Assembly (NCBI RefSeq): GCF_030161095.1
Contig: NZ_BSPP01000017.1
Coordinates: forward strand, 1 to 64,000
Origin: Cypionkella aquatica
Lineage (GTDB): Bacteria > Pseudomonadota > Alphaproteobacteria > Rhodobacterales > Rhodobacteraceae
Direction of reading: 5' to 3'
Length of the DNA: 64,000 bases
Position 1 is the first letter of the stretch, and each line of letters opens with the position of its first letter. The position numbers were made by a program, and so were the translations under genes. This document shows, in pieces, positions 1 to 64,000 of the stretch. Below the pieces are notes generated by a model. The model was not told the DNA's origin, did not search any database, and saw nothing but the letters and a program-made list of their open reading frames with translations.

Positions 1-60
1 GTGGCCAATCGTGCCGATGTTGACGTGCGGTTTGTTCCGTTCAAACTTTGCCTTTGCCAT
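1..60 (-). CDS. tuf: Elongation factor Tu, N-terminal fragment
   Basis: Only the first 20 codons are in the window; the gene runs off the left edge. Read on the minus strand from the ATG at 60, the peptide begins MAKAKFERNKPHVNIGTIGH, the highly conserved start of bacterial EF-Tu just before the G1 GHVDHGKT loop. EF-Tu is the GTPase that brings aminoacyl-tRNA to the ribosome. The next gene upstream is a lipoprotein, not fusA, so this copy does not directly follow the str operon; many alphaproteobacteria carry two tuf copies. The ribosome site is weak (AGGGTG about 9 bases before the ATG). Identity is nearly certain despite the short length. Confidence 0.93.
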   Translation of the reverse strand, partial: MAKAKFERNKPHVNIGTIGH

Positions 61-118
61 GGTCGGGGCACCCTATCTTTCGCGGACCCGGAATCGAGCC
101 CTGTCTACACGGGCGGGC

Positions 119-146
119 AGATAACCCTCTGGCACGGGGAAATCAA
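119..146 (-). promoter_or_regulatory. Possible sigma70-type promoter for tuf
   Basis: On the minus strand, TTGATT (146-141) and TTATCT (124-119) are separated by 16 bases, about 50-60 bases upstream of the tuf ATG. Both hexamers match the -35 and -10 consensus at four or more positions. It is a pattern match only. The gap between tuf and the upstream lipoprotein stop is 177 bases, so a dedicated promoter is expected here. Confidence 0.35.
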
Positions 147-237
147 GGGCCGAGCGGACTTGCAGCGCGATCTGCGGCAAATCAGCAAGCGGCAAATCCG
201 TGCGCATCCGCGCGAGTGCGGGCGCATGCAGCAGGGA

Positions 238-813
238 TCAGCCCTGCGGTGCCAACTGAACGCGCCCCGCCTTCACCGCCGGGCTGTCGGGGGACACCAA
301 TGTATCGCGGCGCGGTGACAGGCGCACCAAGACGCTGGTGGCAAAGCTGTCGATGGTCTGGCGATAATCCTCTGAGGCACCGGGGGCTACCGCTGCACCA
401 ATCGGCCCACCCAGACGAAAGCGCTTAGAGGTGGACATGGCCTTGGTCGGCGGCACGATCTGCCGCCCGGTGGCCGCATCGGTGACGGTGATCACCCCCT
501 GCACATAGCTTGCGCCGCCCAGCATCATCTCTTGCGTCCGCGACATCAGCCGCACCGATGTGACCTGCACCAGCACATCGCCGTTGCCGCTGGGCGTCGC
601 CCGCAGGGTTTGGCTCAACGCTGCAGTCAGATCGGCATTGATTTGCGCAGGCGAGGTATCAAACGCCATCTTGCGCCCCGCCACCCCCGAAATGGCCGAA
701 GTATCAACGATGACTTTGCGCACCACCAGATTGGCCGCCGCCTGATCGTCCAGCAAACGCGGCGCGCAGCCAAGCACCAACAGAACCGAGAACACCGCAA
801 CACAAAGACGCAT
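238..813 (-). CDS. Putative lipoprotein, function unknown
   Basis: A 191-residue protein with a lipoprotein signal: MRLCVAVFSVLLVLGC, with the lipobox LVLGC placing the lipidated cysteine at residue 16. The mature part has no motif I recognise. It is mixed alpha/beta in character and has a stretch (about 95-125) typical of small outer-membrane-associated lipoproteins. The ATG at 813 lies 2 bases after the stop of the upstream lipoprotein gene (TAATCATG), so the two are almost certainly co-transcribed and translationally coupled, with no independent Shine-Dalgarno. The pair probably acts in the envelope; nothing more specific can be supported. Confidence 0.75.
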   Translation of the reverse strand: MRLCVAVFSVLLVLGCAPRLLDDQAAANLVVRKVIVDTSAISGVAGRKMAFDTSPAQINADLTAALSQTLRATPSGNGDVLVQVTSVRLMSRTQEMMLGGASYVQGVITVTDAATGRQIVPPTKAMSTSKRFRLGGPIGAAVAPGASEDYRQTIDSFATSVLVRLSPRRDTLVSPDSPAVKAGRVQLAPQG

Positions 814-815
814 GA

Positions 816-1604
816 TTACGGAGTCCCGGTTTTAGGAACGATGATGGTGGGGGTTGGCAGAGGTGCAACTGGCTTGGCGGGGACAGGCTTGATTGAGGCA
901 GGCTTGACCGGAACAGGCGTTGCTGGAACGGGCGCTGCAGGGACTGGCGTGACCACCACGGGAACAGCGACCGCTGGCACCGGCGCGACCGCAACCGGCG
1001 CTGGGGCAGCCGTCGGCGTGCTGACGTTGGTTGCAGCAGGCACACTTGACGCAGGCGTTTTCGGCAATGGCGGCATGCCGAACCATTCAGGATGCGTCAG
1101 CAGCCATTTCTCGACCGATTTCGCCGCATTATACGACAAAGTCTCCATCTGCTTTTTCTTGTTCTGCGTCATGCCAGAGCCGATCATCGTCTCGGCCGAC
1201 ATATGCTCGAAAATCGTCAGCTGCTTGCCCTCGGGGTTCAGCTTTTTGCCCGCAGCATCGTCCCAGATGTTGGCGGTGACGACCAGAACCGATTTGGGGT
1301 TCAGCACCAAAGGCACGCCGGGCGGGGCCAAAGCATAGCCGTCAATCGAGATGCCGATATTGTAAAGCTTATCGCCCTCATAGCGGCCAAAACGGTCAGC
1401 CACGGCTTTCTTCACCGCTGCTTCCCAATCTTCTTTGCTGGCCTCGCGTGAGATCGGCACCTTCTGCATATTATCCGCCACAGCGATATTCAGACCCAGC
1501 CGGAAATCGCCCAAAGGCACCGGTGGCTCTTTCAGATCATTGGTCTGGCAGGCAGCCAAAGCCGTCAGGCCCAACCCCATAGCAAGCAAACGAAGCACAC
1601 GCAT
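816..1604 (-). CDS. Putative lipoprotein with Pro/Ala/Val-rich C-terminal tail
   Basis: The 262-residue product starts at the ATG at 1604, preceded by AAAGGGAA at good spacing; the longer reading frame upstream lacks such a site. MRVLRLLAMGLGLTALAAC is a lipoprotein signal with lipidated Cys19. Residues about 20-160 form a compact domain of unknown family. From about 165 to the end the chain is a low-complexity tail of P-V/A-P repeats (for example PVPAAPVPATPVPVKPA), like tails that span periplasm or peptidoglycan. It is first in a two-gene unit with the lipoprotein at 238-813. I infer an envelope structural or assembly role but cannot name one. Confidence 0.75.
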   Translation of the reverse strand: MRVLRLLAMGLGLTALAACQTNDLKEPPVPLGDFRLGLNIAVADNMQKVPISREASKEDWEAAVKKAVADRFGRYEGDKLYNIGISIDGYALAPPGVPLVLNPKSVLVVTANIWDDAAGKKLNPEGKQLTIFEHMSAETMIGSGMTQNKKKQMETLSYNAAKSVEKWLLTHPEWFGMPPLPKTPASSVPAATNVSTPTAAPAPVAVAPVPAVAVPVVVTPVPAAPVPATPVPVKPASIKPVPAKPVAPLPTPTIIVPKTGTP

Positions 1605-1670
1605 GAACGATTCCCTTTGGGGCAGATGGCATTGCTTTTCGGGATAGCTGGGCTTGGCCCGCAAAGCAAC

Positions 1671-2498
1671 CTAGAGCATCCGCGCAGCACCGCTGACCCG
1701 CACACCAGCGCCTTTTTGCCCAGTCACACTGACGTGCAATAAAGATGGCGCGCCCATATCCTCGCCCTGCCTGATGCTAAAGCTGCCCGCGCCGCGCCCC
1801 AGATCGACCAGCAACCCGCCCAAAGCGGCCGCCGCAGCCCCAGTGGCAGGGTCTTCGATCACGCCGCCGACCGCAAAGGCATTGCGCGCGATGAAGGTGT
1901 CGGCATCTTCGCGGAACAGCAGGCTGATCGTGGCATTCAACCCCTCGCGCAGCATCAATCCGCGCAGGGCGTCAAAATCATAGGCCATCGCCGCCAGCTT
2001 TTCCCGGCTGCGCAGCGTCAACACCGCATGATTGGCCCCGGCATGCACCAGATGCGGCGGCAGGCTGGGGTCCAGATCGCCCGCAACCAGCCCGAAAATC
2101 GTCAACAGCTCGGCCAGCAGCGCATCGGGGATCGGCTTTGACCACGTCGCGGGCGAGGTCAGCGTGGCCTGCCAACCGGCATCGCCCAGCACCGACTCGA
2201 CGCTGATCCGCGCCGCTGACAGCTGCAAGTCATAGCGCCCCGCGCCAAAGCGCTGCCCCAAGGCGCAGCCCAGCGCAATAGTGGCATGGCCGCAGAACGG
2301 CATCTCGGCGTCGGGGGCAAAGTAGCGCACCTGCCAGCCGTCGCCCTCACGCGCGGCAAAGGCGGTTTCCGAATAGCCGACCTCGCGCGCGATGCGCTGC
2401 ATCTCAGCGCGCGCGGGCAGACTGTCGCCAATCACCACCCCCGCCGGGTTACCGCCCTGATCCTTCAGCGCAAAGGCTGCTATCCGTTCTATCTGCAT
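1671..2498 (-). CDS. PhzF family isomerase-like protein
   Basis: A 275-residue member of the PhzF/diaminopimelate epimerase-fold family. Near the N-terminus it shows the family pattern QIERIAAFALKDQGGNPAGVV, followed by a SETAF segment containing the conserved glutamate, FCGHAT, and near the C-terminus a GVIEDPATGAAAAALGG-type phosphate/glycine loop. Length matches the usual 260-300. The start is the second ATG at 2498, because GGAGG lies 7 bases before it; the first ATG (2510) has no such site. Substrate is unknown; most bacterial PhzF homologues are not phenazine enzymes. It is divergent from ridA, and the shared intergenic region carries a strong palindrome. Confidence 0.88.
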   Translation of the reverse strand: MQIERIAAFALKDQGGNPAGVVIGDSLPARAEMQRIAREVGYSETAFAAREGDGWQVRYFAPDAEMPFCGHATIALGCALGQRFGAGRYDLQLSAARISVESVLGDAGWQATLTSPATWSKPIPDALLAELLTIFGLVAGDLDPSLPPHLVHAGANHAVLTLRSREKLAAMAYDFDALRGLMLREGLNATISLLFREDADTFIARNAFAVGGVIEDPATGAAAAALGGLLVDLGRGAGSFSIRQGEDMGAPSLLHVSVTGQKGAGVRVSGAARML

Positions 2499-2599
2499 CG
2501 CGTCCTCCATTGCTCCAGCACGCTGACAGAGCCGCCCAGCGCTGGCAAATTCCGATTTGTGCGGCGCAGCATCACCGCCGGGAATACCTGCCTCATCAG

Positions 2600-2621
2600 T
2601 GCTGACAGCACGCTGTCAGCA
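2600..2621. promoter_or_regulatory. 22-bp palindrome, putative operator between phzF-like gene and ridA
   Basis: TGCTGACAGC-AC-GCTGTCAGCA is a near-perfect inverted repeat (10-base arms around a 2-base centre) in the 173-base divergent region. A further half-site, GCTGACAG, occurs at 2522-2529 next to the phzF-like start. Arm length and position, 50 bases before the ridA ATG, suit a dimeric repressor controlling one or both genes. The regulator is unknown; the WYL protein encoded just downstream is an obvious candidate but is unproven. Confidence 0.55.
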
Positions 2622-2671
2622 GCGCTGTGCTTCAAGCGGCCTTCAACACCACGAAGGAAAGGTCGCCTCCC

Positions 2672-3067
2672 ATGCAAAGAACCCCGATCAACCCATGGCC
2701 CTGGTCGCTGCAACTGGGTTACAATCAAGCCGAGCTGATCACCGCCGCCACCCGGCATCTGATCTGTGCGGGCCAAACCGCCGTCGATGCCAACGGCACG
2801 CCACAGCACCCCGGCGATATGCGCCGCCAGATTGCCCTGACGCTCGACAATCTTGAAACGGTTCTGCACGGCGCGGGCATGGGGCTGGGGCAGATCACCC
2901 GGCTGACCATCTACACCACCGATGTTGACGCGGCATTGCAGCATTTTGATGTGCTGGGCGCGCGGTTTGGCGTGGCCAATGCGGCAACACCAATGACCCT
3001 GCTGGGGGTGACGCGCTTGGCGATCCCGACGCTTATGGTGGAAATCGAGGCCAGCGCCGCCGATTGA
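2672..3067 (+). CDS. RidA family (YjgF/YER057c/UK114) protein
   Basis: A 131-residue RidA-superfamily protein. Recognisable features are the ICAGQTAVDANG segment, the DMRRQIALTLDNLETVLHGAGMGLGQITRLTIYTTDVD helix-strand core and the C-terminal VEIEASAA strand. RidA proteins are trimeric and deaminate reactive enamine/imine intermediates released by PLP enzymes; other subgroups have unknown functions. The canonical RidA arginine near the C-terminus is not evident, so this may be a non-deaminating subgroup. The ATG at 2672 is preceded by AAGGAAAGG. The WYL-domain regulator follows after 162 bases, and a second RidA lies beyond the P450. Confidence 0.87.
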   Translation: MQRTPINPWPWSLQLGYNQAELITAATRHLICAGQTAVDANGTPQHPGDMRRQIALTLDNLETVLHGAGMGLGQITRLTIYTTDVDAALQHFDVLGARFGVANAATPMTLLGVTRLAIPTLMVEIEASAAD

Positions 3068-3163
3068 TCCCGCCTCCCCGTTCCCGCCATCCAGTTCGGG
3101 CCATCCAGTTCCGGCCACGCACTTATTGTCCCCCCGCTCCGGCCATCTGGCAGCTTCAACCCG

Positions 3164-3199
3164 CCTGCAAGCTTGCGCGATCTGCCGCAAGCTTGCAGG
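3164..3199. promoter_or_regulatory. Perfect 14-bp inverted repeat before the WYL regulator
   Basis: CCTGCAAGCTTGCG (3164-3177) and its exact reverse complement (3186-3199) are separated by 8 bases. Each arm itself contains the palindrome GCAAGCTTGC (3167-3176 and 3187-3196), so two identical 10-bp palindromes sit with centres 20 bp apart, about two helical turns. The element ends 30 bases before the regulator ATG. That geometry suits an autoregulatory operator with cooperative binding; it could also act as a terminator for ridA, but no T-run follows. Confidence 0.6.
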
Positions 3200-3229
3200 A
3201 TACCCGCGCCCGAATGTGCAGGAAATCAG

Positions 3230-3952
3230 ATGCGTCGCGCCGAACGGCTGTTCAGACTGGTGGATGAGATGCGCACCCGCAGCATCAGCCGGGCCGATGA
3301 TCTTGCCAACCATCTGGAGGTCAGCACCCGCACCATCTACCGCGACATTGCGCATCTTCAGGCGTCTGGCCTACCGATAGAAGGCGCGGCGGGGGTGGGT
3401 TATCTGCTGCGCCCCGGCTTTGATCTGCCCAGCGTCACCTTCACCCATGCGCAGCTTGACGCACTGGCGATCGGGTTGGCTTTTGCCGAGAACCTTGAGG
3501 ATCCGCAGCTTGCCCTTGCCGCGCGTGAGGTCAGGGCCAAACTGCAAGCCAGCATGCCACAACCCGAGGCCCGCAAGCTGGCCGACGCGCCCTATTTCGC
3601 AGTGCCCCGACGCCCCCGGCCCGACAGTCTGGCCACCACAGACTTGGCCCGCGCACCGATCAGCGCCCAGACCGACGCCCTGCGTGACGCCATCCGGACC
3701 CAACGCGTCGTGGCAGCCTGCTATAGCGACGCCAACGGCAAGATCACGCAGCGCCGCCTGCGTCCGCTTGCGATCTGGACGCTTGCTGATGGCGCGATGG
3801 TCACCGCGTGGTGCGAGCTGCGCGAGACCTTTCGCACCTTCCGGCTGGACCGCATCACACAGCTGACCGTGACCGACGCGCGTTTCGTGCCCGAGCCCGG
3901 CCAAGACCTTGCCGCCTTCCTGAAGATGGACAACTGCACAGCCGAAAGCTGA
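3230..3952 (+). CDS. HTH (DeoR/YafY-type) transcriptional regulator with WYL domain
   Basis: A 240-residue regulator. Residues 1-55 form the YafY-type helix-turn-helix (RRAERLFRLVDEMRTRSISRADDLANHLEVSTRTIYRDIAHL), and the rest includes a WYL-type ligand domain whose core is RRLRPLAIWTLADGAMVTAWCELRETFRTFRLDRI. WYL domains sense small ligands or nucleic acids. The ATG at 3230 is chosen because homologous proteins begin at MRRAERLFRL and an AGGAA lies 6 bases upstream. A perfect inverted repeat just upstream suggests autoregulation. Flanking ridA and P450 genes suggest it controls a small catabolic or detoxification module (inference). Confidence 0.9.
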   Translation: MRRAERLFRLVDEMRTRSISRADDLANHLEVSTRTIYRDIAHLQASGLPIEGAAGVGYLLRPGFDLPSVTFTHAQLDALAIGLAFAENLEDPQLALAAREVRAKLQASMPQPEARKLADAPYFAVPRRPRPDSLATTDLARAPISAQTDALRDAIRTQRVVAACYSDANGKITQRRLRPLAIWTLADGAMVTAWCELRETFRTFRLDRITQLTVTDARFVPEPGQDLAAFLKMDNCTAES

Positions 3953-4095
3953 CCGCCGCTCACGCCGTTAGCAGCCAGCGCGCTGATCATCTTGGCTTGG
4001 CAGCTTGGAAGCGCTTGCTGCCAAAGCGCCTGCGCCGGAATGTCCCCTTTGCCAGCCCCAACTCCCGCCCTATCTTCCACGGAAAGGAGACCGCC

Positions 4096-5454
4096 ATGCC
4101 TCACCCCGCCCGCGTTCCGCTGCACAGCACACCGCTTGGCATCTTGGGCTCTCTGAAGGCGGCGCGGCAGAATGTGCTGCTGCTGATCCCGGATGCTGCC
4201 ACCCATGCGCCGATCCTGTCCGGTGTTACGGGCAAGCGCTGGCATATGGTGATGGACCCCGAGGCGTTGCGGCATATCCTGCGCGACCGGGTCAATGATT
4301 ACCCGAAATCCATGGTGACAAAGCTGATCCTTGGCCCTGCCATTGGCGAAAGCCTGTTCGTGGCGGAAGGCGAGCATTGGATGTGGCAGCGCCGCGCGGC
4401 GGCTCCGGTGTTCACCCATCGCAACGTCGCAAGCCTTGCTCCGGTGATGACGCTGGCGGCAGAACGCTCCTCTGCGCGCATTGCCGCCAGTCTGGGCCGT
4501 GGCGCGGATATGTTCGCCGAAATGGTGACCGCGACATTTGAAGTGATTTCCGACGTGACCTTTTCCGAAGACGCAAGCGCAGGCGGGGCGGGCTTTGACC
4601 GCGCCGCAGTGCATGGGGCGATTGAAACCTATATCGGCCAGACCGCCAAAGTGTCCTTGCTGGATATCCTTGGTGCGCCCGCTTGGGTGCCGCGTCCGGG
4701 CCGGATGTTCGCCACCCAAGGCATCCGCGAGATGAAACGCGTGGCCGATACCGCAATCGAGCAACGCCGCGCCAATGGCGCAAAGCCCACTCCCGATCTG
4801 CTGGATCTGCTGCTGAAGGCGCAAGACCCCACCAGCCAGCGCCAGATGTCCACCGCCGAGTTGCGTGACAACCTGCTGACCTTCATCGTCGCGGGCCACG
4901 AGACCACCGCCCTGACCCTGTCATGGGCGCTTTACCTCTGCGCCTTCGCGCCCGACATCCAAGCCGAAGCGCGAACAGAGGCGCAATCGGTTTTGGGCGA
5001 CCGCGCTGCCACCGTCGCCGATCTGCCAAACCTGCCGCTGACCCGCCGCATCGTGGACGAAGCACTGCGGCTTTATCCGCCCGCTGCCTTCCTGTCGCGC
5101 ACGGCCCAAGCCCCCGATAGCCTGCTGGGCCGCGAGGTCCGCCCCGGCGATACCGTGATCCTGCCGATCTATGCCCTGCACCGCCACCATGCGTTGTGGG
5201 ATGATCCCGATGCCTTCAACCCCGCCCGCTTTGCCGACCCCCGCAGCATCGACCGCTTTGCCTATCTGCCGTTCGGCGACGGCCCGCGCATCTGCATCGG
5301 CGCAAGTTTCGCGCTGCAAGAGGCGGTGATCATCCTTGCCACCCTGCTCGCCCGCTTCAAATTCAGCCGCATCCCCGGACGTGATCCGAAACCGGTGATG
5401 ATCCTGACCCTGCGCCCCGAAGGCGGCGTCTGGTTGCAGATCGACCCCGCCTAA
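4096..5454 (+). CDS. Cytochrome P450
   Basis: A 452-residue P450 with all signatures in order: I-helix AGHETT at 266-271 (oxygen activation), ExxR as EALR at 322-325, and the heme loop FGDGPRICIG with the axial thiolate at Cys400. Length fits a soluble bacterial class I enzyme, and no N-terminal membrane anchor is seen. The strong site GGAAAGGAGA precedes the ATG at 4096, so the longer open frame starting inside the upstream gene is not used. No ferredoxin or ferredoxin reductase is adjacent, so redox partners must be encoded elsewhere. The I-helix and YLPFGDGPRICIG style resemble CYP4/CYP102-like fatty-acid or alkane hydroxylases; substrate is not determined. Confidence 0.95.
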   Translation: MPHPARVPLHSTPLGILGSLKAARQNVLLLIPDAATHAPILSGVTGKRWHMVMDPEALRHILRDRVNDYPKSMVTKLILGPAIGESLFVAEGEHWMWQRRAAAPVFTHRNVASLAPVMTLAAERSSARIAASLGRGADMFAEMVTATFEVISDVTFSEDASAGGAGFDRAAVHGAIETYIGQTAKVSLLDILGAPAWVPRPGRMFATQGIREMKRVADTAIEQRRANGAKPTPDLLDLLLKAQDPTSQRQMSTAELRDNLLTFIVAGHETTALTLSWALYLCAFAPDIQAEARTEAQSVLGDRAATVADLPNLPLTRRIVDEALRLYPPAAFLSRTAQAPDSLLGREVRPGDTVILPIYALHRHHALWDDPDAFNPARFADPRSIDRFAYLPFGDGPRICIGASFALQEAVIILATLLARFKFSRIPGRDPKPVMILTLRPEGGVWLQIDPA

Positions 5455-5465
5455 GCCGCCGCCTT

Positions 5466-5513
5466 TGCCAAAACCCCCGCCTGCCAAACCACCCGCTTGC
5501 CAAACCCCAACCC
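5466..5513 (+). repeat. Three imperfect 16-bp tandem repeats
   Basis: Three consecutive 16-base units begin TGCCAAA at 5466, 5482 and 5498 and continue as C-rich tracts. They lie 11 bases after the P450 stop and 106 bases before the next ATG. No function is evident. Confidence 0.6.
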
Positions 5514-5618
5514 GGTGGCGATAGTCCAGCAAACCGGGGTCGCCTCCAGCGTCGCAGTCGCGGTTTGCACCGCCCAGAACCCGGCCCCACAGCCCGCGCC
5601 AATGGATTGGAGATTGAT

Positions 5619-6101
5619 ATGCAACCCGAAGCAATGGCCCTGCACATGGGCCTTGATCTGCCAGATTTCGACAAAATCGGCTATTACGGCGCTGACTACG
5701 GCACGATGAAACCCTATCACCGCATAGGCTCGCTGCTGTTCCTGTCCGGCCATGTCGCTCAGATCGGCACGCAAATCACCCACAAAGGCCGCTTGGGCCA
5801 AAACCTGACCACCGAGCAAGGCTATGCCGCTGCCCGCCAGACCGGGCTGAACGTGCTGGGCGGCATCCGGCAGGCGGTGGGTTCACTCGACCGGGTGAAA
5901 TCCATTGTCCGCTGCCTGAATTTCGTCGTCTGCACCCCCGAATATGAAGACGTCCACAAAGTATCTTCCGGCATGTCCGATCTGTTGGTCGAGGTGTTTG
6001 GCCGCGACATCGGCTTGGGCGGACGTGCCACCATCGGCGTGATGGCATTGGCGAATGGCGTCTGCTTTGAGACATGGGCCACCGTGGAAATCGCCGACTA
6101 A
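5619..6101 (+). CDS. RidA family protein, longer YjgF-like subgroup
   Basis: A 160-residue RidA-like protein. The segment GSLLFLSGHVAQIG is the conserved core strand, LGQNLTTEQGYAAARQTGLNVLGGIRQAVGSLDRVKSIVRCLNFVVCTPEY follows the family helix and strand order, and the C-terminus (GGRATIGVMALANGVCFETWATVEIAD) matches the chorismate-mutase-like YjgF subgroup with its extra N-terminal extension. Start 5619 is supported by TTGGAGATTGAT. It is the second RidA-type gene within 3 kb, on the other side of the P450. Its stop overlaps the stop of the convergent downstream gene in the tetranucleotide CTAA. Confidence 0.88.
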   Translation: MQPEAMALHMGLDLPDFDKIGYYGADYGTMKPYHRIGSLLFLSGHVAQIGTQITHKGRLGQNLTTEQGYAAARQTGLNVLGGIRQAVGSLDRVKSIVRCLNFVVCTPEYEDVHKVSSGMSDLLVEVFGRDIGLGGRATIGVMALANGVCFETWATVEIAD

Positions 6102-6436
6102 CTCAGAAAATACCCGTCCACCGTCCGCCAATAGTTCAGCAGCGCCGCACAACTGTCATAGGGCAGCCCTTGGCTTTGCATCATATGCAACTCCACCCCG
6201 ATCAGTGCTGCAATCCGCCAGGCATCGGCCGCAACTCCGGCGGGCTGCGGGCTGGCAAACACCTCTTCGATGCTGCTGGCGGCAATCGACAGCACGAACA
6301 CCAATTCCAGCGCCGGGCGCTGTGGCTCTTGCTGGGCCAGATCAACCGCAAGCTGCTTCGCGCCACCCCGCCCATTCAGCAGAAAGGCGATCGCATATTC
6401 GCAAATCATATCTAAATCACTCATACCGCGCGTCAT
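6098..6436 (-). CDS. Hypothetical small helical protein
   Basis: A 112-residue, largely alpha-helical protein without signal peptide or membrane segment that I do not recognise. I chose the ATG at 6436 because AAGG lies 5 bases upstream; the ATG at 6424 (MSDLDMICEYAI) is a plausible alternative. The gene is convergent with the RidA gene and the two stops share CTAA (6098-6101), leaving no room for a terminator. Reality as a gene rests on codon use, sensible start signals and lack of any better candidate on the other strand. Confidence 0.6.
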   Translation of the reverse strand: MTRGMSDLDMICEYAIAFLLNGRGGAKQLAVDLAQQEPQRPALELVFVLSIAASSIEEVFASPQPAGVAADAWRIAALIGVELHMMQSQGLPYDSCAALLNYWRTVDGYFLS

Positions 6437-6547
6437 TTCGCCCTTGTTACAGAGCAAAAACCGGCGGTCACGTCAAATCTATGCCGCCGCTGTGACAAGC
6501 GGGCTTATCCGCCGACCACGCGCCAAATTCCGCGATTTCTGCGGCGT

Positions 6548-7303
6548 TCAAGCCTTGTCGCGCACCTTCATCGCGTTGTTCAAACCCTGAAACACCTCAA
6601 ACCGCCCGGTCTTGCGCAACAAATCCGACAGCTTGGCCGAGCCATAGCTGCGCGGGTCAAAGTCAGGGTGCAACTGGGTGATCACCTGCCCCAACTGCCC
6701 AAGCGAGTAATCATCCTGATCCGGGTCGATCTTTTTCATTGCATCGCTGATCAACGGAATAGCCTGCGCCGCCGATTGCTTGCCCGCAGGCTCGGGGCGC
6801 ACCGCATCCGGCTTGCCGGGCTTGGCCTCCAGCACCTCGGCCCCGCTGACGATGTTTTCAATGAACACAAAGCGATTGCAAACCTTGCGCAGACTGTCCG
6901 GCGTCTTAGACTCGCCAATGCCGATCACCTGCAAACCATCCTCGCGGATGCGGCTCGCCAACCGGGTGAAATCGCTGTCGGATGACACCAGCACAAAGCC
7001 GTCAACTTTTCCTGCGTGCAGAATATCCATCGCGTCAATCACAAGACCAATATCGCTGGCATTCTTGCCCTTGGTATTGGCCGATTGCTGATGCATCACC
7101 AACCCCAGATCGCGCGCGGCTTCCTTCCACTGCGTCAGCGCCTGCGACGACCAATCGCCATACACCCGGCGCAACGACGGATCACCAAAGCTGGCGATTT
7201 CATCCAAAATCGCCACCGCATGGCGCGCAGGCACATTATCGGCGTCGATCAACACCGCAAGCCGTGGCGTCCGCCCGGCAATCGTCGTCATATTGGCTGA
7301 CAT
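6548..7303 (-). CDS. NYN domain protein with C-terminal OST-HTH/LOTUS domain
   Basis: A 251-residue protein. Residues about 14-145 form a NYN (PIN-like) nuclease domain with the expected acidic residues: D20 and D22 in LIDADN, D84 and D90 in SDIGLVIDAMD, and D109 and D111 in SSDSDF. Residues about 175-250 (DYSLGQLGQVITQLHPDFDPRSYGSAKLSDLLRKTGRFEV) match an OST-HTH/LOTUS RNA-binding domain. The family is predicted to cleave or bind RNA; bacterial members are poorly characterised. Start 7303 has GAGGG upstream. It stands alone, followed at its promoter side by a long palindromic repeat. Confidence 0.9.
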   Translation of the reverse strand: MSANMTTIAGRTPRLAVLIDADNVPARHAVAILDEIASFGDPSLRRVYGDWSSQALTQWKEAARDLGLVMHQQSANTKGKNASDIGLVIDAMDILHAGKVDGFVLVSSDSDFTRLASRIREDGLQVIGIGESKTPDSLRKVCNRFVFIENIVSGAEVLEAKPGKPDAVRPEPAGKQSAAQAIPLISDAMKKIDPDQDDYSLGQLGQVITQLHPDFDPRSYGSAKLSDLLRKTGRFEVFQGLNNAMKVRDKA

Positions 7304-7390
7304 CGCACCCTCGCTTTTCCCTTGGTGATGCCCGAAATCCGCCCCGCCGGATAGAGGCAATCCAGCAACCGCCGCCTCGGGACGCAAGCG

Positions 7391-7479
7391 CTTTCAGACG
7401 GGTTCAAATATCCCCGCCGGAGGCTTCCGTGGTGGATGGCAGGAGCCTCCGGCGGGGACATTTAAGCCAGTCTGAAACG
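7391..7479. repeat. Long imperfect inverted repeat of the ATATCCCCGCCGGAGGC family
   Basis: The left arm (7391-7424) and right arm (7445-7479) are about 34 bases each. The core ATATCCCCGCCGGAGGC (7408-7424) pairs with GCCTCCGGCGGGGACAT (7445-7461), and outer stretches TTTCAGAC/GTCTGAAA also pair. It lies between the TPP enzyme stop (7486) and the NYN gene start. Similar arms occur at 16711, 32845 and 44877. It probably acts as a 3' stem-loop for the upstream minus-strand transcript or as a REP-like element. Confidence 0.75.
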
Positions 7480-7485
7480 GCAAGG

Positions 7486-9033
7486 CTAACAGACCACCTC
7501 AATCAGATACGGCCCCCGCCGCGCCATAGCACCAGCAAAAGCGGTCACAAACTCATCCGCCGTCACCGCCCGCACCGCAGCGACGCCGTGGCCTTGCGCC
7601 AATGCCACCCAGTCGAGCGTCGGCTCCACCATGTCAAACATCCGGTTCACGTTGCGGCCGACGTTTGCGACACCGACATTCACCAACTCGCCATGCAGGA
7701 TCTTGTAGGTGCGGTTGGCAAATATCACGATGCAGACATCCAAGCCCTCGCGCGCCATCGTCCACAGGGATTGCAGCGTATACATCGCCGACCCATCGCC
7801 CGACAACGCCAGCACCTTGCGATCCGGGCAGGCCACGGCCGCCCCGACCGCCGCGGGCAAGCATTGACCAATCGCGCCGCCCATCGTCACCAGCACATCA
7901 TGGCCACGCGCGCCCACCATCGGCAGGCCAACGGGCTGGCCTGAGGTGATCGCCTCATTCACCACGACCGTATCTTCCGGCATCAGATGCGCAATCGCTT
8001 GGCCGACTTTCTCTAGGCTCATCGCCCCCGACGGCAGCGCGGGCAGATCGAGCGGCTGAAACGCCGTCTCGGGCAGATCACCTTCCGCCGCCAATTCCCG
8101 CGCGATTTCGGCCAAGGTCCAGGCATAGTCCATGTCAATCGAACACAGCTCGATCACCCGGCAATCGGGGGATTCCGGCAGGCTCGGCTTGCCCGGATAG
8201 GCGAAAAACGCGGTGGGTCGCTGGGTGCCGCACAGCACCAGCACAGATTTATCGGCAAGGATGCCGACGTTGGTATCGACCTCATAGGCCAGACGTTGCA
8301 TCCGCAGCGACCCCGCCCCACGCCGCGAACGGGCACTGAAAAACGGCGCCATCAACGTGCAGCCCGAGGCCCGCGCAATCCGCGCCGCCACCTGCCCCAG
8401 ATCACTGTAAAGCGCAGCGCCATCCACCATCAGCGCCGCCCCCGGCTGCCGCAATGCCCGCGCCGCCGCCTGCACATCTGCAAGCCTTGGCCTGCGCAAT
8501 GGCGGGGGGGTCACTGCCACCACCGCTGCCGCAGCATCCTCCCAAGCGGTATTCGCGGGCAGGATCAGCGTGGCGATCTGGCCATTGTTCGAGCGCGCCG
8601 CCTGCACCGCAGCCGCACCATCACTGGCCACCAAAGTCGCATCCCCCGACACCCGCGTCCAATGCGAGATTGTCTGAGAAATCCCCACCGTATCGCCCTT
8701 CAGCGGGCTTTCATGCTTCAGATGATAGCTGGCATGATCGCCCATCACATTGACGATGCCAGATTGCGCCTTGCGGGCATTGTGCAAATTGGCGAACGCA
8801 TTGCCAAAGCCCGGAGCCAGATGCAGCAGCGTTGCCGCCACCCGGCCCGACATGCGGTAGTAGCCATCCGCAGCCCCCGACACCCCGCCTTCAAACAGGC
8901 ACAGAATACAGCGCATCTCTGGGTGACGATCCAAGGCCGCGACAAAATGCATCTCAGATGTGCCCGGATTGGCAAAGCAAACCTCTACCCCAGAGTCGAG
9001 CAGCGTCTTGACCAGACTTTCGGCACCATTCAT
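7486..9033 (-). CDS. TPP-dependent enzyme, acetolactate synthase large-subunit type
   Basis: A 515-residue thiamine diphosphate enzyme. The N-terminal PYR domain contains the catalytic glutamate (FEGG, E48), the central domain binds cofactor or is structural, and the C-terminal PP domain has LSGDGSAMYTLQSLWTMARE followed by FAN, the GDG-X25-N Mg/TPP motif. It is shorter than biosynthetic IlvB/IlvG (about 560-590) and no ilvH small subunit is adjacent. A catabolic or specialised decarboxylase/ligase is therefore as likely as true acetolactate synthase. The site AGGGAGATTGCG precedes the ATG. ybaK lies 48 bases upstream in the same direction, so the two probably form an operon. Confidence 0.85.
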   Translation of the reverse strand: MNGAESLVKTLLDSGVEVCFANPGTSEMHFVAALDRHPEMRCILCLFEGGVSGAADGYYRMSGRVAATLLHLAPGFGNAFANLHNARKAQSGIVNVMGDHASYHLKHESPLKGDTVGISQTISHWTRVSGDATLVASDGAAAVQAARSNNGQIATLILPANTAWEDAAAAVVAVTPPPLRRPRLADVQAAARALRQPGAALMVDGAALYSDLGQVAARIARASGCTLMAPFFSARSRRGAGSLRMQRLAYEVDTNVGILADKSVLVLCGTQRPTAFFAYPGKPSLPESPDCRVIELCSIDMDYAWTLAEIARELAAEGDLPETAFQPLDLPALPSGAMSLEKVGQAIAHLMPEDTVVVNEAITSGQPVGLPMVGARGHDVLVTMGGAIGQCLPAAVGAAVACPDRKVLALSGDGSAMYTLQSLWTMAREGLDVCIVIFANRTYKILHGELVNVGVANVGRNVNRMFDMVEPTLDWVALAQGHGVAAVRAVTADEFVTAFAGAMARRGPYLIEVVC

Positions 9034-9081
9034 CGCAATCTCCCTATATTGCGGCCAGTTTGCCCGGCAGACGGGCCGGGT

Positions 9082-9552
9082 TCAAGCGATCAAAGCCACC
9101 GCTTGGGCCGCCAGCGCAGCCTTTGCCTGCGCAGGGGCGATCCCCAGCAACAACCCGCGCTGGCCCGCGTTGATCCAGACCCTTTCCGCGCTGCATGCCG
9201 AGACTTCGATCGCCACCGGAACCGCGCGTTTTGGCCCGAATGGGCTGATGCCGCCCACCTTGTATCCGGTCAGCTTTTCCGCCGCAGCCACCGCCATCAT
9301 CGCCGCCGATTTGCCGCCAAACGCTTCTGCAACCTTTTTCATCGACAGCTGCCTGTCCGAGGGGATCACACAACAAACCGGCTTGCCATCCACCTCGACC
9401 ATCAGGGTTTTCAGCATCAATGCAGGGTCGATCCCCAAAGCAGCCGCCGCAGCCAGCCCGACCGCTTCGGCATTGGGGTCGTAATCATAGGGATGCAGGG
9501 TGACGGGGATGCCCTTGCTTTCAAGAAATTTCAGCCCTTGAGTCGCGGCCAT
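9082..9552 (-). CDS. ybaK: Cys-tRNA(Pro)/aminoacyl-tRNA deacylase YbaK
   Basis: A 156-residue protein of the YbaK/EbsC editing family, which hydrolyses mischarged Cys-tRNA(Pro) in trans. Family features seen are the N-terminal TQGLKFLESKGIPVTLHPYDYDP, CCVIPSDRQLSMKKVAEAFGGKSA with the conserved lysines, and the hallmark GYKVGGISPFGPK. Length matches the family. AGAAGG lies 8 bases before the ATG at 9552. It is first in a likely two-gene unit with the TPP enzyme. Upstream of the start is an inverted repeat, TGGTCCC-AACTC-GGGACCA, in the probable promoter zone. Confidence 0.93.
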   Translation of the reverse strand: MAATQGLKFLESKGIPVTLHPYDYDPNAEAVGLAAAAALGIDPALMLKTLMVEVDGKPVCCVIPSDRQLSMKKVAEAFGGKSAAMMAVAAAEKLTGYKVGGISPFGPKRAVPVAIEVSACSAERVWINAGQRGLLLGIAPAQAKAALAAQAVALIA

Positions 9553-9574
9553 CTTTTTGCCTTCTGGATGCGTG

Positions 9575-9593
9575 GTCCCAACTCGGGACCAAA
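9575..9593. promoter_or_regulatory. Inverted repeat upstream of ybaK
   Basis: TGGTCCC (7 bases), a 5-base spacer and GGGACCA form a dyad about 25 bases before the ybaK start. The core GTCCCA-CT-GGGAC is also found in the 20-bp palindrome at 21914-21933. It could be an operator or a leader hairpin. Confidence 0.35.
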
Positions 9594-9776
9594 TTTATCT
9601 ATGCGATTACAGATGGTTGGGAAATAAAATTCACAGATTATTAACACTCTCGCGCAAAGTTGCCCTGCAAAGGCCGGGGATTCAGGCACGATAATGTGCA
9701 ACACCACAGCATCAGCGCAAGAGCCTTTGTTCCGGGCGGGTTCTTCCCCTGCAGCGACAGCAAGGCGCGGCGTCGG

Positions 9777-10181
9777 CTATGAATTCGCCGCCGCGCGACA
9801 GGACTTCGCTTGCAGAAACACCGCCGCCTTGTGGATCACCTGCGGATCACCCACCACATAGAACCGCCCCTTGGAAATCTGCCCCTGCAGCGCAGGTTCC
9901 GCGACCAGCGCACCGCAAATGAATATCGAAATCAACCGGCCCTGCGGGTCTTGGGTCAGATCGGCCAAAGCCGCAATCCACTCGCGCGCGATGGTAACAT
10001 CCAACGTGTCTTGATTGTTGAAATCCTTGATCACGCCAACCTGCGCAATCGCCTCGGGCGGCAAGTTCAGGCTGCGCCCGTCAAACTCTAACCGCACGAA
10101 TTCTTCCCCACCCGCCCTTGCGGGAAGGGAAATTAGCAGAAACGCAGTCAGGGCAAAGACGCATCGCAACGCCTTGCCCAT
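9777..10181 (-). CDS. Small exported protein, function unknown
   Basis: A 134-residue protein with a Sec signal peptide (MGKALRCVFALTAFLLISLPARAG, cleavage after ARA). The mature part is a single small domain with no family I recognise and only two cysteines, one in a FICGALV strand and one near the C-terminus, which may form a disulphide. Start 10181 lies 4 bases after the stop of the formaldehyde dehydrogenase gene, implying co-transcription. An in-frame TTG at 10199 overlaps that gene and is less likely. No clear Shine-Dalgarno is present, consistent with coupling. Confidence 0.7.
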   Translation of the reverse strand: MGKALRCVFALTAFLLISLPARAGGEEFVRLEFDGRSLNLPPEAIAQVGVIKDFNNQDTLDVTIAREWIAALADLTQDPQGRLISIFICGALVAEPALQGQISKGRFYVVGDPQVIHKAAVFLQAKSCRAAANS

Positions 10182-10185
10182 TGGA

Positions 10186-11322
10186 TCAATAGACCACAAC
10201 CGCCCGGATGCTTTCGCCCGAGTGCATCAGATCGAAGCCCTTGTTGATGTCTTCCAGCGGCAGGATATGGGTGATCAGGCTGTCGATCTCGATCCGGCCA
10301 TCCATATACCAATCAACGATTTTCGGCACATCTGTGCGGCCGCGCGCACCACCAAAGGCGGTGCCTTTCCAGACCCGACCCGTCACCAACTGGAAGGGCC
10401 GCGTCTCAATCACAGCCCCCGCAGGTGCGACGCCAATGATGATCGACTGACCCCAGCCGCGGTGGGTGCACTCCAGCGCATCGCGCATCACTTTGACGTT
10501 GCCAGTACAATCAAACGAGTAATCCGCGCCGCCGATCTTATCAAACGGGGTCTTGGTCAGATCAACAATGGCTTGGACGACCGACGTGCCCTCGGGCAAT
10601 TCCTTCGGGTTGATGAAATGGGTCATCCCGAATTTCTCGCCCCATGCCTTCTTGTCGTTGTTCAGATCAACGCCAATGATCATCCGCGCGCCGGCCATTT
10701 TCAGACCCTGAATGACGTTCAGACCAATGCCGCCCAAACCGAACACCACGGCGGTCGCGTCATGCTCGACCTTTGCGGTGTTCAGCACCGCGCCAATGCC
10801 GGTGGTGACACCGCAGCCGATGTAGCAAATTTTCTCAAACGGCGCATCGTCGCGCACCTTGGCCAGCGCGATTTCCGGCACAACCGTGTGGTTGGCGAAG
10901 GTCGAGCAGCCCATGTAGTGATAGATCGGCGTGCCATCCAGCATGCTGAAGCGCGAGGTGCCATCGGGCATCAGCCCCTGCCCTTGGGTGGAACGGATCG
11001 CGGTGCAAAGGTTGGTCTTTTGGCTGAGACAGCTGGGGCACTCACGACATTCCGGCGTGTAAAGCGGGATGACGTGATCGCCGACCTTCAGCGATTTCAC
11101 ACCGGGGCCGACGGCAATGACCACGCCTGCGCCCTCATGGCCCAGAATCGCCGGAAACAAGCCTTCCGGGTCGGCCCCCGACAGCGTGAATTCATCGGTG
11201 TGGCAAATGCCGGTGGCCTTGATTTCCACCAGAACCTCACCCTCTTTCGGGTCGGCGAGGTTCACCTCCATGATTTCAAGCGGTTTGCCGGGGGCAATGG
11301 CGACGGCGGCACGGGTGCGCAT
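10186..11322 (-). CDS. adhC: S-(hydroxymethyl)glutathione dehydrogenase (class III alcohol dehydrogenase)
   Basis: A 378-residue zinc-dependent dehydrogenase that oxidises the glutathione-formaldehyde adduct to S-formylglutathione using NAD. The class III pattern is clear: GICHTDEFTLSGADPEGLFPAILGHEGAG with catalytic zinc Cys and His, the structural-zinc cysteines in TPECRECPSCLSQKTNLC, the Rossmann GLGGIGLNVIQG and the C-terminal IRAVVVY. Start 11322 has a perfect GGAGG six bases upstream; the 36-codon longer frame lacks one. S-formylglutathione hydrolase is not adjacent. Role: formaldehyde detoxification or C1 dissimilation, and possibly S-nitrosoglutathione reduction. Confidence 0.96.
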   Translation of the reverse strand: MRTRAAVAIAPGKPLEIMEVNLADPKEGEVLVEIKATGICHTDEFTLSGADPEGLFPAILGHEGAGVVIAVGPGVKSLKVGDHVIPLYTPECRECPSCLSQKTNLCTAIRSTQGQGLMPDGTSRFSMLDGTPIYHYMGCSTFANHTVVPEIALAKVRDDAPFEKICYIGCGVTTGIGAVLNTAKVEHDATAVVFGLGGIGLNVIQGLKMAGARMIIGVDLNNDKKAWGEKFGMTHFINPKELPEGTSVVQAIVDLTKTPFDKIGGADYSFDCTGNVKVMRDALECTHRGWGQSIIIGVAPAGAVIETRPFQLVTGRVWKGTAFGGARGRTDVPKIVDWYMDGRIEIDSLITHILPLEDINKGFDLMHSGESIRAVVVY

Positions 11323-11483
11323 GGGGATCCTCCAAATGGGTTTGACCAAGATTGTCAGGCCAACGAATTTCGCGCCAAGCTGGGCCATCGGGGCGAAAAT
11401 TGCAACGCTGGAAACGACCTGTTTCGGCATGTTGGCGCATTGCCAGTTGCAGCGGGGCGCGGCGCCGGGCTAAGAATCGCAGC

Positions 11484-11831
11484 ATGAGCTGTATGAAAAT
11501 CCGCGCGCTGGTATGTGCCCCGTTTGCTGTTGTGATGCGCCGGACTGCGATGGCCCTTATGGCTGTGGCCGGGCTTTCCGCTTGTGCGATGATGGGCCAA
11601 GTGCGGATGGGCCCGGTGTCCAAGATGCTGAAACCACAGCCAGATCTCTGCGGCGCCGCAGCGCTGATTGATGTGGTGGGCCAGCCCTTCACCCAACTGG
11701 CCGATTACAAACTGGCAGGCCCGCTGCGCGTGCTGTGGCCTGGGCAGGAAATCACCGATGAAGTGGTGCCAGACCGCCTGAACGCAGAAGTCACTCACGA
11801 TCAACTGATCCTTCGGCTATCCTGCGGCTGA
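11484..11831 (+). CDS. I78 family peptidase inhibitor, lipoprotein
   Basis: A 115-residue protein ending in an I78-type inhibitor domain: CGAAALIDVVGQPFTQLADYKLAGPLRVLWPGQEITDEVVPDRLNAEVTHDQLILRLSCG, with terminal cysteines probably disulphide-bonded. Upstream of it is a lipoprotein signal (MALMAVAGLSAC). The exact start is uncertain: ATGs at 11484, 11493 and 11535 are all in frame and none has a strong Shine-Dalgarno; 11535 would give the cleanest signal peptide. I78 proteins inhibit serine proteases of the elastase/subtilisin type in the periplasm or outside the cell. A second I78 gene follows after 18 bases. Confidence 0.82.
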   Translation: MSCMKIRALVCAPFAVVMRRTAMALMAVAGLSACAMMGQVRMGPVSKMLKPQPDLCGAAALIDVVGQPFTQLADYKLAGPLRVLWPGQEITDEVVPDRLNAEVTHDQLILRLSCG

Positions 11832-11849
11832 ATTGCAGCAAAAGGTGCC

Positions 11850-12152
11850 ATGATGCCCATATCGTTTATACCCGTGTTGAAACCCGTCTCGCGTTTTCTG
11901 TTGGTGCTGCCGCTGGCGCTGATGGCCTGTATGCCGGAAGAGCCCGCGACCCCGTCCGCCGAAGCCGCCTGCGGCGCAGACCAGCTGCAAACCCTTGTCG
12001 GCCAAAGCGCCAAAGTGCTGGAAACCATGCGCTTTGGCCAGACAGTGCGGATCATCCGCCCCGGCATGGCAGTGACGATGGATTACGCGGCCGAGCGGCT
12101 GAATATCAACATAGACGCAGCCGAAGTGATCACCCGCGTGAATTGCGGCTGA
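11850..12152 (+). CDS. I78 family peptidase inhibitor, lipoprotein (second copy)
   Basis: A 100-residue paralogue of the preceding gene: signal peptide with lipobox LMAC, then CGADQLQTLVGQSAKVLETMRFGQTVRIIRPGMAVTMDYAAERLNINIDAAEVITRVNCG, which has the I78 order of Cys-Gly, G-Q, R-I-I-R-P-G, D-Y-x-x-x-R-L-N and terminal CG. The RPG-x-x-x-T-x-D/E-Y/V pattern is the inhibitory loop region. The two copies are diverged (about a third identical by eye), so the duplication is old or they have different targets. AAAAGGTG precedes the ATG. Confidence 0.85.
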   Translation: MMPISFIPVLKPVSRFLLVLPLALMACMPEEPATPSAEAACGADQLQTLVGQSAKVLETMRFGQTVRIIRPGMAVTMDYAAERLNINIDAAEVITRVNCG

Positions 12153-12178
12153 TCTGACGGGCCTTGGCCCAAACAGTC

Positions 12179-12207
12179 TTGGCCGCCAGAGATGCTCCGG
12201 CGGCCAA
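12179..12207. terminator. Hairpin between convergent I78 and cytochrome c' genes
   Basis: TTGGCCGCC (12179-12187) pairs with GGCGGCCAA (12199-12207) around an 11-base loop, between the stops of the two convergent genes. T-runs are short on both sides, so termination may be weak or bidirectional. Confidence 0.6.
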
Positions 12208-12215
12208 ACGCAGGT

Positions 12216-12659
12216 TTAGTTTGTCGACAGGCGATAGGTCGTATGGCAATCCTTGCAGGCCCCGCCCACAGCCCCCATCCCCGCCTTGATGCTGTCAGCG
12301 GAAGCCACATCCAGCGCCGTGGCAGCCGTGCCCAAAGCATTGGCCTTGACCACAAAATCCTCCCAATTCGTCCAGATCTCGGGCTTGGCACCCGAAGCCG
12401 GATCACTGCCCGGCTCTTTGAATTTGACGGCAATGTCCGCGGCGTCCTTGATCAAAAGCGCCTTGGCCGCCTCTGCCGCCGCCGCATCATAAGCGGTCGA
12501 GCCCGAGGCCATGCCACCCAAAACCTTCGACGCCCCGGCAATGGATTTCATCAAATCCTGATGGCCAATCACGATCGGATCGGTGGCTTCGGTTTCGGCA
12601 AAAGCAGCGCCCGCGACAACAAACAAGGCAGCAGTCAAAGTCTTGGTGGCTAGATTCAT
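12216..12659 (-). CDS. Cytochrome c' (class II c-type cytochrome)
   Basis: A 147-residue periplasmic cytochrome. The signal peptide is MNLATKTLTAALFVVAGAAFA; the mature protein is a four-helix-bundle type with the heme site CKDCHTTYR near the C-terminus, as in cytochromes c' and c-556. The preceding G-G-A-C-K-D-C-H spacing matches the family. Start 12659 has GGGAG 7 bases upstream; the longer frame has no signal peptide. Cytochromes c' bind NO and may protect against nitrosative stress. The nearby adhC product can reduce S-nitrosoglutathione, a possible functional link (inference). Confidence 0.93.
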   Translation of the reverse strand: MNLATKTLTAALFVVAGAAFAETEATDPIVIGHQDLMKSIAGASKVLGGMASGSTAYDAAAAEAAKALLIKDAADIAVKFKEPGSDPASGAKPEIWTNWEDFVVKANALGTAATALDVASADSIKAGMGAVGGACKDCHTTYRLSTN

Positions 12660-12825
12660 GTTATGGCTCCCAGTTGGTTCACTGCGCACCACTATGGGAC
12701 AGCGGCTGTGAAATCCAAACAACCCTTGCGATTGCCTTGGATCACGAACAGGTGAACCCCAGCACCAGCTGGCCGCCTTCGGGGATGATCTGCCAGCGAT
12801 GCGCGTGAAGAACAGGTTTGAATTT

Positions 12826-13019
12826 GAGTATTTTCAAAAGAGCAAATCCCGTTAGCAAAGTATTAACCTCATTCCGCAAGAGTAAATCGGCGGTACAGGG
12901 AGGAGTCCCGATGACCGCAAAGAGCAAGTCGCCCCGGCCTGCCGCATAGCTTCCTAAGGACTGGACCTGTGCCATCGGGCCGGGGTGCGATCTTTGCATT
13001 GCTCTTTTCCAAATACTCA
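12826..13019. repeat. Inverted copies of GAGTATTT..AAAAGAGCAA flanking a small region
   Basis: GAGTATTTTCAAAAGAGCAA at 12826-12845 is matched, with 2 mismatches in 20, by the reverse complement at 13000-13019. An inner inverted repeat, CCCCGGCC (about 12932) and GGCCGGGG (about 12979), could also pair. The enclosed 194 bases hold the 12-codon frame. The whole may be a folded RNA or a small repeat-bounded element. Confidence 0.55.
12911..12949 (+). CDS. Possible 12-residue microprotein or leader peptide
   Basis: The frame MTAKSKSPRPAA is only 12 codons, but it is preceded by an excellent ribosome site (GGGAGGAG, then 4 bases, then ATG), better than that of many real genes here. The peptide is very basic. 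No plus-strand gene follows, so a classical attenuator role is unlikely; it could be a standalone microprotein or part of a dual-function small RNA. Upstream lies a CtrA-like TTAG-N7-TTAA. Evidence is limited to the start signal and context. Confidence 0.35.
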   Translation: MTAKSKSPRPAA

Positions 13020-13117
13020 CCTGCAACAGCCCAAACAGCACCCGGCCGCCATGTCATCCCCCGGCAGCGCCGCCAAGCGGGCCCTCGATGGGCCCCGAGG
13101 CGGCACCCCGGTTCAGA

Positions 13118-14383
13118 TCAGCGCAGGGCTTGCAGTATCTCAAGACTTGGGTAGCCATCCGGCACCATGGCATTTCTGCGTTGAAACGCCTTTACCGCCG
13201 CCACGGTCAGCGGGCCGATCTTGCCATCTGCTGTCCCCGCATAGACCCCACGGGCCAGCAGCAGGCTTTGCATCTCGCGGCGTTCCTCCAGCGTCAAAGC
13301 CCGCAGATCGTGGGGCCAGCTGGCTTGAAATGCAGGACCGCCTGCGATGCGGTCGGCAAGGTGGCCCACGGCGATCACATAGCTGTCGGCTTTGTTATAC
13401 GCCTCGATCGCGGCGAAATTGTCATAGACCAGAAACGCCGGCCCGCGCGCGCCTGCGGGCAGCAGCAGCGCGGCCCAGCCGCCTTCGGGCAGCAGCAGCG
13501 CGGCCCAGCCGCCTTCGGGCAGCGCCGAGCCATCTGGCAGGCTTACCCCCATCTGCCCCCAGACCGACATCGGTTTTGCGGTGCGATCCCCGGCCAAACC
13601 ATAGTCAAACCCTGCAGGCAGCCGCACTTCATCGCCCCAACGCTCGGCCTTTTTCCAGCCCGCATTGGCAAGATATGCGGCGGCCGAGGCGAGGGCATCG
13701 CTCGGATCATCGCGCCAGATATCTGGCTTGCCCGTGCCATCGAACGCCACAGCGAGCTTGAGATAAGATGAGGGCATGAACTGGGTGTGCCCCATCGCCC
13801 CGGCCCAGCTGCCGACCATATCGGCGGGCTGCACCGCCCCCGATTGCAGGATCTGCAGCGCGGCAATCAACTCGGCCTCAAAGAACGCCCCGCGCCGCGT
13901 GTCATAGGCCAGCGTCGCCAATGCGCTGCGGGTGTCGATGTCGCCACGCACCAGACCATAGGCGCTTTCCAGCCCCCAGATCGCCAGAACCACATGCTTG
14001 TCGACGCCGTAGCGCGCCTCGATCTGATCCAGCAGCGGGCCATGCGCCTTCAGCGCCTTTTGCCCCGCCGCAATGCGATCCTCTGACACCGCCTTGTCAA
14101 GGTAATCCCAGATTGTCTTGGTGAATTCATCCTGCTTGCGGTCGCGCTCTATGACCGATGGCAGGAAATGCACGCCCGCCATGCCCGCCTCAAAACTGGC
14201 CGAGGATATCCCCGCAGCCAGTGCCCGCCCGCGAAAATCCGTGATCCACGCCTGCAACCCGGCCTCGCTGCCATCCTCGATCACGTCGCTTGCCCCCGCG
14301 TTCAACTCGACCTCATCCAGCTCTTGCGCATGGGCGGGCGCCACGCACAGCGCCAGCGCCACGACCCACCAGCGCCCCATCAT
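13118..14383 (-). CDS. Lytic murein transglycosylase (MltB/SLT_2 type) with C-terminal peptidoglycan-binding domain
   Basis: A 421-residue periplasmic enzyme that cleaves glycan strands of peptidoglycan. After a signal peptide (1-19, ending AHAQ), residues about 40-340 form the MltB-type domain with catalytic Glu139 in WGLESAYG and the GAMGHTQFMPSSY motif. Residues about 360-420 (MQSLLLARGVYAGTADGKIGPLTVAAVKAFQ) are a PG_binding_1 repeat. A perfect 30-base tandem duplication (13461-13520) adds ten residues, LPEGGWAALL, inside the catalytic domain. The ATG overlaps the RNase R stop in ATGA, so translation is coupled to rnr. An alternative ATG one codon later is possible. Confidence 0.93.
   Translation of the reverse strand: MMGRWWVVALALCVAPAHAQELDEVELNAGASDVIEDGSEAGLQAWITDFRGRALAAGISSASFEAGMAGVHFLPSVIERDRKQDEFTKTIWDYLDKAVSEDRIAAGQKALKAHGPLLDQIEARYGVDKHVVLAIWGLESAYGLVRGDIDTRSALATLAYDTRRGAFFEAELIAALQILQSGAVQPADMVGSWAGAMGHTQFMPSSYLKLAVAFDGTGKPDIWRDDPSDALASAAAYLANAGWKKAERWGDEVRLPAGFDYGLAGDRTAKPMSVWGQMGVSLPDGSALPEGGWAALLLPEGGWAALLLPAGARGPAFLVYDNFAAIEAYNKADSYVIAVGHLADRIAGGPAFQASWPHDLRALTLEERREMQSLLLARGVYAGTADGKIGPLTVAAVKAFQRRNAMVPDGYPSLEILQALR
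13461..13520. repeat. Perfect 30-bp tandem duplication inside the transglycosylase gene
   Basis: Two identical 30-base units (13461-13490 and 13491-13520) encode LPEGGWAALL twice in frame, around residues 288-307. Before the first unit, 10 bases differ from the unit end by one base. The unit length preserves the frame, suggesting a recent slippage event that leaves the protein intact or slightly enlarges a loop. Confidence 0.9.
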
Positions 14384-16626
14384 CGCCGTTTGCGCACAAC
14401 CTTGCGCTTGGTGGCCGCGTCCTTGGCGGCGAACTTGCCGGGTTTGCGCGGCTGATAACGCCCCGGCTTGGCGCGGCCTGTCGGCAGCGTCGCGCCCTCG
14501 ATGTTCAAAAGATCCAGCGTGATCCCCCCCGTCATCGGAGTGGCCTCGGCCAGCCTCACATTCACCCGCAGGCCAATGCCAATTTCAATGCCGGTGTCAG
14601 AGCCGATCAACACTTGCCTGTCCTGATCATAATGGAAATACTCGCGGCCAACCGAGCGGATCGGCACCAGCCCATCCGCGCCAGTCTCGTCCAGCTTCAC
14701 GAACAGCCCAAACCGCTGCACGCCCGAAATCCGGCCCGCAAATTCATTGCCAACACGCTCGGACAAAAACGCCGCAAGGTAGCGGTCGTTGGTATCACGC
14801 TCTGCCACCATCGAGCGCCGCTCGGTGTCGGAAATCAGCTTGGCGGTCTCGTCGAGATTTTCCACATCCCAAGCCGACAGCCCATCATCGCCCCAGCCAT
14901 GCCCCGCGATCAAAGCCCGGTGCACGATCAGATCGGAATAGCGCCGGATCGGCGAGGTGAAATGCGCGTAGTTGCGCAAAGCCAGCCCGAAATGTCCGAA
15001 ATTCTGCGCGTTGTAATAGGCTTGCGTCATCGACCGCAGGGTCGAGATGTTCATCAACTCGTCAAATTCGGTGCCCTGCGCTTGCGCCAGCAGTCGGTTC
15101 AGATGTGCGGTTTTCAGCACCTGCCCCTTGGCCAAAGTAAAGCCAGACGCCTCTGCCACTTCGCGCAGCGACTCCAGCTTGTCTTGCGACGGCTCTTCAT
15201 GCACCCGGAACAGCAGCGGGCGTTTCAAGCCCACCAATTCCTCGGCTGCGGCGACATTGGCGAGGATCATACATTCCTCGATCAGCTTATGCGCGTCAAA
15301 CCGGGCCTTGAAGGCAACCGAGGTGACCTTGCCTTCATCCGACAGCACAATCTTGCGCTCGGGCAGCTCTAAATCCAGCGGTTGCCGCAAGGCGCGGGCC
15401 CTTTTCAGCGCGTCATAGGCGGCATAAAGCGTGGTCAGGATCGGCAGCAGCGGTGCAGTCACGGCATCGGGATTGCCGTCGATGGCATCCTGCACCTGCG
15501 CGTAATGCAGAGAGCCTTGCGAGCGCATCAGGCCACGGGTGAAGCGATGGCCCAGCTTTTGGCCATGTGCGTCGATCCGCATCTGCACTGCCATACAGGC
15601 GCGGTCGACATGCTCGTGCAGCGAACACAAATCGCCCGACAGCACATCCGGCAGCATCGGCACCACCCGGTCGGGGAAATAGGTCGAGTTGCCGCGCTTG
15701 CGCGCCTCGCGGTCCAGCGCGGAATTCGGGCGGACGTAATAAGCGACATCGGCGATGGCGACCCAGATCAGAAAACCACCGGGGTTTTTCGGATCGGGGT
15801 CAGCCTCGGCATAAACCGCATCATCGCGGTCGCGGGCATCAATCGGGTCTATGGTCAGCAGGGGCAGGTGGCGCAGGTCTTCGCGCTTGCCCAAGGGTGC
15901 GGGTTGCGCGGCATCCGCCTCGGCAATCACCGCATCGGGGAATTGATCGGGGATACCATGTTGGTGAATGGCAATCAGGGAAACCGCGCGCGGGCCATTC
16001 GGATCGCCCAGCCGCGCGGTGATGCGGGCTTGCGGCAGGCCAAGCCGTTTCGGGCCGACCTGTTCCGCCTCGACCAACTCGCCATCACGGGCATCAAAGG
16101 TATGGTCGCGCGCGACTTTCCATTCCTTGTCAACGCCCTTGTCGACCGGAATGATCCGGCCACCCTCGGCACTGCTGCGGAAAACCCCCAGCAGTTTCAG
16201 CGGGTTCGAGCCCAACGCCCGGATCAGCCGCGCCTGATAGCCATAATCCTGCCCACCCACCGGGGTCAGCCGCGCGAGGATCTTCATCCCCCCCGCCAAA
16301 GCCACATCGCCCTTTTGCGGCATGATCAGAATCCGCGGCGGCGAGTCGCCTGCATCAGCCTCAAGCGGTTGCGCGAACAGATCGCCGTTGCTGTCAGGCG
16401 GCAGCACCAGCAGCACCGACACCGGCGGCAAAGCGCCGGGTTCGCGGTAGCTGCGGGCTTTCTTCTCAAGACCGCCCTCGGCCTCAAGTTCCTTCAGCAT
16501 CCGCTTCAGGTCAATCCGCGCGTCGCCTTTGATGCCAAAGGCTTTGGCAAGGTCGCGCTTTCCGGTCAGGCCGGGGTTCTCGGTGATCCATTGGCGGATC
16601 TGGTCTTTTGTGGGCAAGGTGTTCAT
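14380..16626 (-). CDS. rnr: Ribonuclease R
   Basis: A 748-residue 3'-5' exoribonuclease of the RNB family that degrades structured RNA. It has an N-terminal helix-turn-helix-like segment (1-60), cold-shock domains, the RNB catalytic domain starting with LTIDPIDARDRDDAVY around residues 257-275, the NLDETAKLISDTERRSMVAERDTNDRYLAAFL segment near its end, an S1 domain (FAGRISGVQRFGLFVKLDETGADGLVPI) and a basic tail (KRKVVRKRR). Length fits RNase R rather than RNase II. It is followed by the overlapping transglycosylase gene. The repeat-bearing gap upstream separates it from the flavoprotein gene. Confidence 0.96.
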   Translation of the reverse strand: MNTLPTKDQIRQWITENPGLTGKRDLAKAFGIKGDARIDLKRMLKELEAEGGLEKKARSYREPGALPPVSVLLVLPPDSNGDLFAQPLEADAGDSPPRILIMPQKGDVALAGGMKILARLTPVGGQDYGYQARLIRALGSNPLKLLGVFRSSAEGGRIIPVDKGVDKEWKVARDHTFDARDGELVEAEQVGPKRLGLPQARITARLGDPNGPRAVSLIAIHQHGIPDQFPDAVIAEADAAQPAPLGKREDLRHLPLLTIDPIDARDRDDAVYAEADPDPKNPGGFLIWVAIADVAYYVRPNSALDREARKRGNSTYFPDRVVPMLPDVLSGDLCSLHEHVDRACMAVQMRIDAHGQKLGHRFTRGLMRSQGSLHYAQVQDAIDGNPDAVTAPLLPILTTLYAAYDALKRARALRQPLDLELPERKIVLSDEGKVTSVAFKARFDAHKLIEECMILANVAAAEELVGLKRPLLFRVHEEPSQDKLESLREVAEASGFTLAKGQVLKTAHLNRLLAQAQGTEFDELMNISTLRSMTQAYYNAQNFGHFGLALRNYAHFTSPIRRYSDLIVHRALIAGHGWGDDGLSAWDVENLDETAKLISDTERRSMVAERDTNDRYLAAFLSERVGNEFAGRISGVQRFGLFVKLDETGADGLVPIRSVGREYFHYDQDRQVLIGSDTGIEIGIGLRVNVRLAEATPMTGGITLDLLNIEGATLPTGRAKPGRYQPRKPGKFAAKDAATKRKVVRKRR

Positions 16627-16683
16627 GCGCCTGATCTAGCACGACATAGCGATAAAGGCCATGCTTCGCAGCCTTCCGACCAC

Positions 16684-16734
16684 CGGGCGGGGGCCAGCCC
16701 CCGCACCCCCGGGATATTTAAGAACGGATGAAAT
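16684..16734. repeat. Intergenic repeat: GC hairpin plus GGGATATTTAAGAAC arm
   Basis: GCGGGGGC-CA-GCCCCCGC-like hairpin sequence is followed at 16711-16734 by GGGATATTTAAGAACGGATG and AAAT. The latter matches, base for base over most of its length, the right arm of the element at 44941-44962. The element ends exactly at the stop codon of the flavoprotein gene, so it is part of its 3' end. Confidence 0.65.
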
Positions 16735-17882
16735 TAGGGACTTGTTAAAGCGGCGGCGCGTCCCGCCCAGCGCCCGGTTGCGGCCACACCCGTCAGCAGA
16801 TACCCGCCGGTCGGAGCCTCCCAATCCAGCATCTCGCCGCAGACGAACATGCCGGGGAGGGCTTTCAGCTCCAGCCCATCCGTCACCGCCGCCTGCGTCA
16901 CACCGCCTGCGACCGAGATCGCCTCGTCCAGCGGGCGCGGGCCTGCCAGTTTCATCGGCAGGGCTTTCACCGCCGCCACCGTCTCAAGGCCCCGGCCAAA
17001 TTCCATCACCAAAGCCACCGCCGCCGCCGACAGCCCCAGTTTGCGCAGGCGGTTGGCGAGGGTCTCTCCGGGTTTCATCCGGTCAAGTTTCGCCGCAACC
17101 TCGGCACCTGCCACATCTGCCATCAGATCGAGCTTGAGTGCAGCCCCCTCGCGCAACGCCCGGCTGACCGCATAAACGCCGCCGCCCTCAATGCCACGGG
17201 CCGAGATCACAAACTCGCCACGCTCGCGCTGATCACCGACCAGCAGGGCAGCACCTTTGATCGCCGTGCCGAAATGCTTGGCCATATGCGGGGTCCAAGC
17301 CACCGCAAAGCCCATATTGGCGGGCTGCCACGGCGCAATCTCGACACCCTTTTCCGCCAGCCACGGCACCCAATGACCATCCGACCCCAGCCGCGCCCAA
17401 GACGCACCACCCAAGGCCAGCACCGTCACCTTCGGGCGCAGAACCTCGCGGCCCTGCGGCGTTTCAAATGCCAACCCGTCGCCATCGAACCCCGCCCAGC
17501 GCCAGCGCGACCGCAACTCTACCCCCGCGCCTTCCAGCCGTTTCAGCCATGCCCGCAGCACCGGAGAGCCTTTCATCGAGCGGGGAAACACCCGCCCCGT
17601 TGATCCGGTGAACACCTCTTCGCCCAAAGACCGCGCCCAGATGATCATCTCGCGCGGGCCAAATTCGGCCAGCATCGGGCGCAGCCAGTCATTGCGATAT
17701 TCTGCAATAAAGCTGCTGCGATCTTCGTCCTTGGTGATGTTCAACCCCGACTTGCCTGCCATCAGAAACTTGCGCGCGGGGCTGGGTTTGGCCTCGCATA
17801 CCACCACGCTGCGCCCGGCCCGCGCAAGTTCCTCTGCCGCCATCAGACCCGCAGGGCCAGCGCCAATCACCAAAGCATCCAT
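16734..17882 (-). CDS. BaiN/HI0933-like flavoprotein (FAD-dependent oxidoreductase)
   Basis: A 382-residue flavoprotein of the HI0933/BaiN family. Evidence: an N-terminal dinucleotide fold VIGAGPAGLMAAEELARAG (residues 5-23), the characteristic ARKFLMAGKSGLNITKDE, a central LALGGASWARLGSDG and a C-terminal GMFVCGEMLDWEAPTGGYLLTGVAATGRWAG that closes the FAD site. The family is widespread and largely uncharacterised; a bile-acid dehydroxylation member gave it the BaiN name. Its start codon shares one base with the stop of the upstream channel gene (TGATG), so the two are translationally coupled. Confidence 0.9.
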   Translation of the reverse strand: MDALVIGAGPAGLMAAEELARAGRSVVVCEAKPSPARKFLMAGKSGLNITKDEDRSSFIAEYRNDWLRPMLAEFGPREMIIWARSLGEEVFTGSTGRVFPRSMKGSPVLRAWLKRLEGAGVELRSRWRWAGFDGDGLAFETPQGREVLRPKVTVLALGGASWARLGSDGHWVPWLAEKGVEIAPWQPANMGFAVAWTPHMAKHFGTAIKGAALLVGDQRERGEFVISARGIEGGGVYAVSRALREGAALKLDLMADVAGAEVAAKLDRMKPGETLANRLRKLGLSAAAVALVMEFGRGLETVAAVKALPMKLAGPRPLDEAISVAGGVTQAAVTDGLELKALPGMFVCGEMLDWEAPTGGYLLTGVAATGRWAGRAAALTSP

Positions 17883-19201
17883 CAGACATTTCCTTTGGGC
17901 ATAGCGCCCTTGAGTTCCACAACGCGGTGCGGGTAAGGCATCGCAATTCCTTCGGCTTTCAGCGCGTTCCAGATCGCGAACAGCACCACAGAGCCGTATT
18001 TATTCTTGCCGTCGTCGATGCCGTTGACCCAGTATTCCACCGCAAAATCGACACTGCTTTCGCCAAAGCCGCGCAATTCGCAATCGGGGCCATCCGGGGC
18101 CACCAGCACGAAATCAAGCGCGCGCACCGCGCGTTCGATCACCTCTGGCACGCGGTTGATGTCGGTATCGTAGCCGACCGAGAACAAGGCCTCATAGCGG
18201 TTGGCGCTGCCTTGATCCGAGTAATTGACCACCCGCGTGGTGACGAAATGTTCATTCGGCACCACGATCCATTTGCCATCAAAAGTTTCCAGCACGCAGG
18301 CCCGCGCCGTCATCTTGACGATGGTGCCTTTTTCGCCGCCATCGAGTTCGACATAATCGCCCACCGTGGTCTGACCCTCGATCAACAGGATGATGCCGCT
18401 GACAAAATTCGCCGCGATCTGTTGCAGGCCAAGCCCGATCCCCACACCCAAAGCACCGCCCAGCAAGGCCACGGCGGTCAGATCAATGCCCATGATGCTC
18501 ATCAGCAGCAGGAACGCCGCGCCAAAGATCGCCACTTCGGTCGCCTTGACCGCCAATTCGCGGGTGGCCGGGCGCAGCTCTTCCTGTTTCTTGATATAGT
18601 CTGCCGATTGCCGGTTCGACCACGATCCCAGCCAGAACAACAGCCCGCCCGCAATCACCCCGCGGATCAGCGCCATCACCGAAAACCGGATATTGCCCAA
18701 CGCGATGATGGTTTCTTCCAGCCGCAGCGAGATATCATCCAGCAGCCCCACCGCATAAAGCGCGGCCACCGGCACCAGCACATATTTGCCCAGCAGCTTC
18801 AGGAACGGATCGCGCAGCACCTGTTGCACGAACAGCCGCGCGGCAAGGAAGAAGAACACCCGTTTGCCCAAGGCAATCACATCGCCCGAGCCGAACAGCG
18901 AGCGCGTCACTTCCTCGCCCGCCGCCGTAAAGCCATAGGCCAGCAACGGCATCATCAAGGGCAGGAACCGGGCCGCAAAGCGGCGCGCGGTGGCAAGAAA
19001 GCTGTCTTTCTCGCCGGGATCCAGCAATTTGGCGGCCAGCGGCGTGATGCGGCGGGTGGCATAGCGCGCGCCAAACACCGCCAGCGCCAGCAAGGCAAAT
19101 TGCGACCAAGCGGCAGGCGACAGCAGCCAGCCTTCGGCAATGTCGCGGGCTTGATTGAGCCAGCTCATCAGCTTGGTCACGAATTCCGATTGCTGTTCCA
19201 T
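17882..19201 (-). CDS. MscS family mechanosensitive channel
   Basis: A 439-residue inner-membrane protein with about five hydrophobic segments before the MscS pore and beta domain. The pore helix is rich in Gly/Ala (LLGGALGVGIGLGLQQIAANFVSGIILLIEGQTTVGDYVEL) and is followed by the beta domain (GGEKGTIVKMTARACVLETFDGKWIVVPNEHF). It opens under membrane tension to release solutes. It is larger than E. coli MscS (286 residues) because of extra N-terminal membrane helices. The first codon of the open frame is GTG (19204), but AGGGG is better spaced for the ATG at 19201. It is first in a unit with the flavoprotein gene. Confidence 0.93.
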   Translation of the reverse strand: MEQQSEFVTKLMSWLNQARDIAEGWLLSPAAWSQFALLALAVFGARYATRRITPLAAKLLDPGEKDSFLATARRFAARFLPLMMPLLAYGFTAAGEEVTRSLFGSGDVIALGKRVFFFLAARLFVQQVLRDPFLKLLGKYVLVPVAALYAVGLLDDISLRLEETIIALGNIRFSVMALIRGVIAGGLLFWLGSWSNRQSADYIKKQEELRPATRELAVKATEVAIFGAAFLLLMSIMGIDLTAVALLGGALGVGIGLGLQQIAANFVSGIILLIEGQTTVGDYVELDGGEKGTIVKMTARACVLETFDGKWIVVPNEHFVTTRVVNYSDQGSANRYEALFSVGYDTDINRVPEVIERAVRALDFVLVAPDGPDCELRGFGESSVDFAVEYWVNGIDDGKNKYGSVVLFAIWNALKAEGIAMPYPHRVVELKGAMPKGNV

Positions 19202-19293
19202 CACACACCCCTACCGCATACCCAATGTCAAACGCCACCAATGAAAACAAGCCGCCCCGCAGCCGATGCGCAGGCGATCCGCTGCCAGCACGC

Positions 19294-19337
19294 CGATTTC
19301 TGCGCAGAAATCGTGCCCGAAATTCACGCGAATTTCG
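19294..19337. repeat. Two back-to-back palindromes between SDR and MscS genes
   Basis: CGATTTCTGCGCAGAAATCG (19294-19313) is a perfect 20-bp palindrome. Four bases later CGAAATTC-ACGC-GAATTTCG (19318-19337) is a perfect 8-bp inverted repeat. They lie 3 bases downstream of the SDR stop (minus strand). They may be a double terminator or RNA stabiliser for that transcript, or a REP-like pair; no T-run is seen. Confidence 0.65.
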
Positions 19338-19340
19338 CCC

Positions 19341-20117
19341 TCAGGCGATCAGCCCGACCGCCCGGCGCACGGTCTCGTCGCGCAACGACACATCGCGGCC
19401 CAAATAGTCATCCGCCGCAGCGCCGCACATCCACAACAAGCATTTCGCGGGCCAATCTGCCGGAATATGCACCGCAAAATCCAGCTGGCTGACCGGATTG
19501 ACGCCGCTGGCCTTGATCTTCACCTGCATATCCGTTGCCACCGTGCCCGGCGACATCCCCAGCACCCGGATGCCCTGCGCGGCCTCTTCCAGATGCGCCA
19601 CGCGGGTCAGCATCAACGCCCCGGCTTTGCTGGCACAATAGCCGCCCCAGCCTTCCATCGGATTGACCGCAGCACCCGACGACACCGTGATGATCGTGCC
19701 CGCGCCTTGCGCCCGCATGATCGGCAAAGCCGCGCGCATGCCGTGGAACACACCTTTCAGATTGATGTCGATGGCGGTTGAAAACGCCTCCACCCCGGCC
19801 TCGGCCAGCTTGGCAATCGGCTCGATCACGCCAGCATTGTTGATCAGCACATCCAGACGGCCAAACCGCGCTTGCACTTCAGTCAAGGCTGCCTGCACAT
19901 CGGCACCGTCCGCCACATCGCAAACCCGCGCCCAAGCGGTGCCGCCCAGCGCCGTTGTGCCAATTTCCGCCGCCAGCGCCTCAATCTCGGCCCCTGATCG
20001 CGCCAGCAGTGCAACCTTTGCCCCCGCCGCCGCGAACGCCCGTGCGGTTGCAGCACCGATGCCCCGGCTGGCCCCGGTGATCGCCACCACTTTTCCCTGC
20101 AGATCCGCCGCTTGCAT
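19341..20117 (-). CDS. Short-chain dehydrogenase/reductase
   Basis: A 258-residue classical SDR. The cofactor loop TGASRGIGAA is at residues 14-23, LINNAGV follows the fourth strand, and the catalytic serine (TVSSGAA) and the Y-x-x-x-K pair (YCASK) are in place. The acidic/basic residue pattern after the glycine loop suggests NADP use but is not decisive. Substrate cannot be told. Start 20117 is supported by GAAGGAGATTGCG; the frame begins 7 codons earlier without a site. It is divergent from the DUF2125 gene. Confidence 0.92.
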   Translation of the reverse strand: MQAADLQGKVVAITGASRGIGAATARAFAAAGAKVALLARSGAEIEALAAEIGTTALGGTAWARVCDVADGADVQAALTEVQARFGRLDVLINNAGVIEPIAKLAEAGVEAFSTAIDINLKGVFHGMRAALPIMRAQGAGTIITVSSGAAVNPMEGWGGYCASKAGALMLTRVAHLEEAAQGIRVLGMSPGTVATDMQVKIKASGVNPVSQLDFAVHIPADWPAKCLLWMCGAAADDYLGRDVSLRDETVRRAVGLIA

Positions 20118-20242
20118 CGCAATCTCCTTCACGCCCACATGACAATTCCGTTTACCGAAAGCCGCCGCGAACGGAAAGCCTTGACCCTGCCTGCGCTTGG
20201 ACAGATGCTTGTCGGCAATATTTCCATCGAAAAGGCGTCATT

Positions 20243-21760
20243 ATGAAACACTGGAAACTTGCAAGCAGCACTGCCGCGATTGCGATTTTGGCAGGCACCG
20301 GCGCATTTGCCGACGTAACCCCTGAAGAAGTATGGCAAAATTGGCAAGACATGAGCACCTCTGCCGGTCAGACCGTCACCTCGGTCAGCGCCGAGCGTGA
20401 TGGCGATACTCTGGTCGTATCGGGTGTTGCGATCACCTATGAAAAAGATGGCACTGCCTTCACCTCGAATATCGAGCAGATTGATTTCACCGACAACGGC
20501 GATGGCACGGTCGATGTGACCACCTCGGATGCCACGACGATGACACTGAAGGCCCCCGCGGTTGAAGGCGTCGACGGCGGCAAGCCCACCGATCTGAAGA
20601 TCACCCTGACCCAGCCCGAAATGGTTGTGACCGCCAGCGGCACCGTGGATGCGCTGAGCTATGAATTTGAAGCGCCCACGCTCAGCCTCAAGGTAGAGCC
20701 TGCCACCGCAGGCGGCGAAGCCGATGGCAGCTTTACCGCAGATGTGACCCAGCTGTCGGGCAGCTATCTGGTCGAAGGCGAAGCTGCCGCCAAGACCATC
20801 ACTTCGGATTTCACCGCCGCAAAAGTGGCGTTGACCGGCGTTGGCAAAGACACCTCCACCAAAACCGATGTGAATTTCTCGGCAACCATCGCCGATCTTG
20901 CAGGCAGCTCGAACGGCACCTTCCTGGGTGCTGCCGAAATGGCCGATCTGGGCAAGGCGCTGAAAGATGGCTTCGCGGTGAACGGCAGCTTCAGCCATGG
21001 CGCGATGACTTTCGCGCTGGACGTGATGGAGGATACCAAGCCCACCAAGATCGCAGGCACCTCTGAGGCAGGCGATATCTCCTTTGCGATGGACGCCACG
21101 CATCTGCAATACGGCGGCACTGGCAAGGCCTTGGCCGTGACCATCGCCAGCGCCGACATCCCCTTCCCCGAGCTGAAAGTCGGCTATCAGGAAGCCGCCT
21201 TCAACATGGCGATCCCGGTTGGCAAAACCGACGCGCCCGCCGATTTCGCGCTGCTGACCAAGCTGGTCGGCTTCACCGTTTCCGACGAAGTCTGGGGTAT
21301 GGTCGATCCGGCGGGCAACCTGCCGCATGATCCGGCCACGGTGATTATCGACACCAAGGGCAAAGTCACCCTGACCACCGATCTGTTCGACGAGGCCGCG
21401 ATGGCAGCCTTGGGCGAAGCCCCTCCGGGTGAGCTGAACGCGCTGGATGTGACCGAGCTGAAAGCTTCGGTCGCCGGGGCTGAACTGACCGGTGCCGGGG
21501 CGTTTACCTTCGACAACACCGACAAAACCACCTTCCCGGGCATGCCTTTGCCCACCGGCAAGCTGGATCTGAAACTGACCGGCGGCAACACTTTGTTGGA
21601 TAAGCTGGTGGCGATGGGCTTGCTGCCGCAAGATCAGGCGATGGGCTTCAAGATGATGGTGTCGATGTTTGCCAATTCGGCGGCTGACAAAGACGAGATG
21701 ACCTCGACCTTGGAATTCAAGGACAAGGGCTTCTACGCCAACGGCCAAAAGCTGCAATAA
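20243..21760 (+). CDS. DUF2125 domain protein, exported
   Basis: A 505-residue exported protein with a signal peptide (MKHWKLASSTAAIAILAGTGAFA). The mature chain is made of repeated beta-strand segments with many Asp/Gly/Thr, and fits the alphaproteobacterial DUF2125 family, whose role is unknown. The regular strand pattern (for example TVDVTTSDATTMTLKAPAV, ALTGVGKDTSTKTDVNFSATI) suggests an elongated beta structure, perhaps a lipid-transport-like or adhesive fold (inference). AAAAGG precedes the ATG. A strong terminator hairpin follows 40 bases after the stop. Confidence 0.82.
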   Translation: MKHWKLASSTAAIAILAGTGAFADVTPEEVWQNWQDMSTSAGQTVTSVSAERDGDTLVVSGVAITYEKDGTAFTSNIEQIDFTDNGDGTVDVTTSDATTMTLKAPAVEGVDGGKPTDLKITLTQPEMVVTASGTVDALSYEFEAPTLSLKVEPATAGGEADGSFTADVTQLSGSYLVEGEAAAKTITSDFTAAKVALTGVGKDTSTKTDVNFSATIADLAGSSNGTFLGAAEMADLGKALKDGFAVNGSFSHGAMTFALDVMEDTKPTKIAGTSEAGDISFAMDATHLQYGGTGKALAVTIASADIPFPELKVGYQEAAFNMAIPVGKTDAPADFALLTKLVGFTVSDEVWGMVDPAGNLPHDPATVIIDTKGKVTLTTDLFDEAAMAALGEAPPGELNALDVTELKASVAGAELTGAGAFTFDNTDKTTFPGMPLPTGKLDLKLTGGNTLLDKLVAMGLLPQDQAMGFKMMVSMFANSAADKDEMTSTLEFKDKGFYANGQKLQ

Positions 21761-21800
21761 CACCGCCCGCCACGCTTGGCGCAAGCCTTATGCAAGATCT

Positions 21801-21827
21801 GAAATGCGCCCCGCTTGGGCGCATTTC
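21801..21827. terminator. Rho-independent terminator after the DUF2125 gene
   Basis: GAAATGCGCCC pairs with GGGCGCATTTC (11 bases each) around a 5-base loop, followed by TTAATTTTC on the plus strand. The flanking A and T tracts make it usable in both directions, though the convergent gene ends further right. Confidence 0.85.
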
Positions 21828-21913
21828 TTAATTTTCGGTGAATGTTTCCCGGGCTTTATCCGCCAATAATTCAAGATGATGTGGGGGAAATTCCCGATTC
21901 CACCACCTACAGA

Positions 21914-21933
21914 AATTTGTCCCAGCTGGGACA
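21914..21933. terminator. Perfect 20-bp palindrome downstream of the unknown gene
   Basis: TTTGTCCCAGCTGGGACAAA reads the same on both strands. Seen from the minus strand it forms an 8-bp stem with AGCT loop followed by TTTCTG, so it may terminate the unknown gene that ends at 21983. Its core resembles the dyad before ybaK, so an operator role is an alternative. Confidence 0.5.
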
Positions 21934-21982
21934 AAACCCGAAGCCGCAGCAGCATCCCCGGCTAAGGCCGCAAGATCGCTCG

Positions 21983-22969
21983 TTACAGCCGCCGCAAACA
22001 GTTCTGCGCCAGATAAAGTTCATCCGCCGCCGGATCAAATGGGATGCCCGCGAAATCGAGATTGCCCGTCACCGCAGGCCGCGCAATCGCTTGCGGCGCG
22101 GGCGTCGGCACTGTCGCCGCCGTCAGCGCATTGCCAGTGGTGTCAATCACCCCGCCCACCACCAACCGCGTGCTAAAGCTCATATTCTCGATCCGGCCAC
22201 CAACCGCAGATCCCAGCAGGTTGAACCCGGCCGAGACCGCCGCCTGCTGCAACGCCTGCTTCGGCGTCTTGCCCTCGACCAAAGACTGCATGCCCTGCAC
22301 CCCGCCTTGCAGGCCCGAGCCCACAAACATCACCTGAATCTGTTCGCTGCGGGCCAGCGCCGGGTTGCCCCCCGCAATGCCGACCATGCCGACAATGAAT
22401 GTGCCCGATCCGTTGATCACAGCAGCGCCCACATTGCCGGTGTCCTGATAGGTTGCCGTGCCGCGCAACACCGATCCCGCCCCCAATACGCCGAAAGCCG
22501 CGCCGCCAGACAGCAAGCCCGCCCCCACCACCAGAATCGTGGCCGAAGTGTCGCGCACGAACTGCGCCACCGAAAGCGCCGTCTCCCAGCCTTCAACATT
22601 GCTGGAAATGCTGGCTGAAGATTGCCGGGTGGCACGCCGCCGCATCGCCTCTACCGCGTTGAAATCGGTGCGCCCGCGCCCGATCATCCCCAAAAGGTTT
22701 GCCCGCATCGAGGCCGGATCACGGGCCAGCCGCGCCGCCGCATCCAGATAGAAAGTGTTGGTTTCCTGATCCACATCGGCGCGCAATCCCGCCCAATCGG
22801 TTTCAAACAGATAGGTCGTTGGCAGCAACAACCCATTTTCAACCGAAGTGATCTGCGACCGCGCCCTGATCTTTTCCGCCCGCAACGCCGCCCGCAGCAT
22901 CAGATAAACCCCCTCTTGGTTCACCCCCCAGCGCTGGCCGCGATCATCCACCACCACCGTCCACGGCAT
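21983..22969 (-). CDS. Unrecognised protein with glycine-rich hydrophobic core
   Basis: A 328-residue protein that I do not recognise. Residues 1-110 are a soluble, charged region (includes DDRGQRWGVNQEG and a basic stretch RRRATR near 110). Residues about 143-165 (ATILVVGAGLLSGGAAFGVLGAG) and 184-202 (VINGSGTFIVGMVGIAGG) are glycine-rich hydrophobic segments of GxxxG character, followed by more small-residue-rich sequence to about 285 and a short C-terminal tail. This recalls pre-toxin or membrane-inserting modules of polymorphic toxins, but no toxin domain, immunity gene, PAAR or VgrG is present. No signal peptide. AAAGGG lies upstream of the ATG at 22969. Confidence 0.65.
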   Translation of the reverse strand: MPWTVVVDDRGQRWGVNQEGVYLMLRAALRAEKIRARSQITSVENGLLLPTTYLFETDWAGLRADVDQETNTFYLDAAARLARDPASMRANLLGMIGRGRTDFNAVEAMRRRATRQSSASISSNVEGWETALSVAQFVRDTSATILVVGAGLLSGGAAFGVLGAGSVLRGTATYQDTGNVGAAVINGSGTFIVGMVGIAGGNPALARSEQIQVMFVGSGLQGGVQGMQSLVEGKTPKQALQQAAVSAGFNLLGSAVGGRIENMSFSTRLVVGGVIDTTGNALTAATVPTPAPQAIARPAVTGNLDFAGIPFDPAADELYLAQNCLRRL

Positions 22970-23009
22970 GGCAAAATCCCTTTATGAAAAAACTTGATGG
23001 GCAAGAGCT

Positions 23010-23098
23010 TGTCAGGTTTTCACCGAAATAGCTTCCTCGAAAAACGCGTTCCAGCGCATGGCCGAGGCTGCGATTTTCGATTCAATTCAAACCTGACA
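23010..23098. promoter_or_regulatory. 10-bp inverted repeats bracketing a divergent promoter region
   Basis: TGTCAGGTTT (23010-23019) and AAACCTGACA (23089-23098) are exact reverse complements 69 bases apart, in the 216-base gap between the divergent unknown gene and pmbA. A GANTC site (GATTC) lies at 23079-23083. They could be two operator sites joined by a DNA loop or the base of a long RNA hairpin. Confidence 0.4.
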
Positions 23099-23185
23099 CG
23101 CTTTAAATATGCCCTTACATCTTGAAGTCCGCCCGGAAAGCATGACTTTGAGCCGCAACGAAGTCAAATCCCTTAAGGATACTGC

Positions 23186-24526
23186 ATGTCCCGTCTTGCC
23201 GCGCTGACCGAAGCCCTTCTCCACGCCGCCAAGCAGGCAGGAGCAGAAGCCGCCGATGCGATGGCCCTTTCCGGCACTTCGCAATCTATCGACATCCGCG
23301 CAGGCGCTTTGGAGCAAGCCGAACGGTCCGAGGCAACCGAGATCGGTCTGCGCGTGCTGATCGGCGGGCGGCAAGCCTGCGTATCAGCCTCTGACACCTC
23401 GCCCGCCACCCTGTCACGGCTGGCCGAACGCGCCGTCGCCATGGCGCGCGAGGCCCCGAATGATCCCTACGCAGGCCTCGCCGCCCCCGACCAAATCGCC
23501 AAACACTGGGATTTGGCCGCGCTGCAACTGGTCGAAGACGCGCCCGAGCCATCCGCCGCGCATCTCGAATCGCTTGCCCGCGCCGCTGAATCCGCCGCAA
23601 TGGCCGCCCCCGGCATCACTCAGGTTGAGGCCTCCGCAGGTTACGGCCGCCGCGCCGTGCATCTGGCAGCGTCCAACGGCTTCGCAGGCGGGTATGAGCG
23701 GTCCTCCCATTCGGTCTCCGCCGTCGCCTTCACCGGATCAGGCACCGCGATGGAGCGCGACTACGCAGGCGAAGGCCGCATCTTTGCCGCCGACATGCCC
23801 TCCGCCACCGACATTGGCGCGCTGGCCGCCGAGCGCACTCTGGCCCGCGCCGGGGCGACCAAACCTAAAACCGGCACCTATCCGGTGCTGTTTGATGAAC
23901 GCGTCGCCCAATCCCTGATCGGCCATCTGGTGGGGGCGATCAACGGCGCGGCCATCGCGCGCGGATCGTCATGGCTGCTGAATGGACTTGGCACCCAAGT
24001 TCTGCCCGCGCATCTGTCTCTGGTTGAAGACCCGTTGCGCCCCCGCATCGGCGGCTCGCGTCCGTTTGATGGCGAAGGTCTGCCGTCGCAGCGCCGCATG
24101 GTTATTGAAAACGGTGTGCTGATGGGCTGGACGCTGGATCTTGCCACCGCCCGCCAACTGGGGCTGTCAAGCACCGGCAACGCCGCGCGCGGCACCTCCG
24201 CGCCGCCGACGCCCGCAAGCTCAAACCTTGACCTGACCCAAGGTTCCGCCAGCCGCGCCGACCTGATCCGCGACATGGGCACGGGGCTGCTGATCACTTC
24301 GATGATCGGATCGACCATCAATCCCACCACCGGGGATTATTCGCGCGGCGCGTCGGGGTTCTGGGTCGAAAACGGCGAAATCCTGTATCCGGTCAACGAA
24401 TGTACCATCGCAGGCAATCTGCGCGACATGCTCAAGCGCATCATCCCTGCCAACGATGCCCGCGCGCATCTGTCCACCCGCGTCCCCAGCCTGCTGGTCG
24501 AGGGCATGATCCTAGCCGGGGCGTGA
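23186..24526 (+). CDS. pmbA: TldD/PmbA family metalloprotease-like protein (TldE)
   Basis: A 446-residue member of the TldD/PmbA family. With TldD, PmbA (TldE) forms a heterodimeric zinc protease that processes unfolded or modified peptides such as microcin B17 and removes CcdA. The zinc ligands reside in TldD, which is not adjacent here. Characteristic segments are ERSEATEIGLRVLIGGRQACVSASD, the C-terminal SSNLDLTQGSASRADLIRDMGTGLLITSMIGSTINPTTGDYSRGASGFWVENGEI and ILAGA. Length matches. Its stop overlaps the start of the next gene in GTGA. Confidence 0.95.
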   Translation: MSRLAALTEALLHAAKQAGAEAADAMALSGTSQSIDIRAGALEQAERSEATEIGLRVLIGGRQACVSASDTSPATLSRLAERAVAMAREAPNDPYAGLAAPDQIAKHWDLAALQLVEDAPEPSAAHLESLARAAESAAMAAPGITQVEASAGYGRRAVHLAASNGFAGGYERSSHSVSAVAFTGSGTAMERDYAGEGRIFAADMPSATDIGALAAERTLARAGATKPKTGTYPVLFDERVAQSLIGHLVGAINGAAIARGSSWLLNGLGTQVLPAHLSLVEDPLRPRIGGSRPFDGEGLPSQRRMVIENGVLMGWTLDLATARQLGLSSTGNAARGTSAPPTPASSNLDLTQGSASRADLIRDMGTGLLITSMIGSTINPTTGDYSRGASGFWVENGEILYPVNECTIAGNLRDMLKRIIPANDARAHLSTRVPSLLVEGMILAGA

Positions 24527-25299
24527 CTGTGGCCGAACGTGATCTTGCTTTGCTGACCGAAGCCGCCCGTGCCGCAGGCGAAGTTGCCATGCGCTACTGG
24601 AAAAACGCGCCCAAAGCTTGGGACAAAGCCGATAGCAGCCCGGTGACCGAGGCTGATCTGGCCTGCAATGACCTGATCATGGGCATCCTGCGCCGTGCCC
24701 GCCCCGATTATGGCTGGCTGTCCGAGGAAACGCCCGACGACACCACCCGGCTTCGCACAGAGCATCAGTTCATCGTTGATCCGATTGACGGCACCCGTGC
24801 CTTCATCGCGGGCGAGAAACACTTCTCGCATTCCCTCGCCGTCGCGCATAACGGCAAGATCACCGCCGCCGTGGTCTATCTGCCCGCGCTGGACAAGCTG
24901 TATACCGCGACCGAATTCGGCCCCGCCCTGCGCGATGGCCAGCCGATCACCTGCAGCCGGAAGTCGCTTGCAGATCAGCCCAATATCCTGACATCAAAGA
25001 CCGCGCTTGATCCGCAGAACTGGCCCAACGGCGTGCCGCAGTTTCAGCGCAGCTTCCGCGCCTCGCTGGCCTACCGCTTGTGTCTGGTGGCAGATGGCAG
25101 CTTTGACGGCATGATCACCTTCATGGATGCCTGGGAATGGGACATCGCCGCAGGCAGCCTGATCGCGGCGCGCGCAGGCGCCAAAGTCACCGACCGCGAC
25201 GGGTTGGCACTGGATTTCAACGCCCCCGCAGCGCAATCGGCGGGCACTTTCGCTTGCGCCCCGCTGCTGCACGACGATCTGATCAGCCTGCTGCAATAA
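24523..25299 (+). CDS. cysQ: 3'(2'),5'-bisphosphate nucleotidase / inositol monophosphatase family (CysQ-like)
   Basis: A 258-residue member of the Li-sensitive phosphatase family. The metal-binding motifs are VDPIDGTRAF and WEWDIAAGSLIAARAGAKVTD, with the upstream glutamate in LSEETPDD. In bacteria the close relatives hydrolyse PAP made during sulfate assimilation or dephosphorylate inositol phosphates; the sequence fits either, and CysQ is a best guess. The GTG at 24523 overlaps the pmbA stop (GTGA), so translation is coupled; a second GTG at 24529 is possible. It ends before a strong bidirectional terminator. Confidence 0.85.
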   Translation: MTVAERDLALLTEAARAAGEVAMRYWKNAPKAWDKADSSPVTEADLACNDLIMGILRRARPDYGWLSEETPDDTTRLRTEHQFIVDPIDGTRAFIAGEKHFSHSLAVAHNGKITAAVVYLPALDKLYTATEFGPALRDGQPITCSRKSLADQPNILTSKTALDPQNWPNGVPQFQRSFRASLAYRLCLVADGSFDGMITFMDAWEWDIAAGSLIAARAGAKVTDRDGLALDFNAPAAQSAGTFACAPLLHDDLISLLQ

Positions 25300-25325
25300 T
25301 AAAGCCGCCCGAAGGCGGCTTTATT
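25298..25325. terminator. Strong bidirectional terminator between cysQ and the helicase gene
   Basis: AATAAAGCCGCC pairs with GGCGGCTTTATT (12 bases each) around a CGAA tetraloop. A/T tracts on both sides give a U-run in either direction, so it serves both convergent genes. Confidence 0.93.
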
Positions 25326-25359
25326 CAAAGCTATGGACCGGCTGTGAATCGACGCCAGA

Positions 25360-27774
25360 TTACTTTTTCTTCGGCGGCACAAAGCGCTTGGACGTATCCT
25401 TGGCATCGACCTTAGGCCCAGCGGGCTTGGCAAAGGCAGGCTTGCCGAACGACTTGCCCTCTGCGCCGTGGGATTTGGAGCCGAACGCCTTGCCCGGCTT
25501 GCCCTCTGCACCACCACCATGCGATTTGAACCCAGCCGATTTGCCCGCATAAGCCGGCTTGTCGCCACGCGGCGCATAAGGTTTCGCCCCTTCAGCACGC
25601 GGCGCGTAAGGCTTGCGGTCACCGTCTTCGCGCTTGGCATAGGGCTTGGCCCCTTCAGCACGCGGCGCATAGGGTTTACGCTCGCCATCCGCACGCGGCG
25701 CATAAGCGGGCTTGTCGCCACGCGGCGCGTAGGGTTTTGCCCCTTCAGCGCGCGGCGCGTAGGGCTTGCGATCACCGTCTTCACGCTTGGCGTAAGGCTT
25801 GGCACCCTCGGCGCGCGGCGCATAAGGTTTACGCTCGCCATCCGCACGCGGCGCATAGGCAGGCTTGTCGCCACGCGGCGCATAAGGTTTGGCCGCTGCA
25901 TAGGGCTTGGCCGCATCATCATCGCGCTTGGCATAGGGCTTGGGCGCGCGCGGACGCGGAGCCTCGGCAGGTGCCGCTTCAGAGCCCTTGATCGGATCAT
26001 AACCATCCGCCGCAGCTTCTTCGACCAGACGCGAAGGCTTCGGCACATAGGGTGCTTTTTCGCGCTTTTCATAAGCGGGCTTATCCGAACGCTCGGCTGC
26101 ATCAGCGCGCGGCGCGCGGGCGGGGCGATCTGCACGATCCCGCGACGGCGCACGCGGGGCGCGTTCCGGGCGATCCATCGAAGGCTCGCCTTCCATCCGC
26201 TCCATCACAACGCCGTTTTCAAGCTCCAGCGTCAGACCAAACCGGCTGGCCAAAGCTTCGGCGATTTGCACATAAGTGATGTCTTCCTGCACCCGGATCG
26301 CACCAATGCCGTCCTTGGTGATCGAGCCTGCGTCACAGATTTTCGGCAACAGCCAACGCGCTTCGGCACGGCCCGAGCGGCCAACCGACAACGTATACCA
26401 GACCGAGGCACCAAATTCGCTGCGCTCACGCGGCGGGGCGGCTTCGCGGGCTTCCCGCACCGGGCCGGTCTGATCCGACAGAACTTCCGGTGCTGAACGC
26501 CCCGAGCGCCACGATTGAACATAGGCCGCAGCAATCTGCTCTGCGCCAAAGCGCTCGATCAGCTTCATCGCCATATCCATCTCGTCGGTCAGATTCTGAC
26601 CAAACACCGGATTTTCAAAGATGCGCATATCGTCTTTGGCCTGCACGTCGTCCGCCGACGGCGCAGCGCCCCATTCCGCCACAACCTTGGCACCCTGCAA
26701 CAGACGCTGGGCTTTCTTGAATTCCGACGGGGCGACGATCAGCGCCGACACGCCCTTGGAGCCTGCGCGCCCAGTCCGACCCGAGCGGTGCAACAGCGTT
26801 TCCGAGTTTGACGGCAGATCGGCATGGATCACCAATTCCAGACCCGGCAAGTCGATACCGCGCGCGGCCACATCGGTCGCGATACAGACATTCGCGCGGC
26901 CATTGCGCAAAGCGGTCAGCGCGTTGGTGCGTTCCTGCTGGCTCAACTCGCCCGACAAAGCCACGACCTTAAAGCCGCGATTGCCCATCCGCGCCATCAG
27001 ATGATTGACGTTGACGCGGGTTTTGCAGAACACGATGGCGGTCTTCGCCTCGTAGAAGCGCAGCATGTTGAAGATCGCATGTTCACGATCCCGCACCGCC
27101 ACCGACAAAGCCCGGTATTCGATGTCGACGTGCTGCTTGGCTTCACCTTGCGCTGCCACGCGCAACGCATTGACTTGGAAATCTTCTGCCAGCTTGGCGA
27201 TCTCTTTCGGCACGGTGGCCGAGAACATCAGCGTGCGGCGGTCTTCCGGCGCGGCGGCGAGGATATATTCCAGATCTTCGCGGAACCCCAGATCCAGCAT
27301 CTCATCGGCTTCGTCCAGCACAGCGGCGCGCAGGCCCGACAGGTTCAGCGATTTGCGGTCGATATGGTCGCGCAGACGGCCCGGCGTGCCGACAACGATA
27401 TGCGCGCCACGGTCCAGCACACGCTTTTCAGTGCGGTAATCCATGCCACCCACACAGGTCGCAATCACAGCGCCAGCGCTGGCATAAAGCCATTCCAACT
27501 CGCGCGCCACTTGCAGCGCCAATTCGCGGGTCGGTGCGATCACCAAGGCCAGCGGATTATCGGCATACAAAAGCTTGTCCATGCCGCCCAGAATCTGGTC
27601 GGCAATCGCAATCCCGAAAGCCACGGTCTTGCCCGAGCCGGTCTGCGCCGACACCAGCACATCGCGCCCCTGCGCATCCGGTTGCAGCATCGCTGTCTGC
27701 ACAGCGGTCAGATTTTCATAGCCCTTAGCCGTCAAAGCCGCAGCCAAAGGCGCGGCAATCATTTGATCAATCAT
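25360..27774 (-). CDS. DEAD-box RNA helicase with DbpA-type RNA-binding domain and repeat-built basic tail
   Basis: An 804-residue ATP-dependent RNA helicase. Core motifs are seen in order: AQTGSGKT (43-50), PTRELALQ, TPGR, DEAD at 154-157, SAT at 185-187, IATDVAARGIDLPG and HRSGRTGRAG. Residues about 470-545 resemble the DbpA/CsdA C-terminal RNA-binding domain. From about 560 onward the chain is a disordered, basic tail built from KPYAPR-, KPYAKR- and KPAYAPR-type repeats and ending KRFVPPKKK. Start 27774 is set by CAGGAAAAG. Such tails promote RNA annealing and condensate formation in cold-shock or ribosome-assembly helicases. It could be called DeaD/CsdA-like. Confidence 0.95.
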   Translation of the reverse strand: MIDQMIAAPLAAALTAKGYENLTAVQTAMLQPDAQGRDVLVSAQTGSGKTVAFGIAIADQILGGMDKLLYADNPLALVIAPTRELALQVARELEWLYASAGAVIATCVGGMDYRTEKRVLDRGAHIVVGTPGRLRDHIDRKSLNLSGLRAAVLDEADEMLDLGFREDLEYILAAAPEDRRTLMFSATVPKEIAKLAEDFQVNALRVAAQGEAKQHVDIEYRALSVAVRDREHAIFNMLRFYEAKTAIVFCKTRVNVNHLMARMGNRGFKVVALSGELSQQERTNALTALRNGRANVCIATDVAARGIDLPGLELVIHADLPSNSETLLHRSGRTGRAGSKGVSALIVAPSEFKKAQRLLQGAKVVAEWGAAPSADDVQAKDDMRIFENPVFGQNLTDEMDMAMKLIERFGAEQIAAAYVQSWRSGRSAPEVLSDQTGPVREAREAAPPRERSEFGASVWYTLSVGRSGRAEARWLLPKICDAGSITKDGIGAIRVQEDITYVQIAEALASRFGLTLELENGVVMERMEGEPSMDRPERAPRAPSRDRADRPARAPRADAAERSDKPAYEKREKAPYVPKPSRLVEEAAADGYDPIKGSEAAPAEAPRPRAPKPYAKRDDDAAKPYAAAKPYAPRGDKPAYAPRADGERKPYAPRAEGAKPYAKREDGDRKPYAPRAEGAKPYAPRGDKPAYAPRADGERKPYAPRAEGAKPYAKREDGDRKPYAPRAEGAKPYAPRGDKPAYAGKSAGFKSHGGGAEGKPGKAFGSKSHGAEGKSFGKPAFAKPAGPKVDAKDTSKRFVPPKKK
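25558..25890. repeat. 153-bp repeat, two full copies plus a partial, in the helicase tail
   Basis: Units at 25738-25890 and 25585-25737 each encode the same 51 residues beginning KPYAPRGDKPAYAPRADGER. A third, partial copy begins at 25558-25584. Inside each unit the 10-residue motif KPYAPRAEGA recurs. Codons differ at some third positions, so the units are not perfectly identical in DNA. Confidence 0.9.
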
Positions 27775-27960
27775 GTCTTTTCCTGATGGGGGATGGCTTT
27801 TGCCATGCCCGTGAAGTCCCAAAAAACGGCACCTCATTCCCCATCGCAAGCCAGCCTCCCTGCCGCCTGCCCCGGAATCCTCGGGCCGAAGGACGCCGCA
27901 TACAGCGAATCGCGCAGGATGTATATAGCGAGGGTGTGTGCTTGCACGCACCACCCCGGA

Positions 27961-28665
27961 TCAGATCATCTTGATCGTATCCTTGCCGACCGCCAGCATA
28001 TAGCCGCGCCGTGCAATCGTCTTGACCAGCAATTCCGACACCAGCTGATTACCCAACGCATCGCGCAACCGCTTGACCCGGGTGGCCCCCGCCGCCTCGT
28101 CACAATCGGCAGCATTGCGGCCCGAAATCACGCCCTCGATCTGCGCGCCGGTCAGCACATCGTCATCCATCCGCGCCTCGGCCAACACAGACAGCGTTTC
28201 AATCGCAGCTTCAGTCAGCGCAAATTCCATATCATTGATGTAAACCGCCCGCGCCTCGCGGCTGATCACCAAAGTGCTGACCTGAATACCACTCCGCTGA
28301 ATCGCCGAAATCCGCCGGTTCAGCGCAATGATCGTCACCAGAAACACCAGCGCCGCCACCATCAGCGCGGTGGCAAACACCAACAGCACAAAGATCACCG
28401 ACCGATAGCTGTTCAGCACCTCGGAAAAACTGGTCCCCGATTGCGCCAGAATCTCCAGCAGCTTGATCTCGGCCCCGGTGTTCAGGTTGTTGTTCTCGAC
28501 AAACAACCGCTCCACCCGTGCGTTGAACGCATTGGCATCGGGCAGGTTGATGAACAAAAACACCGCAGCGCCCAGCAAGATCAGCACAATCGCAGCAATG
28601 CCGCCCGCAACCACCCGATTGCCCGCCTTCAGCACATCAGTAGCGGAGGAAGTACTCTCCTGCAC
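27961..28665 (-). CDS. Membrane-tethered winged-helix protein
   Basis: A 234-residue protein with an unusual layout. Residues 18-40 and 88-114 are membrane helices flanking a short periplasmic loop (41-87), and the C-terminal half (about 127-225) is a winged-helix domain of the OmpR/PhoB type: a strand pair, LTEAAIETLSVLAEA, and ATRVKRLRDALGNQLVSELLVKTIARRGYMLAV. Positive residues after helix two (NRR) put that domain in the cytoplasm. It thus resembles ToxR/CadC-type membrane regulators, but with the DNA-binding domain at the C-terminus. GTG start at 28665 has AAAGGAAAG upstream and overlaps the preceding gene by 29 bases. Confidence 0.8.
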   Translation of the reverse strand: MQESTSSATDVLKAGNRVVAGGIAAIVLILLGAAVFLFINLPDANAFNARVERLFVENNNLNTGAEIKLLEILAQSGTSFSEVLNSYRSVIFVLLVFATALMVAALVFLVTIIALNRRISAIQRSGIQVSTLVISREARAVYINDMEFALTEAAIETLSVLAEARMDDDVLTGAQIEGVISGRNAADCDEAAGATRVKRLRDALGNQLVSELLVKTIARRGYMLAVGKDTIKMI

Positions 28666-28933
28666 TGGCTTTCCTTTCTCCCAAACCGTCGGGGCCGAAC
28701 GTGGACAATACGTTCAGCAAAGTCCAGCCACCGGCGGCCAGCCTTGGCTTAAGTTCGCCTTTCGCCGCACCGTTGCTGCCGCAAGCCCCATCCGAAATCT
28801 GCGCAACTCCATAGTGCAGCCGCAACGGATCATCCTGCTTGGCCTTGTAATCGGCATAACATTCCGCGCTCGCAGGCAGAGCGATACCCAGCGTAAGGGT
28901 TAGACCCAATAGTGCCGCAAGCAACAGGCGCAT
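28637..28933 (-). CDS. Small exported protein, likely partner of the membrane winged-helix protein
   Basis: A 98-residue protein with a signal peptide (MRLLLAALLGLTLTLGIALPASA) and a mature domain starting ECYADYKAKQDDPLRLHYGVAQI and ending RKASAGEYFLRY, with two cysteines likely disulphide-bonded. I recall this type of sequence as a conserved rhodobacterial hypothetical, without known function. Start 28933 has AGGGAG at 8 bases; the GTG nine bases earlier is too close to that site. Its 3' end overlaps the membrane winged-helix gene by 29 bases, so the two are co-translated. A role as periplasmic sensor or ligand for that protein is inferred. Confidence 0.75.
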   Translation of the reverse strand: MRLLLAALLGLTLTLGIALPASAECYADYKAKQDDPLRLHYGVAQISDGACGSNGAAKGELKPRLAAGGWTLLNVLSTFGPDGLGERKASAGEYFLRY

Positions 28934-29129
28934 CTTCTGCACTCCCTAAATCGTTACCAACACTTTGGGCAAATCCTTGGAGCTATTCAATATCCAACGG
29001 CGTTTACCCCGATGTTATCGCATAGCAGTCGACGGATATTGCTTGGCCGGACGTAGAACGACCAAGCTCAGGTATCGGCTTCATACAACAAGCCCACCCA
29101 ATAATCCCACCCAGAAGAAGGAGGTCACC

Positions 29130-29633
29130 ATGTCCACTCCATATCAATCCGAAACCCTTGCCGAAACCTTCCACGCCCTGCGTGACAGCCGCCACACGCC
29201 GATGTTCGCGCTGAAGCGGCAGGCGAATTTCTTTGTGGTGCTGTTGATTGCGGTCTCCATGCTGGCCGCCACTGCGATGCCGTCGCATGCCGACAAGCGC
29301 GGCAATGATGTCGCCAAGATCATCGCGGGGGCTTTGGTGATCGGCCTGATCGCGAAAAGCATTGACGACAAGAAAGACCGCGAGCGTGAGCGTGATCGCA
29401 AGGCCCACAAGCCCCAGCCAGCCCATGATCCGCGCGTGCCGTCGGTCTGCGCAATAGACATCGACAGCAATTCTGGCAGGGCGGTGTCGATGTATTCGGA
29501 AAAATGCATGCGCCGCGAGGGGTTTGACTACCGCCTGCCCAATTGCGCCCGCGAAATCCGCATCTATGGCCAGCGCGACCGCGTCTATTCCGCACAATGT
29601 CTGCGCGACGCAGGTTTTCGCATCGGCCGCTAG
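29130..29633 (+). CDS. Small exported or membrane-anchored protein, function unknown
   Basis: A 167-residue protein. The N-terminal 30 residues are cytoplasmic-like, followed by a hydrophobic segment ([21 protein letters not shown]) that can act as a late signal peptide or anchor, then a second short hydrophobic stretch ([15 protein letters not shown]) and a highly charged [13 protein letters not shown] linker. The C-terminal domain has four cysteines (CAIDID, KCMR, NCAR, QCLR) suggesting two disulphides. The ribosome site AAGGAGG is ideal, implying good expression. Not assigned to a family. It is divergent from the 28637-28933 gene. Confidence 0.75.
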
Positions 29634-29643
29634 TTTCCCATCC

Positions 29644-29682
29644 GGGCCGCACCCGAACCCGAACCCGAACCCTTAGCGGCCC
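29644..29682 (-). repeat. Four-tract G-quadruplex motif inside a 7-bp stem
   Basis: The minus strand reads GGGTTCGGGTTCGGGTTCGGG (C-tracts at 29652, 29658, 29664 and 29670 on the plus strand): four GGG runs with equal 3-base loops, a textbook G4 motif. It is flanked by GGGCCGC (29644-29650) and GCGGCCC (29676-29682), which can pair. It sits 11 bases after the stop of the preceding gene and 74 bases before the rnhB ATG. Confidence 0.7.
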
Positions 29683-29755
29683 GATCCTTGGGGGCGGTGG
29701 CCAGAGCAGCGCCGCCCCCCTTTTTTCATCGCCCATTTCACGCTACGCGAACGGC

Positions 29756-30394
29756 ATGGAAAAATTCACCGCCAGTTTCGCCTTTGAAATCGCAGCCCAT
29801 GCCCTTGGTCACGCCCATATCGCGGGTGTGGACGAAGTGGGCCGTGGCCCGCTTGCAGGCCCGGTCACCGCCGCCGCCGTCATCCTTGACCCGGAGCGAA
29901 TCCCACCCGGTCTGGCCGATTCCAAAGCCCTGACCGCCGCCCGCCGCGATGCGCTTTATGATGCGATCCTTGCCTCCGCTCATTGCTGTATCGCCCATGC
30001 CAGCGTCGAAGAAATCGACAGCCTCAATATCCTGCGCGCCAGCCATCTGGCGATGGAGCGCGCCGTGGCCGGTCTTGCCTTTCAACCCGACCATATCCTG
30101 ATCGACGGCAACCTGATTCCAGCGAATCTGAAGGGGCGCGCGCAGGCCATCGTCAAAGGCGACGCCAAATCACTTTCGATCGCAGCCGCCTCAATCATCG
30201 CCAAAGTGGCGCGCGATCGCATCATGGTGGATTTGGCGCAACAATACCCCGGTTATGGCTGGGAGCAGAACGCCGGATACCCGACAAAGTTGCATCAGTT
30301 GGCGCTCCTAAATCTTGGGGTCACGCCTGCGCATAGACGTTCGTTCAAACCTATCCACAATATGTTGTATCAAGATAAATCTGTAACCCCTTGA
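29756..30394 (+). CDS. rnhB: Ribonuclease HII
   Basis: A 212-residue RNase HII that cuts the RNA strand of RNA-DNA hybrids and removes single ribonucleotides. Catalytic acidic residues lie in [12 protein letters not shown] (D26, E27), ILIDGN and the downstream [12 protein letters not shown]; the Y-G-W-E-x-N-A-G-Y-P-T motif near the C-terminus is typical. The ATG at 29756 is the first plausible start; there is no clear Shine-Dalgarno. Its 3' end contains a near-DnaA box, and its stop overlaps a GANTC site. ccrM follows after 86 bases, a linkage common in alphaproteobacteria. Confidence 0.95.
30351..30359 (+). promoter_or_regulatory. Near-consensus DnaA box inside the 3' end of rnhB
   Basis: CTATCCACA matches the consensus TTATCCACA at 8 of 9 bases. 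It lies 65 bases upstream of the perfect box in the ccrM promoter. Confidence 0.4.
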
Positions 30395-30436
30395 TTCAAT
30401 AAAGAATTTGACGAGTTATCCACAATGACTCATTCT
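30393..30436 (+). promoter_or_regulatory. ccrM promoter region with GANTC sites and a DnaA box
   Basis: Within 44 bases are a GANTC site (GATTC, 30393-30397), a -35-like TTGACG (30408-30413), a perfect DnaA box TTATCCACA (30416-30424), a second GANTC site (GACTC, 30427-30431) and a -10-like CATTCT (30431-30436, spacer 17). The DnaA box fills the spacer and the second GANTC touches the -10. In Caulobacter, ccrM expression is cell-cycle controlled and GANTC sites occur in its leader, so methylation and DnaA could both act here. Element matches are seen directly; the regulation is inferred. Confidence 0.65.
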
Positions 30437-30459
30437 CTGCATCAACAAACGGTGAATAA

Positions 30460-31605
<1,146 letters not shown>

Positions 31606-31760
31606 GCGCTTCCTTTTACAAAGATTTCCGAACGCCTGCGTCATGGTCCGCCCGTGACGCCACTGCCTCAGCATGCTTGTCGTGCTGAGGTTTTTTCCAT
31701 TAGGCGCACAACGCGCCCTGCACTAGCATCACCACATCGAAGCGATGTATCCGAGCCGCA

Positions 31761-32816
31761 ATGCAGCCCGATCTGCCCAGCCTGACGCGCATCTGCCAAT
31801 CCGAGGAAGCCGCCCTCAAGGCGATTTTCGCGGCAGTCGCGTTGGCTTTTGTGCCGCCCTATAATACGAAAATCCGCGCCCAAATTGCTGGGTTGCTGAA
31901 TGATGCCCTGCCGCACCGCCTTGCCCTGCAGCGCGCCCACAGTTTTCATCTGCACAGCCCTGCCTTCCGCGCCCTGCCGATCCACGCACCGGAGCGGCAG
32001 TATTTCAACGCCGTTCTGCGGCATCTGCGGCTTTACCCCGCCGCGATTGACCGCCTGACTGCAGCACTGCGCCAACGGCTGCCGCTGTTTCCGCCGCCGC
32101 CAGCGCCCTACGGACCCGAGGCGCAGGCGCTTGCGCTGCACAGCCGGACTTGGGATCGCATGCACAGCCATCTCAGCCCGCACACACCCAACCTCTATCA
32201 TGACGCCCCCGGCCATCATGGCGATCTGCCCTATCCCGCCAGCGATTTTCTGCGCTATGCGATGGCCGCGCGGCGCATTTGTCTTGCGATGGGCAAACAC
32301 CAGCCAGCTTTTCTGGATGTTGGCTGCGGCATCGGATCAAAGCTGGTTTTGGCCTCGGAATTGTTCGCCCGCACCGATGGGCTTGAATACGAGGCTGGCC
32401 ATGCCGCCATCGCGCAGGCGATGATGCAGCGGATCGGCGCGCGCGCCACCACGATCTTTCACGCCGACGCGCTGAGTTTCGCAGCCTACGGCGCTTATGA
32501 CGTGCTTTACGCCTACAAGCCGATGTACGGCGCAGGCTTGGAGCAGATGGAGGCGCGGCTGATCGGCCAAGCCCGACCCGGCACTTTGCTGATCGCGCCC
32601 TATATGGAGTTCACCACCCGCTTTGAAACGCTTGGCTGCGCCCGGGTAGAGGGTTTTCTCTATATGATCCGTCCGCCAAAATCGCTGGCAACGATTCTAA
32701 GAACCGCCCGCCATGTCGGGTGCGCTTTGCCCGCACAGCCAAAAGGCGGCTATGCCGAAGATGGCTTTCTCGCCCCGCTTCACCTTGCACTGCGCCGCTG
32801 GGGCCATGGGGATTAG
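31761..32816 (+). CDS. Class I SAM-dependent methyltransferase, substrate unknown
   Basis: A 351-residue protein. The C-terminal part has a Rossmann methyltransferase core with motif I as FLDVGCGIGSKLVLASELF (around residues 183-201), an acidic residue after strand 2 (DGLEYEAG) and YDVLYAYKPMYG at strand 4. The first 150 residues are helical, with several His/Pro-rich stretches, and have no family I know. It could act on a small molecule, lipid or protein. No Shine-Dalgarno is evident and it stands alone, so its start is the first ATG of the frame. It is followed by a half-repeat at 32845. Confidence 0.8.
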   Translation: MQPDLPSLTRICQSEEAALKAIFAAVALAFVPPYNTKIRAQIAGLLNDALPHRLALQRAHSFHLHSPAFRALPIHAPERQYFNAVLRHLRLYPAAIDRLTAALRQRLPLFPPPPAPYGPEAQALALHSRTWDRMHSHLSPHTPNLYHDAPGHHGDLPYPASDFLRYAMAARRICLAMGKHQPAFLDVGCGIGSKLVLASELFARTDGLEYEAGHAAIAQAMMQRIGARATTIFHADALSFAAYGAYDVLYAYKPMYGAGLEQMEARLIGQARPGTLLIAPYMEFTTRFETLGCARVEGFLYMIRPPKSLATILRTARHVGCALPAQPKGGYAEDGFLAPLHLALRRWGHGD

Positions 32817-32844
32817 CGCACCTTAGTCATTCATACTGGTAAAA

Positions 32845-32861
32845 ATATCCCCGCCGGAGGC
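32845..32861 (+). repeat. Single arm of the ATATCCCCGCCGGAGGC intergenic repeat
   Basis: The 17-base core occurs without its inverted partner, between the convergent methyltransferase and alkB-like genes. Its left flank (TTCATACTGGTAAAA) resembles the left flank of the 44877 copy (TTCCTACTGGCTAAG), so it is a truncated or solo unit of the same family. Confidence 0.7.
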
Positions 32862-32886
32862 TGCCACGGCCCGCATAAAGCACGCG

Positions 32887-34041
32887 TCACACAGCTGGCG
32901 CGCCCTTGGGATCAGGGTGAAGCCCTTTGTTATAGCCATGCCAATCGGTGATATCGGGGTAATATTGCACCCGCCATGCCTTCACGCGCCGGTTCATCAG
33001 CCGCTTCCACAGCGGCGGGATCATCGCAGCCATCGTCATCACCGGATAGCCGTAAGGCAACTGCGGCGCATCTTCGGCAGCGTAGGTTTGCAGCAAGGGA
33101 AAGCGGCGATCGGGTTTGTAGTGGTGATCAGAATGGCGTTGCAGATTGATCAGCAGCCAGTTTGACGCCCGATGCGAGGCGTTCCAGCTGTGGCGCGGCA
33201 GCACATGTTCATAGCGCCCCTCGCCCAGATAGCGGCGGGTCAGGCCGTAATGCTCGATGTAATTTACCAGCTCCAGCTGCCAGATCGCAACAACAGCCTG
33301 CCAGATGAACAGCGCAAGCCCAACCCATCCCCCCAAAGCGAGCGCCAGCAGCAGCATCGCCGCCTGCAAGCCCCAATAGCGCCAGTATGGGCTAGATTTA
33401 TCCAGCGGTTTCAAACCTTTGCGCGCCAGCATCGCGGCTTCGGCTTTCCAGGCTGATTTCCGACACTCGATCAGCACACGCGGCAAAAACCGGTGAAATC
33501 CTTCATTATAGCGTGCCGTCACCGGATCGCGCGGGGTGCCGACATAAAGATGATGCACCCGCAGATGTTCAGACCGGAAATGGCTGTAAAGCACCGAGGC
33601 CAGCAGCAGATCGCCCAAGGCCCGCTCCCACGCTGGTTTTTGGTGCATCAGCTCATGTGCATAGTTGATGCCGATGGTGCCCGACACCACACCCATGCCG
33701 AAAAACAATCCGATCTTGGCGGCAAGGCTCAGATGCTCTGCCTGCGGCGCATACCACAGCAGCCAGCACAGAAGGGTAAACTGCGCCGGAAACCAGATCA
33801 GCGTCACCAGCCGGTAATATTTCAGCCCGGTTTCCGGCGTATCCAGATCAGCATTATCAGGGTTTTCCCCCGTCACCAGATCCAGCAGCGAAAACATCCC
33901 CCAAGCGTAAAGCGGCAGCGCCAGCACAGACCAGCCCCCCACCAGCGCGCAGGCAATCGCCACCGGGATCATCCCCAATGACAACCAAAACGGCAGAGCG
34001 TTTTGCAGCCGTTGCACTTCGGCGCTTGGAATAGTGGCCAT
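32887..34041 (-). CDS. AlkB-like alkane 1-monooxygenase / membrane fatty-acid hydroxylase
   Basis: A 384-residue integral membrane di-iron enzyme. The histidine boxes are HELMH (129-133), H154/H159 through HLRVHH (163-164), NYIEHYGL, and LQRHSDHH near residue 300. The order and spacing match AlkB hydroxylases, which insert oxygen at terminal carbons of alkanes using rubredoxin. About six hydrophobic helices are visible in the N-terminal two thirds. Start 34041 is set by AAGGGGGG. No rubredoxin gene is adjacent. Together with the P450 it gives the window two unlinked candidate alkane or fatty-acid hydroxylases. Confidence 0.9.
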   Translation of the reverse strand: MATIPSAEVQRLQNALPFWLSLGMIPVAIACALVGGWSVLALPLYAWGMFSLLDLVTGENPDNADLDTPETGLKYYRLVTLIWFPAQFTLLCWLLWYAPQAEHLSLAAKIGLFFGMGVVSGTIGINYAHELMHQKPAWERALGDLLLASVLYSHFRSEHLRVHHLYVGTPRDPVTARYNEGFHRFLPRVLIECRKSAWKAEAAMLARKGLKPLDKSSPYWRYWGLQAAMLLLALALGGWVGLALFIWQAVVAIWQLELVNYIEHYGLTRRYLGEGRYEHVLPRHSWNASHRASNWLLINLQRHSDHHYKPDRRFPLLQTYAAEDAPQLPYGYPVMTMAAMIPPLWKRLMNRRVKAWRVQYYPDITDWHGYNKGLHPDPKGAPAV

Positions 34042-34084
34042 GACGCCCCCCTTTTTAGCCAGTCTAGCGGAAAACAAATCCCAC

Positions 34085-35131
34085 TCAACGCGGCTTTTTG
34101 TCTGGAAACGCAAGGTCATAGGCCTTGCGCATCAAGGTTGGCAGATCATCGGGATTTACCAGCATAAATTCGCCTCGCTGCGGGTTGGCATCAGAATCAC
34201 TCTGCATCACCTGCAACACGAGATGGAAATGCGTGAACGTGTGCTTAACCGCGCCCAGATCGCGCCACTCCGCCGCAAATGGCGCCCCCAGAGCCGAGCC
34301 ATCCCAACCATCCGACGGAAAGCCCAGCATGCCGCCCAGCAGCCCGCGCTCGGCCCGCCGCTCCAGCAGAACCATACCGCCGCGGGTCGCCACCCAAGCC
34401 ACGCCCTGCCGAACAGGCTTTTCGGGTTTGGCAATTTTACGGGGCAATTCCGCTGCAATGCCAATCTGTTGCGCGGCACACAGCCCCAGCAAAGGGCAAA
34501 TCCCGCAAGCCGGATTGCGCGGGGAGCAGATCGTCGCCCCCAGATCCATCACCGCTTGCGCATAGTCGCCGGGTCGCAGGGCGGGCGTCAACAGCCCCGC
34601 CAGCCGCACCAATTCCGGCTTGGCCCCCGGCAGCGGATCCTGCACCGCGAACAGCCGCGCCATCACGCGCTCGACATTGCCATCGACCACCACCGCAGGC
34701 TCGTCATAGCAAATCGCGGCCACCGCCGCCGCAGTATAGGGCCCCACCCCCGGCAAAGCCCGCATCCCCGCAGCCGAATCCGGGAAAACCCCGCCATAGT
34801 CGCGTACCACCGCCCGCGCGCAGGCCAGCAAATTGCGCGCCCGCGCGTAATAGCCAAGCCCCGCCCATTCGGCCATCACATCGGCATCCTCAGCCGCCGC
34901 GAGATCGGCCACCGTCGGCCATCGCGCGGTAAAGCGTTGGAAATATGCAGTTACCGCCGCCACCGTAGTCTGCTGCAACATCACTTCCGACATCCAGACC
35001 CGGTAGGGATCGGGCCGCACACCCCGCGCCTTGTCGGCAGGCGACACCCGCCACGGCATCAGCCGCGCTGATCGGTCATACCACTCCAGCAATTTCACGG
35101 CTGGCAATTGCTGGCTTTGCGCGTCACGCAA
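34085..35131 (-). CDS. mutY: A/G-specific adenine glycosylase MutY
   Basis: A 348-residue base-excision repair enzyme that removes adenine mispaired with 8-oxoguanine. It shows WMSEVMLQQT with Glu49, the helix-hairpin-helix LPGVGPYTAAA (about 126-136), catalytic Asp150 in DGNVERV, and the 4Fe-4S cysteines C202, C209, C212 and C218 (C-X6-C-X2-C-X5-C). The C-terminal third is the NUDIX-like 8-oxoG recognition domain (FTHFHLVLQV). The only well-placed start is TTG at 35131, with AGGGG 7 bases upstream. It is divergent from the DUF721 gene, with an 80-base spacer. Confidence 0.95.
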   Translation of the reverse strand: MRDAQSQQLPAVKLLEWYDRSARLMPWRVSPADKARGVRPDPYRVWMSEVMLQQTTVAAVTAYFQRFTARWPTVADLAAAEDADVMAEWAGLGYYARARNLLACARAVVRDYGGVFPDSAAGMRALPGVGPYTAAAVAAICYDEPAVVVDGNVERVMARLFAVQDPLPGAKPELVRLAGLLTPALRPGDYAQAVMDLGATICSPRNPACGICPLLGLCAAQQIGIAAELPRKIAKPEKPVRQGVAWVATRGGMVLLERRAERGLLGGMLGFPSDGWDGSALGAPFAAEWRDLGAVKHTFTHFHLVLQVMQSDSDANPQRGEFMLVNPDDLPTLMRKAYDLAFPDKKPR

Positions 35132-35211
35132 TCTTTATCCCCTTACCCCAAGCGGCCCTTGGCGACCCCTTCGCAGACCGATACAATAGACTGAACCACG
35201 GATAGGACCAG

Positions 35212-35745
35212 ATGGCCCGCACACCCGCACCGCTTCCCTCTGCCCGTCGCCGTGTTCGCGGCTTTGAAGCCACATCGGGGCTGCTGAAGGATCAGATCCG
35301 CAAGGTTGGCGAATCCCGTGGCTTTGCCGTCGCGCGCCTGCTGACCCATTGGCCCGAGATCGCGGGCGCGGATATGGCCCGCATCACGCGCCCTGTCAAA
35401 GTCGGTTATGGCCGCGAGGGCATGGGTGCGTCCCTGACGCTGCTGACCACCGGCTCCAACGCGCCAATGGTTGAGATGCAGAAGGAAAAGCTCCGCGAAA
35501 AGGTGAACGCCGTCTATGGCTATGCCGCGATTTCGCGCATCCTGATCACGCAGACCGCCGCCACAGGTTTTGCCGAAGGTCAGGCCGAATTCATCGCCAG
35601 ACCGCAAGCGCCACCTGCACCCAATCCCGAACTGCTGGCCGAAGCTGCGCGCACCGCAGCGCCGATCCAGAATGACGAACTGCGCCAAGCTCTTGAACGT
35701 ATGGCGCAAAATATCCTAAATCGCCGAAAACCTAAGGAAGGCTGA
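35212..35745 (+). CDS. DUF721/DciA-related protein
   Basis: A 177-residue basic protein of the DUF721 family. The core is LLTHWPEIAGADMARITRPVKVGYGREGMGASLTLLTTGSNAPMVEMQKEKLREKVNAVYGYAAISRILITQT, matching the W-P-x-I-x-G-x-x-x-A pattern and the basic beta/alpha module seen in DciA, the replicative helicase loader or operator of many bacteria. The N-terminal 35 residues and proline-rich C-terminal part are likely flexible. TAGGACC precedes the ATG. dsbA follows after 3 bases, so they form one transcript. The DciA function is inferred by family only. Confidence 0.85.
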   Translation: MARTPAPLPSARRRVRGFEATSGLLKDQIRKVGESRGFAVARLLTHWPEIAGADMARITRPVKVGYGREGMGASLTLLTTGSNAPMVEMQKEKLREKVNAVYGYAAISRILITQTAATGFAEGQAEFIARPQAPPAPNPELLAEAARTAAPIQNDELRQALERMAQNILNRRKPKEG

Positions 35746-35748
35746 CCC

Positions 35749-36426
35749 ATGGCTAAACCCCTCGCAACCACCGCCGCTTTGGCCCTGATCGCGGGCCTTG
35801 GCCTGTCATCATTCGCGTTCGCGCAAACCACCACGGCAGAAACCACCACTGCCCCCGCCACCACCGAAACCCCGGCGGCGCCAGCGGCGATCGACCCTGC
35901 GACCATTCCCGACTACGGCATCGGCCAGATGGATGCCAAGGTGAAGATCGTCGAATATTTGTCGTTCACCTGCCCGCATTGCGCGGCGTTCCACTCCGAA
36001 GTGTATCCGCAGTTGAAGGCTGATTACATCGACACCGGCAAAGTGCGCTTGGAATATCACGAGGTTTACTTCGACCGCTACGGGTTGTGGGCTGCGATGA
36101 TGGCCCGTTGCGGCGGTGAGATGCGCTATATGGGCATCACCGATATCGTCTTGGACACCCAGCAAGACTGGGCTGGCTCGGATGATCCGAATGTTGTGGT
36201 CGAGAACCTGAAGAAAATCGGCCGCACCGCTGGGATGGATGATGCGCAGCTGGATATCTGCATGAAAGATGCAGCGATGGCGGATGCTTTGGTCAAGCAT
36301 TTTGAAACCAACATGGCTGCTGACAAGATCGAGGGCACGCCCACATTCATCATCAACGGCACCAAACATTCCAACATGGCTTATGACGATCTGAAAGCCG
36401 TGCTGGATGCGGAACTGGCGAAGTAA
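35749..36426 (+). CDS. DsbA family thiol:disulfide oxidoreductase
   Basis: A 225-residue exported thioredoxin-fold protein. The signal peptide ends at about residue 25 (FAFA), a Thr/Ala-rich linker (26-48) follows, then the active site CPHC (C75, C78) and the cis-proline loop EGTPTF. The fold has the DsbA helical insertion and matches the DsbA/BdbD-like thioredoxin_4 group that lacks DsbC-type dimerisation. It oxidises cysteines in exported proteins. AAGGAAGG lies inside the end of the DUF721 gene. The CoA transferase ATG directly follows its stop codon. Confidence 0.93.
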   Translation: MAKPLATTAALALIAGLGLSSFAFAQTTTAETTTAPATTETPAAPAAIDPATIPDYGIGQMDAKVKIVEYLSFTCPHCAAFHSEVYPQLKADYIDTGKVRLEYHEVYFDRYGLWAAMMARCGGEMRYMGITDIVLDTQQDWAGSDDPNVVVENLKKIGRTAGMDDAQLDICMKDAAMADALVKHFETNMAADKIEGTPTFIINGTKHSNMAYDDLKAVLDAELAK

Positions 36427-37563
36427 ATGAATACCCCACTGGCGGGCGTCAAAGTCATTGAACTGGCTCGGATTCTGGCTGGCCCTTGGGCTGGTCAGAC
36501 CTTGGCCGATCTGGGGGCCGACGTGATCAAGGTCGAAGCCCCCGAAGGCGATGACACCCGCCGCTGGGGGCCTCCGTTCATTGAACGCGATGGCGACAAA
36601 ACTGCCGCTTATTTCTACGCCACAAATCGCGGCAAGCGCAGTATCACCTGCGATTTCCGCACCGCTGAGGGGCAAGAGACCGTCCGCCGTCTGATTGCTG
36701 ATGCCGATGTGCTGATCGAGAATTTTAAGGTCGGCGGACTTGCCAAATACGGTCTCGACTATGCGTCGCTGGCCAAGATCAATCCGAAACTGGTCTATTG
36801 CTCTGTGACGGGGTTTGGTCAAACCGGCCCCTACGCCCATCGCGCGGGCTATGATTTCATCATTCAAGGCATGGCGGGGCTGATGTCAGTCACGGGCGAG
36901 CCGGGCGGTCAGCCGCAAAAGGTGGGCGTCGCTGTCACTGATATCTTCACCGGAGTCTATTCCGCGACAGCCATCCTCGCTGCCCTGCTGCAACGTGGCC
37001 GCACCGGGGTTGGTCAGCATATCGACATGTCACTGCTGGATGTGGCGACCTCGATCATGGCCAACCAATCAATGAACTATCTGGTGTCCGGCACCCCGCC
37101 GGGGATGATGGGCAACGCTCACCCCAACCTTGCGCCTTATGCGGTGTTCGATTGCGCCGACGGCTGGATCATTCTGGCGACGGGCAACGATGGTCAATAC
37201 CGCCGCCTGTGCGCGATACTCGATCTTGCCGATATGGCCGAGGCCGCCGATTTCGCCACCAACGCTGACCGCATCGCCAACCGCGCCGAGATGACCGCCC
37301 GCATCACCGCCGCCACCAAACGCTGGAGCAAGGCCGATCTGCTGGCGGCTTGCGAAGCCGAAGGCGTCCCCGCAGGCCCGATCAACTCTTTGGACGAGGT
37401 TTTCGCCGACCCGCAAGTGCTGGCCCGACAGCTGCAAATCGCCCCCGAAGGCCTGCCCGGCGTGCGATCGCCGATGACTTTCTCGGGCGCTGATCTGTCA
37501 TTGGATCGGCCCGCGCCAAAGCTGGGCGAACATCAGGCTGAAGTTTTGGGCGAAATGCCCTAA
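36427..37563 (+). CDS. CaiB/BaiF family (class III) CoA transferase
   Basis: A 378-residue class III CoA transferase. Family features: LAGVKVIELARILAGPWAGQTLADLGADVIKVE, then GDDTRRWGPPF, NRGKRSITCDFRTAEG, GFGQTGPYAHRAGYDFIIQGMAGLMSVTGE, and a downstream QHIDMSLLDV whose Asp is the catalytic position. The donor and acceptor acids cannot be inferred; succinyl-CoA:carboxylate transfers are common. The ATG abuts the dsbA stop with no spacer, so it depends on upstream translation. Its own stop overlaps the convergent hydroxylase stop in CTAA. Confidence 0.92.
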   Translation: MNTPLAGVKVIELARILAGPWAGQTLADLGADVIKVEAPEGDDTRRWGPPFIERDGDKTAAYFYATNRGKRSITCDFRTAEGQETVRRLIADADVLIENFKVGGLAKYGLDYASLAKINPKLVYCSVTGFGQTGPYAHRAGYDFIIQGMAGLMSVTGEPGGQPQKVGVAVTDIFTGVYSATAILAALLQRGRTGVGQHIDMSLLDVATSIMANQSMNYLVSGTPPGMMGNAHPNLAPYAVFDCADGWIILATGNDGQYRRLCAILDLADMAEAADFATNADRIANRAEMTARITAATKRWSKADLLAACEAEGVPAGPINSLDEVFADPQVLARQLQIAPEGLPGVRSPMTFSGADLSLDRPAPKLGEHQAEVLGEMP

Positions 37564-38786
37564 ACCTCTAACCCCTGCAACAACTTGGGCACATCCCCCG
37601 TCAACCCCGCCGCCTGCCGCATAAAGCCGCGCCGCAGGCCGGGCATGGCGTTGACCAGCCCCAACCCCAGATCGCGCCCCAGCCGCAACACCGGATTGTC
37701 GTTCGAGAACAAACGGTTCACCCCATCCATCCCCAAGGCCATCACCGTATTGTCAAACCGCCGCCAGCGCTGATACCGCTCCAGCACATCGGCGGCCCCT
37801 ATATCCTCACCCCGCCGCGCCGCTTCAACCAGCACCTGCGCCAAGGCCCCCACATCCCGAAAGCCAAGGTTCAACCCCTGCCCCGCCACCGGATGCACCC
37901 CATGCGCCGCATCGCCGACCAAAGCCACACGGGGGGCCACGAAACTATTCGCCAACGTCAGGCTCAAGGGATAGGTGAACCGATCGCCTGCCAGCGCAAT
38001 CTCGCCCAGAAAATCGCCAAACCGGGGCCGCAAAGCGTCCAGATAATCCGCATCTCCCAGCGCCTGAATGGCCTGCGCCTGCGCTTCCGCCTCGCTCCAG
38101 ACGATCGAGCTTAAATGCCCGCCCGCCAGCGGCAAAATCGCCAGCGGCCCGGATGGCATAAAGAACTGCTGCGCCACGCCCTGATGGTGTTTCTCGTGCG
38201 CAATCGCCGTCACCAGCGCGGTTTGCCCATAGCCCCAGCCTGTCCGCCCGATCCCCGCGCGCGCAGCCACGCCCGAGGCACGCCCATCGCAGCCAACCAA
38301 AACCGAAGCCCCGATCCGGCGCCCCGAGGCCAGCTCGACCGTGACCCCATTCGCCTCAACCGCCTGAGAAACCACGGTTTCGCCCGAGATCAGCTCGACA
38401 CCTGCCGCCTGCATCGCCGCCAGAAATGCCGCATACAAATAGCGATCTTCGGCCATGAACCCCATCGGGCCTTCTTCCATCTCGGCATGGTCAAAGGTCA
38501 GGAAAAACGGCGCAGGCCGCTGCCCGGCCACGCCATCGCTGGCCTTGATCTGCAAGATCGGCTGCACCTTATCCGCCAGCCCGTGCCAGACCCCGATCAC
38601 CGACAGCAAACGCTTTGACGCCACCGCCAGCGCATAAGCCCGCCCGTCAAACCCGGCCTCTGCCCGCGCCAAAGCGGGCCGCGCATCGACCACCGCCACC
38701 CGCAATCCGCCGCGCGCCAAGGCCAGCCCCAAAGCCGGGCCATTCAAACCCCCGCCCACGATCACAATGTCAGCATGTTTTTCCAT
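37560..38786 (-). CDS. UbiH/UbiF/VisC-type FAD-dependent hydroxylase (ubiquinone biosynthesis)
   Basis: A 408-residue aromatic-ring monooxygenase. The N-terminal FAD fold is DIVIVGGGLNGPALGLALARGG, a D-G-R-A-x-A-L motif (FDGRAYALAVAS) follows, and the second FAD motif is VALVGDAAHGVHPVAGQGLNLGFRDVGAL, the UbiH/COQ6 signature. It most likely hydroxylates a ubiquinone precursor; alphaproteobacteria use related UbiL/UbiM/UbiF-like enzymes with different ring specificities, so the exact position is left open. Start 38786 is chosen because the frame upstream overlaps a promoter-like region. It is convergent with the CoA transferase and divergent from the amidase. Confidence 0.9.
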   Translation of the reverse strand: MEKHADIVIVGGGLNGPALGLALARGGLRVAVVDARPALARAEAGFDGRAYALAVASKRLLSVIGVWHGLADKVQPILQIKASDGVAGQRPAPFFLTFDHAEMEEGPMGFMAEDRYLYAAFLAAMQAAGVELISGETVVSQAVEANGVTVELASGRRIGASVLVGCDGRASGVAARAGIGRTGWGYGQTALVTAIAHEKHHQGVAQQFFMPSGPLAILPLAGGHLSSIVWSEAEAQAQAIQALGDADYLDALRPRFGDFLGEIALAGDRFTYPLSLTLANSFVAPRVALVGDAAHGVHPVAGQGLNLGFRDVGALAQVLVEAARRGEDIGAADVLERYQRWRRFDNTVMALGMDGVNRLFSNDNPVLRLGRDLGLGLVNAMPGLRRGFMRQAAGLTGDVPKLLQGLEV

Positions 38787-38861
38787 GCGCCAAATATGGT
38801 GCATCGCGCCCGATTGTCCATGCGCCGACTTGCCGCTAGTCTTGGCAAAACGGAGACGCAC

Positions 38862-40193
38862 ATGAGCAACACCTGGTCCAACATGACGGCCGCCGATCTG
38901 GGCCGCGAAATCGGCCTTGGCCGCATCAACCCGGTAGAGCTGACCGAGTTTTTCTTAGAGAAAATCGCCATCCACAGCCATTCCACCCGGATCTATGCGC
39001 GCCCCACCCCGACCCGCGCCCGCGGCGAGGCGATGGGGGCCGCCGCCCGTGCCAAATCTGGGCTACGCCGGGGGCTGCTGGATGGCGTGCCGATCAGCTG
39101 GAAAGACCTGTTCGATACCGCTGGCATTGCCACCGAAGCGGGCTCTGCCCTGCTGAAGAACCGCATCCCACTGCATGATGCCAAGGTTTTGCAAACGGCA
39201 ACCCGCGAAGGTCTTGTTTGTCTTGGCAAAACTCATATGTCCGAACTCGCATTTTCCGGGCTTGGCCTGAACCCGATCACCGCCACCCCGCCCTGTGTCA
39301 ATGATGATCAGGCGGTGGCAGGCGGCTCGACTTCGGGCGGTGCGGCGTCAGTTGCCTTCGGTCTGGCCCCCGCTGCGATTGGCTCGGATACCGGCGGCTC
39401 GGTGCGTATTCCTGCGGCGTGGAACGATCTTGTCGGCCTGAAAACCACGCATGGCCGCCTGTCTTTGGCGGGCGCGGTGCCGCTCTGCGAAATGTTTGAC
39501 ACTGTGGGCCCGCTTGCCCGCTCGGTCGAGGATTGTGCGCTGCTTCTGGCGGCACTCGAGTCCCGCAAGCCTGCCGACTTGACCGGGGCAAGCCTTGGCA
39601 ATGCGCAATTTCTGGTGCTGAACAGCGTGGCGCTGGACGATCTGCGCCCCCGGCCCGCGCTTGGCTTTGAAGATGCGCTGACCCGGCTTTCGCGGGCAGG
39701 CGCGCAGATCCATCAAATCGACATCCCCGAAGTGGCCGAGGCGATGGCGCTGGCGGGCACCCTGTTCACCGCAGAAGCCTATGGCATCTGGGGCAAAACC
39801 ATCGAGGCCGCACCTGAAAAGATGTTCCCGCGCATCCTTGACCGTTTCCGCACCGGGGCCGCGATCAAGGCGGGCGATTACGTTGCCGCTTGGCGTCGCC
39901 TGCACGAGATTCGCAAAATCTGGGCCGAGAAAACCGCGGGCTATGACGCCGTGCTGCTGCCGACCTCGCCGATTTTGCCTCCCAATGCCCACCGCTTGAT
40001 GACCGACGACGCCTATTATGTGGCCGAAAACCTGCTGGCCCTGCGCAACACCCGCATCGGCAATCTGATGGGGCTTTGCGCACTGACGCTGCCCACGGCG
40101 CAGCCCTCTTGCGGCGTCTCTTTCATGGCTGGCCCCGGCCAAGAGGAACGCTTGCTGCGCCTTGGCACCGCAGCCGAGCGGGCGCTGGCCTAG
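38862..40193 (+). CDS. Amidase signature family enzyme
   Basis: A 443-residue amidase. The Ser-cisSer-Lys triad is visible: lysine in GVPISWKDLFD, then GGSTSGGAASVAFG and GSDTGGSVRIPAAW carrying the two serines. The family includes GatA, acylamidases and allophanate-hydrolase-like enzymes; no gatB/gatC genes are adjacent, so it is a catabolic amidase rather than the tRNA amidotransferase subunit. CGGAGAC precedes the ATG at 38862. The gene ends at a TAG that forms the left flank of the 112-base structured element at 40194. Confidence 0.92.
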   Translation: MSNTWSNMTAADLGREIGLGRINPVELTEFFLEKIAIHSHSTRIYARPTPTRARGEAMGAAARAKSGLRRGLLDGVPISWKDLFDTAGIATEAGSALLKNRIPLHDAKVLQTATREGLVCLGKTHMSELAFSGLGLNPITATPPCVNDDQAVAGGSTSGGAASVAFGLAPAAIGSDTGGSVRIPAAWNDLVGLKTTHGRLSLAGAVPLCEMFDTVGPLARSVEDCALLLAALESRKPADLTGASLGNAQFLVLNSVALDDLRPRPALGFEDALTRLSRAGAQIHQIDIPEVAEAMALAGTLFTAEAYGIWGKTIEAAPEKMFPRILDRFRTGAAIKAGDYVAAWRRLHEIRKIWAEKTAGYDAVLLPTSPILPPNAHRLMTDDAYYVAENLLALRNTRIGNLMGLCALTLPTAQPSCGVSFMAGPGQEERLLRLGTAAERALA

Positions 40194-40305
40194 AGGGCGT
40201 TGCGTTCAATCCGCCTCGGATGTTCACTTCGCGAACCGAGGCAGCGGTTGCTCTTGCAAACGCGTTCGGGTTGCGGGGTGAACGCAATTTAACGCAACAC
40301 GCCCT
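40194..40305. repeat. 112-base folded intergenic element (MITE-like or structured RNA)
   Basis: The ends AGGGCGTTGCGTT and AACGCAACACGCCCT pair as a 13-bp stem with a 2-base bulge. Inside are two further stems: GCCTCGG (40213-40219) with CCGAGGC (40236-40242), whose loop holds the palindrome TTCGCGAA, and GCGTTC (40262-40267) with GAACGC (40280-40285). This gives a three-way-junction shape. The element starts one base after the amidase stop. Terminal inverted repeats and lack of a gene suggest a miniature transposable element or REP-like repeat; a small RNA is the alternative. Confidence 0.6.
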
Positions 40306-40422
40306 AAAAGCCACAAACCCGCCCACCAAGCCCATATCCCATATGGGTTTTTCTGGACGCGCCCTCACGATCTGGTTATCCTGTCCATGAACGGGGCGAT
40401 ATGACCCTGAGATGAGGCAGTA
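40306..40422 (+). other. Leader region of the aminotransferase gene
   Basis: This 117-base stretch holds the palindrome CCCATATCCCATATGGG-like sequence (around 40329-40348) and probably the promoter of the aminotransferase gene. I see no gene in it and no confident -35/-10 pair. Confidence 0.35.
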
Positions 40423-41601
40423 ATGGCGTTTCCCAAGCGGTTTTCGAACCTGCCGGATTATGCGTTTCCGCGTTTGCGGAAACTTCTGGACGCATATCCG
40501 CCCGGCGGTGAGACCATTTCCATGACCATCGGAGAGCCTCGGCATCCGATCCCCGATTTTGTCGCCCCGATCATGGCCGCCAGTATTCAGGATTTCGCGA
40601 TCTATCCGGCCAATGACGGCACGCCCGAACTGCTGGGCGCGATCTCGGGTTGGATCAACCGCCGCTTCGGCGTGACGCTGGCGCAAGATCAATTGATGGT
40701 GCTGAACGGCACCCGCGAGGGGCTCTACAACGCCTGCATCGCCCTGTGCCCCGAAACAAAGCACGGCAAACAGCCCATCGTGCTGATGCCAAACCCGTTT
40801 TACCAAGTCTATGCCGTCGCTGCCGTTACGGTCGGGGCCGAACCACTCTACGTTCCGGCCACCGCAGCCACAGGGTTTCTGCCGGATTACGCGAGCCTTC
40901 CGCCCGAGGTGCTTGACCGCGTCACCATCGCCTATATTTGCTCGCCCGCCAATCCGCAGGGGGCCGTGGCAAGCGCCGGCTACTGGAAAATCCTGCTGGC
41001 ATTGGCCGAAAAGCACGATTTCACCATTTTCGCCGATGAGTGTTATTCCGAAATCTGGCGCAACACCGCCCCTACCGGCATCCTAGACGTCGCACACGCC
41101 ACCGGGGCCGATCCCGAACGTGTGTTCAGCTTCCATTCGCTGTCCAAACGCTCCAACCTCCCCGGCCTGCGCTCTGGCTTCGTAGCGGGCGGTGCAAATG
41201 GCATCGCGCAGATCCGCAAACTGCGGTCCTTCGCAGGCGCGCCGTTGCCGCTGCCGATCCAGAAAGTCTCGCAAGCCGCTTGGGAGGATGACACCCACGT
41301 CGCCGCCTCGCTCGCGCTGTATCACGCGAAATTCGACGCAGCCGACGCGGTTTTCGCGGGCCACCAAGGCATCAAAACCCCGGAAGGCGGCTTTTTCCTA
41401 TGGCTGCCGGTCGAGGATGGCGAGCAAGCGGCGCTGAAAGCATGGCGCGAAACGGGCGTCCGGGTTCTGCCCGGTGCCTATCTGTCGCGCGATGCCAACG
41501 GGGAAAACCCCGGCAAAAATTACATCCGGGTTGCCCTCGTGGCCCCCAAAGAAGAAATGCAGCGCGGGCTGATCCAGCTTCGTGACTGCCTCTACGGTTG
41601 A
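40423..41601 (+). CDS. Class I/II PLP aminotransferase, DapC-like
   Basis: A 392-residue aminotransferase. Lys242 in SFHSLSKRSNLPGLRSGF is the PLP Schiff-base lysine; CSPANPQGAVASAGYW and FADECYSEIW supply the cofactor-binding Asn, Asp and Tyr. The pattern of residues around SLSKRSNLPGLRSG is typical of N-succinyldiaminopimelate aminotransferase (DapC) and related proteins in alphaproteobacteria, so a lysine/peptidoglycan pathway role is favoured. Other substrates are possible. GAGATGAGGCAGTA carries a usable ribosome site. ftsK follows after 12 bases in the same direction. Confidence 0.88.
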   Translation: MAFPKRFSNLPDYAFPRLRKLLDAYPPGGETISMTIGEPRHPIPDFVAPIMAASIQDFAIYPANDGTPELLGAISGWINRRFGVTLAQDQLMVLNGTREGLYNACIALCPETKHGKQPIVLMPNPFYQVYAVAAVTVGAEPLYVPATAATGFLPDYASLPPEVLDRVTIAYICSPANPQGAVASAGYWKILLALAEKHDFTIFADECYSEIWRNTAPTGILDVAHATGADPERVFSFHSLSKRSNLPGLRSGFVAGGANGIAQIRKLRSFAGAPLPLPIQKVSQAAWEDDTHVAASLALYHAKFDAADAVFAGHQGIKTPEGGFFLWLPVEDGEQAALKAWRETGVRVLPGAYLSRDANGENPGKNYIRVALVAPKEEMQRGLIQLRDCLYG

Positions 41602-41613
41602 GGACAGGGTATC

Positions 41614-44600
41614 ATGGCATCTTATCAAGCACGGCAACGCGATCCGCTTCTCGACCAAGGCACCACAGCGATGTTGGAGCGCCGGGGGCGTGAACTGCTG
41701 GGCATCGCGCTGATCCTGGGCGCTTTCGCCTTCATCCTGATGCTGGGCAGCTATTCGCCCGAAGACCCCGGTTGGATGGTCGCCACGGATGAACCCGCCG
41801 CCAACACGCTGGGCCGCTTTGGCGCAGCACTCGCCTCAACCCTGATGATCATTGGCGGCAAAGGCGCGTGGACGATCCCGCTGATCCTTGGCGCTTGGGG
41901 CCTGCGCTTTGTGCTGCACCGTGGTGCTGAACGCGCAGTCTCGCGCATGGTGTTCGCCGTCATCGCCATCGCCACTGCTTCGGTTTATGCCGCCACCCTG
42001 CTGCCCTCAGCGATGTGGGTGCACAGCTTTGGCATGGGCGGTTTGTTCGGCGATACCGTGGTCGGCGCGTTGATGAACATCATCCCCGGCACCTCGGCGA
42101 TCGGGTTGAAACTGATCTCGCTGGCCTCTGGGGCAGGGATGATCGCGCTGATGCTGTTCGTCACCGGCTTTAACCTGCCCGAGATTCAAGCCGCCTTCCG
42201 CTTTCTGATCACCAGCCTGATCACGACCTATGCCATCCTGCTGGGGGCCGCCGGCAAAGGCGCCGAAGGCACCACCCGCGCCGCCGCCGCGATCCAGGCC
42301 CGCCGCAAACGTGCCGCAGCCGAGGCTGCCGCAGCCGCCGACGCCACCCTGCGCGCCCCTGCGGATTGGCGCGAAGACCGTGCGCAAACCCCGATCCACC
42401 GCGCCGAACCGGCGGTTGAGGCCACCGCCTTCGGTCGCCCCAATACCCTGCGCGCCGATGCCCGCTATGCGGAACCCCCGCGCGCCAATCCGCGCTACCC
42501 CGAACCCTTGGCCGAGGCCGCGCAATACGCCCCCCCGCGTGAGAAAATGGGCCTGCTGGCCCGGATGCCCGCCCTGATGCGCCGCGCCGTCGATCCCGAG
42601 CCCGAATTGATCGAGCCGATCCTCTCGGATGCCGCCGACCAGCTCGACATGCCGTCGGATGATCGCATCAAATCGCGGATTTCCGACGCGATCCGCTCGC
42701 GCACCCGGCCACCCGAGGCGCAGCTTTCCCCGCTCGCCGCCGCCATCCAGCGCCGCGAACCGCCCGTGCAACGCCCGCGCGGCCCGGCCCCTTTGATCGC
42801 TGACACCCGCCCGATGCCGCGGATCGAGCCGCCCGTGGTGGCCCCGCTGCACGCCCAAACTCCTGCAGTGCAGAACGCCTTTGTTGACGCCGAGGATGAC
42901 GAAGCCTTTGGTATCGCAGAAGATAACCATTTCACCCTAAGCGATGATCAAGCCTACGCTGACCGAGACTATGCCGACGAAGACTATATCACTGACACCT
43001 ACGAACCCGACTACACCCCCGCAGAATATACCCCCGCCGCACACACACCCGTCGCAGCCCCGCGCGCCATACCGCCGCTGGCAGCCCCCGAGCGTCGCCC
43101 GGTCGTCCAGCATGTTGTGAAAAAGCCCATCGCCCCTTCGGCCCGCGCAAGCGCCGAAGCCCAGCCCCGCCTGCGCTTTGACGACGCCACCCCGGCCTAT
43201 GAACTTCCGCCAATGTCGCTGCTGACCCCGGCATCCTCGGTGCAACGCCACGCGCTTTCCGATGAAGCCTTGGAAGAAAACGCCCGCATGTTGGAATCGG
43301 TGCTTGATGATTACGGCGTCAAAGGCGAAATCGTCTCGGTCCGCCCCGGCCCGGTCGTCACCATGTACGAACTTGAACCCGCGCCGGGTCTGAAGGCCAG
43401 CCGGGTGATCGGCCTTGCCGACGACATCGCGCGGTCTATGTCGGCCCTGTCGGCCCGCGTCTCGACCGTTCCGGGCCGCACCGTGATCGGGATTGAGCTG
43501 CCCAACGCCACCCGCGAAAAAGTGGTCTTGCGCGAAATCATCGCCGCCCGCGACTTTGGCGACAGCAACATGCGCCTGCCGCTGGCGCTTGGCAAAGACA
43601 TCGGCGGTGATCCTATCGTCGCCAACCTCGCCAAAATGCCCCACCTTTTGATCGCAGGCACCACCGGGTCCGGTAAATCCGTGGCCATCAACACCATGAT
43701 CCTGTCCCTGCTGTATAAACTCAGCCCGGAAGAATGTCGCCTGATCATGATCGACCCCAAGATGCTGGAACTTTCCGTTTATGACGGCATCCCGCACCTG
43801 CTTTCCCCCGTCGTCACCGACCCCAAAAAGGCAGTCGTCGCCCTGAAATGGGTGGTGTCGGAAATGGAGGAGCGCTACCGCAAAATGTCGAAGATGGGCG
43901 TGCGCAACATTGAAGGCTACAATGGCCGCGTGCGTGAAGCGCTGTCGAAGAACGAGATGTTCAAGCGCACCATCCAGACCGGATTTGATGAAGATACCGG
44001 CGAGCCGATGTTTGAAACCGATGAATTCCAGCCTGTCACCATCCCCTATATCGTGGTGGTGGTCGATGAGATGGCCGATCTGATGATGGTCGCTGGCAAG
44101 GAAATCGAAGCCTGCATCCAACGCCTTGCCCAGATGGCCCGCGCCTCTGGTATCCACCTGATCATGGCCACCCAGCGCCCAAGCGTGGACGTGATCACCG
44201 GCACCATCAAAGCCAACTTCCCGACGCGGATTTCCTTCCAAGTCACTTCCAAAATCGACTCACGCACCATCCTTGGCGAACAAGGTGCCGAACAACTCTT
44301 GGGCATGGGCGACATGCTCTACATGGCAGGCGGTGGCCGCGTCAGCCGTATCCACGGCCCGTTCGTGAGTGATGAGGAAGTCGAAGAAATCGTCAACCAC
44401 CTCAAATCCTACGGCCCGCCGGTCTATATGTCGGGCGTGATCGAAGGCCCCGAGGATGAAAACGCCGCCGAGATCGACAGCCTTCTCGGCCTCGGTTCCG
44501 ACGGTCTTGACGATAGCCTTTATGATCAAGCCGTCGCCATCGTCGCCAAAGACCGCAAATGCTCGACCTCTTATATCCAGCGCAAACTCGGCATCGGCTA

Positions 44601-44700
44601 TAACAAGGCCGCGAAACTGGTGGAACAGATGGAAGAACACTCCGTCATCACCGCCGCCAACCACGTCGGCAAGCGCGAGATCCTGCTGCCAGAACACTAG
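41614..44700 (+). CDS. ftsK: DNA translocase FtsK
   Basis: A 1028-residue septal DNA pump that clears and sorts chromosome dimers at division. The N-terminal 200 residues hold four to five membrane helices (for example [19 protein letters not shown]). A long disordered linker rich in Arg, Pro and Glu (about 210-520) follows. The motor has Walker A GTTGSGKS near residue 685 and [16 protein letters not shown] as Walker B. The last 60 residues are the gamma winged helix that reads KOPS sites ([23 protein letters not shown]-like). GAGGACAGGG lies before the ATG. It ends at a very strong terminator. Confidence 0.97.
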
Positions 44701-44715
44701 GCCGCAGCTTTACAC

Positions 44716-44757
44716 CAAAACAAAACGCGCGCAGGAACCTGCGCGCGTTTTGTTTTG
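44716..44757. terminator. ftsK terminator with 20-bp perfect arms
   Basis: Bases 44716-44735 and 44738-44757 are exact reverse complements separated by AA. The stem core is GCGCGCAGG/CCTGCGCGC flanked by A-rich and T-rich tracts, giving a U-rich tail in either direction. Confidence 0.95.
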
Positions 44758-44876
44758 CCCAGTTTTTTTCTCAGTGCAGCACCCACGCTCTCAGCCGAGC
44801 ATTTATTCAAACAAGATAAAAATTTGCGTCCCGCCCCAGCGGCCTCGCCCCTGCGGGTCTTGGCCGCCAGAAATGG

Positions 44877-44962
44877 TTTCCTACTGGCTAAGATATCCCC
44901 GCCGGAGGCTCCCGCAGTTGATGTCGGATGCCTCCGGCGGGGATATTTAAGAACAGGTGAAA
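44877..44962. repeat. Long inverted repeat of the ATATCCCCGCCGGAGGC family
   Basis: ATATCCCCGCCGGAGGC (44893-44909) and GCCTCCGGCGGGGATAT (44930-44946) are perfect 17-bp arms around 20 bases. Outer flanks TTTCCTACTGGCTAAG and TTAAGAACAGGTGAAAT pair imperfectly. The right flank matches the 16711 copy; the left flank matches the 32845 and 7391 copies. Confidence 0.8.
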
Positions 44963-45009
44963 TACAAGGCGTAAGATTAGGGTTCGATCCCGCCACGCAA
45001 GGCCAAGCC

Positions 45010-45024
45010 TTAACAAGCCGTTAA
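45010..45024 (+). promoter_or_regulatory. Perfect TTAA-N7-TTAA site (CtrA-type binding site)
   Basis: TTAA, seven bases (CAAGCCG), TTAA followed by C. This is the full consensus for the alphaproteobacterial cell-cycle regulator CtrA. No plus-strand gene starts downstream and the flanking genes are both pointing into the region, so its target is not obvious. Confidence 0.5.
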
Positions 45025-45092
45025 CAGACCCTGCATAACCTATTGATATTTATAGAGTGGTCGCTCTGTCCACGCGTGGACAGGTTGCGGCC

Positions 45093-45869
45093 TCAGGCCC
45101 CAATCAACCGCGACCGCGCCTTCAAAGCCGCCAGCCAGGCCAGCCCATGCACGGTTGCCCTTGAGGGCCGATATTCCGCCGACACCCAGCCCTGATAGCC
45201 GGTTTCGTCCAGACTGGCACAAAGCCCCGCAAGATCAAAGCCACCACCCCCGGGCTCATTCCGGCTGGGAAAGCCCGCGATCTGAACATGATTGACCCGA
45301 GGCCCATGCTTGGCCCAAACGCCCGCCGCATCGCCATGAATCCGGGCGGCATGCCAGAGATCGAACTGAATCCCGACCTGCGCCAACCCCAGATCATCCA
45401 CGATCCGGCCCGCCTGATCGAAGTCGTTCAGGAAGTAACCCGGCATGTCATCCGGGTTCAATGGCTCTAAAGCGATGCCCAGATCGGGGGACTGCGCCGC
45501 GGCCCAAGCCAAATTTTCGACATACACCTGCTCAGCTTGCGGCCCCTTCGCCACGCCGGCCATCACATGAACACGAGGCACCGCCAGCCGCGCCGCCAAT
45601 TCTGCCGCGCGCAGGAAGCCATCGCGAAACCGCTGCTCTTCTCCCGGCACCGCCGCAAAGCCACGGTCCCCTGCCGCCCAATCCCCGGGCGGCGTGTTGA
45701 TCATCACCAAGGGCAGGCCAGCCAAGGCCGTCTCCCATTCTTTGGCCGAGTAATCGTAGGGGAACAGGATTTCCGCACCATCAAACCCCGCCTGCGCGGC
45801 CAAGCCGGGGCGGTCGAGGGCGGAAACCTCGGTGAAGAGCATGGTCAGGTTGGCGGCAAAATTCGGCAT
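45093..45869 (-). CDS. hyi: Hydroxypyruvate isomerase / sugar-phosphate isomerase-like TIM barrel
   Basis: A 258-residue xylose-isomerase-like TIM barrel. The sequence starts MPNFAANLTMLFTEVSALDRPGLAAQAGFDGAEILFPYDY and contains GIALEPLNPDDMPGYFLNDFDQAG and VGIQFDLWHA, whose Glu and Asp are metal ligands, as in hydroxypyruvate isomerase (Hyi), which interconverts hydroxypyruvate and tartronate semialdehyde in glyoxylate metabolism. OtnI (2-oxo-tetronate isomerase) is a close alternative. The ATG shares one base with the upstream DUF1285 stop (TGATG). The frame upstream belongs to no known N-terminus. glcDEF lies 8 kb away. Confidence 0.85.
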   Translation of the reverse strand: MPNFAANLTMLFTEVSALDRPGLAAQAGFDGAEILFPYDYSAKEWETALAGLPLVMINTPPGDWAAGDRGFAAVPGEEQRFRDGFLRAAELAARLAVPRVHVMAGVAKGPQAEQVYVENLAWAAAQSPDLGIALEPLNPDDMPGYFLNDFDQAGRIVDDLGLAQVGIQFDLWHAARIHGDAAGVWAKHGPRVNHVQIAGFPSRNEPGGGGFDLAGLCASLDETGYQGWVSAEYRPSRATVHGLAWLAALKARSRLIGA

Positions 45870-46462
45870 CAGCGCAGGTCTAGCGAAGGAATGACCGGAA
45901 AGAAACACCCATCTGACCAAAGCCCGAACCAGCTTTCCCCGCGATGATCGTGATGCACGCCAAGATCAATCAAGCGGTAGAACGATTTCCGGTCAATCAA
46001 CGCCTCAAGCCCGGCGCGGATGTGGACATAGGGCGCGGGCTCGCCGTCCGCCCCGATCACCACCCGGATCGGATCGGCGGTGCTGGCCACGACCTCATCC
46101 TCGGTCTTGGTGAAAAAGCGCAAAACCTGCTGTTCCCCCGTACCCTCGGCCTCAAAATCAACCGCCAGCATCGGCGCGTCATCGACTTTGATCCGCACCT
46201 TTTCCACCGGAGTGACCAGAAAATACTCATCCCCCTCGCGCCGCAGAATCGAGGAAAACAACTTCACCAGCCCCATTCGCCCGATCGGAGAGCCTTCGTG
46301 GAACCAGTTTCCATCCTTTGCGATCCGCATATCAATGTCGCCGCAAAACGGCGGATGCCAAAGATGCACCGGCGGAGGGCCCTTTTTCGCGGCAGCCTGC
46401 ACCGCAGCCAGCCCTTCAGCCAGCGGTTTCACGATCATTTGTGCGTCTTCGCTTTTTGCCAT
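45869..46462 (-). CDS. DUF1285 domain protein
   Basis: A 197-residue cytosolic protein. The core (PPVHLWHPPFCGDIDMRIAKDGNWFHEGSPIGRMGLVKLFSSILRREGDEYFLVTPVEKVRIKVDDAPMLAVDFEAEG) matches DUF1285, a family found in proteobacteria; a solved member was proposed to bind small ligands, but function is unknown. The start at 46462 is the first Met in the conserved N-terminus. It is divergent from the moxR operon, with only 60 bases between the two starts, so a shared control region is likely. The hyi gene follows with a one-base overlap. Confidence 0.88.
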   Translation of the reverse strand: MAKSEDAQMIVKPLAEGLAAVQAAAKKGPPPVHLWHPPFCGDIDMRIAKDGNWFHEGSPIGRMGLVKLFSSILRREGDEYFLVTPVEKVRIKVDDAPMLAVDFEAEGTGEQQVLRFFTKTEDEVVASTADPIRVVIGADGEPAPYVHIRAGLEALIDRKSFYRLIDLGVHHDHRGESWFGLWSDGCFFPVIPSLDLR

Positions 46463-46522
46463 TTGTACCCGGCACCTAGATTGGATCATATGGCAGCATA
46501 TAACCTGTTCCGGAGAATTGTC

Positions 46523-47527
46523 ATGGCCGATCCCACCCAGCTTGTCGCCGAGATTGAAAGCTTAGGCGCGCGGTTGGCGCAGGCGAAGGCCTCCATCAAT
46601 CAGCGCTTTATCGGGCAGGACAAGGTAGTCGATCAGGTTTTGGCCGCGATGCTGTGTGGCGGCCACGCTTTGCTGGTCGGTCTGCCGGGCTTGGGCAAGA
46701 CGCTGCTGGTCGATACGCTGTCCACCGTGATGGGGCTGAAAGGCAACCGCATCCAGTTCACCCCCGATCTGATGCCAGCCGATATTCTGGGGTCCGAGGT
46801 GTTGGAAACCGCCGCCGATGGCAGCCGCGCGTTTCGCTTTATCGAAGGCCCGGTGTTCTGCCAGTTGCTGATGGCGGATGAAATCAACCGTGCCAGCCCG
46901 CGCACTCAGTCAGCCCTGCTGCAGGCCATGCAGGAAAAAGAGGTCACCATCGCGGGCCAACATCGCGCTTTGGGTCGCCCGTTCCATGTGCTGGCCACGC
47001 AAAACCCGATTGAACAGGAAGGCACCTATCCGCTGCCCGAGGCTCAGTTGGATCGTTTCCTTTTGCAAGTGAACGTCGAATACCCCACCCGCGCGCACGA
47101 GCGTGACATTCTGCTGGCCACCACCGGCGCCACCGAAACCGCAGCACATCAGGTGTTCAGCGCCGAAGAATTGCTGGCTGCGCAAACCGTGCTGCGCCGG
47201 ATGCCGGTGGGCGATCAGGTGGTCGAGGCTATTCTTGATCTGGTCCGCGCCTGCCGCCCCGGCGAGGCAGAGGGCCGCGATCTGGCCGGCAGCCTGTCTT
47301 GGGGCCCCGGTCCGCGTGCCGCCCAAGCCCTGATGCTGACCGTGCGCGCCCGCGCACTGCTGGATGGCCGCCTTGTGCCAACGATTGCCGATGTCGCCGC
47401 AATGGCAAAACCTGTGCTGGAACACCGCATGGCCTTGTCTTTCGCCGCCCGTGCGCGCGGGGAAACCTTGTCGGGCCTGATTGATCGCACCATCTCCCGC
47501 AGCCTGAAACTTGAGGCCGCTGCGTGA
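46523..47527 (+). CDS. MoxR family AAA+ ATPase
   Basis: A 334-residue AAA+ ATPase of the MoxR/RavA group, chaperone-like remodelers of metal-dependent vWA-domain partners. Walker A is GLPGLGKT at residues 53-60, Walker B is LLMADEINRASP (D119, E120), and sensor 1 (VLATQNPIEQEGTYPLPEAQLDRF) is the MoxR hallmark. Start 46523 has CGGAGAA upstream; an ATG at 46490 is in frame but lacks a site. It heads a four-gene unit of overlapping genes: DUF58, BatA/DUF4159 and a vWA/amidotransferase-like protein. Confidence 0.95.
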   Translation: MADPTQLVAEIESLGARLAQAKASINQRFIGQDKVVDQVLAAMLCGGHALLVGLPGLGKTLLVDTLSTVMGLKGNRIQFTPDLMPADILGSEVLETAADGSRAFRFIEGPVFCQLLMADEINRASPRTQSALLQAMQEKEVTIAGQHRALGRPFHVLATQNPIEQEGTYPLPEAQLDRFLLQVNVEYPTRAHERDILLATTGATETAAHQVFSAEELLAAQTVLRRMPVGDQVVEAILDLVRACRPGEAEGRDLAGSLSWGPGPRAAQALMLTVRARALLDGRLVPTIADVAAMAKPVLEHRMALSFAARARGETLSGLIDRTISRSLKLEAAA

Positions 47528-48390
47528 GCCTATCCGCCGATCTTCGGGGCCGCGCCGAAACGCTGGGCCAATCGCTGCCAGCCCTGCTGGCCGAGGCTGA
47601 GCATCTGGCAGCAACCCTGATGCTGGGCGAACATGGTCGCCGCCGCGCGGGACAAGGTGATGAGTTCTGGCAATACCGCCCCGCCCATCAGGGCGATGCA
47701 GCGCGTTCGATTGACTGGCGCAGATCGGCACGATCCGACGCGCATTTCATCCGCGAACGCGAATGGCAGGCGGCGCAATCGGTGACGCTTTGGGTCGATG
47801 CGGCGCGGTCTATGGCGTTTTCGGGTGACAAGGACCGCGCGTCGAAACTGGACCGCGCCCGTCTGCTGGCGCTGGCCCTATCAGTCTTGTTGCTGCGCGG
47901 GGGCGAGCGGGTTGGTCTGTCTGGCACCACGCCAAAGCCGGGTCGCGCGCAGATCATGAGTATGCTTGAAGGTCTGGCCTCGGACAGGGCAGACGATTAC
48001 GGCACGCCCGAAATTTCCGGCATGGTCAGCCACGGCCGCGCAGTGTTCCTGTCAGATTTCCTCGGGCAGCTTGAACCTTTGGAGACCGCCCTGACCCTTG
48101 CCGCAGATCGTGGTGTGCGGGGTGTTCTGCTGCAAGTGCTTGATACGTCAGAGGAAACCTTTCCATTTCAAGGCCGCACCATTTTTGAATCCATGCAAGG
48201 CAGCCTCAAACACGAAACTCAATCCGCAGGCGACTTGCGCAGCCGCTATCTGGATCGTCTGGCCGAGCGCAAGGCCCGGCTGACCACTCTCGCCCGCGCG
48301 ATGGGCTGGCATTATCACTGCCACCACACCGGGCAATCGGCGCAAACGGCGCTGCTCTGGGCCTATAATGCGCTGGAGGGGGGGCGATGA
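47524..48390 (+). CDS. DUF58 domain protein
   Basis: A 288-residue protein typical of moxR operons. The DUF58 signature runs through RRAGQGDEFWQYRPAHQGDAARSIDWRRSARSDAHFIREREWQAAQSVTLWVDAARSMAFSG; this leads into a vWA-like fold whose metal motif is degenerate (VDAARSM rather than DxSxS). DUF58 proteins are thought to be scaffolds for the vWA proteins folded by MoxR. It begins with GTG overlapping the moxR stop (GTGA) and ends overlapping the next ATG (ATGA). No membrane segment is seen. Confidence 0.93.
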   Translation: MSLSADLRGRAETLGQSLPALLAEAEHLAATLMLGEHGRRRAGQGDEFWQYRPAHQGDAARSIDWRRSARSDAHFIREREWQAAQSVTLWVDAARSMAFSGDKDRASKLDRARLLALALSVLLLRGGERVGLSGTTPKPGRAQIMSMLEGLASDRADDYGTPEISGMVSHGRAVFLSDFLGQLEPLETALTLAADRGVRGVLLQVLDTSEETFPFQGRTIFESMQGSLKHETQSAGDLRSRYLDRLAERKARLTTLARAMGWHYHCHHTGQSAQTALLWAYNALEGGR

Positions 48391-51137
48391 GCATGCTTGC
48401 CTTCACGACGCCGTGGCTGCTTTGGGGCCTGATCGCCATCCCGATCTTGTGGCTGCTTTTGCGCGCCATCCCGCCCGCACCGATCCGCCGCCGCTTTCCC
48501 GCCGTGGCCCTGCTGCTGGGCCTGACCGATGAAGACCGCCAAGCCGACAAAACCCCGTGGTGGCTGTTGTTGCTGCGCGCCTTGGCGGTGGCCGCAGCGA
48601 TCATCGGTTTTGCGGGACCGATCCTGAACCCAGAGAACCGCGCCGCAGGCACAGGACCATTGCTGATCGTGCTGGACGGCGGCTGGGCCGATGCTCGCGA
48701 TTGGCCGGGGCGGTTGGACAAGGCGAATACCCTGCTGGCCGAAGCTGGCCGTGCAGGCCGCACCGTGGCGGTGATCCGTTTGACCGACCTGCCGCAAGCC
48801 GTCAGCTTTCAAGATGCCGAAGCTTGGGCAGGCCGCCTTGCCGCGATGGAGCCGCAGCCTTTCTCGCCGCAAGGGTATGAAAATTGGGTAAAAATCCTGC
48901 CCTCGGATAGGTTCGACAGCTATTGGCTGTCGGATGGGCTGGATCATTCGGGCCGCGATGCGCTGCTGACCGCTCTGCAAGCCAAAGGGAACCTGACCGC
49001 TTTGCTGTCGCCGCGCCCGGTGTTCGCGCTGCGCCCCGCCGTGTTTGAAGATGGCAAGATCAGCCTCACCGCAGCACGCCTGCCCGGCGATGCCGCCGAT
49101 CTTGACGTGATTGCGCGTGGGCCTGATCCTTCGGGCATCGACCGCGAACTTGCCCGCAGCCCGCTGCACTTCGACGCCAATGCGCCCGATGCGAAAGTCA
49201 CGCTGGATTTGCCGCCAGAACTCCGCAACCGAGTCAACCGTTTTGAAATTCTGGGCCAACGCAGCGCGGGCGCGGTCAGTCTGACCGATGACAGCCTCAA
49301 GCGCCGCAAGATCGCGGTGATCGGTGGCACGCCCGACCGCGAAGGTCTACCCTTGCTGCAACCGACCTACTACCTGCGCCAAGCCCTGACCCCGGTTGCC
49401 GATCTGCTGGAAGGTGGTCTGTCGGATGTGATCCCCGCCAACCCTGATGTGATCATCCTTGCCGATATCGCCAAGCTGACCCCACAGGAAAGCGATAGCC
49501 TGCTGGAATGGGTCAACAAGGGCGGGCTGCTGTTGCGCTTTGCTGGCCCCCGCCTTGCTGCATCCGAAGTTTCCCGCGTCGACGAAGACCCGCTGATGCC
49601 GGTGCGCCTGCGCGAAGGGGGGCGGTCGGTTGGCGGCGCGATGAGTTGGGGCGAGCCGAAAACCCTCGCCCCCTTCCCCGAGAATTCGCCCTTTCACGGG
49701 CTGACCGTCCCTGACGATGTGACCGTGACCGAGCAAGTCCTTGCCCAACCCGACCCCGATCTGGCCGAGCGCACCATCGCAGCCCTGACCGATGGCACGC
49801 CTTTGGTGACGCGCAAAGTCATCGGCGCTGGCCAAGTGGTGCTGGTGCATGTCACCGCCAATGCCGAATGGTCGAGCCTGCCCTTGTCGGGCCTGTTCGT
49901 GCAGATGTTGGAGCGTTTGGCAGTCTCAACCAAGCCCGCGCAACCCGATGCACAGGATCTGGCGGGGCTGACGTGGGTGCCGCAAAAGATCATGGATGGC
50001 TACGGGGTTGAACGTGACGCGGGCGAAATCGCCGGGGTTGCGGGCGAAGATTTGGGGAAGGCGATCTCTGCTGGCCCCAATCCCACCTTGCCCGCTGGGC
50101 TTTACGCCAGCACGGATCGCAAAGTGGCGCTGAATGTGATCTCGGCCAAAACTCAGATCACAGCCGCAACCTGGCCTGCGGGCACTGTGATCGAGGGTAT
50201 AGAAACCGTGAAAGCACAGGCGCTGAAGGGCATCCTGCTGACCGCTGCGATGCTTATGCTGGCGCTGGATGTGCTGGCGGCGCTGTGGGTTTCGGGCCGC
50301 ATCGGTGGCCTTGCCCGCAGCGCTGCCGTGCTGCTTGCCCTGATGGCCCCCTATGACGCCCGCGCCCAAATCCCCGACGATGTCAAAGCCATCGAGGCGA
50401 CGCGCGGCGTGGTGCTGGGCTACGTACAAACCGGCGATGCGGGGGTTGACGCGGTCTCTGAAGCCGGGATGCGCGGGCTTAGCGATCAGTTGTGGCTGCG
50501 CACCTCGGTCGAGCCCGAAGCCCCGATGGGCATTGACCTCGAACAGGACGATCTGGCGTTTTACGCCTTTCTGTACTGGCCGATCACCCCGAACCAACCG
50601 ATCCCGTCAACCGCGGCCTATGCCAAGCTGAACCGCTTTTTGCGCACGGGTGGCATGATCATGTTTGACACCCGTGACGGCGATATTGCTGGCTTTTCTG
50701 GTGATTCCACACCCGAAGGCCAGATGCTGCAACTGCTCGCCTCGGGTCTCGACATCCCACCGCTGGAACCGATGCCGCAAGACCATGTGCTGACCCGCAG
50801 CTTTTATCTGTTGCAGGATTTCCCCGGCCGTTACGCGGGCGGCGCTGTCTGGGTCGAGGCATCAGACCCCGCCGCCGAACAGACCGAAGGCATGCCGTTT
50901 CGTAACCTGAACGATGGCGTCACCCCGGTGATTATCGGCAGCGCCGATTGGGCCTCGGCTTGGGCGATTGACCCTGATGGCGTGCCGATGTTCCCGGTGG
51001 GGCGCGGCTACGCGGGCGAAGATCAGCGCGAGATTTCCTATCGTTTCGGCATCAACGTCATCATGCATGTGCTGACCGGAAATTATAAATCGGATCAGGT
51101 CCATGTACCTGCCCTGCTGGAAAGGTTGGGCGAATGA
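48387..51137 (+). CDS. BatA-like membrane protein with C-terminal DUF4159 domain
   Basis: A 916-residue protein. Residues 1-80 are the BatA N-terminal module: LAFTTPWLLWGLIAIPILWLLLRAIPPAP, then a second membrane helix (WWLLLLRALAVAAAIIGFAGPIL). A large periplasm-facing region with a degenerate vWA/ThuA-like architecture (VIIADIAKLTPQESDSLLEWVNKGG) follows to about 600, then two further membrane helices (about 612-665) and a DUF4159 domain (DDVKAIEATRGVVLGYVQTGD ... FRTGGMIMFDTRDGD). It is a fusion type seen in alphaproteobacteria. The gene overlaps its neighbours by 4 bases on both sides. Confidence 0.9.
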   Translation: MSMLAFTTPWLLWGLIAIPILWLLLRAIPPAPIRRRFPAVALLLGLTDEDRQADKTPWWLLLLRALAVAAAIIGFAGPILNPENRAAGTGPLLIVLDGGWADARDWPGRLDKANTLLAEAGRAGRTVAVIRLTDLPQAVSFQDAEAWAGRLAAMEPQPFSPQGYENWVKILPSDRFDSYWLSDGLDHSGRDALLTALQAKGNLTALLSPRPVFALRPAVFEDGKISLTAARLPGDAADLDVIARGPDPSGIDRELARSPLHFDANAPDAKVTLDLPPELRNRVNRFEILGQRSAGAVSLTDDSLKRRKIAVIGGTPDREGLPLLQPTYYLRQALTPVADLLEGGLSDVIPANPDVIILADIAKLTPQESDSLLEWVNKGGLLLRFAGPRLAASEVSRVDEDPLMPVRLREGGRSVGGAMSWGEPKTLAPFPENSPFHGLTVPDDVTVTEQVLAQPDPDLAERTIAALTDGTPLVTRKVIGAGQVVLVHVTANAEWSSLPLSGLFVQMLERLAVSTKPAQPDAQDLAGLTWVPQKIMDGYGVERDAGEIAGVAGEDLGKAISAGPNPTLPAGLYASTDRKVALNVISAKTQITAATWPAGTVIEGIETVKAQALKGILLTAAMLMLALDVLAALWVSGRIGGLARSAAVLLALMAPYDARAQIPDDVKAIEATRGVVLGYVQTGDAGVDAVSEAGMRGLSDQLWLRTSVEPEAPMGIDLEQDDLAFYAFLYWPITPNQPIPSTAAYAKLNRFLRTGGMIMFDTRDGDIAGFSGDSTPEGQMLQLLASGLDIPPLEPMPQDHVLTRSFYLLQDFPGRYAGGAVWVEASDPAAEQTEGMPFRNLNDGVTPVIIGSADWASAWAIDPDGVPMFPVGRGYAGEDQREISYRFGINVIMHVLTGNYKSDQVHVPALLERLGE

Positions 51138-53203
51138 GCCGGACTGTGGTGTTCGACCCGCTTATCGCGGCCCCGGTGATCTGGGCGCTGGCGATCCTTG
51201 CCGCGCTGCTGGTGGCCTTCGCCTTATGGAAAGGCCTGCGCGGCTGGCTGCTGCGCGGCTTGGCGTTCATCGCCTTGGGCGTGGCCTTGGCCAACCCGTC
51301 CTTGCAGGAAGAAAACCGCAAGCCCTTGTCTGACATCATCTTATTGCTGATCGACGAAAGCTCCAGCCAATCCCTGTCAGACCGCAAAGCCCAATCCGAA
51401 GCCGCGATTGCCAAAGTATCAGCCGAAGTCGCGGCCCTGCCCAACACCGAACTGCGCCTGATCCGCTTTGGCGATGGCCCCGAAGATGCCGGAACCTTGG
51501 CGATGACGGCGCTTGCGCAGGCCATGGCCGAAGAACCCCGCGCCCGCATTGCCGGAGCCATTTTGGTAAGCGATGGTCAGGTCCACGATCTTGGCCTTGC
51601 CCCCGCCTTGCCCGCGCCGCTGCATGTGCTGCTGACCGGAAAACAGCAGGATTGGGACCGCCGCCTGATTATCAAAGACGCCCCCGCTTTTGCGATCTTG
51701 GGCGAAGAATTCAAGCTGACGCTGCGCATTGACGACAAAGGGGCGGTGCCATCCTCGGCTGGGCTGACCGTGGCTTTGACCATCGGCGTTGACTCCGACG
51801 CGCCACTTACGTTTGAAATCCCGGTAAACGAGGATATGGAACTGCCCGTCCGCCTGCCACATGCAGGCATGAACGTGCTGCAATTCTCGGTCGCCCCGGT
51901 GGATGGCGAACTGACCGACCGCAACAACGCCGCTGTGGTACAAGTCAACGGCGTGCGGGACCGTCTGCGGGTGCTCCTGGTGTCCGGAGAGCCACACACC
52001 GGAGAACGGGTCTGGCGCAACCTTCTGAAATCCGATCCATCGGTGGATCTGGTGCATTTCACCATCCTGCGCCCGCCGGAGAAGCAAGACGGCGTGCCAG
52101 TGGAAGAACTGTCGCTGATCGCCTTCCCCACCCGCGAATTGTTTGTGGAAAAAATCAAGGATTTCGACCTGATCATCTTTGATCGCTACCGGATGCGGGG
52201 CATCCTGCCGATGGAATATATTGATAACGTTGTGCAATATGTCAAAAATGGTGGCACGGTGCTGGTCGCCGCTGGCCCGGAATTTGGCGCGGTCGATAGC
52301 CTGTGGCGCTCGCCCTTGGCGGAAATCCTGCCAGTAGAGCCGACCTCACAAGTCATCGAAGAAGGCTATAAACCCAAACTGACCGACCTTGGCCGCCGCC
52401 ATCCGGTGACCGAAGGCCTAGAAGCACTGTTCCCGAAAGGCTGGGGCCGCTGGTTCCGTCTGATCGACGTGAACCTGTTGCGCGGGCAGGTGCTGATGTC
52501 TGGCCCGCAAGACAAGCCCCTGCTGGTGCTGGACCGGGTCGGCGATGGCCGCATCGCGGTGCTGGCCTCGGATCAGGCATGGCTGTGGGGGCGTGGCTAT
52601 GAAGGCGGCGGTCCACAGTTGGAACTGCTGCGCCGCCTTGCGCATTGGATGCTGAAAGAACCCGAGCTTGAGGAAGAAACTCTGACGGCCACCAACAAGG
52701 CCGATGTCCTGACGATCACCCGCCGCACAGTGTCGGAAACCCCGCCCGGCGACCTGACCATCACCGGGCCGGATGGGGCCGTGCAGACGCTGGCACTTCC
52801 GGCGGCTGGTCCGGGCAAATACAGCGCCGATTGGAAGGCCCCTAGCCTTGGGCTTTATCGCCTGCAGCAAGGGGATCTGGTGCGCGTGGTGGCAGTTGGC
52901 CCCTCGGCCCCGAAAGAGTTTGTCGAAACCCTTGCTTCGGGTGATGGCTTGGCACCTATCGTTGCCACCCTGCAGGGGGGCATTGTGCCGATTGAAGCGG
53001 GCTTGCCCAGCATCCGCGTGGTGCGTGAAGGCCGCCCCGCCGCAGGGCGCGGTTGGATCGGCGTGACGCCGCGCGGTGCGTTTGTGACCGAAGATTTGCG
53101 CATCACCCCGCTGGTTCCAGGTTGGCTGATGCTGTTGGTGGCGGCAGGTCTGGCGGTGGCGGCTTGGCTGATCGAAGGCCGCTTCAAACGCCGTGCAGCA
53201 TGA
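51134..53203 (+). CDS. Membrane vWA/glutamine-amidotransferase-like protein of the moxR operon
   Basis: A 689-residue membrane protein. Two helices at about 11-54 are followed by a vWA-type domain that keeps a MIDAS-like DESSS (D74-S78, D-x-S-x-S). The middle (about 260-500) is a class I glutamine-amidotransferase-like fold (LRVLLVSGEPHTGERVWRNLLKSDPSVDLVHFTILR ... YVKNGGTVLVAAGPEFG) without an evident catalytic Cys-His-Glu triad. A final membrane helix lies at about 660-683 with a basic tail. With BatA/DUF4159 it probably forms the envelope complex served by MoxR. It ends by overlapping the convergent DUF599 gene by 20 bases. Confidence 0.88.
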   Translation: MSRTVVFDPLIAAPVIWALAILAALLVAFALWKGLRGWLLRGLAFIALGVALANPSLQEENRKPLSDIILLLIDESSSQSLSDRKAQSEAAIAKVSAEVAALPNTELRLIRFGDGPEDAGTLAMTALAQAMAEEPRARIAGAILVSDGQVHDLGLAPALPAPLHVLLTGKQQDWDRRLIIKDAPAFAILGEEFKLTLRIDDKGAVPSSAGLTVALTIGVDSDAPLTFEIPVNEDMELPVRLPHAGMNVLQFSVAPVDGELTDRNNAAVVQVNGVRDRLRVLLVSGEPHTGERVWRNLLKSDPSVDLVHFTILRPPEKQDGVPVEELSLIAFPTRELFVEKIKDFDLIIFDRYRMRGILPMEYIDNVVQYVKNGGTVLVAAGPEFGAVDSLWRSPLAEILPVEPTSQVIEEGYKPKLTDLGRRHPVTEGLEALFPKGWGRWFRLIDVNLLRGQVLMSGPQDKPLLVLDRVGDGRIAVLASDQAWLWGRGYEGGGPQLELLRRLAHWMLKEPELEEETLTATNKADVLTITRRTVSETPPGDLTITGPDGAVQTLALPAAGPGKYSADWKAPSLGLYRLQQGDLVRVVAVGPSAPKEFVETLASGDGLAPIVATLQGGIVPIEAGLPSIRVVREGRPAAGRGWIGVTPRGAFVTEDLRITPLVPGWLMLLVAAGLAVAAWLIEGRFKRRAA

Positions 53204-53876
53204 CCTTGCGCGATTCCGATGCAAACTCGCGCCGGAGCAGCACGGCCGAGGTCAATAGCGTGGTCGCGACCAACACATAAGGCCCCAGCAGCCAGCCCAG
53301 ACTGCCCAAAGCGAAGTAAATCGAGTGCAGCCCCCGGTTAAAGCTTTTCGCTGCCGTGATGTTCAACTCTCCGGCCTGTGCTGCACGATGCGGGGCCATC
53401 GGGTCGGCGGGGTCATTCGGCACCGCCGCCATCATCACCGCGCAATAGCCAAACAAGCGGTTCGACCAGATGAATTTCAGCACCGCATTGGCCAGAAACA
53501 TGATCACCAGCAGCACACGCAGTTGCAATCCAGTGGCATCCGCGGGCAAGGTCAGGTCTTTGGCCAAGCCGACCACCGCCGTCGGATTGCCGATCAGGGC
53601 AATACCACCGCCAATCGCAATCAGCGATGCGCTGGCGAAAAACGCCGTGCCCTGCCGCAGACTGTCGATGATCGACGCGTCAAAAATCCTTGGCTGTCTT
53701 GTCAGAAACTGCCGCATCCACTCGCGCCGATATTCTTTCATCAGAATACTGACAGATGGCCGCCCTGCCGGAGGATGCTCGATCAACCAACCGATCCCAG
53801 CCCAAGCAAACAAGGTCAGTGCCACGCACAGCGCATCAATGGTGCCAAGCGGGCCAATGTTGATCATAGTTTCCAT
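53184..53876 (-). CDS. DUF599 membrane protein
   Basis: A 230-residue inner-membrane protein with about four hydrophobic segments (residues about 12-32, 78-98, 118-140 and 192-216). The stretch RREWMRQFLTRQPRIFDASIIDSLRQGTAFFASASLIAIGG and the conserved FIWSNRLFGYCAVMM mark the DUF599 family, whose function is unknown. The gene is convergent with the moxR operon and its 3' end overlaps it by 20 bases. ATG at 53876; no strong Shine-Dalgarno is seen. It is divergent from glcD, with a 100-base promoter gap. Confidence 0.88.
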   Translation of the reverse strand: METMINIGPLGTIDALCVALTLFAWAGIGWLIEHPPAGRPSVSILMKEYRREWMRQFLTRQPRIFDASIIDSLRQGTAFFASASLIAIGGGIALIGNPTAVVGLAKDLTLPADATGLQLRVLLVIMFLANAVLKFIWSNRLFGYCAVMMAAVPNDPADPMAPHRAAQAGELNITAAKSFNRGLHSIYFALGSLGWLLGPYVLVATTLLTSAVLLRREFASESRKVMLHGV

Positions 53877-53942
53877 GCTTTGAACTTAGGCGCTTGGCCC
53901 AATTCTGGAAAGGCCCAACAGCAGCTTGCCATTTCGGAAAAT

Positions 53943-53961
53943 TGGTTATATTTTCTAACCA
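53943..53961 (+). promoter_or_regulatory. Dyad operator immediately before glcD
   Basis: TGGTTA (53943-53948) and TAACCA (53956-53961) form an exact dyad with a 7-base AT-rich spacer, ending 15 bases before the glcD ATG and overlapping the probable promoter. TGGT-N-ACCA-type dyads are typical of FadR-group GntR regulators such as GlcC and LldR. No such regulator gene is in the window. Confidence 0.5.
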
Positions 53962-53976
53962 CACCAGGAGGCACCC

Positions 53977-55410
53977 ATGGATATGCCCGTTCCCAATGCC
54001 GCGGTGATCGCGCGCAAATCAAAGCTCGTCAGCCGCCTGCGCAGCGTCTTGCCCGCCGATGCGGTGATCTCTGATCCGGCGGAAACCCGCGCTTATGAAT
54101 GTGATGCTCTGACCGCTTACCGCTGCGCGCCCCTTGTCGCCGTGCTGCCACGCACCACCGCTGAAGTCGCCGCTGTGCTGAAGATTTGCCATGAAGAACA
54201 AGTGCCTGTGGTGCCACGCGGCTCTGGCACCAGCCTTGCGGGCGGCGCTTTGCCCACCGCCGATTGTGTGATCATTGGCGTGGCGCGAATGAATGCCGTG
54301 CTGGAAACCGATTATGACAATCGCTTTATCCGGGTACAATCGGGCCGCACCAACCTGTCGGTGACGGGGGCGATTGAATCCGATGGCTGGTTCTATGCGC
54401 CCGACCCGTCCAGCCAGCTCGCCTGCGCCATCGCGGGCAATATTGCCATGAATTCCGGCGGCGCGCATTGCCTGAAATATGGCGTCACCACCAACAATCT
54501 GCTCGGCGTGACCTTGGTGCAGATGGACGGCACCGTGGTCGAGATCGGCGGCCCGTGGCTGGATGCGGCCGGCATCGACCTTTTGGGCGTCATTTGTGGT
54601 GCCGAGGGCCAGCTTGGCGTTGTCACCGAAGCCACCCTGCGCATCCTGCCAAAACCCGAGGGCGCGCGGCCCGTGCTGGTTGGCTTTGACAGCAACGAAG
54701 TCGCCGGAACCTGCGTGTCCGACATCATCAAGGCAGGCATCCTGCCCGTCGCCATCGAATTCATGGACCGCCCCTGCATCCGTGCCACCGAAGCTTTCGC
54801 CAAAGCTGGCTACCCTGATTGCGAGGCTTTGCTGATCATCGAGGTCGAAGGCGCAGAGTCTGAAATCGCCGAACAACTCGCCCGCATCAAAGCCATTGCG
54901 ATGACCCACAACCCGGTCGAATTCCGCGAAGCGGCAGATGAGGACCAAGCCAAGCGGATCTGGCTTGGCCGCAAATCTGCCTTTGGCGCGATGGGCCAGA
55001 TCAATGATTACATGTGTCTGGATGGCACAATCCCGGTGTCATCGCTGCCCTATGTGCTGCGCCGGATTGGCGAGATGAGCACGGCATACGGCCTTGATGT
55101 TGGCAATGTCTTTCACGCGGGCGACGGCAACATGCACCCGCTGATCCTGTTTGATGCCAACAAACCCGGTGATCTTGAACTCTGCGAAGCTTTCGGCGCT
55201 GACATTCTTAAGCTCTGTGTCGAGGTTGGCGGCTGCCTCACCGGCGAACATGGTGTGGGCATCGAAAAGCGCGATCTGATGTCGGTGCAATTCAATCCGG
55301 TGGATCTTGAAGCGCAACTGCGCGTCAAGGATGTGTTTGATCCGGGCTGGCTGTTGAACCCGGCGAAAGTATTTCCACTGGATGTGACTGCGGGGCGGCG
55401 TGCGGGCTGA
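53977..55410 (+). CDS. glcD: Glycolate oxidase subunit GlcD
   Basis: A 477-residue FAD-linked oxidase. The FAD_binding_4 domain begins at PLVAVLPRTTAEVAAVLKICHEEQVPVVPRGSGTSLAGGALP and contains IAGNIAMNSGGAHCLKYGVTTNNLLGV; the C-terminal domain ends GNVFHAGDGNMHPLILFD with its HAGDGN cofactor/substrate loop and LTGEHGVGIEKR. GlcD with GlcE and GlcF oxidises glycolate to glyoxylate and passes electrons to the respiratory chain. CCAGGAGG precedes the ATG. It heads glcDEF, with a putative repressor dyad upstream. Confidence 0.95.
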   Translation: MDMPVPNAAVIARKSKLVSRLRSVLPADAVISDPAETRAYECDALTAYRCAPLVAVLPRTTAEVAAVLKICHEEQVPVVPRGSGTSLAGGALPTADCVIIGVARMNAVLETDYDNRFIRVQSGRTNLSVTGAIESDGWFYAPDPSSQLACAIAGNIAMNSGGAHCLKYGVTTNNLLGVTLVQMDGTVVEIGGPWLDAAGIDLLGVICGAEGQLGVVTEATLRILPKPEGARPVLVGFDSNEVAGTCVSDIIKAGILPVAIEFMDRPCIRATEAFAKAGYPDCEALLIIEVEGAESEIAEQLARIKAIAMTHNPVEFREAADEDQAKRIWLGRKSAFGAMGQINDYMCLDGTIPVSSLPYVLRRIGEMSTAYGLDVGNVFHAGDGNMHPLILFDANKPGDLELCEAFGADILKLCVEVGGCLTGEHGVGIEKRDLMSVQFNPVDLEAQLRVKDVFDPGWLLNPAKVFPLDVTAGRRAG

Positions 55411-55503
55411 TCTGCTGGGGCCTCACCCCCCGCTACGAAGTATCTTCGCTATTTCTTGGCAAACTTCGACGCGCCCAAGGATATGTGAGCAGAAAGGATG
55501 ACC

Positions 55504-56568
55504 ATGCGGCCCAGAACGGAAGCCGAGTTGAGCGAAATGATAAAGGGCGCTCAGGCTTTGCGTGTCCAAGGCGGTGGCACGCGCAGGATTGGGCATGCGG
55601 TAGGCGAGATCTTGGATACATCAGGGCTAAGCGGTGTTCAGCTTTACGAGCCCGGCGCTCTGACTTTGGTGGCGCTTGCGGGCACGTCGCTGGCCGAGAT
55701 TGAGGCCTTGCTGGCCACGGAACGGCAGCGTTTGGCGTTTGAGGTGCCAGATATGCGCGGGCTTTTAGGCCGCAAGGGCGCTTCAACCATCGGCGGCGTG
55801 GTGGCGGCAAATGCCTCGGGCCCGCGCCGGGTGCAGCTGGGGGCCTGCCGCGATGCGCTCCTTGGGGTGCGGTTTGTCGATGGCCGCGGCGATGTGATCA
55901 AGAACGGCGGCCGGGTGATGAAGAACGTCACCGGCTACGATCTGGTCAAGCTGCTGGCCGGATCGCAGGGCACCTTGGGGGTGTTAAGCGAAGTATCTTT
56001 CAAAGTGCAAGCGGTGCCAGAAGCCTGCGTGACTCTAACCGCCGCGCGCGACTTGCCGCAGGGGTTGGCGGATTTGCGGGCGGCTTTGGGCTCGCCCTAT
56101 GACATATCAGGTGCAGCTTGGATGGCGGGCCGTGTGATGATCCGGCTGGAGGGCATGGCAGGCTCAGTCGCCTATCGCGCCGAACGCCTGCAAGATTTGC
56201 TGGGGTTTGAAGCTGGCGCGGCAGATTGGGCGGCGATCCGCGATGTGACAGCCTTTGCGGACAAGCCCGGTGCGGTGTGGAAGCTTTCCATCAAACCAAC
56301 CGAAGCCGCCGGGCTGATTGACCGTCTGGGGCTAGAGGCGATCTGCGACTGGGGCGGCGGTTTGATCTGGCTGCTTGATCCGTCAGGCCAATCCGATGTG
56401 CGCGCCGCGGTAGGGGCCACGGGTCAGGCCAGCTTGGTACGGGCGCTGCCGGGGATGGAGCGGGTGCCAGTGTTCCCGCCCGAACCCGCCGCCATCGCCG
56501 CTTTGACCGCTGGGCTGCGCGCGAAATTCGATCCGCGCGGCATTTTCAATCCGGGGATGATGGTCTGA
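55504..56568 (+). CDS. glcE: Glycolate oxidase subunit GlcE
   Basis: A 354-residue FAD-binding subunit, shorter than GlcD and lacking its C-terminal catalytic half. Features: RVQGGGTRRIG, LTLVALAGTSLAEIEALLATERQRLAFEVPD, the flavin loop STIGGVVAANASGPRRVQLGACRDALLGVRFVDGRG and KNVTGYDLVKLLAGSQGTLGVL. Start 55504 rather than 55498 is favoured because AAAGG then has a 6-base spacer. It follows glcD after 93 bases and shares one base with glcF (TGATG). Confidence 0.93.
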   Translation: MRPRTEAELSEMIKGAQALRVQGGGTRRIGHAVGEILDTSGLSGVQLYEPGALTLVALAGTSLAEIEALLATERQRLAFEVPDMRGLLGRKGASTIGGVVAANASGPRRVQLGACRDALLGVRFVDGRGDVIKNGGRVMKNVTGYDLVKLLAGSQGTLGVLSEVSFKVQAVPEACVTLTAARDLPQGLADLRAALGSPYDISGAAWMAGRVMIRLEGMAGSVAYRAERLQDLLGFEAGAADWAAIRDVTAFADKPGAVWKLSIKPTEAAGLIDRLGLEAICDWGGGLIWLLDPSGQSDVRAAVGATGQASLVRALPGMERVPVFPPEPAAIAALTAGLRAKFDPRGIFNPGMMV

Positions 56569-57839
56569 TGCAGACGCATTTCACTGACACACAACTGGCC
56601 GATCCCAAGCTGGCCGAGGCCAACAAGATCCTGCGATCCTGCGTGCATTGCGGCTTTTGCACCGCAACTTGCCCGACATATCAAGTGCTTGGCGACGAGT
56701 TGGACAGCCCGCGCGGCCGGATCTATCTGATCAAGGAAATGCTGGAAACCGGCCGCCCCGCCGATGCCCGCACCGTCAAGCATCTGGATCGCTGCCTGTC
56801 CTGCCTTGCCTGCACCACCACTTGCCCCTCTGGGGTCGACTATATGCATTTGATCGACCAAGCCCGCTCTTATGTCGAGAAAACCTACAAACGCCCGCTG
56901 TCGGATCGGGCATTGCGCTGGGTTTTGGCCAAGGTAATCCCGCATCCGACACGCTTCCGGATGGCGCTGTTCGCCGCCAAACTGGGCCGCCCCTTTGCGC
57001 GCCTGATCCCCGATCCCCGCTTGCGCGCCATGCTGGCGATGGCCCCAAAGACTATCCCCCCGGTCAGCCGCAACGATGATGCGCAGACCTTTCCCGCCGC
57101 CCGCCCACAGCGGATGCGGGTGGCGCTGATGACCGGCTGCGCGCAGAAGGCCCTGAACACCGATATCAACGACGCCACCATCCGCCTGTTGCAACGCTTG
57201 GGCTGCGAGGTGGTGATACCCCAAGATATGGGCTGCTGTGGCGCGCTGACACATCATATGGGGCGCGAGGCTGAATCCCACAGCGCCGCCCGCCGCAATA
57301 TCGCGGCGTTTGTCGCCGAGAAACGCCGCGCAGGCCTCGATGCCATCGTGATCAACACCAGCGGTTGCGGCACCACCGTGAAGGATTACGGCCATATGAT
57401 CGGCACGCCCGAGGCCGCTGAAATAGCAAACCTCACCCTTGATATATCCGAGCTGTTGCAACGCCTGACCCTGCCCCAAGGCGCGCCCAAAGGCCTGACG
57501 GTCGCCTATCATGCGGCCTGCAGTCTGCAACACGGCCAGCAGATCAAGACCGCGCCGAAAGACCTCCTGAAACGCGTGGGCTTCACCGTGGTCGAGCCGG
57601 CCGACAGCCATCTGTGTTGCGGCTCGGCTGGCACCTACAATCTTCTGCAACCCGAGATTTCGCAGCAATTGCGCGCCCTCAAGGTCCAGACGCTACAGGC
57701 GAAGAACCCCGACATTATTGCCGCAGGCAATATCGGCTGCATGATGCAAATCGGTGCAGCCACTGCTATTCCGATTGTGCATACGGTCGAGTTGCTGGAT
57801 TGGGCCACAGGTGGGCCGAAACCACGGGCTTTGGGCTGA
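56568..57839 (+). CDS. glcF: Glycolate oxidase iron-sulfur subunit GlcF
   Basis: A 423-residue subunit with two 4Fe-4S motifs (C25, C28, C31, C35 and C76, C79, C82, C86) and two CCG domains (MGCCGALTHH and CCGSAGTYNLL) that bind further cofactors and contact the quinone side. It transfers electrons from GlcDE to the membrane quinone pool. Length and motif order match GlcF. It completes the glcDEF unit; malate synthase and glcC are not adjacent. The next gene starts 57 bases later. Confidence 0.95.
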   Translation: MQTHFTDTQLADPKLAEANKILRSCVHCGFCTATCPTYQVLGDELDSPRGRIYLIKEMLETGRPADARTVKHLDRCLSCLACTTTCPSGVDYMHLIDQARSYVEKTYKRPLSDRALRWVLAKVIPHPTRFRMALFAAKLGRPFARLIPDPRLRAMLAMAPKTIPPVSRNDDAQTFPAARPQRMRVALMTGCAQKALNTDINDATIRLLQRLGCEVVIPQDMGCCGALTHHMGREAESHSAARRNIAAFVAEKRRAGLDAIVINTSGCGTTVKDYGHMIGTPEAAEIANLTLDISELLQRLTLPQGAPKGLTVAYHAACSLQHGQQIKTAPKDLLKRVGFTVVEPADSHLCCGSAGTYNLLQPEISQQLRALKVQTLQAKNPDIIAAGNIGCMMQIGAATAIPIVHTVELLDWATGGPKPRALG

Positions 57840-57895
57840 TTTGCCTCAAATCTGCCCAAGTCTGTGGCTAGCTCGGCGGCAATCCCGGAGGTTCC

Positions 57896-58714
57896 ATGCG
57901 CTTTGCCTTGTTCGCCCTTGTTACGCTTGCCATCTTGCCCGCGCTTGCCGTCCTGCCCGCATTTGCGCAGGAATCGCCATTGGTCAGCCTGCAAACTGGC
58001 GACCAATCAAAGGGGTGGAATGCCGTTGGCCGCTTGAACATGGGCGAGCGCGGCTTTTGCACGGGCACGCTGATTGCCCCGGATCTGGTACTGACAGCGG
58101 CGCATTGCCTGTTTGACAAGGCCACCGGCGCACGGATCGAGGCCCGCGATATCCAGTTTCTGGCCGGTCTGCGCAATGGCCGCGCCGAGGCGTATCGCGG
58201 CGTCGCCCGCGCCGTGGCCCATCCCGATTATGCCTATACCGGCGAGGATGAACTTAGCCGCACCGCCTATGATATAGCCCTTTTGCAGCTGGATCAGCCG
58301 ATCCGCCAACCGTCGATCCAGCCGATTGCAACAGCCGCGCCACCCATGGTCGGCGATCAGGTTGGCGTATTGTCCTACGCACAAGACCGCGCCGAAGCGC
58401 CGTCGCTGCAGCAGATTTGCCATGTGATCGACAGCTCGCGCGGGGTGCTGGTGCTGTCGTGCAATGTCGATTTCGGCTCATCCGGGGCGCCGATTTTCAG
58501 CATCAATGACGGCGTGCCGCAGATCGTTTCGGTGGTCTCGGCCAAGGCGGAATCCGATGGCCAGAAAGTGTCACTGGGCACCTCGCTGGAAACGCCGCTA
58601 GGCGTGGTGATGGCTGAAATCGCCAAGCGCAACGATCCGGTCACCTTGTCGGGGGCAAAGGTCAACACCCTCTCGGGCGGCAAATCCAGCGGCGCAAAAT
58701 TCATCAAACCCTAA
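57896..58714 (+). CDS. Trypsin-like serine protease (S1 family), exported
   Basis: A 272-residue secreted or periplasmic protease. A signal peptide (cleavage near residue 25) is followed by a chymotrypsin-fold domain with the triad His70 (LTAAHC), Asp126 (YDIALL) and Ser196 in GSSGAPIF, which replaces the usual GDSGGP. Several cysteines can form disulphides (for example C55-C71 and C175-C189). Such V8/glutamyl-endopeptidase-like enzymes act on extracellular proteins. CCGGAGG precedes the ATG at 57896. Its relation to the two I78 inhibitors at 11.5 kb is unproven. Confidence 0.92.
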   Translation: MRFALFALVTLAILPALAVLPAFAQESPLVSLQTGDQSKGWNAVGRLNMGERGFCTGTLIAPDLVLTAAHCLFDKATGARIEARDIQFLAGLRNGRAEAYRGVARAVAHPDYAYTGEDELSRTAYDIALLQLDQPIRQPSIQPIATAAPPMVGDQVGVLSYAQDRAEAPSLQQICHVIDSSRGVLVLSCNVDFGSSGAPIFSINDGVPQIVSVVSAKAESDGQKVSLGTSLETPLGVVMAEIAKRNDPVTLSGAKVNTLSGGKSSGAKFIKP

Positions 58715-58718
58715 GGGT

Positions 58719-58747
58719 CTTGAAAGCCAGCGCGGCACTTCCCAAAT
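58719..58747 (+). promoter_or_regulatory. Sigma32-type heat-shock promoter for hsp20
   Basis: CTTGAAA (58719-58725), 15 bases, then CCCAAAT (58741-58747). The -35 is an exact match to the RpoH consensus CTTGAAA and the -10 resembles CCCCATNT. Transcription would start about 58754, giving a leader of about 105 bases. Confidence 0.7.
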
Positions 58748-58818
58748 CAGCGATGTCCTCGGGATGCCGCAATCGGGCCTGGGGCGTCAACCGCCTTGCC
58801 CCTATGGGAAGGTATCGC

Positions 58819-58852
58819 GCCGTCGCAGGACGGCCATCGCTTGAAAGAGGAT
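58819..58852 (+). promoter_or_regulatory. ROSE-like RNA thermometer hairpins covering the hsp20 ribosome site
   Basis: A GCCGTC-GCAG-GACGGC hairpin (58819-58834) is followed by AUCGCUU-GAA-AGAGGAU (58836-58852), in which the Shine-Dalgarno AGAGGA is paired with a UCGCU stretch. ROSE elements use U(U/C)GCU opposite the Shine-Dalgarno with a G-G mismatch, exactly the arrangement here. Melting at high temperature would free the site for translation of hsp20. Confidence 0.6.
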
Positions 58853-58857
58853 GTCAG

Positions 58858-59334
58858 ATGCGTAACTTTGATTTCGCCCCGCTCTACCGTGCCACCGTTG
58901 GCTTTGACCGTATCGCCGATCTGGTGGATCGCGCGCTCAGCGCCGATGTGGCGCAACCCACCTATCCCCCGTATAACATTGAGAAAACTGCCGATGATGC
59001 CTACCGCATCTCGATCGCCGTGGCCGGTTTCTCGCCTGATGAGCTGTCCGCCGAAGTGAAAGACGGCGCGCTGCATGTCACCGCCCGCAAAGCCCCCGAG
59101 ACCGAGGGCCGTGCCTATCTGCACCGTGGCATCGCCACCCGCGCTTTTGATCGCCGCTTTGCTTTGGCCGATCATGTCCGCGTCACCGGGGCCAGCCACG
59201 AACATGGCATGCTGCACATCGACCTTGTCCGCGAGACGCCCGAGGCCCTGAAGCCGCGCCGGATTGAGATTGGCCGCCGCTCGGATGTCGAGACGAAGGC
59301 GGTTGAGGCTCAGGTAGAAACCGCACAAGCCTAA
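58858..59334 (+). CDS. Small heat shock protein, Hsp20/IbpA type
   Basis: A 158-residue alpha-crystallin-domain chaperone. Residues 1-35 (MRNFDFAPLYRATVGFDRIADLVDRAL) are the IbpA-type N-terminus, the crystallin domain runs from PPYNIEKTADDAYRISIAVAGFSPDELSAEVKDGALHVTARK to about 130, and the C-terminal part contains PRRIEI, the I-x-I-like tail that ties oligomers together. It holds unfolding proteins during heat stress. Start 58858 is set by GAGGA. Control is probably by the sigma32-type promoter and the ROSE-like leader described separately. Confidence 0.95.
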   Translation: MRNFDFAPLYRATVGFDRIADLVDRALSADVAQPTYPPYNIEKTADDAYRISIAVAGFSPDELSAEVKDGALHVTARKAPETEGRAYLHRGIATRAFDRRFALADHVRVTGASHEHGMLHIDLVRETPEALKPRRIEIGRRSDVETKAVEAQVETAQA

Positions 59335-59350
59335 CGCTTGCACAGACCCG

Positions 59351-59377
59351 AAAGGCCCGGCCACGCGCCGGGCCTTT
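59351..59377. terminator. hsp20 terminator
   Basis: AAAGGCCCGGC pairs with GCCGGGCCTTT (11 bases each) around a 5-base loop, followed by TGCTTTGC. It lies 17 bases after the hsp20 stop. Confidence 0.9.
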
Positions 59378-59436
59378 TGCTTTGCCTGCGTTCCTGCGAT
59401 ACTGCGGCCAGACCCCAGCAGCCGGATGAGGCACAG

Positions 59437-60684
59437 ATGAAAACCCACCTGCCCCCGAAACAGATCACGGCTGTCGACCCCCAGCACCCGATGCACCCCG
59501 CCACCCGCGCGTTGGATGGCGGCCTGCGCCCCGATCCGATCACTGGCGCGATTGCGCCCAGCATTTCGATGTCGGTGAACAACGTGTTCACCCCCGGCGG
59601 CTCGTCATTTTCCGCCGATGGCGTCGGTGATCTGACCGATCTGCCCTATCTCTATGCCCGCTGGACCAACCCCACCGTGCGCGATCTGGAACGCCGTCTC
59701 GCCAGCCTCGAATCCGCAGAAGATGCGCTTGCGACAGCCACCGGAGTCGCCGCCATCGCCGCGACCTTCCTCAGCTTGCTGAAATCCGGCGATCACCTGA
59801 TCATCTCTGACGTCTGCTATGCCGGAGCGTATGAGCTTGCGACCCGCATCCTGCCCGGTTTTGGCATCGAAGTGACGCCGGTGAACCTGTCAAACCTTGA
59901 CGCGCTAAAGGCTGCGCTGCGCCCGAACACCAAACTGATCCACGCCGAAAGCCCCTGCAACCCCTTGCTGCGCTTGACTGATCTTGCCGCACTGGCCGAG
60001 ATCGCCAAAGCCGCAGGCGTGATCACCTCGGTCGATAGCACCCTTGCCACGCCCGTCATCACCCAGCCGCTAAGCCACGGCTTTGATCTGGTGATCCACT
60101 CGCTGACCAAATTCATGAACGGTCACGGCGATGCTTTGGGCGGTGCCGTGATTGGCAGCAAAGAGCTGATCTCGCGCATCCGCGCCTCGTCCGGGGTCTA
60201 TCTCGGCGCGGCTTTGTCGGCGCAAAACGCCTGGCTGATCCTGCGCGGCATCGACACGTTGTTTCCCCGCCTGCGCACCGCCTCCGAAAACGCGATGCAA
60301 CTGGCGGCCTATCTGCAAGCCCACCCCAAGGTGCTGGCCGTCACCTATCCCGGCCTCGCCAACCACCCGCAACGCGACCTTGCCGCCCGCCAGATGACGC
60401 TCCCCGGCGGCATGATCACCTTCCAAACCGCCGATCCCGAAGCTGTGTCGCAAAAGATGGCCGCGCGCTTCCGCGTCATGCACTATGCGTTTTCCTTGGG
60501 CCATCAGCGCAGCATCTGCGTGCATATCGGCACCGATGACATCATGGCTTCTACCTACCGCATGACCGGCGAAAGCCTTGCCGATTACAAACGCTTCGCC
60601 GGTGAAGGCGTGTTCCGCCTGTCGGTCGGTCTGGAAGATGTGCGCGACCTGATCGAGGATCTTGACCGCGCCTTGGCCGACTAA
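59437..60684 (+). CDS. Cys/Met metabolism PLP enzyme (cystathionine gamma-synthase/lyase family)
   Basis: A 415-residue PLP enzyme. Lys225 in HSLTKFMNGHGDALGG forms the Schiff base; YARWTNPTVRDLERRLASLESAEDALATATGVAAIAATFLSLL and HAESPCNPLLRLTDL are family hallmarks, and the C-terminal LGHQRSICVHIG (usually SLGGVESL) is variant. Homologues include cystathionine gamma-lyase, O-succinylhomoserine sulfhydrylase and methionine gamma-lyase; the variant loop prevents a firm choice. GAGGCACAG precedes the ATG at 59437. It stands alone between two terminators. Confidence 0.9.
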   Translation: MKTHLPPKQITAVDPQHPMHPATRALDGGLRPDPITGAIAPSISMSVNNVFTPGGSSFSADGVGDLTDLPYLYARWTNPTVRDLERRLASLESAEDALATATGVAAIAATFLSLLKSGDHLIISDVCYAGAYELATRILPGFGIEVTPVNLSNLDALKAALRPNTKLIHAESPCNPLLRLTDLAALAEIAKAAGVITSVDSTLATPVITQPLSHGFDLVIHSLTKFMNGHGDALGGAVIGSKELISRIRASSGVYLGAALSAQNAWLILRGIDTLFPRLRTASENAMQLAAYLQAHPKVLAVTYPGLANHPQRDLAARQMTLPGGMITFQTADPEAVSQKMAARFRVMHYAFSLGHQRSICVHIGTDDIMASTYRMTGESLADYKRFAGEGVFRLSVGLEDVRDLIEDLDRALAD

Positions 60685-60693
60685 CCCCAAGCC

Positions 60694-62760
60694 CTATTTT
60701 TGCGACAGCGCCTTCGCCGTCCGCATCAGATTGACCGCCTCGATCCGGTAGCCGAACTCATCCGCCCCGCGCGACGCCAAAGCCAGATCAATCGCCTGAT
60801 CCCAGCCCCAATCGCCCAGATATTTCGCACCCGTCAACAACTGCCCAAACCCGGCAATCGAGGCTGCAAACCGCGTCTCATCCGTCACAGGCATCCCCGG
60901 CACAATCGCGGTTTCCTGCAACTCACTGCCCGCAGCCGATCCCGGCTTGTGTGACCGCAGCCGCAGATAGCCCAGTTCGCTCGACCCCTCCGGCACCTTC
61001 GCCGAACCATACCGCAGCGGATCATTCAGCAACGCCGCACTTCCCGGCGCTGTCACCTCATAGATCGCCGTCACCGCCGTGCCCGCGCCAATATCGCCCG
61101 CATCGACCTTGTCGTTGTTGAAATCTTCGCGCGCCAAGGCCCGAGTCTCATAGCCGATCAGCCGATATTCCGCGACCTGCGCCGGGTTCCACTCCACCTG
61201 AATTTTCACATTATCTGCAATGGGATATAAAGCCCCGGTCAACTGATCGACCAACACCTTGCGCGCCTCGTTCAGAGTATCAATATAGCTTGCCGTGCCG
61301 TTGCCGTTCTGCGCCAGCGCCTGCATCGTCGCATCGTCCAGATTGCCCCGACCAAAGCCCAGAACCGACAGATAGACCCCACCTTCGCGCTTTTTGGCGA
61401 TGAAATCCTTCAGCGCTTCCGGGTCATCAATCCCCACATTGAAATCGCCATCGGTCGCCAAAAGCACCCGGCTCACCTCGCCTTCGACCTGCATCTCCTC
61501 TGCCACCTGATAGGCCAGTTCCAACCCCTGCGCGCCCGCGGTCGATCCCCCGGCCGCAAGCTGATCCAGCGCGCCCATGATCGTCGCCGTATCGCTGGCC
61601 TTGGTCGGCGGCAATACCTGCCCCGCTGACCCCGCATAAGCCACAATCGCCACCTGATCTTCGGGCTTCAACTGCCCCAGCATCAGCCCCAAAGACTGCT
61701 TCAGCAGCGGCAGCTTGTTTGCATCCTCCATCGAGCCCGAGGTGTCGACCAGAAACACCAAGTTCAGCGGCGGGCGATTCTCCACCAGCGGCACCGCACC
61801 CTGAATAGCGATATTCACCAACCGCGTGTTGGGGTTCCACGGTGTCGGCATCACGGTAATGGTGGGCCGAAACGCCTGATCGCCCTCGGGTTTCGGATAG
61901 GCATAGGGGAAGTAATTCACCATCTCTTCAACCCGGACCGAGGCCGGATCGGGCAAAAACCCCGCGTTCAAGGACGAGCGCACCGTTGCATAAGACGCCG
62001 TATCAACGTCAATTGAGAATGTCGAAACCGGCTCCTCCGCCGTCACCTTCACCGGATTGGCGTCGGCATTGGCGAAACTTTCGCTATTCGGCGCGGGCAT
62101 AGGGGCTACTTCCATCGCCGGAGCAGCCGCCTCTACCGCAAAACTTTCCATCGCCATCTTGGCAGCAGCCCGCCCGGTTGGCATGGGTGCAGGCGAGGCA
62201 TCCGCCAACGCCTGATCGCCCGACATCGCGGCCTCTTCCTCTGACAACGGTTCAGCGTCAGCCATCGCCTGACTGTCGGCGTATGTTTGATCCGAGACGA
62301 CCGGAGAATTCTGCGCCTCTGCCTTTGCCAATGCGTCGGCTTCCGGAAGGGCTGCAGGCTTTGGCTGCGGCTTTTTTGCCGCTTCGGGTGCAGTCGACTG
62401 AAGCGCGGTCATGTCATTCTCGGAAAGCGTCGTCACTTCAGCAGGCGCTTTCTTCCGCGCCGCCTCGATCGGCCCCTTGCCCGACAGCGGCACAATCACC
62501 GCGACCCCCACAAGCAAAGCCGCAACCGAAGTCGTCGCCGCCAGCACAGGTTTCATCTTCAATGCGTTCAACATGGCCAATCCCCTTTGCAAGAAACCCG
62601 CCCTCTCGGGGCGGTCTTGCTTAGGACGCACGGCCTCGGTCGATCCTTGGAGACGGTCAAAATTTTCCATAGCCAACCGCATCGCGGCCGCCTTTGCATC
62701 CGCGTCCGGCACGGGTGCAGCGCGCAGCGCAGCTTTCAGCGCGTCAAATTCATCGCTCAT
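60694..62760 (-). CDS. vWA domain protein (YfbK type) with cytoplasmic N-terminus and one membrane helix
   Basis: A 688-residue protein. Residues 1-70 are charged and cytoplasmic, 71-92 are a single membrane helix (PVLAATTSVAALLVGVAVIVPL), about 95-290 are a Pro/Ala-rich region, and then comes a YfbK N-domain with FSIDVDTASYATVRSSLNAGFLPDPASVRVEEMVNYFPY, a vWA domain with MIDAS DTSGSM near residue 338, and a DUF3520-like C-terminus. The gene overlaps the ECF sigma gene in ATGA, so both are made together. Such N-in, single-helix proteins coupled to ECF genes often serve as anti-sigma factors; here this is inferred from layout. Confidence 0.9.
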   Translation of the reverse strand: MSDEFDALKAALRAAPVPDADAKAAAMRLAMENFDRLQGSTEAVRPKQDRPERAGFLQRGLAMLNALKMKPVLAATTSVAALLVGVAVIVPLSGKGPIEAARKKAPAEVTTLSENDMTALQSTAPEAAKKPQPKPAALPEADALAKAEAQNSPVVSDQTYADSQAMADAEPLSEEEAAMSGDQALADASPAPMPTGRAAAKMAMESFAVEAAAPAMEVAPMPAPNSESFANADANPVKVTAEEPVSTFSIDVDTASYATVRSSLNAGFLPDPASVRVEEMVNYFPYAYPKPEGDQAFRPTITVMPTPWNPNTRLVNIAIQGAVPLVENRPPLNLVFLVDTSGSMEDANKLPLLKQSLGLMLGQLKPEDQVAIVAYAGSAGQVLPPTKASDTATIMGALDQLAAGGSTAGAQGLELAYQVAEEMQVEGEVSRVLLATDGDFNVGIDDPEALKDFIAKKREGGVYLSVLGFGRGNLDDATMQALAQNGNGTASYIDTLNEARKVLVDQLTGALYPIADNVKIQVEWNPAQVAEYRLIGYETRALAREDFNNDKVDAGDIGAGTAVTAIYEVTAPGSAALLNDPLRYGSAKVPEGSSELGYLRLRSHKPGSAAGSELQETAIVPGMPVTDETRFAASIAGFGQLLTGAKYLGDWGWDQAIDLALASRGADEFGYRIEAVNLMRTAKALSQK

Positions 62761-63293
62761 CGTGCATCCTCCGACGCCATGGCCCGCAGGCGTTTCTTCA
62801 CCTCGGACATCCGCCAAGCCACCGTGCCTTCCGACACGCCCAACACCAAACCCGCCTCGGCCTGAGTCAACTCCTCGCCCAAAACCAACGCCACCGTATC
62901 GCGCAATTCTACCGACAGCCGTGTCATCGCCTGCGCCAGCCATTCCTGCGCCTCGGCCTGCACCTTGATCTCATCTTGGCGCGCGATTTCCCAATCGCCC
63001 CAACCAGTTGCCGCGCGTGCATGGGTCGCCTGCCGACGCCGCAAATCATGCGCCGCGTTCATCACCACGCGGTACAGCCAAGTGGTGAACCGCGCCTCAC
63101 CGCGCCAGTGCCGCAGCTTCACCGGCAAGCCTGCGCAGATGTCCTGCGCCAGATCCTGCGCCTCGGCCCGCGCCCCGGTCAGACGGAAAGCCAGTCCGAA
63201 AATTCGGTCATAATGCCGCTCGATCAGCGCCGCAAAGGCACTGCGATCACCACCCGCGGCGGCCAAAGCAAGGGTTTCATCCGGGGTTTCCAT
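62757..63293 (-). CDS. ECF-type RNA polymerase sigma factor
   Basis: A 178-residue extracytoplasmic-function sigma factor. Region 2 is DRIFGLAFRLTGARAEAQDLAQDICAGLPVKLRHWRGEARFTTWLYRVVMNAAHDLRRR (contacts the -10 element), and region 4 is LRDTVALVLGEELTQAEAGLVLGVSEGTVAWRMSEVKKRLR (contacts the -35). The ATG at 63293 has AGGG about 8 bases upstream; an ATG two codons earlier lies too close to that site. The vWA protein gene overlaps its stop in ATGA. Target promoters are unknown; self-regulation of the pair is usual for this family. Confidence 0.95.
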   Translation of the reverse strand: METPDETLALAAAGGDRSAFAALIERHYDRIFGLAFRLTGARAEAQDLAQDICAGLPVKLRHWRGEARFTTWLYRVVMNAAHDLRRRQATHARAATGWGDWEIARQDEIKVQAEAQEWLAQAMTRLSVELRDTVALVLGEELTQAEAGLVLGVSEGTVAWRMSEVKKRLRAMASEDAR

Positions 63294-63352
63294 CAGCATG
63301 ACCCTATTCAGACGCAGCCGCCGCCGCAATCCTTGGCGCCCGGGCAAAATAA

Positions 63353-63381
63353 AAGCGCGCCCGGAATCCCCGGACGCGCTT
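63353..63381 (-). terminator. Terminator of the peptidoglycan-binding protein gene
   Basis: AAGCGCG and CGCGCTT, plus CCGG/CCGG, pair around a short loop (one mismatch). On the minus strand the hairpin is followed by TTATTTT, a proper U-run for the gene ending at 63413. Confidence 0.85.
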
Positions 63382-63412
63382 CGAGTTTTTCGCAAGCCTC
63401 AATCAGCCAGCG

Positions 63413-63928
63413 TTAATAGATCAGCCCATCATAGACGCCATAAGCGCTGCTGGTCGATCCCAACTGGCGGGTTTGCCCCTGCGCGTCGGCATAGGCCACG
63501 ACCGCATTATAGGTGCCGGGGCCGAACGAGCCGTCAATCCCGCCGCGATAATAGCCATAGGCCGACAGGCGGCGTTGGATCAGGCGGCGCTCAGAGGTCG
63601 AATAGGCGTTGAACGCGCGGGCCGCAGCCGTGTTATACACCGAGACGCGCGGTTGCTCATAGCGCGGCTGATAGTGTTTGTAACGTGGCTGTTCATAGCG
63701 CGGCTCGTACCGTTGATCATAGCGATTGTCGTGACGCTTGCGATAATCATTGCTGCCGGGCTTGGTCTCACGGATGATTCCTTGCAGCAGAATGACGCCA
63801 GCGGCACCTTTCAGCACGTCTTGTTCGCGTTGACCCCAAGCCATAGCCGGAACGGCAGGCAAGGCGATCGCAAGTGCAGTCAGTACAGCAACAGTGTTGC
63901 GTTTGATATTCGAGACAGCGGGCAGCAT
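63413..63928 (-). CDS. Exported protein with peptidoglycan-binding domain
   Basis: A 171-residue exported protein. The signal peptide (MLPAVSNIKRNTVAVLTALAIALPAVPAMA) is followed by a short amphipathic stretch, an Arg/Tyr/Gln/Pro repeat region (residues about 57-90, with QRYEPRYEQPRYKHYQPRYEQPR) and a C-terminal PG_binding_1-like domain (RRLIQRRLSAYGYYRGGIDGSFGPGTYNAVVAYADAQG). The tyrosine/arginine tract is unusual and may bind envelope polymers. Start 63928 is set by AAAGG with 7-base spacing; ATGs 5 and 10 codons upstream are less likely. It has its own terminator and is separate from the ECF unit. Confidence 0.82.
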   Translation of the reverse strand: MLPAVSNIKRNTVAVLTALAIALPAVPAMAWGQREQDVLKGAAGVILLQGIIRETKPGSNDYRKRHDNRYDQRYEPRYEQPRYKHYQPRYEQPRVSVYNTAAARAFNAYSTSERRLIQRRLSAYGYYRGGIDGSFGPGTYNAVVAYADAQGQTRQLGSTSSAYGVYDGLIY

Positions 63929-64000
63929 GTCATATCCTTTCATGTTACGGGCCAACAAGAGCAGTCTTGCTAGGCCCCAGCCTTGTTTGGCCGATGTGAG

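Follow-up and report, generated by a model that had tools for sequence, protein, structure and literature searches.

The GANTC sites of Caulobacter crescentus ccrM lie in the leader of the gene. Transcription of Caulobacter ccrM, which has GANTC near its start, is described as linked to hemimethylation (PMC2217572), and Gonzalez et al. 2014 considered ccrM itself most probably methylation-controlled in this organism (PMC3973325). Caulobacter cell cycle promoters with GANTC between the -35 and -10 elements switch on at 40–60 min; the site is at about -29 in ctrA P1 and at -24 in podJ P2 (PMC4287350). Changing GAnTC to GCnTC cuts several GcrA-dependent Caulobacter promoters by 60–80% (PMC3667746). 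The published GcrA-activation motif is YGAKTCK, and no such extended motif was found in Brevundimonas (PMC7987155). In Caulobacterales and Rhodobacterales, a CGACTC motif is often conserved in the promoter of ftsZ (Gonzalez and Collier 2013, PMC3708114). The Agrobacterium gcrA promoter is repressed by CcrM methylation (PMC11514494), and a methylated site in the promoter of the CfrBI methyltransferase gene blocks RNA polymerase (PMC12707154). For ccrM, Brilli et al. 2010 predicted control by DnaA chiefly where there are no CtrA sites, and they judged GANTC counts uninformative (PMC2877005). The openly licensed literature searched held no account of ccrM timing in Rhodobacteraceae that we could find.

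The window, meaning the whole 64-kb stretch of Cypionkella aquatica DNA that was analyzed, contains a ccrM gene (30481–31605, forward strand) for a 374-residue cell cycle DNA adenine methyltransferase of GANTC with PF01555 and RAMA domains. The top NCBIfam model for the product is a CcrM model, at 642 bits, below its 830-bit cut-off. The upstream gene is rnhB (29756–30394, forward strand; PF01351 and NCBIfam RNase HII), and an 86-base gap separates the two. This order is conserved, with an rnhB match 5′ of ccrM in all 109 of the Rhodobacteraceae regions and in 34 of 39 regions from other families. The elements of the intergenic region are all read on the forward strand. GATTC (S1, 30393–30397) overlaps the rnhB stop codon (TGA, 30392–30394). 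It is followed by a putative -35 element, TTGACG (30408–30413), a perfect DnaA box, TTATCCACA (30416–30424), GACTC (S3, 30427–30431), and a putative -10 element, CATTCT (30431–30436), which lies after a 17-nt spacer, has CATCTT as its family consensus, and begins with the last base of S3. The position of the -10 element predicts a transcription start at 30443–30444, and GAGGCA (30471–30476) is the probable ribosome-binding region. No CtrA box, up to one mismatch from the consensus used (TTAA-N7-TTAA), was found in the 160 nt 5′ of the window's ccrM (L081). Rfam gave no match in the window and none up to E = 5 in 30330–30520.

A preliminary description of this DNA had reported GATTC at 30393, GACTC at 30427, the perfect DnaA box at 30416, and a near-match box, CTATCCACA, at 30351, and all four lie where it placed them. 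It had expected about 0.3 GANTC in the gap by chance. GANTC is about threefold depleted in the window (68 seen versus 225 expected from dinucleotide shuffles), so the window's own density gives only about 0.09 per 86 bases, and the two sites in the gap amount to about 20 times that density. It had also put the DnaA box in the spacer of the best -35/-10 pair, with one GANTC touching the -10 element. That pair, TTGACG-17-CATTCT, matches the consensus weakly and was not reported by a simple promoter scanner, but it coincides with alignment columns that are strongly conserved among the 186 relatives. The near-match box (30351–30359, forward strand), which had been taken as part of the promoter, is rnhB coding sequence (codons Pro-Ile-His). 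Only 6 of 186 distinct relatives carry a box within one mismatch at that register, and the sequence was rejected as a regulatory site. Boxes with at most one mismatch number 7 in the window versus 5.05 expected, so a one-mismatch box alone is not significant; the perfect match TTATCCACA occurs once.

The comparison drew on 219 loci (80 from genome records, 30 from family genomes, 29 same-genus matches in 15 genomes, and 80 from further family genomes). The family search comprised 30 loci and 80 of the 81 next listed matches, one being too near a contig end, and lower-ranked matches were left out. Fifteen loci without a usable ccrM/rnhB match, which were weak or partial matches from the genus search, were dropped, as were L027, L124, and L134 for being too short or partial; 201 sequences were left, of which 186 are distinct. 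Aligned on TTGAC, the 186 spacers carry GANTC at -15, +8, and +19 from this anchor, and the three sites are called S1, S2, and S3. All three are present, each within one base, in 152 of the 186 spacers and at least two in 177, although TTGAC was picked as the anchor for placing the most sites within one base, which favors this module slightly and makes the conservation of TTGAC itself a matter of construction. Individually, S1 occurs in 170, S2 in 174, and S3 in 170 of the 186 sequences. In promoter numbering, S1 spans -50 to -46, S2 spans -27 to -23 inside the -35/-10 spacer, and S3 spans -16 to -12 and abuts the -10 element; TTGACG occupies alignment columns 0–5. The consensus is TGATTCAAAAAAGAAWTTGACGGCGAATCGNCTTTGACTCATCTT, and its last six bases, 17 bases from TTGACG, resemble a -10 element with A at -11 in 98% and T at -7 in 99% of the 186 sequences. 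S1 and S3 share an extended palindrome, TGANTCA (TGATTCA in 159 of 170 S1 and TGACTCA in 140 of 170 S3). The GAGGCA string lies 3′ of the module in 175 of the 186 sequences. CcrM has a recognition site inside its own core promoter, S3 of the window abutting the predicted -10 element, and the S2/S3 register recurs within the family and outside it. The likeness to Caulobacter ccrM is the presence of GANTC near the start of the gene. The differences are that the Caulobacter gene is CtrA-activated (PMC2217572) whereas the window lacks a CtrA box, and that the window's GANTC sites lie in the core promoter in a fixed register with a DnaA box in the spacer.

In the leaders of 175 Rhodobacteraceae sequences, a small stem-loop is also predicted, located 3′ of the putative ccrM start and 5′ of GAGGCA. 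In the window it is CGGTG-AATAA-CACCG (30450–30464, forward strand; folding z = -1.78). The mean leader folding energy is -8.9 kcal/mol versus -3.8 kcal/mol for composition shuffles, and each of the 175 leaders folds below its own shuffle mean. There are many different stem sequences among them. The stem-loop was identified by folding each sequence by itself, a MAFFT alignment of 46 leaders having left the stems out of register.

The search across the Alphaproteobacteria covered 143 genomes, 121 of them with a match, and 99 of the 103 non-family matches above 370 bits were taken. One region was too short, leaving 98, some of which share a family or genus. S2 and/or S3 are in register (+7 to +11 and +18 to +20 from TTGAC, respectively) in 61 of these regions: both in 35, one in 26, and neither in 37. 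Shuffles of the same regions, which keep base composition only and handle TTGAC as in the data, give 0.005, 0.71, and 97.3, respectively. GANTC lies exactly at +19 from TTGAC 40 times in the 98 regions and 0–3 times at +16, +17, +18, or +20. The ccrM promoter is the only place in the window with GANTC at +19 (1 of 135 TTGAC), and flanking DNA has 8 in 666 TTGAC, four of which are one ccrM codon stretch. CtrA boxes upstream of ccrM are perfect in 0 and within one mismatch in 2 of the 109 Rhodobacteraceae regions, versus 7 and 26 of the 98 non-family regions. Two related genomes (G218 and G319; loci L228 and L229) have a perfect CtrA box 5′ of ccrM and 6–7 scattered GANTC, and the module is absent. 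Their layout resembles the Caulobacter ccrM arrangement.

Sequence comparison makes it rather probable that ccrM has a methylation-sensing promoter that is usually read by GcrA in Rhodobacteraceae and at which DnaA has been swapped in in the window's clade. S2 is the site that carries the GcrA signature. YGAKTCK, in either orientation, fits 141 of 174 S2 sites, 4 of 170 S1 sites, and 1 of 170 S3 sites, against a background of 130 of 600 GANTC in flanking DNA (22%). The window's S1 (TGATTCA) and S3 (TGACTCA) do not fit it, S2 is missing there, and the remaining S3 has its last base in the -10 element, versus an S2 between -35 and -10 in 174 of 186 relatives. The Caulobacter GcrA/CcrM promoters (ctrA P1, podJ P2, and mipZ) are alike in having GANTC between -35 and -10 at ctrA P1 and podJ P2, and the S2 of the relatives fits the GcrA motif. 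The cases differ in that ccrM is the target here, that S2 is absent from the window, and that the module is also present in genomes in which no GcrA was detected. The window's genome has a gcrA gene (G000:C7), the upstream region of which has one GANTC and lacks the module. GcrA was found in 30 of 30 selected Rhodobacteraceae genomes, including twelve outside the window's clade that have lost at least one of S1–S3 (G199, G206, G207, G006, G150, G039, G117, G171, G076, G182, G115, and G145), so loss of GcrA was rejected as an explanation for the missing sites within the family. A purely GcrA-dependent promoter, at which methylated S2 (and S3) would recruit GcrA-sigma70 in a positive feedback from CcrM to ccrM and the DnaA box would be a replacement activator in a clade that lost this input, would account for the S2 register and its extended motif, which match GcrA-activated Caulobacter promoters, and for the presence of GcrA in all 30 genomes; the GCnTC substitutions (PMC3667746) are in its favor as well. 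We consider this unlikely as the full explanation. Pfam and a profile built from 19 divergent GcrA proteins left 17 of the 98 non-family ccrM genomes without a convincing GcrA; the GcrA model also matched Sulfolobus in the control set, so its specificity is imperfect. Seven of these keep both S2 and S3 and five keep one, compared with 28 and 21 of the 81 genomes with GcrA, and across the 98 genomes the module showed no association with GcrA presence. The S2 motif was present in 22 of 43 cases with GcrA versus 3 of 10 without, which is not significant (p = 0.30). GcrA is not obligatory for the module, at least one of the two sites being kept in 12 of the 17 genomes in which no GcrA was detected. 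Moreover, S1 and S3 are conserved to nearly the same degree as S2 although only 5 of 340 fit the GcrA motif, and strict positive feedback would make recovery after methylation loss hard. GcrA probably reads S2 in Rhodobacteraceae, where ccrM would be a direct GcrA/CcrM target, and it is unlikely to be the sole reason for the GANTC sites of ccrM promoters.

The missing association with GcrA, together with the locking of S3 to the -10 element in and outside the family, favors direct methylation autoregulation as the only control, in which m6A at S3 or S2 would lower RNA polymerase binding in the manner of CfrBI and neither GcrA nor DnaA would have a role. CfrBI, AhdI, and LlaDII are precedents in that the site of the methyltransferase lies inside its own promoter (PMC12707154), and the Agrobacterium gcrA promoter, on which CcrM methylation acts as a repressor, is a further one (PMC11514494). 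The first three are restriction-modification systems with a nuclease, whereas CcrM is a solitary cell cycle enzyme. Direct autoregulation alone is doubtful, since it leaves the GcrA-type flanks specific to S2 (141 of 174 versus 22%) and the positioned DnaA boxes unexplained. The palindrome TGANTCA of S1 and S3 extends beyond the CcrM site, which could mean that the sites have a non-timing role, such as a local mark for another process, or are a by-product of a conserved TGANTCA-like promoter sequence bound by another factor. We hold this to be very improbable; the sites stand in the -35/-10 register rather than scattered, and that register is not seen elsewhere in the window. The remaining alternative concerns the DnaA box, which could be a chance replacement of S2 with no function. 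Confinement to one clade would fit a chance box, as would strict conservation common to the whole 88-nt spacer, including parts without a known site. However, the perfect match is kept in 6 of 6 clade genomes, in which the third codon positions of ccrM differ by 23–32% between the window and the five others, and perfect boxes occur on both strands at ccrM promoters in other branches. A functionless box is therefore quite improbable.

The DnaA box of the window (-27 to -19) overlaps the core promoter and stands exactly where relatives have S2. Thirteen same-genus sequences have a usable upstream region. Six, including the window, have the DnaA box at the S2 place. Four keep three GANTC, and two of these have a DnaA box just 3′ of the -10 element. 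Three lack S2 and S3 and have an inverted repeat, GAATGG...CCATTC, in the spacer, like Pseudorhodobacter antarcticus (L007). We infer that the DnaA box replaced S2 in the window's clade rather than the reverse. The other five clade genomes (L111–L115) differ from the window at 0, 0, 0, 2, and 1 positions of the 88-nt spacer, and given the divergence of the third codon positions the whole spacer is under strong constraint in the clade. The known sites explain only part of this near-invariance of 30393–30480 in the six genomes. In the loci L007, L008, L119, L120, and L121, which lack S2 and S3, the spacer has an inverted repeat, GAATGGGC-N7-GCCCATTC in L121 and less perfect in the others, which is a possible operator for some factor.

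Perfect DnaA boxes are present in 16 of the 186 distinct Rhodobacteraceae sequences. Nine on the forward strand and two on the reverse strand lie at -7 to +2, three on the forward strand lie within two bases of this register, and two are at the window's position. The 16 boxes in 13.2 kb of ccrM upstream DNA compare with 0 in 478 kb of flanks, a control that is mostly coding DNA rather than other promoters, and they are not independent (six come from the window's clade and two are identical). With one genome per genus, a box is found in 7 of 103 versus a shuffle mean of 0.01. The trait changed state at least 6 times on the ccrM tree (121 rows). Sequences that have lost S2 or S3 are weakly linked to presence of a DnaA box (5 of 22 versus 11 of 164; Fisher p = 0.026, kinship ignored), and the link is weaker for loss of any of S1–S3 (5 of 34 versus 11 of 152; p = 0.18, kinship ignored). 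In both orientations the box supplies the T required at -7, together with A at +2, a possible reason for the common register. The box is 2 or 4 bases from S3, depending on which of the two positions it takes, so bound DnaA could cover the start region and S3. DnaA is an add-on at ccrM promoters, because so few of the distinct sequences have a box. The prediction of DnaA control by Brilli et al. 2010 is close to the present case, and the fixed register, the S2/DnaA exchange, and the positioned box are found here and not described in their section 8 (PMC2877005). Neither the fixed S1-S2-S3 register nor the S2/DnaA exchange turned up in the search listings and passages of the openly licensed literature. 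The preliminary description, which had suggested that methylation state and DnaA may jointly time ccrM in an arrangement possibly different from that of Caulobacter, is supported in part: ccrM promoters are enriched in DnaA boxes, the near-absence of CtrA boxes sets their arrangement apart from that of Caulobacter, and methylation sites are a conserved, position-locked part of the core promoter within Rhodobacteraceae and beyond. It had proposed aligning the spacer across Rhodobacteraceae; the GANTC sites are conserved, but the combination of two GANTC and a spacer DnaA box occurs in six same-genus genomes only, and family-wide conservation of that box was rejected. The description caught a real feature, rarer by chance than it claimed, but generalized from a state peculiar to one clade. 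What holds generally is that the core of the ccrM promoter contains CcrM sites, and DnaA boxes are recurrent additions.

In the mechanism that we infer from these positions, which include the predicted transcription start, ccrM would be transcribed from a sigma70-type promoter into which the sites of CcrM itself are built, S1 at about -50, S2 in the spacer, and S3 at the -10 element. Fixed core-promoter places for these sites would let the promoter sense its own methylation and the passage of the replication fork, which turns full methylation into hemimethylation. In most Rhodobacteraceae, S2 has the GcrA-activation form and GcrA would bind there. A direct action on RNA polymerase is probable for S3, which is locked to the -10 element and persists in some genomes where GcrA was not detected; its full methylation most likely lowers transcription, which would give control a self-limiting direction. 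In the window's clade, DnaA bound at the S2 place would obstruct RNA polymerase and protect S3, which lies two bases from the box, against methylation, and the box would link ccrM to DnaA instead of CtrA or GcrA. More tentatively, and at somewhat less than even confidence, the paired GANTC at the -10 element and in the spacer may be the ancestral ccrM promoter of the class, a closed loop readable without GcrA. The spacer would then be a slot for exchangeable timers (a GcrA-type GANTC, a DnaA box, or an inverted repeat), and the Caulobacter CtrA arrangement would be a derived exception.

CtrA is an unlikely timer of ccrM where its box is missing. The same bases hold a GcrA-type site in some genomes and a DnaA box in their close relatives, which makes the window's clade a natural case of regulator swap. 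The fixed anatomy of the promoter makes ccrM timing directly testable through S2, S3, and the DnaA box, and the recurrence of this anatomy in alphaproteobacterial families besides Rhodobacteraceae suggests that the species studied best may be an atypical one.
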